DNA of 41,321 nucleotides from assembly GCF_018139485.1 (NCBI RefSeq), contig NZ_JAGSNF010000014.1, forward strand, positions 1 to 41,321. The letters run 5' to 3'. The notes below the pieces were generated by a model. It saw only the letters and a program-made list of their open reading frames with translations, searched no databases and was not told the DNA's origin. The stretch is from Phycicoccus avicenniae (GTDB taxonomy: Bacteria; Actinomycetota; Actinomycetes; Actinomycetales; Dermatophilaceae). Below are positions 1-41,321 of this stretch, one piece after another. The translations under genes were made by a program, and so were the position numbers. Positions within the stretch are counted from its first letter, which is position 1. Every line of letters starts with the position of its first letter.

Positions 1-77
<77 letters not shown>

Positions 78-82
78 ACGAA

Positions 83-103
83 GAGGCGGCATCGCGCCGC
101 CTC
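83..103. terminator. Hairpin next to the poly-C tract
   Basis: GAGGCGGC (83-90) and GCCGCCTC (96-103) form a perfect 8-bp stem with a 5-nt loop. There is no T-run after it. It could terminate a gene lying off the left edge, or be a structure that stalled sequencing and produced the adjacent homopolymer. The rest of 104-153 shows nothing else. Confidence 0.45.
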
Positions 104-153
104 GCTGTGGAGAACTCCGCGGGTGTCCGGGTCCATCCGGGCACCCTGTCGGG

Positions 154-1062
154 ATGCTGCCCACCGACCTCCGCCGGTTTCTCGACACGACCGGAGGCCT
201 CCTCACGACCCCCGACGCCGCGACCCTGGGCGCCGGACCCGACGACCTGGGTCGTCTCGTCCGCGGCGGGGACCTGCATCGGGTCCGCCGCGGCCTGTAC
301 ACCGGCGCCGACGTCTGGGCCATCGCCACGCCCTGGGAGCGGTACGAGCTGACCGTCCGAGGCGTCCTGCGCGCCCACCCCGGCTGGCACGCCTCGCACC
401 ACGCCGCCCTGGCCCTGCACGGCCTTCCGCTCGTCGGCGTGGACCTGACGTGCGTCGACGTGGTGGCCGACGTCGGGACGTCGAAGCGCCGCGGCGGGGT
501 CCATGTCCATCGCCTCGCTGACCACCGTCGCGGGACGGCGCCGCAGGATCCCCGAGCCGTCCCGGTGCCCGAGGCGTGCGTTCTCACGACCGCTGCGTCG
601 GGGACGGAGGCCGGTCTCGTGGCGATGGACGCCGCCGTCCACGCGGGCACCTGCACCCAGGAGGATCTCCGAACGGCGGCGTCGGCCCTGGTTCGCGGAC
701 GGCGGGGGGCCCTGGCCGCCGTGGAGCACGTCGACCCCGCGTGCGAGTCACCGGGCGAGACCAGGACACGGCTCCTGCTGACCCTCGCCGGGTGGACGGT
801 GCGCTCGCAGGTCGAGATCTCCGACGTCGACGGCCTCGTCGGCCGTGTCGACCTGCTCGTCGGGGCCCGGGTCGTCGTCGAGTTCGACGGGGCCGTGAAG
901 TACTCGGGCGCCGACGGGCGGGCCGCTCTCGTGGCGGAGAAGCGTCGGGAGGACCGGCTCCGTGCGGCCGGCTACGTCGTCGTCCGGGTCACGTGGGACG
1001 ACCTCCGGCGGCCGGACCGGCTCGTCGCCCGTGTCCGGGCGGCGTGCGCGCTCGCGGCCTGA
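154..1062 (+). CDS. AbiEi-type winged-helix protein with DUF559-like C-terminal nuclease-fold domain
   Basis: A 302-residue protein. The first ~60 residues (LRRFLDTTGGLLTTPDAA followed by LHRVRRGLYTG) resemble the N-terminal winged-helix domain of AbiEi-type type IV antitoxins and related transcriptional regulators. The C-terminal ~80 residues carry VDLLVGARVVVEFDGAVKY and later RREDRLRAAGYVVVRVTWDDL. This pattern is typical of DUF559 / very-short-patch-repair-like PD-(D/E)XK proteins, with D and E-x-D as likely metal ligands. This two-domain form is common in actinobacteria and is usually annotated as a hypothetical or AbiEi-like protein. No AbiEii nucleotidyltransferase toxin partner is next to it, though the left edge cuts the context. 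The ATG at 154 lacks a clear Shine-Dalgarno sequence. Function is inferred from domain resemblance only. Confidence 0.75.
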   Translation: MLPTDLRRFLDTTGGLLTTPDAATLGAGPDDLGRLVRGGDLHRVRRGLYTGADVWAIATPWERYELTVRGVLRAHPGWHASHHAALALHGLPLVGVDLTCVDVVADVGTSKRRGGVHVHRLADHRRGTAPQDPRAVPVPEACVLTTAASGTEAGLVAMDAAVHAGTCTQEDLRTAASALVRGRRGALAAVEHVDPACESPGETRTRLLLTLAGWTVRSQVEISDVDGLVGRVDLLVGARVVVEFDGAVKYSGADGRAALVAEKRREDRLRAAGYVVVRVTWDDLRRPDRLVARVRAACALAA

Positions 1063-1081
1063 CGAGCCCGCTTCCCGACGT

Positions 1082-1148
1082 CGAGCCTGCTGCGGGAGGC
1101 TCGCACCCACCGAACGGGCTCGGGAGGACGTCGTCGGCTCACGAGCCG
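1082..1148. terminator. Hairpins between convergent genes
   Basis: The 92-nt gap between the first gene and psuG, which converge here, holds two inverted repeats. CGAGCCT (1082-1088) pairs with AGGCTCG (1097-1103), and CGGCTC (1135-1140) pairs with GAGCCG (1143-1148), 7 nt beyond the psuG stop codon. They probably act as a bidirectional terminator. T-runs are absent, as is common for high-GC terminators. Confidence 0.5.
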
Positions 1149-1154
1149 AGAGGG

Positions 1155-2081
1155 TCAGCGGAGGGCGGCGAGCGCGACGGCGACCTGCGTCCCGACCCGG
1201 GCGTTGTGCTCGACGAGGGCGATGTTCGTCCGCAGCGACCGTCCGTCCGACAGCTCGACGATCCGGCCGAGCAGGTACGGGGTGATGTCCTTGCCCACGA
1301 CCCCGACGGCGTCCGCGTCGGCGAGCGCGCGGTCGATGACCCCGTCGATGTCGGCCCGCGTCATCTCGTCCGACTCCGGCACCGGGTTCGCCACCGCGAC
1401 GCCGGACTCCAGGCCGAGGTCCCACGTCGCCCGGAGCATCGACGCGACCTCGGCGGGGGTGTCGAGCCGCATCGGCACCAGGAGGCCGGAGGAACGGGAG
1501 AAGAACGAGGGGAACTCGTCGGTCCCGACCCCCACGACCGGCACCCCGAGCGTCTCGAGCACCTCGAGGGTGAGCCCGATGTCGAGGATCGACTTCACCC
1601 CGGCCGAGACGACGGCGACCTTCGTCCGGGACAGCTCGGTGAGGTCGGCGGAGACGTCCATCGACCGCTCGGCGCCCCGGTGCACCCCGCCGAGCCCGCC
1701 CGTCACGAACACCTCGATGCCCGCGAGCGCCGCGATCCGCATCGTGCTCGCGACGGTCGTCGCCCCGTGCCCGCCGGTCGCGACGACGTGGCCGAGGTCG
1801 CGGACGCTCACCTTGCGCACCGACGCGTCGGAGGCGAGCAGCTCGAGGTCGTCGGCGGACAGCCCGACGGTCGGCCGGCCCCGCAGCACGGCGATCGTCG
1901 CGGGGACGGCCCCGTGCTCGCGGACGATGCCCTCGACCGTGCGCGCCATCGCGACGTTCTGGGGATAGGGCATGCCGTGGCTGATGATCGTCGACTCCAG
2001 CGCCACGACGGGCTGCCCGGCGGCGAGCGCGTCGGCGACCTCGGGGGCCACGGCGAGCGGGGAACGGGGGGCGTCGGTCAT
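1155..2081 (-). CDS. psuG: Pseudouridine-5'-phosphate glycosidase
   Basis: A 308-residue protein, the usual family length. It reversibly cleaves pseudouridine 5'-phosphate to uracil and ribose 5-phosphate, the second step of pseudouridine breakdown in the cytoplasm. Family signatures are clear: VVALESTIISHGMPYPQN near the N terminus, the glycine-rich ATGGHGATTVASTMRIA, FVTGGLGGVHRGAE, and the SVSAGVKSILD-like lysine segment VVSAGVKSILDIG. An ATG at 2081 is preceded by GAGGAG eight bases upstream. Its start overlaps the psuK stop as ATGA, so the two are probably translationally coupled. The open frame extends further upstream to 2387, but that part overlaps psuK and is not homologous to the family. 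Confidence 0.95.
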   Translation of the reverse strand: MTDAPRSPLAVAPEVADALAAGQPVVALESTIISHGMPYPQNVAMARTVEGIVREHGAVPATIAVLRGRPTVGLSADDLELLASDASVRKVSVRDLGHVVATGGHGATTVASTMRIAALAGIEVFVTGGLGGVHRGAERSMDVSADLTELSRTKVAVVSAGVKSILDIGLTLEVLETLGVPVVGVGTDEFPSFFSRSSGLLVPMRLDTPAEVASMLRATWDLGLESGVAVANPVPESDEMTRADIDGVIDRALADADAVGVVGKDITPYLLGRIVELSDGRSLRTNIALVEHNARVGTQVAVALAALR

Positions 2082-3064
2082 CGGTGGGTCTCCTCGACGG
2101 GCGGGTCGGTGGGGGTGAGGTGCCGGCGCAGGAGTGCGGCGGACAGGTCGGAGCGGACGGTCTCGGGCGAGGCACAGGTGAGCGCCGCGGCGACCTGCCC
2201 GAGCCGGGCCGCCTCGACGACGTCGGCCCCGGCGAGGAGGGCGTGCACGTATCCGGCGGTCATCGCGTCGCCCGCGCCGGTGACGTCGACGACCTCGGTG
2301 GCCGGGGCCCCGACGGCGACGGCACGGCGGGGCGCGGTCCCGTCGTCGACGGACAGCAGGCTGCCCCGCTCGCCCCGGCGGACCCACACGTGACGGACCC
2401 CGTGCCGGTGCAGCTCGTCCGCGGCGGCCAGCACGTCACCGGTGTCGGGACCGACGCCGTGCCCGACGAGGGCGGCGAGCTCGTCGACGTTCGGGGTCAC
2501 GGTGTGCACCGGGCGCCCCTCGGCGAGGGCGGCCCGCACCCCGTCGGCCTTCACGACGCTCACCGGCTCGACGACGACCGGGACCGCCGCGTCCGCTGCC
2601 GCCTCGAGGAGGACGGCGAGCACCTCCGCGGGCGGGTTGGCGTCGAGCACGAGGAACGAGGTCCCCGCGAGGAGGTCCGGCACGTGGGCGACGTCGGCGG
2701 CGCGCAGCTCGTCGGTCGCCCGCATGTCGGCGACCGCGACGAGCAGGTCCCCGGCCCCGTCCAGGACGGCCGTGTAGGTGCCCGTGGGATGAGGTGTGAC
2801 GACGACGTGCCGGCAGTCGACGCCGGCCGCGGCGGTCCGTCCGAGGACGGTCTCGGCGGCCGGGTCCGCGCCGACCGGGGCGACGAGCCCGACGGAGGTG
2901 CCGAGCAGGGCGAGGTTCTCGGCGATGTTGCGCCCCACGCCCCCGACACCACTGACGGCCGTGCCCGGGTTGCTCGTCCCGAGGACGGGCGCCGCGACAG
3001 TGCGCAGCTTGGCGTCGAGCACGGCGCCGCCGACGACGAGGACTCGGGCGGGGGCGGCGGGCAC
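2078..3064 (-). CDS. psuK: PfkB-family carbohydrate kinase, probably pseudouridine kinase
   Basis: A 328-residue PfkB/ribokinase-fold protein. The N-terminal VLVVGGAVLDAKLRT and VSGVGGVGRNIAENLALLG mark the substrate side. The C-terminal VVDVTGAGDAMTAGYVHAL carries the GAGD anion hole with the catalytic Asp. On its own the family fixes only a sugar or nucleoside kinase. The 4-nt overlap with psuG makes pseudouridine the likely substrate, giving pseudouridine 5'-phosphate for PsuG. The start is a GTG at 3064 with no obvious Shine-Dalgarno sequence. A TAGGCT hexamer lies six bases upstream of the GTG, which would suit a nearly leaderless transcript. Confidence 0.88.
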   Translation of the reverse strand: MPAAPARVLVVGGAVLDAKLRTVAAPVLGTSNPGTAVSGVGGVGRNIAENLALLGTSVGLVAPVGADPAAETVLGRTAAAGVDCRHVVVTPHPTGTYTAVLDGAGDLLVAVADMRATDELRAADVAHVPDLLAGTSFLVLDANPPAEVLAVLLEAAADAAVPVVVEPVSVVKADGVRAALAEGRPVHTVTPNVDELAALVGHGVGPDTGDVLAAADELHRHGVRHVWVRRGERGSLLSVDDGTAPRRAVAVGAPATEVVDVTGAGDAMTAGYVHALLAGADVVEAARLGQVAAALTCASPETVRSDLSAALLRRHLTPTDPPVEETHR

Positions 3065-3070
3065 TGCGTC

Positions 3071-3076
3071 AGCCTA
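3071..3076 (-). promoter_or_regulatory. Candidate -10 hexamer TAGGCT for psuK-psuG
   Basis: On the minus strand TAGGCT lies six bases before the psuK GTG. The same TAGRCT hexamer occurs upstream of four other gene groups in this window. No good -35 was found. If used, the mRNA would start at or beside the GTG codon. Confidence 0.35.
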
Positions 3077-3115
3077 GGTGCCCTCGGCCGCGACGTCGGT
3101 CAGGCGGAGGCGTCG

Positions 3116-4402
3116 TCAGCGAGGGAGCCGGCGACCGGCCGCCTTGCGCCAGGCACTGAACGAGGTCACCGGACCGGCATGCGGGACGACGAGCCACGGC
3201 CACGGGTGTCGCACGGCGACGTCGAGTCGGGAGGCCCGCAGCCCGAACCCGGGAACGGGGGCGTGGGTCACCGCGAGCGGGGTCCCGGCGAGCTCCTGGA
3301 CGACCCTGCCGCGGGACACCCGGACCTCGCGCTCCTCCCCCAGCTCGGCCAGGGTCTGGGCGAGGAAGACGAGCCGCTTGCCGGACAGCCGCAGCCGGCG
3401 CAGCAGCGGCTCGTCGAAGCAGAACACGGCGGGCGCGTCGGGGTGCGCGGCGAGCGCCGGATCGTCGCTGCCGAGCGACTCCGCGGTGAGCCACACCGCC
3501 TCGACCGGCCCGTCACCCGCGGGTGCGGAGGGGCCTGCGGTCGCCTCGGGGTCTTCGTCCCGGCGCAGCCGCGGGTCCGGTTCGGCGACGCGGCCGGCGG
3601 CGCTCCCGACGTGGTCGGTGTCCGGCCAGTCCTCGATCGGGCAGGCGTCCCGCAAGGCGCAGCCGTCGCACAGCCCGGGCGCCCGCTTGCGCACCTGCCA
3701 GCGGGAGAAGCCGTAGGCCTTGGCGCTCCCGGCGCCGACGGTCCACTGCCACCCGAGCCGGTTGGCGGCGCGTGACCCGTCGAGGAGATGGGTGAAGAAC
3801 GCGTCCTCCCCGGGTCGCCAGCCCCAGCCCTCGCGCACCGTCCAGTGCGAGGACAGCCACATCCGGGTCTGGTTGACGAGCCATCCGTCCCGCTCGAGCT
3901 CGCCGACGGTGAGGTCGAGGCACGCCATGTCGCGCGACCACGGGGCCGTCCGGGAGGCCGGGTCGTCGGGTCCGTCCGGGCGTGGCTCGTCGGTGGGCGC
4001 GTCGTGCCGGAGCGCGGACCGGGTGGCGGTGCCCAGCCGGGCGTAGAGGTGGCGCGCGTACTCCTGCCACAGCAGCTCGTCGCGGAACTTCCGCACGTCG
4101 CCGGACGGCCCGCCGGCGACGTGGTCCCAGACCTCCCGCAGCGGCAGCAGGCCGTGCCGGATCCACGGGGACAAGGCCGACGCGCCCCGCGCGTCCTGCG
4201 GCCACACCTGGTTGCGCCGCCGGGCGTAGCCCGTGACGTCGAAGGCGGCGAGCGCCGAGTCCGCGGCCCGCTGGCCGCCGGGGAACCGTCCGCTCGCGCG
4301 CACCCTGTCCGGGCCCTCCGCCGTGAGGTCGCCGAGGTGCTCGGCGACCCAGGCGACGACGGCGCCGGGGTCACCGGCCGGGAGGGCGGGCAGCAGGGGC
4401 AC
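3116..4402 (-). CDS. Photolyase/cryptochrome-family protein with reversed domain order
   Basis: A 428-residue protein read from the GTG at 4402, seven bases after the mazG stop; an in-frame ORF to 4450 would overlap mazG. Residues ~58-240 match the helical FAD-binding domain of photolyases: YARRRNQ, then ASALSPWIRHGLLPLREVW, FRDELLWQEYARHLYA, GWLVNQTRMWLSSHW and AANRLGWQWTVGAGSAKAYGF. In ordinary photolyases this domain is C-terminal. Here it comes first and is followed by a Cys-containing linker (C245, C248, C254). Residues ~300-425 then look like the normally N-terminal alpha/beta antenna domain: VWLTAESLGSDDPALAAH, VFCFDEPLLRR, GKRLVFLAQTLAEL and a final TSFSAWRKAAG. The protein therefore looks circularly permuted. 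DNA repair or light-sensing activity is inferred. It is probably cotranscribed with mfd and mazG. Confidence 0.82.
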   Translation of the reverse strand: MPLLPALPAGDPGAVVAWVAEHLGDLTAEGPDRVRASGRFPGGQRAADSALAAFDVTGYARRRNQVWPQDARGASALSPWIRHGLLPLREVWDHVAGGPSGDVRKFRDELLWQEYARHLYARLGTATRSALRHDAPTDEPRPDGPDDPASRTAPWSRDMACLDLTVGELERDGWLVNQTRMWLSSHWTVREGWGWRPGEDAFFTHLLDGSRAANRLGWQWTVGAGSAKAYGFSRWQVRKRAPGLCDGCALRDACPIEDWPDTDHVGSAAGRVAEPDPRLRRDEDPEATAGPSAPAGDGPVEAVWLTAESLGSDDPALAAHPDAPAVFCFDEPLLRRLRLSGKRLVFLAQTLAELGEEREVRVSRGRVVQELAGTPLAVTHAPVPGFGLRASRLDVAVRHPWPWLVVPHAGPVTSFSAWRKAAGRRLPR

Positions 4403-4409
4403 GGCCGGC

Positions 4410-5366
4410 CTACGTCCCCGGCTTCGTCGGCGTCGGCGAGGCGACGGCACGCAGGGCGGCGCGGGCGTCGGCCTCGGCGGCGGCCAGGCGCTCCTGGGCC
4501 ACCTCGAGCCGCGCGAGCGCCTCCGGGTCGAGCTCCCTCCCCCGGCGCCGGGCGCGCGAGCGCACCTTGCTGGCGGTGAGGTCGACCGGCAGGGTCGCCG
4601 GCACCCCGTCGAGCAGGTCCGCGGCGTCCGCCCGGCCCCCCTTCTCGGTGGCCTTGATCCGCTCCCACTCCTGCTCGACCTGCTCCGGGCTCGACGCCTC
4701 GCCGTCGGCGAAGACGTGCGGGTGCCGGCGGACGAGCTTGTCGACGAGGAGGCCGGCGACCGTGTCGACGTCGAAGGCCGCGTCCGGGTGGGCGTCCTCG
4801 GCGACCCGGGCGTGGAAGACGACCTGGAGCAGGACGTCCCCGAGCTCCTCGGCGAGGTGGTCGGCGTCGCCGCTCCCGATCGCCTCGAGGACCTCGTGGG
4901 CCTCCTCGAGGAGGTACGGGGCGAGGCTCGTGTGCGTCTGCTCGGCGTCCCAGGGGCAGCCCCCGGGCGAACGGAGCCGGTCCATCGCGGCGACGACGTC
5001 GAGGAGCCGGCCCCCCTGGACGTCCCACGAGCCGACGACGACCTCGACGTCCGGCGGGGTCTCGAGACGGGAGACCTCGGACGCGAGCGCGTCCGTCAGC
5101 CCAGGGTCGGCGTCCGAGGAGCCGAGCCACACGACGTCGACGTCGTCCGCCGCGTCGACGAGGGTGCGGGCGAGGGCGGCCGGCGCGAGGGGGCCGAGGC
5201 ACTCGACGTGGAGGCCGGCCTCGACGAGGGCCTCGACGAGCGGCTCGTCGTCGGTGCGGGCGAGCAGCCGGCCGGCCGTCGTCACGGCCTCCCACGCGCC
5301 GTGCGACAGCAGACCCGGGGCGACCCGGGGCGAGGTGACGACGAGCCCGAGCCGCCCGGCCGTCAC
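4410..5366 (-). CDS. mazG: MazG-family nucleoside triphosphate pyrophosphohydrolase
   Basis: A 318-residue protein. Residues from ~125 form a MazG domain: MDRLRSPGGCPWDAEQTH, then EEAHEVLEAI and EELGDVLLQVVFHA. These supply the acidic EExxE and ExxD residues that bind Mg and the NTP. MazG hydrolyses nucleoside triphosphates to monophosphates and pyrophosphate and acts in house-cleaning of damaged nucleotides. The first ~115 residues are a separate region, possibly a shrunken relative of the tetrapyrrole-methylase domain fused to MazG in other bacteria; I could not confirm this. The GTG at 5366 overlaps the stop of the upstream lipoprotein gene as GTGA. The longer open frame to 5966 runs through that gene and is not used. 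Confidence 0.92.
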   Translation of the reverse strand: MTAGRLGLVVTSPRVAPGLLSHGAWEAVTTAGRLLARTDDEPLVEALVEAGLHVECLGPLAPAALARTLVDAADDVDVVWLGSSDADPGLTDALASEVSRLETPPDVEVVVGSWDVQGGRLLDVVAAMDRLRSPGGCPWDAEQTHTSLAPYLLEEAHEVLEAIGSGDADHLAEELGDVLLQVVFHARVAEDAHPDAAFDVDTVAGLLVDKLVRRHPHVFADGEASSPEQVEQEWERIKATEKGGRADAADLLDGVPATLPVDLTASKVRSRARRRGRELDPEALARLEVAQERLAAAEADARAALRAVASPTPTKPGT

Positions 5367-5907
5367 GGGGCGGCGGCCTCGGGCTCGGACTGGATCCACT
5401 CCGGCGTCATCGGCGCGACGGCGGCGACGTCGGAGTCGAAGTCGCCGAAGCGGGGGTTGACCTCGATGTCCTGCTCGTTGATCCGGGCGACGAGCGCCTG
5501 CTCGTCCTCGGGGGTGAACTGCTGGCTCTGGGCCGCGGTGTTGAGCGCGTTGAAGAAGCGCAGGACGCGGACCGTCGCGTCGCTCGGCTCGCGGACCCCG
5601 GCCTGCCGGGCGTCCCGCTCGGCGACCGACTCGGAGGCGACGATGCCGTTCTCCTCGAAGAACGCCAGCGCGGGGTCGGCGCGGACGAGGGCGGTGAGGG
5701 CGCTCGTGGGGTCGAACGGCTGCTGGAGCACCCCCATCGCGTTGACCTCCTCGATGACGGTCTGCACCTCGGTCTCGGTGATGACGCGACCGTCGACCGT
5801 GGCGGCGCGGTCGGTCTCGAGCGAGCCGCAGCCGGCGGTGACGAGCGCGGCCGCCAGGGTCAGCGCGGCGGCGGTGCGACGAACCGGGAGGGTCACGAGC
5901 AGTCCTT

Positions 5908-5911
<4 letters not shown>
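5363..5911 (-). CDS. SurA-N-like lipoprotein
   Basis: A 182-residue exported lipoprotein. An N-terminal hydrophobic stretch ends in the lipobox LVTAGC, so Cys28 would be lipidated and the protein anchored outside the membrane. The mature part begins with AATVDGRVITETEVQTVIEE, the pattern of the SurA/PrsA N-terminal chaperone module, and is otherwise helical. No parvulin peptidyl-prolyl isomerase domain follows, so it is a chaperone-module-only protein. Such proteins commonly sit between mfd and mazG in actinobacteria. Start and stop both overlap the neighbours by 4 nt (ATGA with mfd, GTGA with mazG), so the three genes are almost certainly one transcript. Confidence 0.85.
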
Positions 5912-9525
<3,614 letters not shown>

Positions 9526-9555
9526 CGACAGCCCGGTCCTCGTGCCGCCTCCCGG

Positions 9556-10521
9556 TCAGCGGAGGTCCGGGAGTCTCGGGGAGCGGGCGAGGACCTCGGC
9601 GAACTGCTCCTGCTTGGTCTCCGTCCGGAGCGTCCAGTCGGCGATGCTGTTGAGTGGGGAGTCGAAGTACGTGAAGGCCACCCCGCCGGCGTCGACGAGC
9701 GCCGCGTAGGTCTCCCCCAGGAGAGCCGGCCGTTCGTCCGCGGCAGTGTCGGTCGTGCCGGTCTCGGCCACGGCCCAGCGGACCCCCTTCTCCCGGGCCC
9801 ACGCGGAGAACGGGGCGAAGTACTCGCGGGGCAGGTCGGTCACCTCCTCGACCCTCGTCCCGCCGCGCTCGACGCCGTACATCTGGTAGACGTCGAAGCC
9901 CGCGACGTCGACCGTCGTCCGCGGCCAGATCCGGTCGAGGGCGTACGCCGGCGGTCCGTTCACCTGGTTCCAGCCGGTGAGCACGACGGTGAAGCCGACG
10001 TTGGGCGCCCTCTCCCGCAGGACGGGGCCGAGCCGCTCCTGGACGGTCCGCCACGCGGCGATGTCGCCGTCCCCCTCGGGCTCGTGGTGCAGGGCCACCC
10101 ACACGGGACCGGGGAGGTCTGCGAGCCCGTCGGCGAGCGCGCGGGTCCACTCGTCCCGTGCACCCACGGCCGCCTCCTCCCACGGCACCTGGAGCTTGAA
10201 GCTGATCCAGGGCAGACGGCCGGCCGCCAGGTCGGACCGGGCGGTGTCGACGGCCTCGCCGCGCTGATCCGCCCGCCAGTACGTGCGCCGCACGCCGAGG
10301 GCACCCACCCGGTCCTCGAGCGTCGCCGGGTCGTCGTTGCCACCGACCGCCGCCCCGACGTAGGCCCCGCACGCCGGGATCCCCCGTGCGGAGTACTCAC
10401 AGCCGTTGCTGAGGGTGCCGGGCGCTTCGCGCGACCAGACCGCCCAGCCCACGACGAGCGCGACCACGAAGGCCACGACGACGAGCGCACGGCGGGGCGT
10501 CACCCCCGTCGTCCCGGTCAC
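9556..10521 (-). CDS. Membrane-anchored GH-A-like glycoside hydrolase (paralogue A)
   Basis: About 321 residues. A short basic N terminus and one hydrophobic segment (ALVVVAFVVALVVGWAVW) indicate a signal anchor, with the rest outside the membrane. The ectodomain begins SNGCEYSARGIPACGAYVG, whose two Cys probably form a disulfide. It carries VWVALHHEPEGDGD, where HHEPE resembles the acid/base Glu of GH26 and related clan GH-A enzymes, and RWAVAETGTTD, a plausible nucleophile Glu. It is collinear over its whole ectodomain with the protein at 20283-21422. The substrate is unknown; the cluster's own polysaccharide is the simplest guess. The GTG at 10521 lies 14 bases after the sulfotransferase stop; a GTG at 10503 is also possible. 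It is the last gene of a three-gene transcript. Confidence 0.75.
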   Translation of the reverse strand: MTGTTGVTPRRALVVVAFVVALVVGWAVWSREAPGTLSNGCEYSARGIPACGAYVGAAVGGNDDPATLEDRVGALGVRRTYWRADQRGEAVDTARSDLAAGRLPWISFKLQVPWEEAAVGARDEWTRALADGLADLPGPVWVALHHEPEGDGDIAAWRTVQERLGPVLRERAPNVGFTVVLTGWNQVNGPPAYALDRIWPRTTVDVAGFDVYQMYGVERGGTRVEEVTDLPREYFAPFSAWAREKGVRWAVAETGTTDTAADERPALLGETYAALVDAGGVAFTYFDSPLNSIADWTLRTETKQEQFAEVLARSPRLPDLR

Positions 10522-10535
10522 CGGTCGGCCGGCGG

Positions 10536-11417
10536 TCAGGCGTCGCCCCGGTCGTCCGCCCGCCACGACGGCGGGCGCCCGAGATGGGCGGCGAGGGCAC
10601 GGTCCGACGGCTCGAAGTACCGCTCCAGCCGTGCGCGGAGGTCGACGTCCATGGCCGCGCGGGGCCGGGCGTTCTCCCGCCGGAACCCGTCCGGGAGCCA
10701 ACCGGCGAGCCCCAGCCACGCGAACAGGCCCGTGAGCTCCGCCTCCGGGTCGACGAACATCCGGTCGGCGTCGACGACGTGGACCCGCTCGCGTCCGAGC
10801 TCGCGGACGAGCCGCTCGACCTGCTCCGCGTACCGGCCCCGCCCGAGGTAGGCGTGGTGCCGGTGCGAGAAGCTCTCGTACCTCGGGTCCTCCAGGATGC
10901 GCTCGACCTCGCCGTCGAGGCGCGACTCCTCGGCCTCCAGGGCCTCCTCGAACTGCAGGGTCTCGAACCCGCGGGCGAGCTCGTGGCGGTGCGCGGAGTG
11001 GGCGCGGTCGACGGGGTTGCGCACGACGAGAATGACCTTGACGTCGGGGAGGTCCTCGGCGATCCGGGCGGCAGCCAGGGGGTGGAAGGCGTAGTACCCG
11101 CTGCTCTCGAAGGTCGACTGCCCGGCACGACCGAGACGCAGCGGGAAATGGCCCAGGTACCACCGGCGGCCCCGGTGGTGGTTCAGGTCGAAGTAGCCGA
11201 TGCCCTTCGACGCCGTCGGCCTCGCGATGTCGGGGTGCTCGCTCAGCGTCCGGAACAGCGAGGTCGTCCCGGCGCGCTGGGCGCCGACGACGAGGAAGTC
11301 GGGCTCCATCCGCCACCGGGCCGTCGCCTGCCCGACGGCGAGGACACCGCGGCGGGCGACGGCGCCCGCCCGCCCGGTCGACGGGACCCGCCCTCGCGGT
11401 AGTCGTCTAGGTCGCAC
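10536..11417 (-). CDS. Sulfotransferase (PAPS-dependent family)
   Basis: A 293-residue protein that should transfer sulfate from 3'-phosphoadenylyl sulfate, probably to a glycan. FLVVGAQRAGTTSLFRTL (residues ~41-58) is the 5'-phosphosulfate-binding loop. VILVVRNPVDRAHSAH is the 3'-phosphate-binding segment with the conserved Arg and Ser. The spacing resembles heparan-sulfate-type and bacterial sulfotransferases. The start is a GTG at 11417 that overlaps the end of the upstream kinase gene by 11 nt. The fold begins only at residue ~38, so a start at the ATG at 11309 (MEPDFLVV) is possible; neither has a strong ribosome-binding site. Context suggests sulfation of the exopolysaccharide, not small-molecule metabolism. 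Confidence 0.85.
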   Translation of the reverse strand: MRPRRLPRGRVPSTGRAGAVARRGVLAVGQATARWRMEPDFLVVGAQRAGTTSLFRTLSEHPDIARPTASKGIGYFDLNHHRGRRWYLGHFPLRLGRAGQSTFESSGYYAFHPLAAARIAEDLPDVKVILVVRNPVDRAHSAHRHELARGFETLQFEEALEAEESRLDGEVERILEDPRYESFSHRHHAYLGRGRYAEQVERLVRELGRERVHVVDADRMFVDPEAELTGLFAWLGLAGWLPDGFRRENARPRAAMDVDLRARLERYFEPSDRALAAHLGRPPSWRADDRGDA

Positions 11418-12651
11418 GGGAGCCCCCGGGGGCCGGTCGGTCGAGGATCTCCTCGAGGGCCTCGGTCACGAGCTCCGCCCTCCGGTGTGCGCCCGACGTG
11501 CGGTCCCCGGCCGCGCCCTCCAGGTAGCGCACGGCGACGGAGGCGAGGTAACACGCCGCCAGCACCTCGGTCGGGGCGTCGCCGTCGGCCCCGCCGCCGG
11601 CGTCCTGGACGGCGTCGAGCACCACCCGTGCGGACGGACCGAGACGCTGCGTCCGCTCGTTGACGACGTAGTGGAGGGCGTCCAGCCCCACGAGTCCGGC
11701 CCGGTCGAATCGCTCGAAGTCCCAGACCTGCAGCGTGCCCCCGGCCCACGCCATGTTCCACGGGGTCCAGTCCCCGTGCCAGGCCCCGGTCCGGACGGGC
11801 AGCCGCCCGTACCGCTCCTCGACGGCCGCCCGGGCCGACCCGACCCGACGAGCGACGTCACCGGGGGGCAGCCGGGTGCTCGCCAGGGAGAGGTCCGCCC
11901 AGAACGGCGTCCCCACCAGCTCACGACGTTCCGAGCCGAAGGCGCGGGAGAACTCGCCCATGAGGCGGTCCGGGACGACGCGACGGGCGTTCGGCTGCTG
12001 CGGCCGCGTGCTGAAGGCGGTCATCACGAGGACGAGGTGGTCGGCCCAGGTCGACGCGTCGACGACGGCGGGCACCGACATCCCGCCTGGCACCCTGCCC
12101 TCGAGCAGCGCGAGGTTGCGGGCCTCCAGCCCGACGTGGTGCCGGGACGTCGCATCGACACCGACTTTGGCGAACCCCAGGGTGCGGCCCGCGTCGTCGA
12201 ACACCTGGAGGACCGGCTTGCGGTTCGCCCTCGCCGTCCCGATGGCGATGCTCACGGTGACCCGCTCGCCGAACACCCGTGCGAGGTGGTCGAGCACGGA
12301 GTCGTCGCCGCCGCGCACCACCACCCGGTCCCGCACCGCACCGATACCGACGCGCAGTGCACCCGCCGAGGCGAGCCGGGCGAGGGTGGGGCGAGGTCCG
12401 TCGGCCACGCTGAAACGGCGGACCGATCGAGCGGCCGCACGCGGGCAGCCGACCGGAACGACGGCGTTGGGCCACCGTGCGGAGGGGAAGAACGCCAGCT
12501 CGAACCCCCCGTCCGACGGCCCCCGGGACCTCGACACCTCGGCGCCCGGGAACAGCCGGGCCACCGTCTCGAGCATCGGCGACGTCGGGTCGGAGCTCTC
12601 GCCCGGACCCGACGACCCCCCGACGGCGGGTGTCTCCGCCTTCGCAGCCAC
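11407..12651 (-). CDS. APH/choline-kinase-fold phosphotransferase
   Basis: A 414-residue protein. The C-terminal half has the aminoglycoside-phosphotransferase fold signature: GAWHGDWTPWNMAW near residue 290 (catalytic Asp and metal-binding Asn) followed by LQVWDFERFDRAG (the DFE metal loop). The N-terminal half contains LGFAKVGVD, a candidate for the ATP-binding Lys, but has no close recognisable similarity. The family phosphorylates antibiotics, choline, sugars and other alcohols. In this operon, with a sulfotransferase and a hydrolase, a sugar or glycan-precursor substrate is more likely than drug resistance, but this is inference. The start is a GTG at 12651 with an excellent GAGGAGGG ribosome-binding site. 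Confidence 0.7.
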   Translation of the reverse strand: MAAKAETPAVGGSSGPGESSDPTSPMLETVARLFPGAEVSRSRGPSDGGFELAFFPSARWPNAVVPVGCPRAAARSVRRFSVADGPRPTLARLASAGALRVGIGAVRDRVVVRGGDDSVLDHLARVFGERVTVSIAIGTARANRKPVLQVFDDAGRTLGFAKVGVDATSRHHVGLEARNLALLEGRVPGGMSVPAVVDASTWADHLVLVMTAFSTRPQQPNARRVVPDRLMGEFSRAFGSERRELVGTPFWADLSLASTRLPPGDVARRVGSARAAVEERYGRLPVRTGAWHGDWTPWNMAWAGGTLQVWDFERFDRAGLVGLDALHYVVNERTQRLGPSARVVLDAVQDAGGGADGDAPTEVLAACYLASVAVRYLEGAAGDRTSGAHRRAELVTEALEEILDRPAPGGSRAT

Positions 12652-12696
12652 GAGCCACCCTCCTCGTCGTGCTGGTTCCCTGCAACGCGCGGTCCG

Positions 12697-12702
12697 AGCC
12701 TA
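12697..12702 (-). promoter_or_regulatory. Candidate -10 hexamer TAGGCT for the kinase-sulfotransferase-hydrolase operon
   Basis: Minus-strand TAGGCT lies 45 bases before the GTG at 12651, giving a leader of roughly 40 nt that contains the strong ribosome-binding site. No convincing -35 was found. The divergent Wzz gene starts on the other side of this 180-nt spacer, where TACCAT (12786-12791, plus strand) fits the TANNNT rule as its possible -10. Confidence 0.45.
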
Positions 12703-12831
12703 GCCCCGGACGGCCGTGCTCCGCACCGACTTCTCGGAGGACGGTCGGGTCTGCCCGAGCGCCGGTGCGGCCGATGCCGCGCGGCTACCATGACGAGGTC
12801 AGGGGAAGCGGACGACGAAGGGCGGACACAC

Positions 12832-14682
12832 GTGGCCAACCGAGGGCTCTCGGGTCCGCGCAGCGCGACCCTCGAGGTGGCGCTGCGGTCCAGCACGAGG
12901 GCCGCGGTGGTCCTGGCGCTCCTCGGCACGCTGGTCGGGGGGCTCGTGGGTCTTCGCGAGTCGGACATCGAGACCGCCGGTGCGTCGGTGCTCGTCAACC
13001 CCCTCGACGGCAACCCCTTCTCCACCTCGGGCAGCGGGGACGACCTCATCAACATGGTGAGCGAGTCCGAGCTCGTCCGCTCGGACGCCGTGGCTACGCG
13101 GGTCCGCGACGACCTGGCCGCCTCCGAGTCCTCCTCAGACCTGCTCCGAGGCCTCACGGTCGACGTCCCTCCGAACTCGCAGATCGTCGAGATCACCTAC
13201 GAGACGCCGGAGGGCGGACGCTCGGCCGCACTCGCACAGTCGTTCGCCGAGCAGTACCTCGCGTACCGCCAGAACCGGGCGGAGGACCTGGCCACCTCCC
13301 AGCAGGAGCAGATCCAGCAGCAGATCGAGGACCGTCTGGACGAGCAGGCCACGCTCGCCACCCGGCTCGGCGGGCTGGAGGACGGCTCCGCGGACGCGAG
13401 CGTCGTCCAGGCACAGCTCGACGCCGTCGCCTCGCAGATCAACCAGCTGCGGGCGCGCGCCGGCGACATCGACCTCGTGCCCACCAACCCGGGGCAGGTC
13501 GTGACGCCGGCCGAGGTCCAGCCGCGCGGTCTGCTCGGCTCCTGGGTGGCCTACCCCGTGGCGGGACTCGTCGGCGGTCTCGTGCTCGCCCTCGGGGTGG
13601 CGCTCGTCCGGGCGCGGCTCGACAACCACATCCACCACCCCGACGACGTCGGGATCCTCGGCCACTCCCTCCTCGCCGTCGTCTCGGCCGAGGAGTCCGA
13701 GCGCATCGTCGCCAGCTTCGAGGACGACCCGACGAGCACGGTCCTGACCGAGAACTACCGCGCGCTGCGGGTCAACCTCCTCACCGCGACGCAGCAGCGG
13801 CCCCTCGTCGTCCTCCTCGCCACCGGTTCCGCCTCCGACCGCACCCCGACGAGCGCCCTTCCGCTCATGCTCACCCTCGCCGCCTCCCGCCTCGACGCCG
13901 TCCTCGTCGACACCGTCGGCGCCCTGCCGTCCGACGAGAGCCCGCTCGACGCCCGCGCGCCCGCCCTGTCCGAGCTGCTCGCCTCCGAGGAGCCACTCGA
14001 CTACACCCCTCACGAGGTGCTGCCCCACGGCAGCCTCATCCGCCGCGGCGGCGCGCTGAGCATCGACGACTTCTTCATGACGCACCGGATGGAGACGATC
14101 ATGGAGTCCCTCCGGGACTGGTCCGACGTCGTCGTCATCGCCGCGGGGAGCATCCACGACTCCAAGACCCGGGCCCTCGCCTCGATCTCCGACGTCGTCG
14201 TCGTCGAGGCCATCTCGGGCGAGTCCACCTTCACCGACCTGGTCCGCGCCGGGGACGACCTCTCGTCCGCGCGCGAGAAGCTCCTCGGGGTCGTCCTCGT
14301 CGAGGGTGTCGAACGGCGCGGCTCCGCGGTCGTCCGCCGCCCCGGCAGGGCGGACGAGACCCGCGGTGAGGGCTCCGCCGCGGTCGTCCGGGACCGGACG
14401 TCCCCCACCGAGGACACCCACGAGACCCGCGAGACCCCGGACGCGACCGCGGACGGCGAGCGTGACGACCCTCGGCCCGGACCGGGAGAGGTCGAGGACG
14501 CCGGCGCCGACCTCGATGCCGACACGGAGCGCGAGGACGCCGAGGACGAGCTCGTCCTCGGGAGCGGCGCGGAGCCGTCCCGCGGCCGTGGCGCCCGCGG
14601 TCCCCGGGGCCCTCGAGGGCCACGGGGCTACCGCCGCCCCTCCGACCGCGCCGCGGCCGGGCTCGTCCGCACCGATGACTGA
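12832..14682 (+). CDS. Wzz-type chain-length protein with degenerate BY-kinase domain
   Basis: A 616-residue protein. An N-terminal membrane segment (AAVVLALLGTLVGGLVGL), an extracytoplasmic coiled-coil region (EQIQQQIEDRLDEQATLATRL) and a second membrane segment (LLGSWVAYPVAGLVGGLVLAL) form a Wzz/chain-length module. A cytoplasmic domain of the tyrosine-autokinase fold follows (TVLTENYRALRVNLL). The nucleotide sites are eroded: where Walker A GKS/T should be, the sequence is LLATGSASDRTPTSALPL, and the Walker A' aspartates read AVLVDTVG. It is therefore probably a pseudokinase. The C-terminal ~120 residues are charged and end in a GPRGPRGPRGY-like basic repeat. The GTG at 12832 has AAGGG nine bases upstream; the ATG at 12790 is an alternative. 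It precedes and overlaps the flippase gene by 8 nt. Confidence 0.82.
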   Translation: MANRGLSGPRSATLEVALRSSTRAAVVLALLGTLVGGLVGLRESDIETAGASVLVNPLDGNPFSTSGSGDDLINMVSESELVRSDAVATRVRDDLAASESSSDLLRGLTVDVPPNSQIVEITYETPEGGRSAALAQSFAEQYLAYRQNRAEDLATSQQEQIQQQIEDRLDEQATLATRLGGLEDGSADASVVQAQLDAVASQINQLRARAGDIDLVPTNPGQVVTPAEVQPRGLLGSWVAYPVAGLVGGLVLALGVALVRARLDNHIHHPDDVGILGHSLLAVVSAEESERIVASFEDDPTSTVLTENYRALRVNLLTATQQRPLVVLLATGSASDRTPTSALPLMLTLAASRLDAVLVDTVGALPSDESPLDARAPALSELLASEEPLDYTPHEVLPHGSLIRRGGALSIDDFFMTHRMETIMESLRDWSDVVVIAAGSIHDSKTRALASISDVVVVEAISGESTFTDLVRAGDDLSSAREKLLGVVLVEGVERRGSAVVRRPGRADETRGEGSAAVVRDRTSPTEDTHETRETPDATADGERDDPRPGPGEVEDAGADLDADTEREDAEDELVLGSGAEPSRGRGARGPRGPRGPRGYRRPSDRAAAGLVRTDD

Positions 14683-16204
14683 CGGCCGGGACCAGCTGCT
14701 GCGCGGCATCGCGCGTGGAGGAGCCTTCGGCCTCCTCGGCGCGGTCGTGTCGGCCGCGGCGACCTTCCTCACGGTCCTCATCGTCACGCGGTCGACGACC
14801 CAGTCGCTGGCCGGCGAGTTCTTCAGCGCCACGTCGCTCTTCGTCATCGCGATGGCCCTGTGCACGCTCGGCGCGGACGCCGGACTCGGCCGGTTCACCG
14901 CGAGACACCTCGTCGACGGCAACCCGGGAGCGGCCCGCCGCAGCTGGACGGGCGCGTACCAGGTCACCGGCACGACGTCGATCGTCGTCGCCACGGCCGC
15001 CCTGGTGTGGCACGACCCGCTCGCGGCGGCGATCGGCCTGCGCTCGGACGCGTCACGATCCCTCCTCGTCGTCCTCGCGGTCGCCCTGCCGGTCGCGACG
15101 CTGATGACCGTCTCGCTCGCGGCGACGAGATCGCTCGCCACGATGCGCGCCAGCGTCCTCGTCGACAAGATCGGCCGCGCGACGCTCCAGTGCCTGCTGG
15201 CCCTCCTCGTCCTCGTCACGGGCGGCGGACTCGTCGAGCTCGGCCTCGCGTGGGCGATGCCCTACGTCCTCGCCGGGGTCGTCGCGGCCTTCCTCGCCCG
15301 GTCCGCAGCGCGACGCCGCTTCGGCCACGGGCCGCTTCCGGTCCTGCGGGGTGTCCGGCGCCAGTTCTGGGCCTTCACCTGGCCCCGGAGCGTGGCGCAG
15401 GTGTCCCAGATGACCATCCAGCGCGCCGACATCATCATCATCGGGGCCCTGCTGACCCCAGCGGCCGCCGCCGTCTACACGGCGGCCACCCGGTTCGTCG
15501 CCTTCGGCCAGTTCGGCTCCCAGGCGATCCAGCAGACCCTGCAGCCGCGCTTCGCGCACCTCCTGGCGTCCGGGGAGACCGGGCTCCTCCGGGAGATCTA
15601 CAAGACCGGCGCCGCGTGGTCGATCCTCGTGTCCTGGCCGATCTACCTCGCGGTGGGTGCCGCCCCGGGCATATACCTCGGGCTCTTCGGCGACGGCTAC
15701 CGCGCCGAGGGCACGGTCGTCGTCGTCACGATGGCGATCGCGATGATGGTCGGTGTCGCGTCCGGTCCCGTCGACACGATGCTGCTCATGGGCGGTCGCA
15801 GCAGCCTGAGCCTCGTCAACTCCCTCACCGCCCTCGTCGTGGACCTCGGCCTGTGCTTCCTCCTCATCCCGCGGATGGGCATCCTCGGCGCGGCGGTCGC
15901 CTGGAACGCGGCGGTCGTCGTGCGGTCCGGGCTCGGTTTCGTCCAGGTCCGGCGGCTCAACGGGCTCACCCCGCTGTCCCGCTCCACCCTGGTCGCGGCC
16001 CTCGCCTCCGTCGGTGTCTTCGGGCTACCGATCGCTGTGCTGAGCCTCACCGGACGACTGAGCCTCGGCGTGTACCTCGTCGCGCTACCCGTCCTCGCGC
16101 TCGTCTACCTCACCGTCCTGTGGAACCGGCGGGACACCCTGCACATCGCGCCCCTCTTCGACCGGCTCGCCGTCGGTCGGGCCCGGACGGCGGTGGACTC
16201 GTGA
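14675..16204 (+). CDS. Wzx-type polysaccharide flippase (MOP superfamily)
   Basis: A 509-residue integral membrane protein with about 12-14 hydrophobic segments, the size and pattern of O-antigen/teichuronic-type flippases. It begins LLRGIARGGAFGLLGAVVSAA, the usual first helix. It has the family segment FTWPRSVAQVSQMTIQRADIIIIGALLTP in its middle and ILGAAVAWNAAVVVRSGLGF in its second half. It would translocate undecaprenyl-linked repeat units to the outer face for polymerisation. The ATG at 14675 overlaps the Wzz gene by 8 nt, and its stop overlaps the next gene as GTGA, so Wzz, flippase and glycerophosphotransferase are one operon. No dedicated ribosome-binding site is needed if translation is coupled. 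Confidence 0.9.
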   Translation: MTDGRDQLLRGIARGGAFGLLGAVVSAAATFLTVLIVTRSTTQSLAGEFFSATSLFVIAMALCTLGADAGLGRFTARHLVDGNPGAARRSWTGAYQVTGTTSIVVATAALVWHDPLAAAIGLRSDASRSLLVVLAVALPVATLMTVSLAATRSLATMRASVLVDKIGRATLQCLLALLVLVTGGGLVELGLAWAMPYVLAGVVAAFLARSAARRRFGHGPLPVLRGVRRQFWAFTWPRSVAQVSQMTIQRADIIIIGALLTPAAAAVYTAATRFVAFGQFGSQAIQQTLQPRFAHLLASGETGLLREIYKTGAAWSILVSWPIYLAVGAAPGIYLGLFGDGYRAEGTVVVVTMAIAMMVGVASGPVDTMLLMGGRSSLSLVNSLTALVVDLGLCFLLIPRMGILGAAVAWNAAVVVRSGLGFVQVRRLNGLTPLSRSTLVAALASVGVFGLPIAVLSLTGRLSLGVYLVALPVLALVYLTVLWNRRDTLHIAPLFDRLAVGRARTAVDS

Positions 16205-17265
16205 GCAGCGTCCTGTTCGAGGCGTGGAGAGGCCGCTACGCCGACAGTCCCCGGGCGATCTCGGAGGCGCTCCTGCGCACCCACCCGGACCTCACCCAGT
16301 GGTGGACGACGACGGACGGACGGGCACCGCGCCCCGACGTCCGAGGGGTCCGACGACACCGTGCCGGCTACTTCGCCCGTCTCCTCGCGAGCGACTTCCT
16401 CGTGACGAACGACATCGTGAGCCGCCACGTCGTCAAGGGCCCCCGGGTCACGTACGTCCAGTGCTGGCACGGGACGCCGCTCAAAGCCGTCGGCCACGAC
16501 GAGGTGGACTCGAAGTACCCCGGCGCCGCCGCGCACCTGCGTCGGGTCGACCGGGACGTCGCCAAGTGGGACGTGCTCGTCTCCCCGAGCGCCGAGTGCA
16601 CCCGCATCCTACGAGGCGCCTTCCGGTACGACGGTACGGTCGTGGAGTCCGGCTACCCCCGGAACGACGTCCTCTCCCAGGACGACGGGTCGATCCGGCG
16701 ACGGGTCCGCGCAGAGCTGGGCATCCAGGACGGGACGACGGCGGTGCTCTACGCCCCTACGTGGCGCGACGACACGCGGGATACCGCGGGGCGTCTCGTG
16801 CAACCCGACCTCGTCGACCTGGACGTGCTGCGCCATCGCCTGCCGGGGACGGTGCTCCTCTCGCGCCTGCACCCCAACGTCCCCACCAGCGCCGCACCTC
16901 TGCCGGGCTTCACGATCGACGTACGCTCACACCCCGACGTCGCCGAGCTCTACCTCGCGGCTGACGTCCTCGTCTCGGACTACTCCTCGGCCATCTACGA
17001 CTTCGCCGTCACGGGCAAGCCGATCGTCCTCCACGCCCCCGACCTCGAGCACTACCGCCGGGACCTCCGGCCGATGTACTTCGAGTACGAGCAGTGGGCC
17101 CCCGGTCCCATCACCACCACGAGCGAGGACCTGGCGGACGCTCTCGCCGACCTCGCGGGCGTCGTGCGGTCGTCGGCGGACCGGTACCGCTGGTTCACGG
17201 AGACCTTCTGCCCGCACGAGGACGGTCACGCCGGCGACCGTGTGGTCCGGGCCGTCTTCGGCTGA
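16201..17265 (+). CDS. CDP-glycerol glycerophosphotransferase family protein (TagB/TagF-like)
   Basis: A 354-residue protein with the core motifs of the glycerophosphate/ribitol-phosphate transferases of teichoic-acid synthesis: VQCWHGTPLKAVG near residue 86, AVLYAPTWRDDTR, LLSRLHPNV and DVLVSDYSSAIYDFA. Members transfer glycerol-phosphate from CDP-glycerol, or a related polyol-phosphate, to a lipid-linked glycan on the inner face of the membrane. It is shorter than TagF, so a single-addition TagB-like role is plausible, but substrate cannot be read from sequence. No CDP-glycerol synthase (TagD) is in the window. It starts at a GTG overlapping the flippase stop. Its last 40 nt overlap the 3' end of the convergent polymerase gene. 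Confidence 0.88.
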   Translation: MSSVLFEAWRGRYADSPRAISEALLRTHPDLTQWWTTTDGRAPRPDVRGVRRHRAGYFARLLASDFLVTNDIVSRHVVKGPRVTYVQCWHGTPLKAVGHDEVDSKYPGAAAHLRRVDRDVAKWDVLVSPSAECTRILRGAFRYDGTVVESGYPRNDVLSQDDGSIRRRVRAELGIQDGTTAVLYAPTWRDDTRDTAGRLVQPDLVDLDVLRHRLPGTVLLSRLHPNVPTSAAPLPGFTIDVRSHPDVAELYLAADVLVSDYSSAIYDFAVTGKPIVLHAPDLEHYRRDLRPMYFEYEQWAPGPITTTSEDLADALADLAGVVRSSADRYRWFTETFCPHEDGHAGDRVVRAVFG

Positions 17266-19433
17266 GCCCGTCCCCGGGACCGGCCGGCCGCGGTGAGCCG
17301 CTGGACCGCACGCACGACCCTCCCGCGGCCCGTCGCCGTTGACGAGGTCCGCGCCGACCGCCGGCGCCCGAGGGCCGTCGCCACGGCCGCGACGAGGATG
17401 CCGATCCCCAGCCCGGATGCTCCGTAGAGGTCGTAGGGGGGCGACTGCTCGACCGCTTCGCGAAGGCGCAGCTGCTCGCCGGCGCTCGTCGGGGTCAGGA
17501 CGATGTCGGTCACGGCCTCGCCGAGAACGGCCAGCTCCTCGCGCTGGTCCGTGCTGAGGAAGCGCCCGTCCGGACCGCCGACCGTGACCAGCTCGGTCTG
17601 ACGGTCGCGCAACCGGGCGAGGTACTGGTCCCGGCGCTGCGCGAGGTAGTCCTGTCGAGCGGCCAGGTACGCCCCGGCGAGGGCGACGACCTCGTCGTCC
17701 GCGACCTGCGGGTCGCCGGCCGTCACCTGCAGGACGATGACCCGGGTGCTCGGAACGGCGGTGACGCGGACGCGCTGACGCAGGTCGGCGGGAGCCACCC
17801 CGGTGCCCGCGACCGCTCCCCGCATGGTCCGCTCCGCCATGACGAGCGCGGCCTCGGTGTCCACGGTCGTCTCGCGCGGGGACTCGACGCCACCGTCGGC
17901 GGCCGGCAGGTAGCTGGGTGCCTCCTTGAGCAGGATCGCCTGCTGCGACTCGTGGCGCGGCGGCTGGAGGGCGGCGAGGACCAGCCCTGCCGCCAGGGCG
18001 AGCGCCGGGGCGGCCACCCACCATCGCCGGTGCCCGGCGACCCGCGCGAGCAGGGACGTCACGGTGGTGACGCGGAAGAGCACCACCTCGGAGTCCGCCT
18101 GCCTGCTCTGGTCCCGCCACGCGAGCCCGATGGCCACCATGACGAGCAGCAGGGGGATGCCCAAGGTGTCGTAGACGAACAGCTGGAGCCCGAAGAAGAG
18201 CAGGACGACGGTGGCGAGGACCTCGGTGATCGTCCGACATCGCAACGATGCGAGCAGGGCACCGGTGAAGTAGGTGACGAAGAACAGCGCACCGACCAGG
18301 CCCTGCGCGAAGACGACGAACCACAGGTGCCCCTGCGTCCCGAGGGGTGGGACCTCGCACGCCGGGCACGACGGGGTCCCACCGCCTGCGATGGATGCGA
18401 AGCTGCCCTGGACGTCGCGGGTGGAGCCGAACCCGACCACGGGAGAGCCCTCGGCCGCACTGTTCACCGTCGTGACGAGCAGCTCGCTGCGCCGCTCGTT
18501 GCTGTGCTGGTTGTCGAACCGCTCGGACACGATCGAGCCGAGGGGGCTCAGGGCGAGCGCGAGGACCGCCCCCGCGACGACGACGACCGTGGCCACGAGC
18601 TGCGCCGGGCGACCACGCCAGGCCTGGAGGACACCGAGGAAGACGAGCCCGAGCACCAAGCACGCCCACAGGCCGCGGTTCAGCGAGTAGACGGTCGGCA
18701 CGGCGGCCACGACGAGCACCGCGACGGCGGCCCAGCGGCGGCCGGTCCCGGCATCCTTGACCCAGGCGACGACGAAGAACGGCAGGCTGAGCGCGAGCAC
18801 CGATCCCCACGTGTTGGCGTACGGGAAGGGTGCCTTCGGGCGGGCCTCGGGACGACCCAGGACCGTCTGGACGTCAGCCAGTCCGGGGTGGACGAGGGAC
18901 TGGACGAAGGCATTGCCACGCACCCCTCCCGGCAGGAGGAGCTCGAGGACCGACCGCAGCTCGAGCGTCGGTAGGAGCACGCCCGCCAGCCCCCCGAACG
19001 CGGCGATGACGAACATCCACGCGAGGATGTCGACGACCTTCCGCGTCGGGACCCGGAGGCGGCTGGAGTTGGCGATCCAGAGCAGGACGACGGTGCACGT
19101 CGCGTACCAGGCCAGCCGGTAGGCGAAGGGCACGATCCGGCTGGGCCCACCCCCGGGGACGGCGTCGGGGGCGTCCACCCAGAGCGTCGCGACGCCGATG
19201 ACCACCCACACGAGGAAGAGCAGCCACCACGTCGCCCCCCGGGGCAGGACGACCGGTGAGGTCCGCCACAGCTGGCGGAGCATGACGAGTGCGGCGAGGA
19301 GCGGGACGACGGCGGCGACTCCCAGGAGCCACCACAGCGGGTACCCGTAGACGACCGCGGCGAGGGGCCACCACGGCGGCAGGGCCACGGAGCGCACACC
19401 CACCCGAGCTCGCGGAGTCGCCAGGGCTACCAT
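17226..19433 (-). CDS. O-antigen ligase/polymerase (Wzy-like) fused to a Wzz-like domain
   Basis: A 735-residue membrane protein. Residues ~20-460 contain about a dozen hydrophobic segments and the Wzy_C/O-antigen-ligase pattern, including LNRGLWACLVLGLVFLG and an extracytoplasmic loop with SPVVGFGSTRDVQGS and PLGTQGHLWFVVFAQGLVG. After a further membrane segment (AAPALALAAGLVLAAL, ~residue 475) comes a ~190-residue extracytoplasmic helical region (ARQDYLAQRRDQYLARLRD). It is closed by a last membrane helix (YGASGLGIGILVAAVATAL, ~675) and a basic tail. That second half has the architecture of a Wzz chain-length regulator, so polymerase and length control appear joined in one chain. The ATG at 19433 is preceded by GGGAGG six bases upstream. 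Confidence 0.82.
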   Translation of the reverse strand: MVALATPRARVGVRSVALPPWWPLAAVVYGYPLWWLLGVAAVVPLLAALVMLRQLWRTSPVVLPRGATWWLLFLVWVVIGVATLWVDAPDAVPGGGPSRIVPFAYRLAWYATCTVVLLWIANSSRLRVPTRKVVDILAWMFVIAAFGGLAGVLLPTLELRSVLELLLPGGVRGNAFVQSLVHPGLADVQTVLGRPEARPKAPFPYANTWGSVLALSLPFFVVAWVKDAGTGRRWAAVAVLVVAAVPTVYSLNRGLWACLVLGLVFLGVLQAWRGRPAQLVATVVVVAGAVLALALSPLGSIVSERFDNQHSNERRSELLVTTVNSAAEGSPVVGFGSTRDVQGSFASIAGGGTPSCPACEVPPLGTQGHLWFVVFAQGLVGALFFVTYFTGALLASLRCRTITEVLATVVLLFFGLQLFVYDTLGIPLLLVMVAIGLAWRDQSRQADSEVVLFRVTTVTSLLARVAGHRRWWVAAPALALAAGLVLAALQPPRHESQQAILLKEAPSYLPAADGGVESPRETTVDTEAALVMAERTMRGAVAGTGVAPADLRQRVRVTAVPSTRVIVLQVTAGDPQVADDEVVALAGAYLAARQDYLAQRRDQYLARLRDRQTELVTVGGPDGRFLSTDQREELAVLGEAVTDIVLTPTSAGEQLRLREAVEQSPPYDLYGASGLGIGILVAAVATALGRRRSARTSSTATGRGRVVRAVQRLTAAGRSRGRAQPKTARTTRSPA

Positions 19434-19529
19434 CGGTCACCTCCCGTCCCGGATCTGTGAACAGTCTCCCGACGGGCCGGTCGCGAGGGATGATGGGGGT
19501 CGGACCGTCGACACCGTGCAGGGGTGACC

Positions 19530-20102
19530 ATGAGACCACGCGACCTCGTCCCGCCACTGGCCGTTGCAGTGCTTCTCCTCGGAGGGTGCAGCTCGCAGGG
19601 CCCATCCGACCCGGAGGGCACGGCGGCCCCGGCCTCGTCGTCCCCGTCTGCACCGGCTCCCGGGCCGCCGGCGGCGACCCCCTCGCCCGAGGGGACGCCC
19701 ACGGGTGGTCCCGACCCGTCCGGCGACGCGACGCCGCCGGACGGCGCGCCGACCCCCACAGCGGGGACCGGTGTCCCGTCGCCCGACGTCGCGTGCGCCG
19801 TCTCCGACGCCGACGTCGCCGGACTGGCGCAGACCTGGGGCCGGGTCGCCGGCGGCGTGGGTCGCCCGGACCTCGCGGAGTACACCCGGCCGCTCGTCAC
19901 GCAGGTCACGGACGTCACCGACCGTGCCGCGGACTGCCCCGGCGCCCAGCACGCCGAGAGGCTGCCGGCGCTCGCCCGGTCCATCGACCGTGGAGCCCGT
20001 GGGGACGGTGTCGACTTCGACGACGTGGACGCGTTCCAGACCCAGGGCGACGCGTGGCTCGAGGCGTTGGGCTACGGTCCGAACCACCTCCCCACCGGCT
20101 GA
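19530..20102 (+). CDS. Small secreted lipoprotein of unknown function
   Basis: A 190-residue protein. The N terminus RPRDLVPPLAVAVLLLGGC has a lipobox ending LLGGC, so it should be a lipoprotein on the outer membrane face. Residues ~25-85 are a Pro/Ser/Ala/Gly/Thr-rich linker of the kind that spans cell wall. The remaining ~100 residues form a small domain with two Cys (DVACAVSD and RAADCPGAQ), likely a disulfide, and I recognise no family. The ATG at 19530 has AGGGG five bases upstream; a GTG at 19524 is in the same frame. It lies between the polymerase and hydrolase B genes, so a role at the surface polysaccharide is inferred only from position. Confidence 0.75.
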   Translation: MRPRDLVPPLAVAVLLLGGCSSQGPSDPEGTAAPASSSPSAPAPGPPAATPSPEGTPTGGPDPSGDATPPDGAPTPTAGTGVPSPDVACAVSDADVAGLAQTWGRVAGGVGRPDLAEYTRPLVTQVTDVTDRAADCPGAQHAERLPALARSIDRGARGDGVDFDDVDAFQTQGDAWLEALGYGPNHLPTG

Positions 20103-20146
20103 CCTGCGCGGCGGACGGCTCCGGCCGTCCACCGGAGTCCGAGGAC

Positions 20147-20183
20147 GGACGAATCGTCATTCGTCCGAGAGAATTGCCATTCT
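20147..20183. promoter_or_regulatory. Two inverted repeats upstream of the hydrolase B promoter
   Basis: GGACGAAT (20147-20154) and ATTCGTCC (20159-20166) are an 8-bp perfect inverted repeat with loop CGTC. AGAAT (20170-20174) and ATTCT (20179-20183) form a second one, ending at the -35 box. The stretch is strikingly AT-rich for this genome. It may be an activator or repressor binding region, or the first repeat may terminate the lipoprotein gene 45 nt upstream. Confidence 0.5.
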
Positions 20184-20212
20184 TGGCACATTCCGGACTG
20201 ATCGTGTATATC
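20183..20212 (+). promoter_or_regulatory. Promoter of hydrolase B gene
   Basis: TTGGCA (20183-20188) and TATATC (20207-20212) are separated by 18 bases and resemble sigma-70-type -35 and -10 boxes. They are the best-matching pair in the locus. Transcription would start near 20219, leaving a ~64-nt leader before the ATG at 20283. Confidence 0.65.
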
Positions 20213-20224
20213 TTCACGTCTTGT

Positions 20225-20262
20225 AGCGCGGGCATTCCCCCCTGCACCGCCCGCGCTCTTTT
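20225..20262 (+). promoter_or_regulatory. Terminator-like hairpin in the 5' leader of hydrolase B
   Basis: AGCGCGGGC (20225-20233) pairs perfectly with GCCCGCGCT (20249-20257) across a 15-nt C-rich loop and is followed by CTTTT (20258-20262). It lies downstream of the promoter and just before the GGAGG ribosome-binding site (20270-20274). It therefore sits at the very 5' end of the mRNA. It could be an attenuator or a 5' stabilising stem-loop. Confidence 0.6.
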
Positions 20263-20282
20263 GCTGCCCGGAGGTAGCCACG

Positions 20283-21422
20283 ATGTTCCCTGCCCGTCGT
20301 GTGTTCGGCCTGGTCGCTGCGGCGTCCGTCGTCACCACCCTCATGCTCGCGCCACCCCTGCGCGCCCCCGCCGCTGCGGCCGCCGTCCCGCAGGTCGCCG
20401 CACCGGCGACCCTCGCCACGGCCGAGACCGTCGCCCGCCTCAGCAACGGCTGCTCCGTCTCCTCGCGCGGCATCCCGTCCTGCGGGGCCTACGCGGGCGG
20501 TGCCTACAACAGCAACACCGACCCCGGCAGCTGGGAGTCGTGGCTCTCGAAGCAGATCGGCGTCCGTCGCACCTACTTCGGCCCGACCGGCATCGACAAG
20601 GCCGTCGCGACCGCCAAGGGCGACATCGCCAACCACCGTGTCCCGTGGGTCAGCTTCAAGGCGCCGTACTCGTGGGCGGACATGGCGAACGGGCGCGGCG
20701 ACGCCTGGGCGCGCGAGATCGCCCGCAAGCTCGCCACCGTCGACGGCCCCGTCTGGGTCGCCGTGCACCACGAGCCCGAGAACGACGGGGGTGACATCAC
20801 CCGGTGGACGGCCATGCAGGCCAGGCTCGGACCGATCCTGCGCTCCGGCGGGGACAACGTCGCCTTCACGATCATCCTCATGGGGTGGCACCAGTTCTAC
20901 GGCGCCGACAAGTTCCGGCTGGAGAACATGTGGCCCCGGAACACCAAGGTCGACATCGCCGGCTTCGACATCTACGACGAGTACGGGATGACGAAGAACG
21001 GGTCCACCGTCACCAAGCACAAGGACTTCCGCGGTCGCTACTTCGAGCCGCTCAAGGCGTGGTCGGCAAGGACCGGCGTGCCCTGGGGCCTGGCCGAGAC
21101 GGGCTTCGGGGAGGCGTCCGTTCGCGACGACCCCGCGATCATGACGAAGACGTACAAGGCGCTCGTGGACAACGGGGGCATCGCCTTCAGCTACTTCAAC
21201 ACGAACCTCAACAGCAAGCTGGACTGGCGGCTGAACAGCAGCCTGCGGCAGAAGGCGTTCCGCGACCTTCACCGCCTGTCCGTGACACGCTCCGCCGGAC
21301 CACCGATGTGCGAGGGCGAGGAGATGGTCGGGGTCGACGCCTCGCTCTCCCCCGAGCTGCTGTGCCGGCTGCTCGGGTCCACTCGCGAGGTCCGCTCCCC
21401 CGTCGCCGCCTGGGTGCCCTGA
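20283..21422 (+). CDS. Secreted GH-A-like glycoside hydrolase (paralogue B)
   Basis: A 379-residue protein with a Sec signal peptide (VFGLVAAASVVTTLMLAPPL, then an Ala-rich cleavage region near residue 35). The mature domain begins SNGCSVSSRGIPSCGAYAGG. It carries VWVAVHHEPENDGG (probable acid/base Glu) and PWGLAETGFGE (probable nucleophile Glu), as in paralogue A at 9556-10521. The two align end to end apart from the N terminus: A is membrane-anchored, B is released. B has ~45 extra C-terminal residues (from about RSAGPPMCEGEE) that A lacks and that lie antisense to the tagA-like gene. The ATG is preceded by GGAGG with eight intervening bases. Role: trimming or remodelling the exported polysaccharide is inferred. 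Confidence 0.8.
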   Translation: MFPARRVFGLVAAASVVTTLMLAPPLRAPAAAAAVPQVAAPATLATAETVARLSNGCSVSSRGIPSCGAYAGGAYNSNTDPGSWESWLSKQIGVRRTYFGPTGIDKAVATAKGDIANHRVPWVSFKAPYSWADMANGRGDAWAREIARKLATVDGPVWVAVHHEPENDGGDITRWTAMQARLGPILRSGGDNVAFTIILMGWHQFYGADKFRLENMWPRNTKVDIAGFDIYDEYGMTKNGSTVTKHKDFRGRYFEPLKAWSARTGVPWGLAETGFGEASVRDDPAIMTKTYKALVDNGGIAFSYFNTNLNSKLDWRLNSSLRQKAFRDLHRLSVTRSAGPPMCEGEEMVGVDASLSPELLCRLLGSTREVRSPVAAWVP

Positions 21423-22186
21423 CGTCCGTCCGCGGTGGCACCCTCCGCCCGGCGACGGGCGAGGGTGCCCATCGCGATCGCGAGCACGGTGAACGCGCCC
21501 CGGAGGTAGCGCGGCCCCAGCCGGGCCGGCGCCTGGGCGACCCGGGCCAACCACTCCAGGCCGGACCGGCGGAGGAGTCCCGGAGCCCGGGACTCCGCGC
21601 CGGTGAGGAAGCCGAACCAGCCGCCGCACGTCATGACGAGCGACTCCGGCAGGTCGTGCCGGTGATCCCTGACCCAGTGCATCTCGCGGGGCGCCCCCAT
21701 CCCCACGACGAGCACCTCGGGATCGGCCTCCCGCAGCAGCCGGAGCGGGCCCTGCCACGTCTCGTGGTAGCCGTGGTCGGTGTGGACGACGTCCGCCGCA
21801 CCCGCTGCCGCCAGCACCCGCCCCGCAGCCTCGGCGAGTCCTGGCTCCCCACCGACGAGTGCGACCCGCGGCGCTCGGCCGAGCTCCGCGGCCATCCCGT
21901 GCAGCACGTCCCAGCCGACGTCCGTGGTCGGGGCGCGCTCGATCGAGCGCGCCCCGGACAACCGGGCGAGGAGCAGGACCGAGCCACCGTCGGCACAGAC
22001 GAGGTCGGCGCTGTTCATCTCCTCGACGAACCCTGCGTCGGCCCGGTGGTTCAACCCGCCGACGTGCAGCGCGTAGAACCTGGAGCGACCGCCCCGCACG
22101 CCGAGGGCGACGGCCGCCGCGACCGTCCGTCGGGCGTCGAGGTCGTCGACCTCGAACGGGCCGACGGGGACGCGGCGTGCCGTCAC
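21269..22186 (-). CDS. WecG/TagA/CpsF-family glycosyltransferase
   Basis: About 305 residues. Family marks include FYALHVGGLNHRAD, EEMNSADLVCADGGSVL, VALVGGEPGLAEAAGRVL and VLVVGMGAPREMHWV. In teichoic acid and enterobacterial common antigen synthesis this family adds N-acetylmannosamine or its uronic acid to the lipid-linked first sugar, the committed step. Here it would act right after the glycosyl-1-phosphate transferase encoded nearby. The GTG at 22186 overlaps the secreted propeller gene's stop as GTGA. The C-terminal ~50 residues (from ~RRRAEGATADGRQG) are Ser/Thr/Arg-rich, unlike the family core. They overlap the convergent hydrolase B gene by 154 nt. Confidence 0.88.
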   Translation of the reverse strand: MTARRVPVGPFEVDDLDARRTVAAAVALGVRGGRSRFYALHVGGLNHRADAGFVEEMNSADLVCADGGSVLLLARLSGARSIERAPTTDVGWDVLHGMAAELGRAPRVALVGGEPGLAEAAGRVLAAAGAADVVHTDHGYHETWQGPLRLLREADPEVLVVGMGAPREMHWVRDHRHDLPESLVMTCGGWFGFLTGAESRAPGLLRRSGLEWLARVAQAPARLGPRYLRGAFTVLAIAMGTLARRRAEGATADGRQGTQAATGERTSRVDPSSRHSSSGESEASTPTISSPSHIGGPAERVTDRR

Positions 22187-25100
22187 GGCGTGCCGACCGT
22201 GACCGTCACCGTCACGGCCCGGTTCACCGCCGGGTCGGACGTGGCGTTCTGGGCCGCGACCGCGCCGGAGGACACCGGCCCGTCGGAGTCGGTGAGCCAC
22301 GAGAAGATCCCGCCGCCGCCGCTCCCGGTCGAGGTGGACCGGTTCTCACCACCCGTGCCGGCCAGGGAGATGGGACTGCTGGACTTCACGCCCCAGAACC
22401 GGACCACCCAGTCCCCGCTCGCCGCCTGGACCCCGGGTGCGACGACCGTGGTCGTGCCACGGGCCGTGTCGGAGGCCGACTGCGCGACGGTGGGGGTGCC
22501 GGTGTCGGACCGGTAGGCGACGACGCTCAGCGCGCCCTTGGACCACGTCGACACGTCGACGGTGACGCCCGACCCGGCGTCCTGGGCACCGGCCGCCTTC
22601 GTCCACACGAGGCCCATGGCGCCGCCGGCGTCGTCGGAGTCGACCAGCGTCCAGCCGGGAGGACCGGTCACGGTCGTGTTGCTGTTGTTGACGGTGAAGG
22701 ACAGCAGCAGACGGTCACCGGCCTGGACGTCGCTCGGGACGGCCACCGTGTGCGAGTTGCTGTTCCCGTTCTCGGTCGCCGCCGCGACGAAGGCGACGTC
22801 CGAGGTCGGGGCGGCCTCGACGGTGACGTCCTGCGTCACCGACCTCGTGACTCCGTCCGTGTCGGTCACGCTCAGGGTCACCCCGTAGGTGCCGGGAGCG
22901 GCGAACGAGTGATCGGGCGCGGTGACGTTCCCTGCTCCCGTCCCGTCACCGAAGGACCAGGACCGCGAGGCGATGCCGGTGTCGTCCGTGGACCCACCGG
23001 AGTCGAACGAGCAGGCGAGCGCCGTGCACGACGAGGTGAAGCTCGCCGTGGGGGGCTGGTTGACGCGCTGGACCGTGACGTTCCGGCTCGTCGTCGCCGT
23101 CGCGCCGTCCGCGGTCGTGACGGTGAGTCCCACGGTGAAGGAGCCACCGGAGGCGTAGGTCTTCGACACCTGGCGACCGGTGCCGGTCGTCCCGTCCCCG
23201 AAGGTCCACGCGTAGGAGTCGACGCTCGAACCGGGCGCAGTCGACGCGCCGGCGTCGAACGTGCACGTGAGGCTCGTGCAGTCCGAACCGAACTCGGCGG
23301 TCGGCGGCAGCGGGACGCCGGAGCCGTCGGCGCTCTGGTAGACGAAGAAGGCCCGCGAGGTCCACGTCGTCCCCCCGCCCACGACCTGGGCGGTGTTGGC
23401 GACCGGAGCACCGCTCTGGAAGCCGTCACGCCACTGGGCGCTGCGCAGCCGGTTGTCGGCCGTGCGCCAGAAGAGGGTGTCGTCGGCGACGAACATCCCG
23501 CGCACCGTGGAGAAGTCGACGCCGCTGACGCCGGTGGAGGCCGTGAACCGGTACGCCCCGACGACCGAGCTCTCCGGGGTGAAGTAGCGGTAGTACAGGC
23601 GGTTCTGGCCGGCGACGGTGTAGTAGACGCGGCCGCCGTCGAAGAACAGGCCGGTCATGTTCGCGATGTCGTTGCGCCACTCCTGCAGGACGACGAGCGC
23701 GTCCTGACCGTTGACCTGGGTGCTCGACCCGTAGGTCGTGCCGTTGAACGTCTGCTTCGTGAAGGAGCCGTTGCTGAGCGCGGTGTAGACCTCACCGTTG
23801 AGCATGAACGCCCCACGCACCGCGTTCCAGTCGACCGACCCCGCCGGCGCCGAGGAGACCGCCCCAGCCGTCGTGCCGTCGAAGGTGCGCTTCTGGACGG
23901 CGGGCGTCGTGCCTCCCGCCATGAAGACGTCGTTCGGCAGCGCGGGCTGGACGATCGCCGGGAGGTCGATCCCGTCGTTCGCGAAGCGCGCGACCCGCCC
24001 CTTGTAGAAGTAGCCCTGACCCATCCGGTCGGTGTCCGAGACCGCCCACAGGCCCTGGGGCGTGGGGAGGAAGTCGAAGAGGCCGACGCCGCGGGTGCGG
24101 GTGGGGTTCCAGCTGTACGGCAGGCCGTTGGCCGGGTCGAGGGCGGCGATCCCCGGGCGGGAGACCGCCCCGGGGCCGGCCCGGTCGCCGGAGAACGGGT
24201 TGTTCTGCCACCGAGCGTGACCACCGGTGTACACGACGCGGTCCGTGATCTCGACGCCGTACGTGGTGTCACCGCCGGTGTTGTCGATCCAGGACGGCTG
24301 CACCGACGTCCCCGTGTTGGCGAAGTCGAAGCGCGCGGTCGAGTCGCAGGCGCGGTTGACCCCGCCGTAGGCACCGGTCGTGGAGATGACGAAGAAGGAG
24401 CCGTCGGGGGAGATGTCGACGTCCCGCATGTAGGAGTCGAACGACGCCGAGCAGGGCGTCTCGTAGAACGGCGTCCGGAGGTTGTACGGCGCGGCCGAGG
24501 CCCCGCTGGTGTCGAGGACGAAGACCTGGTGGTTCTTGACCCCGTCGAGGGTGTCGAAGTTGCCGATGGCGACGAGCCGGTCGCCGTCCGGCGTGACGTC
24601 GAGCTTCATGACGGTCGTGTACCCGCCGTTGTGGTCGCCCTCGATGACCCCCTGGAAGTAGTCCGTGACGGACCCCGAGTCCGGGTCGAGCGTCGCGAGC
24701 GCCTTCTGCGCGACGCCGGCGTTGAGGTGGGTGAAGCCGCCGGCGACCCAGAGCCGGCCGTCCGCCAGCCGGAGGTCCTTGACCTGACCGGTCACCATGC
24801 CCGGGTCGAAGGAGCCGACGACCGCACCGTCGCTGACCCTGACCCGCGCGAGGTTGTTCCGGCTCACCCCACCGATCGACGAGAACGACCCGCCGACGTA
24901 GACGGTCTGTCCGTCGCCCGCCGGGATGACGGCGTTGACGGTGCCGTTGGGGTTCGGCGTGAAGGTCTGGCTGATGATGCCGGTCGTGGCGTCGAACGCG
25001 AGCAGCCGGGACCGGGAGAGGGTCGTCGAGCTGTTGTCGTTGCGAGCGCTCGTGAAGGTGCCCCCCAGCACCATCGTGTTCCCGACCTTGACGACCGAGT

Positions 25101-25278
25101 AGACCCGGCCGTTGAGCACGTGGGGCGTTCCCGGCTCCGGGACGTCGCCGGCGATGCTGCCGGCCGGCTGGTCCGGCGCGGCCGACGCAGCGGGGGCCCC
25201 GGCCCCGGCGACGGCGAGCGCGGCCGCCGCGACGACGAGACCGACCTGCCGCAGTCCGCGGGAGATTCGCGATGTCAT
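22183..25278 (-). CDS. Large secreted beta-propeller/PKD-domain protein
   Basis: A 1031-residue exported protein. A Sec signal peptide (VGLVVAAAALAVAGAGAPAA) ends near residue 34. Residues ~40-640 contain repeated beta-propeller blades of the delta-60/DUF5122 type, such as NTMVLGGTFTSA, QTVYVGGSFSSIGGVSRNNL and RLWVAGGFTHLN. Two PKD domains follow, each with FGDG (YAWTFGDGTTGTG and RSWSFGDGTGAG) and a Cys pair near its start (CTSLTC and CTALAC). The last ~180 residues are a beta-rich domain with no membrane anchor or sortase motif. It is probably a surface or matrix protein that binds carbohydrate or cells. GAGGAA sits four bases before the ATG. It is translationally coupled to the tagA-like gene. 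Confidence 0.87.
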   Translation of the reverse strand: MTSRISRGLRQVGLVVAAAALAVAGAGAPAASAAPDQPAGSIAGDVPEPGTPHVLNGRVYSVVKVGNTMVLGGTFTSARNDNSSTTLSRSRLLAFDATTGIISQTFTPNPNGTVNAVIPAGDGQTVYVGGSFSSIGGVSRNNLARVRVSDGAVVGSFDPGMVTGQVKDLRLADGRLWVAGGFTHLNAGVAQKALATLDPDSGSVTDYFQGVIEGDHNGGYTTVMKLDVTPDGDRLVAIGNFDTLDGVKNHQVFVLDTSGASAAPYNLRTPFYETPCSASFDSYMRDVDISPDGSFFVISTTGAYGGVNRACDSTARFDFANTGTSVQPSWIDNTGGDTTYGVEITDRVVYTGGHARWQNNPFSGDRAGPGAVSRPGIAALDPANGLPYSWNPTRTRGVGLFDFLPTPQGLWAVSDTDRMGQGYFYKGRVARFANDGIDLPAIVQPALPNDVFMAGGTTPAVQKRTFDGTTAGAVSSAPAGSVDWNAVRGAFMLNGEVYTALSNGSFTKQTFNGTTYGSSTQVNGQDALVVLQEWRNDIANMTGLFFDGGRVYYTVAGQNRLYYRYFTPESSVVGAYRFTASTGVSGVDFSTVRGMFVADDTLFWRTADNRLRSAQWRDGFQSGAPVANTAQVVGGGTTWTSRAFFVYQSADGSGVPLPPTAEFGSDCTSLTCTFDAGASTAPGSSVDSYAWTFGDGTTGTGRQVSKTYASGGSFTVGLTVTTADGATATTSRNVTVQRVNQPPTASFTSSCTALACSFDSGGSTDDTGIASRSWSFGDGTGAGNVTAPDHSFAAPGTYGVTLSVTDTDGVTRSVTQDVTVEAAPTSDVAFVAAATENGNSNSHTVAVPSDVQAGDRLLLSFTVNNSNTTVTGPPGWTLVDSDDAGGAMGLVWTKAAGAQDAGSGVTVDVSTWSKGALSVVAYRSDTGTPTVAQSASDTARGTTTVVAPGVQAASGDWVVRFWGVKSSSPISLAGTGGENRSTSTGSGGGGIFSWLTDSDGPVSSGAVAAQNATSDPAVNRAVTVTVTVGTP

Positions 25279-25370
25279 GGTGTTCCTCTGCTTCGTGCGA
25301 GATGTGGTGGGCGCCGTGGCGCGCGTCAGGCTCCGGCCCGGGCCGGGACGTCGGTGCTGCTGGCAGGTGA

Positions 25371-25420
25371 CGGCGCCGTGCAGTCGGCGCCGCGTGTGGC
25401 CCCCGCCGCGCGGGCGGGGG
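25371..25420 (-). terminator. Stacked hairpins between transferase and propeller genes
   Basis: In the 169-nt spacer, CCCCCGCC (25400-25407) pairs with GGCGGGGG (25413-25420). CGGCGCCG occurs twice, at 25371-25378 and 25385-25392, and can form a second stem. They follow the stop of the polyprenyl transferase gene (25448) on the minus strand, so partial termination or mRNA processing there is plausible. There is no T-run. Confidence 0.4.
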
Positions 25421-25447
25421 TGGACTCGATGGGACGTGACTCAGCCA

Positions 25448-26980
25448 TCAGTACGCCCCCCGGCCTCGGAGGACGGCGTCCGCCGTCCGCACGAGGATCT
25501 GGGCGTCGAGCGACAACGACCAGTTGTCGACGTACCAGAGGTCCAGCCGGACCGAGTCGACCCACGAGAGGTCGGACCGGCCGGACACCTGCCACAGACC
25601 CGTCATCCCCGGGCGGACCCGGAGCCGACGGACCGCGTCGTTCTCGTAGCGGTCGACCTCCCGCGTGAGCGGGGGGCGCGGACCGATGAGCGACATCTCG
25701 CCGCGCAGCACGTTGAACAGCTGCGGGAGCTCGTCGAGCGAGTACCGCCGCAGGACGGCACCGATCCGGGTGACCCGCGGGTCGGTGTGCATCTTGAAGA
25801 GGGTCTCGTTGCCGTCGTGCCCGTCGGCGGAGAGGGCGTCCAGGCGTGCCTCGGCGTCCACGACCATCGTCCGGAACTTCCACATCCGGAAGATCCGGCC
25901 GCCCTCACCGACCCGGTCCTGGGTGAAGAACACCGGTCCGGCGGAGCCGCGGCGGATCATCACCGCGACGGCGACGAACAGCGGCGACGCGAGGAGGAGG
26001 AGGAGCGTTGCCGCGACCCGGTCGAAGATGCGCTTGACCCGGAAGCGGAAGCCGTGCGACACCGGACGCTCGACGTGGAGCATCGACAGGCCGGACGCCG
26101 GGCGCATCGTAAGACGGGGGCCGGCGACCTCGACGATCCCGGGCGCGATGAGGAGGTCGACGTCCCGCTGCTCGAGGGCCCAGCCGAGCCGCCGGAGGGC
26201 GTCCCCGGACATCGTCGGGCTGCTCGCGACGGCGACGGCGCTCGCGCCGACCGCCTCCACGGCGCCCAGGGTGGCGTCCTCGCCCCCGAGCACAGGGATT
26301 CCCGTCGGGTTGGCGACACGGAGCACGGGGTCGTCGACGTCGGCCACGCAGAGGGCGGCGACGGACATCCCCGTCGTCCCCGGGTCCCGTTCGATGCGGT
26401 GTGCGACGTCGAGGGCCGCGGCTGCGTCACCGACGACGACGGTGGGCCGCAGGCACATGCCCTGGGCCCGCGACGTGACGAGACGTCGACGGAGGGCGTA
26501 GCGGCCGGCCAGCGCGGAGAGGGTCATGGTGGGCGCCATGACGAGGAGCACGCCGCGCGAGAACTCCAGCTGAAGGGCGAACGAGGCGAAGGCGATGATG
26601 GCGACCAGGCCCAGGCCCGCACGGGCGACGGCCCGGTACTCCTCGTTGCCGGTCCCGACGAAGCGGGTCGCGTACGCACCGTGACGGGCGAGGAGGACCA
26701 CCCACGCGACGACGGCCACGCCGAGGGTCCACCACACGACCGGGGTCGTGTCCCAGAGGGAACCCCCGGAGCCGACGATGACGTTACGTCCGGCGATCCC
26801 GATGAGGACGCCGAGGACGGCTGCCGCCGTGTCGAGCACGACGGCGGCGCGGCGCTGGGACCGCTCCCACGCCGAGAGACCCGGGAGGACCTGGGCGTGG
26901 CCGAAGCTGGCCAGGTCGATGTGCGCGTCAGCGCGCGGCTGCGCCCACGGGCGCATGCCGAGATCTTGAGCAATGCTCAT
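25448..26980 (-). CDS. Polyprenyl-phosphate glycosyl-1-phosphate transferase (WbaP/ExoY-type)
   Basis: A 510-residue membrane enzyme that starts repeat-unit assembly by moving a sugar-1-phosphate from a nucleotide sugar onto undecaprenyl phosphate. The N-terminal third has four to five hydrophobic segments. The middle is a Rossmann-like region (PTVVVGDAAAALDVAHRI). The C-terminal catalytic domain begins KRIFDRVAATLLLLLASPLF and continues PVFFTQDRVGEGGRIFRMWKFRTM, LDELPQLFNVLRGEMSLIGP and RPGMTGLWQVSGRSDL. All match the bacterial sugar transferase family. The ATG at 26980 (MSIAQDLG) is chosen with AGGGG 12 bases upstream; a TTG at 27001 is in frame but has no ribosome-binding site. The divergent glycosyltransferase gene shares its 342-nt upstream region. 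Confidence 0.93.
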   Translation of the reverse strand: MSIAQDLGMRPWAQPRADAHIDLASFGHAQVLPGLSAWERSQRRAAVVLDTAAAVLGVLIGIAGRNVIVGSGGSLWDTTPVVWWTLGVAVVAWVVLLARHGAYATRFVGTGNEEYRAVARAGLGLVAIIAFASFALQLEFSRGVLLVMAPTMTLSALAGRYALRRRLVTSRAQGMCLRPTVVVGDAAAALDVAHRIERDPGTTGMSVAALCVADVDDPVLRVANPTGIPVLGGEDATLGAVEAVGASAVAVASSPTMSGDALRRLGWALEQRDVDLLIAPGIVEVAGPRLTMRPASGLSMLHVERPVSHGFRFRVKRIFDRVAATLLLLLASPLFVAVAVMIRRGSAGPVFFTQDRVGEGGRIFRMWKFRTMVVDAEARLDALSADGHDGNETLFKMHTDPRVTRIGAVLRRYSLDELPQLFNVLRGEMSLIGPRPPLTREVDRYENDAVRRLRVRPGMTGLWQVSGRSDLSWVDSVRLDLWYVDNWSLSLDAQILVRTADAVLRGRGAY

Positions 26981-27159
26981 TCGAACCGTCGACCCCTGCA
27001 ATCGATGGAGTTCGAAGAATGACGATGACGTCGGTCCCTGCTACCGGCCGGCATCCCCGCCCATCTTCACGTCGCCGAAGGCCCTGCTTCCCGCGGTGAC
27101 GTACGTTGTGGGCGCCAGTCTAGGGGCCGGGACGGGATCCACGTAAGCCGTTCGAAGAA
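26980..27159. promoter_or_regulatory. Divergent regulatory region with three TTCGAA sites
   Basis: The gene-free stretch 26981-27322 separates the glycosyl-1-phosphate transferase gene from the family 2 glycosyltransferase gene. TTCGAA, rare in GC-rich DNA, occurs at 26980-26985, 27011-27016 and 27151-27156. The last two lie in the identical 10-mer GTTCGAAGAA (27010-27019 and 27150-27159). Minus-strand TAGACT (27117-27122) is a candidate -10 for the transferase, with a ~130-nt leader. GTGACGTACGTTGTG near 27096-27110 contains an ACGTACGT palindrome. On the plus strand TACAGT (27250-27255) may be a -10 for the glycosyltransferase. No small gene was seen. Confidence 0.45.
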
Positions 27160-27322
27160 ATTCATCCTCGGGACGGCCGCGACCGTCGCCGTTGTGCTAG
27201 AGGAAGGGGGCAGCCCGCCGGACCGGGCACGGGCCGGCGACCCCTTCAGTACAGTGCGGAACGCCCCCGACCGCCCACGGATGCCCCCGTCGGCGCAGCC
27301 GTCGACCATCCCGGAGGACCCC

Positions 27323-28270
27323 TTGTCGACCGACGACACCGGCGCCGTCACCGACGCCGCGAGCCGACCCGACGTGGGCGTCGTCCTCGTCACTCACAAC
27401 CGCCCCGAGCTCATGCGGGCCGCGCTCGCCTCCATCCTCGCCCAGGACCACCCCGGCGCGATCCGGGTCGTCGTCGTCTTCGACCGCAGCGACCCCGACC
27501 GCTCCCTCGAACGGTCCGAGGGGAACCGCTCCGTCAGCGTCACGACGAACCAGCGCAGCCCCGGCCTCGCGGGCGCCCGGAACACCGGCGTCCTCGCCCT
27601 GGACACCGAGCTCGTGGCCTTCTGCGACGACGACGACGAGTGGCTCCCGGGCAAGCTGCGGGCCCAGGTCGAGCGGCTGCACCGCGAAGCGGACGCGGAG
27701 TTCGTGACCACCGCGATGCGGGTCGACTACGGGGACCGCAGCACGGTGCGCCTGGCAGGCAGGGAGCACGTCGGCCTCGACGACCTCGTCCGGTCCCGGA
27801 TGGCGATGCTGCACTCGACGTCCTTCCTCTTCCGCCGGCGGGCGATGCTCGAGGGCTTCGGCATGGTGGACGAGACCCTGCCCCGGAGCATGGCCGAGGA
27901 CTGGGACCTCTTGCTCCGCGCAGCGCGGAGCGCGCCGATCGCCCACGTCGACGAGCCGCTCGTCAGCATCCGCTGGGGTGCGACCTCCTACTTCAACGAG
28001 GCCTGGGCGGACAAGAACGAGGCGCACTCCTGGCTCCTCGAGCACCACCCGGAGATCGGTGACGACCAGGTGGGCGCGGCCATGCTCTACGGGAAGCTGG
28101 CCTTCGGCCACGCCGCGCTCGGCGAACGTCGCGAGGCCTTGCGCTGGGCCGGCCGCTGTGTGCGCCGCCGTCCGCGCGAGGGGCGATGGCCGCTGGCCCT
28201 GCTCGTCGTCGCGGGCGTGTCCGCGGAGTGGATCCAGCGCGAGACGAACCGGCGCGGCCACGGGGTCTGA
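27323..28270 (+). CDS. Family 2 glycosyltransferase
   Basis: A 315-residue cytoplasmic GT-A enzyme. It begins GVVLVTHNRPELMRAALASI and has SPGLAGARNTGVLALD and the metal-binding acidic run VAFCDDDDEWLPGKL (DXD). A later segment, RSMAEDWDLLLRAARSA, supplies the ED acceptor-side motif of GT2 enzymes. It would add a sugar to the lipid-linked repeat unit; donor and acceptor cannot be told. The start is an unusual TTG at 27323, supported by GGAGGA four bases upstream. An in-frame ATG at 27281 and the longer frame from 27194 have no ribosome-binding site. It faces the second sulfotransferase gene, with only 11 nt between their stops. Confidence 0.9.
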   Translation: MSTDDTGAVTDAASRPDVGVVLVTHNRPELMRAALASILAQDHPGAIRVVVVFDRSDPDRSLERSEGNRSVSVTTNQRSPGLAGARNTGVLALDTELVAFCDDDDEWLPGKLRAQVERLHREADAEFVTTAMRVDYGDRSTVRLAGREHVGLDDLVRSRMAMLHSTSFLFRRRAMLEGFGMVDETLPRSMAEDWDLLLRAARSAPIAHVDEPLVSIRWGATSYFNEAWADKNEAHSWLLEHHPEIGDDQVGAAMLYGKLAFGHAALGERREALRWAGRCVRRRPREGRWPLALLVVAGVSAEWIQRETNRRGHGV

Positions 28271-28281
28271 GGATCGGGCCC

Positions 28282-29178
28282 TCAGCCGTCCGCGGGCCCG
28301 TCCTGCGTGGCCCGGTCCATACGGGCCCGGACCTCGCGGGTGACCTCCTCGATCTCCTCGACCTCCTCCGGGGCCAAGGCCGTGCGCCAGGCGTCGGCGA
28401 CCTCCTGCGGCGCGCGGTCGAAGTTGTGCAGCCGGTCCCGCCCGCCGGTGTCCGAGTGCTCCCGCGAGAACTCGGCGTCCGCGGCCGGGCCCCACGGGAC
28501 CCCGAGGGCGTTGTGCACCCGGCGGCAGGCCGCGGGGTCCGTGGCGATCCGCCGGTGGGACACGACGAGGGTGCCCGGGGCTCGGTCCACGTCGGTGAGC
28601 GCCATGGCGTAGAGGGCCGCCCAGAACCAGCCCATCGCCAGGGCGCCCCCCGGATCCGCCTCATGCGGAAGCTCCGGAATCTCGGGGGCGCCGTCACCCC
28701 GTTCCCGCCGGAACCGGTCGACGACGGGGACGAGCTCGCCGAGGTCCGGCTGCCACCCCATCCGGCGGTAGCTGGCGAGCATGGCCCCGGGATGGCGGTG
28801 GATGACGACCGCTCGGGCACCCGTCGCGCCGACGATCGCGGGGACCGAGAGCAGCGCGAAGGGATCCTTGACGACGAGCCGGGTGCGCGGGAGCGGGGCG
28901 GCCCACTGCCGGATCCCGTACCGGCTGTAGACCGCGGGCGTCGCCGCGCGGTACGCACGTCGCAGTGCGCGGTGCTGCCGGGCCGACGCCGTGTCGATCC
29001 GGGCCCATCCCGAGAGGGTGCCCCCGAGCCGGTACTGACCCGCACCGGGGTTCATCGGCTCCCGTCCGGCGAGCGCCGACCCGGGCGCCTGCGCGAGGAG
29101 GCGCGCCAGCCAGGTCGTGCCGGAACGGGGCATCCCCGTGACGAGCACCGGGTCGGGACGGCGGGAGGACTGGCTCAC
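28282..29178 (-). CDS. Sulfotransferase (second of the locus)
   Basis: A 298-residue protein. PVLVTGMPRSGTTWLARLLAQ at residues ~10-30 is the 5'-phosphosulfate-binding loop. RAVVIHRHPGAMLASYRRMG is the 3'-phosphate-binding segment. LVVKDPFALLSVPAI between them fits bacterial and carbohydrate sulfotransferases. It is not closely similar to the sulfotransferase at 10536-11417, so the two probably sulfate different positions or sugars. The GTG at 29178 is decided by GGGAGGA seven bases upstream; the ORF extending to 29424 runs through pth and is not used. It marks the right end of the polysaccharide locus, 46 nt from the pth stop, and may be read through from the pth transcript. Confidence 0.87.
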   Translation of the reverse strand: MSQSSRRPDPVLVTGMPRSGTTWLARLLAQAPGSALAGREPMNPGAGQYRLGGTLSGWARIDTASARQHRALRRAYRAATPAVYSRYGIRQWAAPLPRTRLVVKDPFALLSVPAIVGATGARAVVIHRHPGAMLASYRRMGWQPDLGELVPVVDRFRRERGDGAPEIPELPHEADPGGALAMGWFWAALYAMALTDVDRAPGTLVVSHRRIATDPAACRRVHNALGVPWGPAADAEFSREHSDTGGRDRLHNFDRAPQEVADAWRTALAPEEVEEIEEVTREVRARMDRATQDGPADG

Positions 29179-29224
29179 GCGGCGATCCTCCCGCACGCGG
29201 CGTCGCCCCGGGGGCGAGGCCGGC

Positions 29225-29830
29225 TCATCGGGGGGCGTGGACGCGCCGCTGGGCGTCGAGCAGGCCCACCGTGACGAGCTGCTCGACCGCGTCGGCGGCG
29301 TCGTCGACGAGGAAGGGCAGCATCTCCTTGCGCTCGGTCGGCGAGAAGTCCTTGAGGACGAAGTCGGCGGCCTGCATCCGCCCCGGCGGCCGCCCGACCC
29401 CGATCCGCACCCGGTGGTAGTCACGGGTCCCGAGGGCCGAGGTGATCGAGCGCAGGCCGTTGTGGCCGCCCTCTCCCCCGCCGAGCTTGAGCCGCACGAG
29501 CCCGGGGTCGATGTCGATCTCGTCGTGGAGGACGACGAGCCGCTCGACGGGGACGGAGAAGAAGGACAGCAGCGCCTTGACGGGCCCGCCCGACTCGTTC
29601 ATGTACGAGCTCGGCACGGCGACGACCGCCGCCGGTCCGGGCACCCCTCCCGGGCCGACCCCGAGCCGCACCTGCGCGGCGTGCGCACGGGCCTTGTGGG
29701 TGCGCAACGAGGACCCGGTGCGACGGGCGAGCTCGTCGACGACCATCGCCCCGACGTTGTGCCGGTTCCCGGCGTACCCGGGCCCGGGGTTGCCGAGCCC
29801 GACGACGAGCCAGGGGGCGGAGTCGATCAT
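29225..29830 (-). CDS. pth: Peptidyl-tRNA hydrolase
   Basis: A 201-residue protein of normal length. It releases peptide from prematurely dropped peptidyl-tRNA. [20 protein letters not shown] holds the catalytic His and the conserved Asn. [22 protein letters not shown] (catalytic Asp) and [19 protein letters not shown] complete the active site, and RIGVGRPPG follows. The ATG at 29830 gives the standard N terminus [16 protein letters not shown]. The long in-frame extension upstream overlaps rplY and is not coding. It sits downstream of rplY, as in many Gram-positive genomes. Confidence 0.97.
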
Positions 29831-29886
29831 GCGCCCGATGATGTCAGACCCGAGGCAGGACGCCGCAGCGGCGCCCGGGACGCGCG

Positions 29887-29920
29887 AAGGGGCCCGGTCC
29901 GCATGCGGACCGGGCCCCTT
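29887..29920 (-). terminator. Perfect 34-bp palindrome between rplY and pth
   Basis: Positions 29887-29920 are a perfect palindrome: 17-bp arms starting AAGGGGCCCGG, centred on GCATGC at 29901-29906. It begins 13 nt downstream of the rplY stop on the minus strand and ends in CCTT. This is the strongest hairpin in the window and a likely terminator of rplY; pth then depends on read-through or its own promoter. Confidence 0.8.
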
Positions 29921-29933
29921 CGGTGTCGCGGGG

Positions 29934-30626
29934 TCAGGACTCGTCCGAGCCCTCGCCCTCGGCGTCGTCGGAGGCGGTGCCCTCGGACGCGCCGTCGCCG
30001 GACTCCTCGTCCTCGTCGCCGTCCTCGCGCTCGATGCCGGCCTCGGCCTCGGCCTCCTCGAGCTCGGCCTCCAGCTCCTCCTCGGACTGCTGCTGGGTGA
30101 CGTTGACGACGAGGTACTCGGGGTCCGTGACGAGCTCGGCGCCCGCGGGCAGCTCGACCTGGCCGGCGAGGATCTGCGAACCGGCCTCGAGGCCCTCGAC
30201 GGAGATCGTGACCCACTCGGGGATGTTCGTCGCCTCGACCTCGACCTCGAGGGTCGCGAGGGCGGTGGTGACGACGGTCTCCGGGGCGGCCTCGCCCTCG
30301 GTGTGGACGCCGATCTCGACGGTGACCTTCTCGCCCTTGCGGACGACGACGAGGTCGACGTGCTCGATGAACGGCTTGATGGGGTCGCGCTGGACGTCCT
30401 TGGCGAGCGCCATGTGCTCCTCACCCTCGATGACGAGCGTGAGAAGGGCGTTCGTGTGCTTGAGCGCGAGCATCGCGGCGTGGCCCGGCAGCGTGATGTG
30501 GACCGGTGCGGTGCCGTGGCCGTACATGACGGCGGGGATCTTGTCGGCGCGGCGGATCTTGCGGGCGGCGCCCTTGCCGAACTGGGTGCGCGGCTCGGCG
30601 ACGAGCTTGGTGACCTCGGTGGACAC
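29934..30626 (-). CDS. rplY: 50S ribosomal protein L25/general stress protein Ctc
   Basis: A 230-residue protein of the long, two-domain (CTC/TL5) type. The 5S rRNA-binding N-terminal part reads [20 protein letters not shown] and PAVMYGHG, with [11 protein letters not shown]. The beta-rich C-terminal domain includes [21 protein letters not shown] and [16 protein letters not shown] ~50-residue tail almost entirely of Glu, Asp, Ser, Gly and Ala follows (from [19 protein letters not shown]); such acidic tails are known in actinobacterial L25. The GTG at 30626 has AGGAG five bases upstream. Minus-strand TAGACT at 30825-30830 is a plausible promoter element. Confidence 0.96.
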
Positions 30627-30824
30627 GGGGGACTCCTGGGGGTGGATCGGAACGGACGAGTCGTGGTCCTCGACGCGGGGCGTGGCACCGGACCGGCGCG
30701 CGAACGGCCCCGCGGACCCTGGGGTCTGCCGGCCGCCAGCGTCGATCACGGACGGTCGCGACCACCGGGGTGGCTGCCGGACACCCTCGTCCGATGCGAC
30801 GTCCCTCGCCGAGGCAACCCCGAG

Positions 30825-30830
30825 AGTCTA
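30825..30830 (-). promoter_or_regulatory. Candidate -10 hexamer TAGACT for rplY
   Basis: Minus-strand TAGACT lies 199 bases before the rplY GTG in the 257-nt spacer between rplY and the EamA gene. TTCGAC sits 18 bases further upstream as a weak -35. The same hexamer precedes the glycosyl-1-phosphate transferase gene. The rest of this spacer shows no gene. Confidence 0.4.
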
Positions 30831-30883
30831 GGCGACGGGCGGCGTAACGTCGAAATCGGACGAGGGCGGCCGGGACGGACCGA

Positions 30884-31855
30884 TCAGGGCACCGGGACCG
30901 GGGCGTCGAGGTCGACCTGCTCCGCGGTCCGGCGCCGCTCGTCACGGGCCTCCCCGAGCCGGACCGCGACGACGCCACCGAGGATGACGACCCCGCCGAC
31001 GAGCTGCCACAGCCCGGGCAGCTCACCGAGGACGACCCACGCGACGAGGACGGCGAAGAGGACCTCGGTGAGGCCGAGGAAGGACGCGAGCGTCGACCCG
31101 AGCCGGCGGGTCCCGAGGATCCCTAGGACGTAGGCGGCAGCGGCGGCGACGAGGACGAGCTCGGCGAGCGAGACCCACGCCGGGACGGCGGAGCCTGCCA
31201 GGTCGACGGCGCCGGCGCCGGTGTGCATCTCGATGAGGCCCAGGCCACCGAGGACGACGAGGGCGAGGGTGCCGAAGAGCAGCCCGACCGCCGCGAACGT
31301 CAGCGGCGGCAGGTGCGTCTCCCGACCCGCGAGGACGTAGTGCCCGGCGAGGCCGACGGCCGCGAGCGTCGCCCAGGCGACCCCGACGAGGCTCGGCGTG
31401 GTCTGACCGGAGATGTCGAGGACGAGGACGAGGCCGAGGACCGCGAGCACGATGCCGAGCCCGGTGAGGACGTGCGGGCGGCGCCGGGAGAGCGCCCAGA
31501 CCCACAGGACGACGACGACGATCCCGAGGTACTCGATGAGGAGGGCGACGCCGATCGTCAGGTGCTCGATGGCCTGGAAGTAGCCGAGCTGGGCCGCGCC
31601 GACGGCGAGCAGGCCGTACCAGAAGAGCAGGGGCAGCTCGCGGCGGACGGCGCGCAGGTCCTGGCGGACGCTCCACAGCCCCAGCGGCAGCAGCAGGAGG
31701 GTGGCACCGGCCATCCGGACGAGCACCACGGCCCCGGGCGACCAGCCCGCCTCGATGAGCGACTTCGCGAACGGACCCGACGTCCCGAACGCGAAGCTCC
31801 CGAGCAGCATCGCTGCCACGCCGATCCCGATCGTGCGACGGACGACCTCGACCAT
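30884..31855 (-). CDS. EamA/DMT-family membrane transporter
   Basis: A 323-residue protein with ten predicted membrane helices in two EamA repeats. It starts MVEVVRRTIGIGVAAMLLGS, with FGTSGPFAKSLIEAGWSPGAVVLVRMA in the first repeat. The second repeat holds YVLGILGTRRLGSTLASFLGLTEVLFAVLVAW and ends GGVVILGGVVAVRL. Drug/metabolite transporters of this type export amino acids, metabolites or drugs; substrate is not deducible. The ATG at 31855 has GGGAGG six bases upstream. It is divergent from the CGNR zinc-finger gene, a frequent pairing that suggests the latter regulates it. Confidence 0.92.
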   Translation of the reverse strand: MVEVVRRTIGIGVAAMLLGSFAFGTSGPFAKSLIEAGWSPGAVVLVRMAGATLLLLPLGLWSVRQDLRAVRRELPLLFWYGLLAVGAAQLGYFQAIEHLTIGVALLIEYLGIVVVVLWVWALSRRRPHVLTGLGIVLAVLGLVLVLDISGQTTPSLVGVAWATLAAVGLAGHYVLAGRETHLPPLTFAAVGLLFGTLALVVLGGLGLIEMHTGAGAVDLAGSAVPAWVSLAELVLVAAAAAYVLGILGTRRLGSTLASFLGLTEVLFAVLVAWVVLGELPGLWQLVGGVVILGGVVAVRLGEARDERRRTAEQVDLDAPVPVP

Positions 31856-31938
31856 GGTGAACCTCCCTCCGGATGCTCCCCTCCCGCTCGGCGCTCGGCC
31901 GCGCAGGATGTAAGGAGTCATTGTGTATGTTGGGCATG

Positions 31939-31967
31939 ACACTAGGACATCACCTGTCAGGAGTCAA
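31939..31967 (-). promoter_or_regulatory. Promoter of the EamA gene
   Basis: On the minus strand TTGACT (31967-31962), a 17-base spacer and TAGTGT (31944-31939) form a good -35/-10 pair, 84 nt before the EamA start. The -35 box lies directly against the GTG of the CGNR gene. The imperfect inverted repeat GTGTATG/CATGACAC (31923-31942) and the direct repeat AGGAGTCA (31913-31920, 31959-31966) are candidate operator elements. Confidence 0.6.
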
Positions 31968-31968
31968 C

Positions 31969-32526
31969 GTGGTTTTCACCCATGACACCGATCTCGTCCT
32001 GCGACACACCGCGGTGCTGTGCAACACGGCTCCCGGGCACGGCGCGAGCGGCGAGGAGGACCTGCCCGACCTCCCCGCGGTCCTGGACTGGATGGAGGAG
32101 TGGGGCTGGACCGGCGGCGTCCCGGACGAGGAGTCCGACATCGCCCACCTCCACCGCGTCCGGGACCGGATGCGGGCCGTCTGGGTCGCCCCCCTCGAGG
32201 AGCAGGTCGCCGAGGTCAACGCCCTCCTCGCCGAGGGCGGCGCCCTCCCCCGCCTCGTCGAGCACGACGACCAGGGCTGGCACGTCCACGCGACCGACGA
32301 CGACGCCCCGTTCGCCGACCGGGTGGCCGTCGAGGTCGCGATGGCGATGGTCGACGTCATCCGGCTCGGCGAGCGCGACCGCCTCCAGGTGTGCAGCGCC
32401 GACGACTGCGACGACGTCTACGTCGACCTCTCCCGCAACCGGTCACGCAAGTTCTGCGACGGGACGTGCGGGACGAAGGCCAACGTCGCCGCCTACCGGG
32501 CCCGCAAGGCCGCCGAGGCGGACTGA
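31969..32526 (+). CDS. CGNR zinc-finger (ABATE-domain) regulator
   Basis: A 185-residue protein. The N-terminal part, FTHDTDLVLRHTAVLCNTAP, fits the ABATE stress-associated domain. The C terminus CSADDCDDVYVDLSRNRSRKF with following FCDGTCGTKANVAAYRARK is the CGNR zinc finger: four Cys ligands, the SRNRSRKFC helix-leading motif, and AYRAR. The name-giving CGNR reads CGTK here. Such proteins are likely DNA-binding regulators. The GTG at 31969 is preceded by AGGAG with five bases spacing and gives the normal family N terminus (VVFTHDTD). An ATG at 31927 also has AGGAG, nine bases upstream, and would add 14 residues not expected in the family. Confidence 0.87.
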   Translation: MVFTHDTDLVLRHTAVLCNTAPGHGASGEEDLPDLPAVLDWMEEWGWTGGVPDEESDIAHLHRVRDRMRAVWVAPLEEQVAEVNALLAEGGALPRLVEHDDQGWHVHATDDDAPFADRVAVEVAMAMVDVIRLGERDRLQVCSADDCDDVYVDLSRNRSRKFCDGTCGTKANVAAYRARKAAEAD

Positions 32527-32535
32527 CCGGTCGGG

Positions 32536-33540
32536 TCAGGCGCGCCCGCCGAAGAGGCTCGTCACCGAGCCGTCCTCGAAGACCTCCTTGACGGCGGCGC
32601 TGATGAGCGGGGCGATCGACAGGACGGTGAGCCCGTCGAACTCCTGGGCCGCGGGGATCGGGAGGGTGTTCGTCACGATGACCTCGCGCGCCGCGCACGC
32701 CTGGAGCCGCTCGACGGCCGGCTCGGAGAGGATCGCGTGCGTCGCGGCGATGACGACCCCCTTGGCCCCCGCGGCCATGAGGGCGTCGGCGGCCTTCGTG
32801 ATCGTCCCCGCGGTGTCGATCATGTCGTCGACGAGCACGCAGACCCGGCCCTCGACGTCGCCGACGACCCGGTTCGCGACCATCTCGTTCGGCCGGTTGA
32901 TGTCGCGGGTCTTGTGGATGAAGGCCAGCGGCACCCCGCCGAGACGCTTCGACCACTGCTCGGCGACCTTGATCCGCCCGGCGTCCGGCGAGACGACGGC
33001 GAGGTGCTCGTCGCCGTAGCGCCGGGCGACGTACTCGGACAGGACCGGGATCGCCATGAGGTGGTCGACCGGGCCGTCGAAGAAGCCCTGGATCTGGTCG
33101 GTGTGCAGGTCGACGCAGATGAGCCGGTCGGCGCCCGCCGTCTTGAACAGGTCGGCCATGAGCCGGGCGCTGATCGGCTCGCGGCCGCGGTGCTTCTTGT
33201 CCTGGCGCGCGTAGCCGTAGAACGGCATGACGACGGTGATCCGCTTCGCGCTCGCCCGCTTGAGCGCGTCGACCATGAGCAGGTGCTCCATGACGTTCTC
33301 GTTGATCGGGCTCGTGTGGCTCTGGATGACGAAGGCGTCCGAGCCGCGGACCGACTCCTCGAACCGGACGTAGATCTCGCCGTTGGCGAAGTCGTAGGCG
33401 CTCGTCGGCACGAGCTCGGTGCCCAGCTGCGCCGCGACCTCCTGGGCGAGGCCGGGGTTGGCCCGCCCGGAGAAGACCATGAGCTGCTTCTTCGGCCGCT
33501 TGCGGATGTTGGCCGACGGCGGCCGCGTGTCCTTGCTCAC
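32536..33540 (-). CDS. prs: Ribose-phosphate pyrophosphokinase
   Basis: A 334-residue protein that makes phosphoribosyl pyrophosphate from ribose 5-phosphate and ATP for purine, pyrimidine, His, Trp and NAD synthesis. MVFSGRANPGLAQEVAAQLG and FANGEIYVRFEESVRGSD open the first domain. YARQDKKHRGREPISARLMA is the ATP-binding loop region. KTRDINRPNEM is the flexible-loop area. VCVLVDDMIDTAGTITKAA is the PRPP-binding motif. It starts at a GTG overlapping the glmU stop as GTGA, so the pair is translationally coupled. Only nine bases separate its stop from the convergent CGNR gene. Confidence 0.97.
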   Translation of the reverse strand: MSKDTRPPSANIRKRPKKQLMVFSGRANPGLAQEVAAQLGTELVPTSAYDFANGEIYVRFEESVRGSDAFVIQSHTSPINENVMEHLLMVDALKRASAKRITVVMPFYGYARQDKKHRGREPISARLMADLFKTAGADRLICVDLHTDQIQGFFDGPVDHLMAIPVLSEYVARRYGDEHLAVVSPDAGRIKVAEQWSKRLGGVPLAFIHKTRDINRPNEMVANRVVGDVEGRVCVLVDDMIDTAGTITKAADALMAAGAKGVVIAATHAILSEPAVERLQACAAREVIVTNTLPIPAAQEFDGLTVLSIAPLISAAVKEVFEDGSVTSLFGGRA

Positions 33541-35000
33541 CGGGGGGTGTCCTCCGTGTCGTCGCTGCTGTCCGCCGTGCGCGCCCGCTCCGCGGCCTCC
33601 GCCGTGGGGGTGCCGGCCCGGGCCCGGGCGACCCAGCCGTCGACGTTGCGCTGGCGCCCGCGGGCCACCGCGATCTGGCCGGGCCCGACGTCGCCGGTCA
33701 GGGCGCTGCCGGCGGCGACGTACGCGCCGTCGGCGACCTCGACCGGGCTGACGACGACGGTCTGCGAGCCGACGAAGCTGTGCGCCCCGACCCGGCTGTG
33801 GTGCTTGGCGACGCCGTCGTAGTTGGCGAAGATCGTGCCGGCGCCGATGTTGGCGCCCTCGCCGATGGTCACGTCCCCCGCGTACGTGAGGTGCGGGACC
33901 TTGGCGCCGTCGCCGATCTCGGCGTTCTTGGTCTCGACGAACCCGCCGATCTTGCCGCGGGCCCCCAGCCGGGTCCCCGGCCGCAGGTAGGAGTAGGGCC
34001 CGACGGTGGCGCCGTCCCCGACGACGGCGAGGAGGGCGACGGCCCGCTGGACCTGCGCCCCGTCACCGACTTCGGTGTCGGTGAGCGTGACCTCGGGCCC
34101 GACGACCGCGCCGGCGCCGATCGTCGTCGCACCGAGCAACTGGGTGCAGGGCAGGACGGTGGTGTCCTGGCCGATGCTCACGTCGACGTCGATCCAGGTG
34201 CTCGCGGGGTCGACGATCGTCACGCCCGCCCGCATGTGCCGCTCGCACACCCGCTCGTTGAGGACCCTGCCGAGCGTCGCCAGCTGGACACGGTCGTTGA
34301 CGCCCTCGGTCTGCCACGCGTCGTCGACGACGTGGGCCCGCACCTCGCGGCCGGCCGCGCGGGCGATCTGGACGACGTCGGTGAGGTACTTCTCGCCCTG
34401 GGCGTTGTCGGTCCCGACCCTGGCCAGCGCGTCCCGCAGCAGGGCGGCGTCGAAGGCGTAGATGCCGGAGTTGATCTCGGTGAGGGCGCGCTCGTCCTCG
34501 CTGGCGTCCTTCTGCTCCACGATGCGGGCGACGTGGCCGCCCTCGTCGCGGACGACGCGGCCGTAGCCGGTCGGGTCGGGCACGTGGGCGGTGACGACGG
34601 ACACGGCGCTGCCGCTCGCGTCGTGCGCCTCGGTGAGCGCGACGAGCGTCTCGCCGGTGAGGAGCGGGACGTCGCCGTACGTCACGAGGACCGTGCCGTG
34701 CAGGTCGGCGGGCAGGGCCTCGAGGCCGCACTCGACGGCGCGGCCGGTGCCCTTGACGTCGTCCTGGTCGGCGATGACGAGCCCGGCGTCGAAGCCGGTG
34801 CAGAACTCGACGACCCGCTCGCGGGCGTGCCGGACGACGACCGAGACGTGTGCGGCGCCGGTGTGCCGCGCCGCCCGGACCGCGTGGCCGAGGAGGGTGG
34901 TCCCGCCGAGCGGGTGGAGGACCTTCGGGAGGGCGGACTTCATCCGGGTGCCCTCACCCGCCGCGAGGACGATGACGGCGGCCGGTCGGGGGGTGCTCAC
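33537..35000 (-). CDS. glmU: Bifunctional GlcNAc-1-P uridylyltransferase / GlcN-1-P acetyltransferase
   Basis: A 487-residue protein of normal length. It makes UDP-N-acetylglucosamine, the precursor for peptidoglycan and for many surface polysaccharides, including perhaps the one encoded here. The pyrophosphorylase domain starts AAVIVLAAGEGTRMKSALPKVLHPLGG and has LVTYGDVPLL. After ~residue 250 the left-handed beta-helix acetyltransferase domain follows, with hexapeptide repeats and SYLRPGTRLGARGKIGGFVETKNAEIG, GANIGAGTIFANYDG and GSQTVVVSPVEVADGAYVAAGS. The start is a GTG at 35000. Minus-strand TAGGCT at 35041-35046 may be its -10. Confidence 0.97.
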   Translation of the reverse strand: MSTPRPAAVIVLAAGEGTRMKSALPKVLHPLGGTTLLGHAVRAARHTGAAHVSVVVRHARERVVEFCTGFDAGLVIADQDDVKGTGRAVECGLEALPADLHGTVLVTYGDVPLLTGETLVALTEAHDASGSAVSVVTAHVPDPTGYGRVVRDEGGHVARIVEQKDASEDERALTEINSGIYAFDAALLRDALARVGTDNAQGEKYLTDVVQIARAAGREVRAHVVDDAWQTEGVNDRVQLATLGRVLNERVCERHMRAGVTIVDPASTWIDVDVSIGQDTTVLPCTQLLGATTIGAGAVVGPEVTLTDTEVGDGAQVQRAVALLAVVGDGATVGPYSYLRPGTRLGARGKIGGFVETKNAEIGDGAKVPHLTYAGDVTIGEGANIGAGTIFANYDGVAKHHSRVGAHSFVGSQTVVVSPVEVADGAYVAAGSALTGDVGPGQIAVARGRQRNVDGWVARARAGTPTAEAAERARTADSSDDTEDTPR

Positions 35001-35040
35001 GCTGGCTGCTCCAGAGGGGTCGGGGCCACGGGCCGCGGTC

Positions 35041-35046
35041 AGCCTA
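35041..35046 (-). promoter_or_regulatory. Candidate -10 hexamer TAGGCT for glmU-prs
   Basis: Minus-strand TAGGCT lies 40 bases before the glmU GTG in the 126-nt gap after ptsI, with no clear -35. Identical or near-identical hexamers precede psuK, the APH-fold kinase, rplY and the glycosyl-1-phosphate transferase gene. Confidence 0.45.
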
Positions 35047-35126
35047 CCGCCGGGCCCGGCACCCTCGTCGCCTCCGGGTCGCTCGCTGCCGCGCCGTCCT
35101 GCGGCGCACCGTCCTGCGCCCGGTCG

Positions 35127-36818
35127 TCAGAGCAGGTCGGTCAGCTCGTCGGACGCGCCCGCGCGGACGGCGGCGAGCGCCTCGGTCGCCGTCGCCGCCT
35201 CGCGGGCGGCCTCGGCGAGCGCCTGGCACTGCGGCAGACCGTGCAGCGACAGGGCGAGCCGCACGACGGGGACCTTGCTCGGCGCCATCGACAGGCTGCC
35301 GACCCCGAGGCCGGTGAGGACGAGCGCGAGCAGCGGGTCGCCGGCCGACTCCCCGCACACCCCCATCGGGACGCCCGCGCGACGCGCCCCGTCGCAGGCC
35401 GCGGCCACGACGTCGAGGACCGCCGGCTGCCACGGGTCGAGGAGGTCGGACAGCTCGCCCTGCATCCGGTCGGCCGCCATCGTGTACTGCGCGAGGTCGT
35501 TCGTCCCGAGGCTGCCGAAGTCGACGTCGGCGAGGACGTGCCGCGCCCGCAGGGCCGCGCCCGGCACCTCGATCATGACGCCGGCCTTCGGCAGGCCGTT
35601 CTCGCGGACGCGCCGCGCGAACCAGGCCGCCTCCTCCGCCGTCGCGACCATCGGGGCCATGACCCGGACGTCGGCGCCGGTGTCGCGGGCCGCCACGGCC
35701 AGCGCCTCGAGCTGGGCGTCGAGCAGGTCCGGTCGCAGGGCCGACATCCGCAGCCCGCGCCGGCCCAGGGCCGGGTTCTCCTCGGGACCGAGGTCGGCGA
35801 AGGCGAGCGGCTTGTCGGCCCCGGCGTCCAGGGTCCGCACGACGACCCGGCGGTCGCCGAACGGCGCGAACACCCGGCGGTAGATGCTCGCCTGCTCCTC
35901 GACGGTCGGTGCCGCGTCCGAGGACAGGAAGACGAACTCGGTGCGGAAGAGCCCGACGCCCTCCAGGTCCTGGGCGCCGGCCTCCTCGGCGTCCTGGACG
36001 CCCCCGATGTTGGCGAGCAGCGCGACGTGGTGGCCGTCGGCCGTCACGCCCGGACCCGCGGAGGCCGCGAGGGCCTCGGCCCGGCGCTCCCGGCGCAGCC
36101 GCTGGGCATGCACGACCTCGGGGTCGGGGGCGACGGTGACCTCGCCGGAGTCGCCGTCGACCGCGACCGGGGTCCCGGCGGGGATCGCGAGGGCGGCGGC
36201 CACCTGGACGACGGCCGGGATGCCCATCTGGGCGGCGAGGATCGCGGTGTGGCTCGTCCGGCCACCGGCCTGGGTGACGATGCCGACGACGAGCGAACGG
36301 TCGAGGGTCGCCGTCTCGGCCGGCGCGAGGTCCTCGGCGACGACGACGCTCGGCTCGGTGATGGTGGGGATGCCGGGAGCAGGCACCCCGAGGACGGCCG
36401 CGACCGCCCGGGAGCCGACGTCCCGCAGGTCGGTGACCCGCTCGGCGAAGTACCCGCCGAGGGCCTCGAACTGCGCGGCGTAGACCTCGACCGCGGCCGC
36501 GACGGCGTTCGCCGGGCCGAGGCCGCGGGCGATCGCCTTCGCGGCCTCCTTGACCAGGCCCTTGTCGCGGGCGATGAGGGCGGTCGCCCGGAGGATCTCC
36601 TGGGCGGTGTCGTCCGACCGGGCGGCGCGCTCGTCGAGGGCGGCCGCGACGGTCCCGAAGGCCTCCCGTACCTGGGCCAGGGCGGCCTCGGTGTCGGCGG
36701 GCGCCGGCTCGTCGGCCGGCGGCCGGACCGGCGGCGCGACGAGCACCACCGGTCCGTACGCCGTCCCGGGGCTGACCCCGATGCCCTGACGGGTCTCCGT
36801 CGCGGCCACCTCGCTCAC
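35127..36818 (-). CDS. ptsI: PTS enzyme I (PEP-protein phosphotransferase)
   Basis: A 563-residue cytosolic protein that takes phosphate from phosphoenolpyruvate and passes it to HPr. GGRTSHTAILAAQMGIPAVV near residue 190 carries the phosphorylated His. The PEP-binding barrel has GVGLFRTEFVFLSS, GLRMSALRPDLLDAQLEAL, VMIEVPGAAL, FGSLGTNDLAQYTMAADR and GVCGESAGDP with the catalytic Cys. The start is a GTG overlapping the HPr stop as GTGA. It closes the fru/ptsHI cluster. Confidence 0.97.
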   Translation of the reverse strand: MSEVAATETRQGIGVSPGTAYGPVVLVAPPVRPPADEPAPADTEAALAQVREAFGTVAAALDERAARSDDTAQEILRATALIARDKGLVKEAAKAIARGLGPANAVAAAVEVYAAQFEALGGYFAERVTDLRDVGSRAVAAVLGVPAPGIPTITEPSVVVAEDLAPAETATLDRSLVVGIVTQAGGRTSHTAILAAQMGIPAVVQVAAALAIPAGTPVAVDGDSGEVTVAPDPEVVHAQRLRRERRAEALAASAGPGVTADGHHVALLANIGGVQDAEEAGAQDLEGVGLFRTEFVFLSSDAAPTVEEQASIYRRVFAPFGDRRVVVRTLDAGADKPLAFADLGPEENPALGRRGLRMSALRPDLLDAQLEALAVAARDTGADVRVMAPMVATAEEAAWFARRVRENGLPKAGVMIEVPGAALRARHVLADVDFGSLGTNDLAQYTMAADRMQGELSDLLDPWQPAVLDVVAAACDGARRAGVPMGVCGESAGDPLLALVLTGLGVGSLSMAPSKVPVVRLALSLHGLPQCQALAEAAREAATATEALAAVRAGASDELTDLL

Positions 36819-37084
36819 TCCGCGTCGAGGTCGCGGGAGAGAAGCTCGACGAGGCCGTCGAGGACGGCGTCGGCGTTCTCGCCCTCCGCGGACAGGACGA
36901 CCTCCTCGCCGTGGGTGGCGCCGAGGGCCATGACCCCGAGGATGCTCGTCGCGTCGACGGGCTCCTCCCCGGGACGGGCGATCTCGACGTCGAGGCCGGA
37001 CTCGCTGGCCTGCTCGACGAAGAGTGCGGCGGGCCGGGCGTGGAGACCGACGGACGAGGCGATGGTGACGGTGCGCTGAGGCAT
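36815..37084 (-). CDS. ptsH: PTS phosphocarrier protein HPr
   Basis: An 89-residue protein, the normal size. SSVGLHARPAALFVEQAS contains the His phosphorylated by enzyme I. The regulatory-Ser region reads VDATSILGVMALGATHGEE, with Ser in the position of Ser46 of other HPr proteins. That does not show a kinase is present, and no HPr kinase gene is visible here. The ATG at 37084 is preceded by AGGAG with seven bases spacing. It lies 44 nt downstream of the EIIABC gene and is probably cotranscribed with it. Confidence 0.96.
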   Translation of the reverse strand: MPQRTVTIASSVGLHARPAALFVEQASESGLDVEIARPGEEPVDATSILGVMALGATHGEEVVLSAEGENADAVLDGLVELLSRDLDAE

Positions 37085-37128
37085 CGGGCTGCTCCTGCTG
37101 GTGGCTGGTGGTGAGTGGGTGGGTGGGG

Positions 37129-39276
37129 TCAGACGGTCGCCGCGGCCTCGACCGCGTCGAGCCGGCCGTCCCGGGACTTCAGGACGACGACGATCGTCGC
37201 CATGACGACCACGCCGACGGCGAGGGCGAGGAGGAAGAGCAGGACCTGGCTCACACTGCCCATGATCGGCAGCACCCAGACCCCGCCGTGCGGGGCGCGG
37301 ATCGCGGCGCCGAAGAGCATCGCCAGGCCACCGGTGATCGCCGACCCGACGACCGAGGAGGCGATGATCCGGGCCGGGTCGGCCGCCGCGAACGGGATGG
37401 CGCCCTCGGAGATGAACGAGGCGCCGAGCAGCCACGCGGCCTTGCCGTTCTCCCGCTCCGGCTCGGAGAACAGGCGGGGGCGGACGGTCGTCGCGAGGGC
37501 CATCGCGAGCGGGGCGACCATGCCGGCCGCCATGACCGCGGCCATGACCCGCAGCTCCGGGCTGTTCGAGGCGGCACCGGCCGCGCCGAGGCCACCGGTG
37601 GCGAAGGCGTAGGCGACCTTGTTGACGGGTCCGCCGAGGTCGAAGCCCATCATCGCGCCGAGGATCAGCCCGAGGAGGAGGGCGCTGGAGCCGCTGAGCC
37701 CGCCGAGGGCCTCGCTCAGGGAGTTCGTCAGGGCGACGATCGGGCGGCCGAGGACGGTGATGAAGAGCCCGGCCGTGACGAGGGTCGAGACGATCGGGAT
37801 GACGACGACCGGCATGACGCCACGGACGCCCTTGGCGACCTTCCAGCCGGAGACCCACCGGGCGACGAGCCCGCCGACGATGCCGGTGACGAGGCCACCG
37901 AGGAAGCCGGCGCCCATCGTCGCCGCGATCGAGCCGCCGACGATGCCGGGGACGAGACCTGGGCGGTCGGCGATGGCGAAGGCGATGAAGCCGGAGAGGA
38001 TCGGCACGAGGAAGCCGAAGGCGGCGGCGCCCATGACGAACAGCAGCGCGGCCCAGGACGTGAGGCTGATCGGGTCGAAGTTCTGGGTGATGTTGAACTC
38101 GCCCTCGGCGGTAAGACCGTACTGGACGATCTCGATGGCTCCCTGCTCGCCGAGCGCGACCTGGGCGAGCATGAAGGCGAGCGCGATGAGGATGCCGCCG
38201 GCGGCGACGAACGGGATCATGTAGGACACACCGGTCATCAGCCACTGACGGACGCGGGTCAGGGTCGACGCCCCGTCCTCGACCTTCGTCACGAGCCCGC
38301 CGGAGGACCCGGCGGTGGCGGCCGCGGCCGTCGCGGCCCGGGCCTTCTCGGGGTCGGCCTCCCACTCGGCGACGAGCCGCTCGGCCTCTGCGACGAGCTG
38401 CGGCCCGTCGGAGATGCCGCGCTTGACGCCGACGTCGACGAGCGGCTTGCCCGCGAAGCGCGCGGCGTCCTTGACGGGCAGGTCGTGGGCGAAGATCACG
38501 GCGTCGGCGGCCGCGATCTGCGCGGCCGAGAGCGGGCTCGACCCGGCCGACCCCTGGGTCTCGACGGTCATCGTGTGCCCGGCGGCCTTCGCCGCGTTCT
38601 CGAGCCCTTCGGCGGCCATGTAGGTGTGCGCGATGCCGGTCGGGCAGGAGGTGACGCCGACGAGGGTGAGCGCCCGCGTCGACGGGGTCGCGACGGCCGC
38701 CGGGGCCGCCGGCGGGGTCGTCGTCGAGGCCTCGGACGACGCCGCGGCGCCGGACGTGGCGGCGGTCGAGCCCGTGCCGGCGGAGCCCGTGGAGGCGGCG
38801 GCGGAGGTCGGCGCGGTGGCCGCGGGGCTCTCGTCCACGGAGACCTCGGCGGAGACGAGGCGGACGACCTCCTCCTCGGTCGTCGCTGCGGACAGGGCGT
38901 CCTTGAAGTCGGTCTTCATGAGCGCGCGGGCGAGCTTCGGCAGCATCTTCATGTGCGCGTCGCCCCCGCCCTCGGGCGCGGCGATGAGGAAGACGAGCCG
39001 CGCCGGGCCGTCCTTGGCCCCCCAGTCGATGCCGTCGGTGCGGCCGAACACGAGCGAGGGCTCGGTGATCGCGGCACTGCGGGCGTGCGGGATGCCGATG
39101 CCGCCGGGCAGGCCGGTCGCCATCTTGGCCTCGCGCTTGCCGACGTCGGCGAGGAAGGCGTCGAGGTCGGTGCAGCGCCCGGAGGCGACGAGTCGCTCGG
39201 CGAGGACCCGGGTGGCCTCGTGCCGGTCGGCACCGCGGAGGTCGAGGACGACCTGCTGCTCGGTGATGAGGGACAT
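37129..39276 (-). CDS. fruA: PTS fructose-specific EIIABC component
   Basis: A 715-residue fused permease in the order EIIA-EIIB-EIIC. It phosphorylates fructose to fructose 1-phosphate during uptake. The EIIA domain has the phosphorylated His64 in GGIGIPHARSAAI. An Ala/Ser/Thr-rich linker leads to EIIB near residue 200, with the active Cys in LVGVTSCPTGIAHTYMAAEG. EIIC occupies ~330-700 with eight or more membrane helices, including SYMIPFVAAGGILIALAFML, GFIAFAIADRPGLVPGIVGG and ISEGAIPFAAADPARII. The ATG at 39276 has AAAGGAA seven bases upstream. It follows fruK by 20 nt. Confidence 0.96.
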   Translation of the reverse strand: MSLITEQQVVLDLRGADRHEATRVLAERLVASGRCTDLDAFLADVGKREAKMATGLPGGIGIPHARSAAITEPSLVFGRTDGIDWGAKDGPARLVFLIAAPEGGGDAHMKMLPKLARALMKTDFKDALSAATTEEEVVRLVSAEVSVDESPAATAPTSAAASTGSAGTGSTAATSGAAASSEASTTTPPAAPAAVATPSTRALTLVGVTSCPTGIAHTYMAAEGLENAAKAAGHTMTVETQGSAGSSPLSAAQIAAADAVIFAHDLPVKDAARFAGKPLVDVGVKRGISDGPQLVAEAERLVAEWEADPEKARAATAAAATAGSSGGLVTKVEDGASTLTRVRQWLMTGVSYMIPFVAAGGILIALAFMLAQVALGEQGAIEIVQYGLTAEGEFNITQNFDPISLTSWAALLFVMGAAAFGFLVPILSGFIAFAIADRPGLVPGIVGGSIAATMGAGFLGGLVTGIVGGLVARWVSGWKVAKGVRGVMPVVVIPIVSTLVTAGLFITVLGRPIVALTNSLSEALGGLSGSSALLLGLILGAMMGFDLGGPVNKVAYAFATGGLGAAGAASNSPELRVMAAVMAAGMVAPLAMALATTVRPRLFSEPERENGKAAWLLGASFISEGAIPFAAADPARIIASSVVGSAITGGLAMLFGAAIRAPHGGVWVLPIMGSVSQVLLFLLALAVGVVVMATIVVVLKSRDGRLDAVEAAATV

Positions 39277-39296
39277 GCGGGTGTTCCTTTCGGGGG

Positions 39297-40244
39297 TCAC
39301 GCGCCGAGCGGGCGGGTGAGGTCGGGACTGCGGGTGTGGTCGACGGGGATGGCCCGGAGGTGCTCCGGCGCCGGGACGCGGCTGCCGGGGAGGGTGACGG
39401 CGGCCGCGCCCCAGGCGACCGCCGTGCGGAGCGCGTCGAGCGGGTGGGTCCCGCTCGACAGGCCGTGGAGCAGGCCGGCGAGCATGCAGTCGCCGGCGCC
39501 CACGGTGGACAGGGGATGGGTGATCGTCGCCCGGGCGTGCAGGACCTCGTCCGCCGTGACGAGGAGCGCGCCGTCGGCCCCGAGGCTGACCGCGACGGTC
39601 TCGATGCCGTCGGCCACGAGGTCGGCGGCCGCGGCGTGGACGTCGGCGAGGGTGGGGAGACGGTGGTCGACGAGCTCGGCGAGCTCCTCGTGGTTGGGCT
39701 TGACGAGGTGGGGGCGGGCCGCGACCGCGGCGGCGAGGGCCGTCCCGGACGAGTCGACCGCGACCCGGACGCCGCGGGAGCGGACCCGGCGGACGAGGTC
39801 GGCGTAGAGACCCTCCGGGGCACCCGGCGGGAGGCTGCCGCAGCCGACGACCCAGCCGGCCCCGTCCGCGGCGGCGAGGGTCGTCGCGAGGAGGGCGTCC
39901 ACCTCGTCGCCGGACAGGCGCGGCCCGGGCTCGTTGAGCTTCGTCGTCGTCCCGTCCGGCTCGAGGACGCTGACGTTCATCCGCACCGGACCACCGACGG
40001 AGACGCTGCGCCGGGGCACGCCCGCCGCGTCGAGGAGGTCGTCGAGCAGGTGACCGGCCGGCCCGCCGGAGGGGATCACCGCGACCGTCCGGGCCCCCTG
40101 CGCCGCGAGGGCGCGCGAGACGTTGACGCCCTTGCCACCCGGGTCGATGCGGCTCTCGGTCGCCCGGTGCACCTCGCCGCGGCGCAGCGCGTCGATGACG
40201 ACCGCACGGTCGACCGACGGGTTGGGGGTGAGGGTGACGATCAC
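39297..40244 (-). CDS. fruK: 1-phosphofructokinase
   Basis: A 315-residue PfkB-family kinase that turns the EIIABC product fructose 1-phosphate into fructose 1,6-bisphosphate. VTLTPNPSVDRAVVIDAL is the family N terminus. RIDPGGKGVNVSRALAAQG follows for substrate binding, then KPNHEELAEL, and THPLSTVGAGDCMLAGLLHG with the catalytic Asp of GAGD. The GTG at 40244 overlaps the fruR stop as GTGA; the longer open frame to 41060 is antisense-like and ignored. The kinase identity rests on family motifs plus its place between fruR and fruA. Confidence 0.95.
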   Translation of the reverse strand: MIVTLTPNPSVDRAVVIDALRRGEVHRATESRIDPGGKGVNVSRALAAQGARTVAVIPSGGPAGHLLDDLLDAAGVPRRSVSVGGPVRMNVSVLEPDGTTTKLNEPGPRLSGDEVDALLATTLAAADGAGWVVGCGSLPPGAPEGLYADLVRRVRSRGVRVAVDSSGTALAAAVAARPHLVKPNHEELAELVDHRLPTLADVHAAAADLVADGIETVAVSLGADGALLVTADEVLHARATITHPLSTVGAGDCMLAGLLHGLSSGTHPLDALRTAVAWGAAAVTLPGSRVPAPEHLRAIPVDHTRSPDLTRPLGA

Positions 40245-41002
40245 GCCGTCACGACCTCGGGGCCCGCGGCGCGCATCTCGGCGGCCACGTCGTCGGACAG
40301 GTCGGTGTCGGTGACGACGACGTCCAACTCGTCGAGGCTCGCGAACCGGTGCAGGTGGTCGTCGCCGGCCTTGCTCGAGTCGGCGGCGACGACGACCCGA
40401 CGGGCCGCCCGGACCATCGCCCGCTTGACGAGCGACTCGGCCTGGTCCGGCGTCGTGAGGCCTCGCTGGACCGACACCCCGTTCGTGCCGAGCACGGCGA
40501 CGTCGACGGTGAGCCCGTCGAGCGCCCCGGTCGCCCAGGACCCGACCGCCGCCCCCGTGACGCCGCGGACCCGGCCGCCGACGAGGTAGAGGGTGACGCC
40601 CGGGTGCGTCGCGAGGACGGCAGCGGCCGCCACGGAGTTCGTGAGGACGGTGAGGTCGGCGTCCGGGGGCAGCAGCTCGACGACCGCCTGGGTCGTGGAC
40701 CCGGAGTCGAGCAGGACCGTCCCGCCGGCGGGCAGCTCGTCGAGGACCCGGGCCGCGATCCGGCGCTTGGTGTCGGTGAGGCGGGTGGAGCGGGCCGCGA
40801 GCGTGGGCTCGAGCTCCAGACGCTCGACGGGGATCGCGCCGCCGTGGACCCGGCGCAGCGACCCGCGGCGCTCCAGGGCCGTGAGGTCGCGCCGCACGGT
40901 CTCGGTGGCGACGCCGAGGGAGTCGGCGAGCGCCGTCACCTCGACCCGGCCCTCCCGTCGCGCCTCCGTGAGGATGCGCTGCTGCCGCTCCGCTGCGTAC
41001 AT
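40241..41002 (-). CDS. fruR: DeoR-family regulator of the fructose operon
   Basis: A 253-residue protein. MYAAERQQRILTEARREGRV then VTALADSLGVATETVRRDL form the DeoR winged-helix, followed by RRGSLRRVHGGAI. The C-terminal sugar-phosphate sensor domain has LLDSGSTTQAVVELL, VLTNSVAAAAVLA, LYLVGGRVRG, VDVAVLGTNGVS and KRAMVRAARRVVVAADSSK. In this position it most likely represses fruKA and is released by fructose 1-phosphate or a related phosphate, by analogy with other DeoR-type FruR proteins. The ATG at 41002 has AAGGAG four bases upstream. Confidence 0.93.
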   Translation of the reverse strand: MYAAERQQRILTEARREGRVEVTALADSLGVATETVRRDLTALERRGSLRRVHGGAIPVERLELEPTLAARSTRLTDTKRRIAARVLDELPAGGTVLLDSGSTTQAVVELLPPDADLTVLTNSVAAAAVLATHPGVTLYLVGGRVRGVTGAAVGSWATGALDGLTVDVAVLGTNGVSVQRGLTTPDQAESLVKRAMVRAARRVVVAADSSKAGDDHLHRFASLDELDVVVTDTDLSDDVAAEMRAAGPEVVTA

Positions 41003-41047
41003 CGGACTCCTTCGTCCCTCCGGCCCACCGTCGGGCGCGTTGGAGCC

Positions 41048-41077
41048 ACGATAGCCACATGTATCAACTCATGTAAA
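41048..41077 (-). promoter_or_regulatory. Promoter and likely FruR operator
   Basis: On the minus strand TTTACA (41077-41072), an 18-base spacer and TATCGT (41053-41048) make a good promoter for fruR-fruK-fruA. Inside the spacer, ACATG (41057-41061) and CATGT (41070-41074) are an 18-bp inverted repeat with 8 bases between arms. A repressor bound there would block RNA polymerase, as expected for an autoregulating DeoR protein. The AT-rich stretch stands out from its surroundings. 41078-41200 shows no gene. Confidence 0.65.
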
Positions 41078-41200
41078 GAGAAACGGGCGCCCGATTCTGT
41101 GGGTTTCTGACGGAGCGCGGACCGGGCCGGGCGGACGGCGGTGACCCGGACGGTCGAAGACGGTCGAGGGGTCACGACGCGCTGACCACCAGGACCGGCG

Positions 41201-41321
41201 ACTTCAAGGGGTGAGTGCAACACGACCTGCGGAGGTGTGTTGTGACGTTGAAGGTGGCTCGTCGTTTCGAGGATGTGTTCTGGCGGGAGTACCGCCGGCA
41301 CGGACGGGTGGAGGTCGCGGC
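41201..41321. mobile_element. Left end of a putative IS30-family insertion sequence (partial)
   Basis: ACTTCAAGGGGTGAGTGCAA (41201-41220), continuing CACGACC, resembles the terminal inverted repeats of actinobacterial IS30-type elements as I remember them. It stands just before an open frame running off the window. The other end, and so any target-site duplication, lies outside. The assignment is by recall of the end pattern and is tentative. Confidence 0.45.
41242..41321 (+). CDS. Partial ORF, possible IS30-family transposase N terminus
   Basis: A GTG at 41242 with GGAGG (41231-41235) six bases upstream opens a frame that continues to the window edge. The 26 visible residues include KVARRFEDVFWREYRRHGRV. 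A Phe-Trp pair followed by a charged helix is compatible with the leader before the helix-turn-helix of IS30-type transposases, but too little is present to be sure. The 3' part is missing because the window ends, so truncation is not biological. Confidence 0.45.
   Translation, partial: MTLKVARRFEDVFWREYRRHGRVEVA

Follow-up and report, generated by a model that had tools for sequence, protein, structure and literature searches.

A photolyase-family protein with reversed domain order and four invariant cysteines in Phycicoccus avicenniae and other Actinobacteria

Main finding

The window, by which we mean the whole 41,321-nucleotide stretch of Phycicoccus avicenniae DNA that was analysed, encodes a protein containing both parts of the photolyase/cryptochrome superfamily: a helical FAD domain, identified by Pfam, hhalign and structure, and an alpha/beta domain, identified by profile, HMM and fold. 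Considered as architecture alone, this is almost certainly a photolyase with the FAD domain N-terminal and the alpha/beta "antenna" domain C-terminal (Table 1). Four of its cysteines are probable ligands of a [4Fe-4S] cluster, and in sequence its active site resembles that of class I (CPD) photolyases more than that of FeS-BCP proteins. On these residues we regard it, with moderate confidence, as a light-driven DNA-repair flavoprotein of reversed order that would most likely work like class I CPD photolyase.

Table 1. Positions in the window of the reversed-order photolyase gene and its features
Feature	Position	Strand	Basis or conservation
Whole gene, reversed-order photolyase, 428 aa	3116..4402	-	GTG start; ORF list and long homologues
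Helical FAD/DNA-binding domain including the Fe-S cysteine region, residues 1-256 (about)	3635..4402	-	Pfam, hhalign, AF2
E109, W112 (Anacystis E283, W286), class I lesion-binding residues	4067..4078	-	101/101 each
C161 codon, first probable cluster ligand	3920..3922	-	Invariant 101/101; aligned with FeS-BCP cysteine
N177, M181 (Anacystis N349, M353); Q178 in place of R350	3860..3874	-	N, Q 101/101; M 96/101
W218 (Anacystis W390, electron transfer), W220 (W392, lesion contact)	3743..3751	-	101/101 each
C245, C248, C254 (CxxCx5CP), other three probable cluster ligands	3641..3670	-	101/101; aligned with FeS-BCP CxxC...CPF
Inter-domain linker, residues 257-299, poorly conserved	3506..3634	-	Family alignment; low pLDDT block 261-270
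Alpha/beta domain, residues 300-428, shortened; homologous to class I N-terminal domain	3119..3505	-	Profile, HMM, fold

Domain order

The preliminary description had claimed a FAD domain followed by an alpha/beta domain, and the motifs it quoted for each are present in the translation, in the stretches to which it assigned them (residues ~58-240 and ~300-425). Separate Pfam searches of the two parts, which it had proposed, answered for the first but not for the second. FAD_binding_7 (PF03441) covers residues 106-230 (E 4.1e-10, 39.8 bits against a cut-off of 27), a match limited to positions 1-125 of the 203-position profile. For the tail by itself there was no Pfam match up to E 1, and PF04244, the DPRP-type domain, gave none with the window protein. 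By hhalign the FAD domain matches class I FAD domains at 99.8% (E 1.2e-28, 188 columns). Over 74 columns, which correspond to the first half of the tail, a tail profile (residues 296-428) matches the N-terminal domains of 29 ordinary photolyases (hhalign 96.7%, E 3.2e-10). Control comparisons with five column shuffles, the reversed tail and a wrong domain gave 0.0 to 1.8% (0.4% for the wrong domain, the class I FAD domain), and the DPRP domain scored 2.8%.

Additionally, an HMM of the tail (alignment A2) was run in six frames against 296 genomes from the phylum with a threshold of E <= 0.001, with at most 14 first-look candidates scored per genome. The search returned 30 rows in 24 genomes, 20 of them tails of the reversed-order family and 10 the N-terminal domains of ordinary photolyases. 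All 20 family rows, the window's own included, are long reversed-order members with CxxCx5CP. Each of the ten others has Pfam DNA_photolyase first and FAD_binding_7 last, and the match falls in or at the start of DNA_photolyase.

Residues 1-272 of the AF2 model superpose on the photolyase helical domain (1owl 184-472), the structure closest to the FAD domain being that of FeS-BCP / prokaryotic (6-4) photolyase (PhrB, CryB). When the tail was folded alone, all 50 of the matches listed by VIA-align were N-terminal domains of photolyases or cryptochromes, and by structure the tail matches 1owm 3-163, the same protein as 1owl. Because the first part matches 1owl 184-472 and the tail 1owm 3-163, the break coincides with the linker between the domains and the former termini have become connected, the pattern of a circular permutation that had been proposed from the sequence. 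That the tail is instead an unrelated Rossmann-like domain, alike by chance or convergence, is scarcely credible: the HMM retrieved the family and photolyase N-domains and nothing else, the hhalign controls were clean, the 50 structural matches listed all agree, and Pfam DNA_photolyase finds the equivalent tails of Deinococcus relatives (E 7e-4 and 2e-4), below its curated cut-off.

The class I order (alpha/beta N-terminal, FAD C-terminal) is absent from the window, from the 101 family members gathered and from 20 of 20 in the phylum sample, all of which are reversed. Profile, genome-wide HMM, fold and the sub-cut-off Pfam matches therefore uphold the order claimed in the preliminary description. 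Its suggestion that this order was not previously known did not stand, reversed order being already in print in PMC9426592 and PMC13274461.

Cysteines and active-site residues

The window protein contains five cysteines, at 161, 245, 248, 254 and 328, and all but the last are invariant among the 101 family members. Against 13 FeS-BCP proteins the FAD domain gives hhalign 95.4% (E 1.9e-8), and all four invariant cysteines land on theirs. The four were not found in 15 class I rows. A linker with three cysteines (245, 248, 254) had been described earlier; these residues are there, but they are better taken as three of four probable [4Fe-4S] ligands, and C161 had been missed.

Active-site residues were compared in Anacystis numbering, for which we take E283, W286, N349, R350, M353 and W392 to be the lesion-binding residues and W367 and W390 to be tryptophans of the electron chain. 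Five of the six lesion residues are kept in the window protein, the exception being R350, replaced by Q178. When the FAD-contact set is taken as given in PMC9426592, three FAD/lesion contacts are replaced in 101 of 101 members: R287 (Q113), R350 (Q178) and D382 (S210). The distal tryptophan of the triad has no alignment in the window protein, where P140 stands at the site and W155 lies near. The lesion-site yardstick is itself blunt, as among the 15 class I rows four have Q at 283, two have F at 286 and four have L at 353. The Deinococcus sp. QL22 protein has Q at 283.

The same positions bear on a second reading, in which the protein is a reversed-order (6-4) photolyase, as Haney et al. proposed from Fe-S cysteines for Phr4/Phr5 and Phr6 (PMC9426592). 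We consider this a serious but distinctly less likely alternative. At Anacystis 349/350/353/367/390/392 the family has N, Q, M (L in 5 of 101), W (101 of 101), W and W, against H, I/V, L, P, M/V and H/Y in the 13 FeS-BCP rows, whose residues at 283 and 286 are Q and W; the FeS-BCP-type residues 349 H, 353 L and 392 H/Y are absent from the window protein, which has N, M and W. Also against it, the FAD domain is closer to class I (E 1.2e-28) than to FeS-BCP (E 1.9e-8), and an FeS-BCP is already present in 10 of 11 sampled genomes with the reversed-order gene.

Probable function

If the protein is a photolyase, its lesion would quite probably be the CPD rather than the 6-4 type. On absorbing blue light, reduced FAD in the helical domain would transfer an electron to the cyclobutane pyrimidine dimer that E109/W112/N177/M181/W220 hold in place, and the dimer would then split, with photoreduction running via W218 and W195. 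Support for the side that faces the DNA would come from the probable [4Fe-4S] cluster ligated by C161/C245/C248/C254. As for the tail, it would pack as the usual alpha/beta lobe, where binding of an antenna pigment may or may not persist. FAD binding, cluster binding, repair activity and any preference for single-stranded DNA are all predicted properties.

The published phr4/phr5 phenotype, by analogy, counts partly against the CPD reading of the window family. According to PMC9426592, which predicts that Phr4/Phr5 is of the 6-4 type, cells that have lost it survive less well after UV-C but not after UV-B, and phr4/phr5 in E. coli gives the same protection from UV-C in light and dark. Because of this UV-C-only phenotype and light-independent protection, CPD photoreactivation fits Phr4/Phr5 poorly. 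The replacements of R287, R350 and D382 and the bluntness of the yardstick likewise count against the class I-like reading. The glutamate, asparagine and tryptophans of CPD photolyase, some of which are usually missing from sensors, are all invariant in this family. It is as such improbable that a reversed-order photolyase has here given rise to a sensor of the cryptochrome kind or to a protein that binds DNA independently of light, even though the three altered FAD/lesion contacts, themselves invariant, and the equal protection of E. coli in dark and light would suit such a protein. A class I-like CPD photolyase remains our preferred reading.

Distribution in Actinobacteria

The 101 family members, the window's own included, are loci with >250 bits in one ORF, and all of them align past query residue 400; this full-length score filter favours single chains. 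Within the same order as the window's, 21 of 149 genomes contain a strong long match (E below 1e-100), and 20 of the 296 genomes in the phylum sample contain a long family member. Reversed-order photolyases with Fe-S cysteines are spread over a broad minority of Actinobacteria. Long members on contigs labelled Rubrivirga and Myxococcota MAGs nest inside actinobacterial sequences, which points to transfer or mis-binning.

Across 59 genomes of the order, 11 have the reversed-order gene, 13 have an FeS-BCP with the Cys motif and 10 have both (Fisher p 5e-8, shared ancestry ignored). The single genome with a reversed-order gene and no Cys-motif FeS-BCP is the window's own, which carries a class I photolyase, the reversed-order gene and a PhrB-like protein that lacks the cysteines. 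This PhrB-like (DPRP) protein is encoded on contig C24 near 34335-35627, and three other PhrB-like proteins similarly have no Fe-S cysteine motif. Relatives of PhrB without the cluster are counted among the 6-4 photolyases in PMC9178010.

Gene neighbourhood

The GTG start of the photolyase gene is separated by 7 bases from the stop of mazG (ORF 4410-5966), and an alternative upstream GTG at 4450 would overlap mazG. On the upstream side of mazG lie a small lipoprotein-looking ORF and mfd. A homologue from Phycicoccus flavus is 84% identical over its full length and is flanked by the same genes as in the window. The preliminary description had placed the gene in the mfd repair operon. That setting is found in the window and in one Phycicoccus, but the latter is the only such case among 53 relatives with >9 kb of DNA, and the mfd neighbourhood is lineage-specific.

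Directly downstream is a PfkB-type kinase whose best NCBIfam match, pseudouridine kinase, falls below its cut-off. A further downstream ORF gave no match in an NCBIfam search at 1e-5 and reads as a candidate pseudouridine-5'-phosphate glycosidase. The kinase and the glycosidase-like ORF (window 1155-3064, minus strand) could form a pseudouridine catabolism pair.

Relatives in Deinococcus

Deinococcus plasmid proteins (WP_151845379.1 and kin) are ~31% identical to the window protein and, like it, have the FAD domain first and the four cysteines. The four Deinococcus proteins compared keep R and D at the FAD sites R287 and D382, unlike the Q and S of the family, and have H at 350. Their four tails match the family tail at hhalign 99.3% and class I N-domains at 98.1%, in the latter case over 133 columns reaching the segment before the linker. 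Pfam DNA_photolyase matches a Deinococcus tail at E 7.2e-4 and a separate ORF of Deinococcus sp. QL22 at E 2.3e-4, both below the curated cut-off. On the QL22 plasmid the FAD domain (1396-2169) and the antenna domain (2166-2687, plus strand) are separate ORFs with a 4-base overlap, and this pair represents the reversed-order photolyase in split form.

The antenna-domain ORF of QL22 is annotated 'hypothetical protein'. The four Deinococcus relatives sit on plasmids of 380 to 669 kb, in a search of plasmid records alone. Eight annotated plasmid relatives of reversed order are all named merely 'FAD-binding domain-containing protein'. Because of such generic names, and because the window tail has no Pfam match, the reversed-order family is easily missed.

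Ancestry

A tree of FAD domains was built from 61 sequences: 18 of the 101 family members, 15 class I, 13 FeS-BCP, 4 PhrB-like proteins without the cysteines and 11 other FAD-first proteins. Five alphaproteobacterial relatives have the FAD domain first (Pfam having been run on two of the five), and we assign them to the NewPHLs from order and taxon. With all columns, a single branch (88/83, not starred) separates the FAD-first proteins from the rest, and the five NewPHL candidates join the reversed-order set. With the Fe-S and C-terminal columns removed, the best tree has two order changes; a tree with one clade scores 0.7 log units lower (p-AU 0.47), which neither establishes nor rejects the single clade. 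A single clade of Fe-S-bearing proteins was rejected with both column sets (p-AU 4.0e-5 and 2.8e-5), and therefore these models imply repeated loss or gain of the cysteines.

It is a matter of dispute whether the first photolyases were Fe-S (6-4) enzymes or short CPD enzymes (PMC9498864). As the family joins the Fe-S cysteines of one candidate ancestor to a near-CPD active site and reversed order, it offers a direct test of this dispute. A doubtful reading is that the Fe-S reversed-order photolyases survive as a link that connects both ancestors proposed for the superfamily, that an early cluster was lost in class I, NewPHL, Persicobacter proteins and some PhrB-like proteins, and that the two domains were originally independent or freely recombining modules. 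The link is suggested by one family combining the cluster cysteines of FeS-BCP with an active site of class I, CPD type and an antenna domain of class I type, and the modular origin by the split pairs that persist in Deinococcus sp. QL22 and marine Synechococcus. Were it true, CPD repair with an Fe-S cluster would be an enzyme type for which no assay was found in the literature searched.

Comparison with known systems

The FAD and alpha/beta domains of class I CPD photolyase (Anacystis, E. coli) are homologous to those of the window protein, and the E, W, N, M and W of the lesion site are shared. However, the domain order is opposite, and R287, R350 and D382 are replaced in the reversed-order family. 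The four cysteines of FeS-BCP (PhrB, CryB) align one to one with those of the window protein, whereas domain order is again opposite and the active-site residues differ. In fold, the tail matches PhrB and CryB as well as it does class I, despite the 2.8% profile score against the DPRP domain.

CPD repair in single-stranded DNA is a trait of NewPHL/SPL proteins. Their inverted topology, as described in PMC13274461 (citing Emmerich et al. 2020), is common to the window protein, and S. elongatus has an SPL according to PMC9178010. Unlike the window protein, the five alphaproteobacterial NewPHL candidates are without the four-cysteine set, and their tails match class I N-domains weakly (hhalign 18%).

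Among the literature matches listed we found no account of the actinobacterial reversed-order family, which Emmerich 2020 and Xu 2021 may include. Phr4/Phr5 and Phr6 of marine Synechococcus and Cyanobium, with reversed order and four Fe-S cysteines, were described by Haney et al. 2022 (PMC9426592). Compared by description, these have the FAD domain first and the photolyase domain last, as in the window protein. In RS9916 Phr4 the cysteines are C169/C254/C257/C263, a spacing of 85/3/6, and in the window protein they are C161/C245/C248/C254, a spacing of 84/3/6. The phr4 and phr5 of marine Synechococcus are separate frames, while the 101 members here are single chains, as the manner of gathering favours. 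Reversed order is known in print as a principle, and its spread is wider than in the accounts found. To this the analysis adds that spread in Actinobacteria, the divided Deinococcus form and a combination of features relevant to photolyase ancestry.
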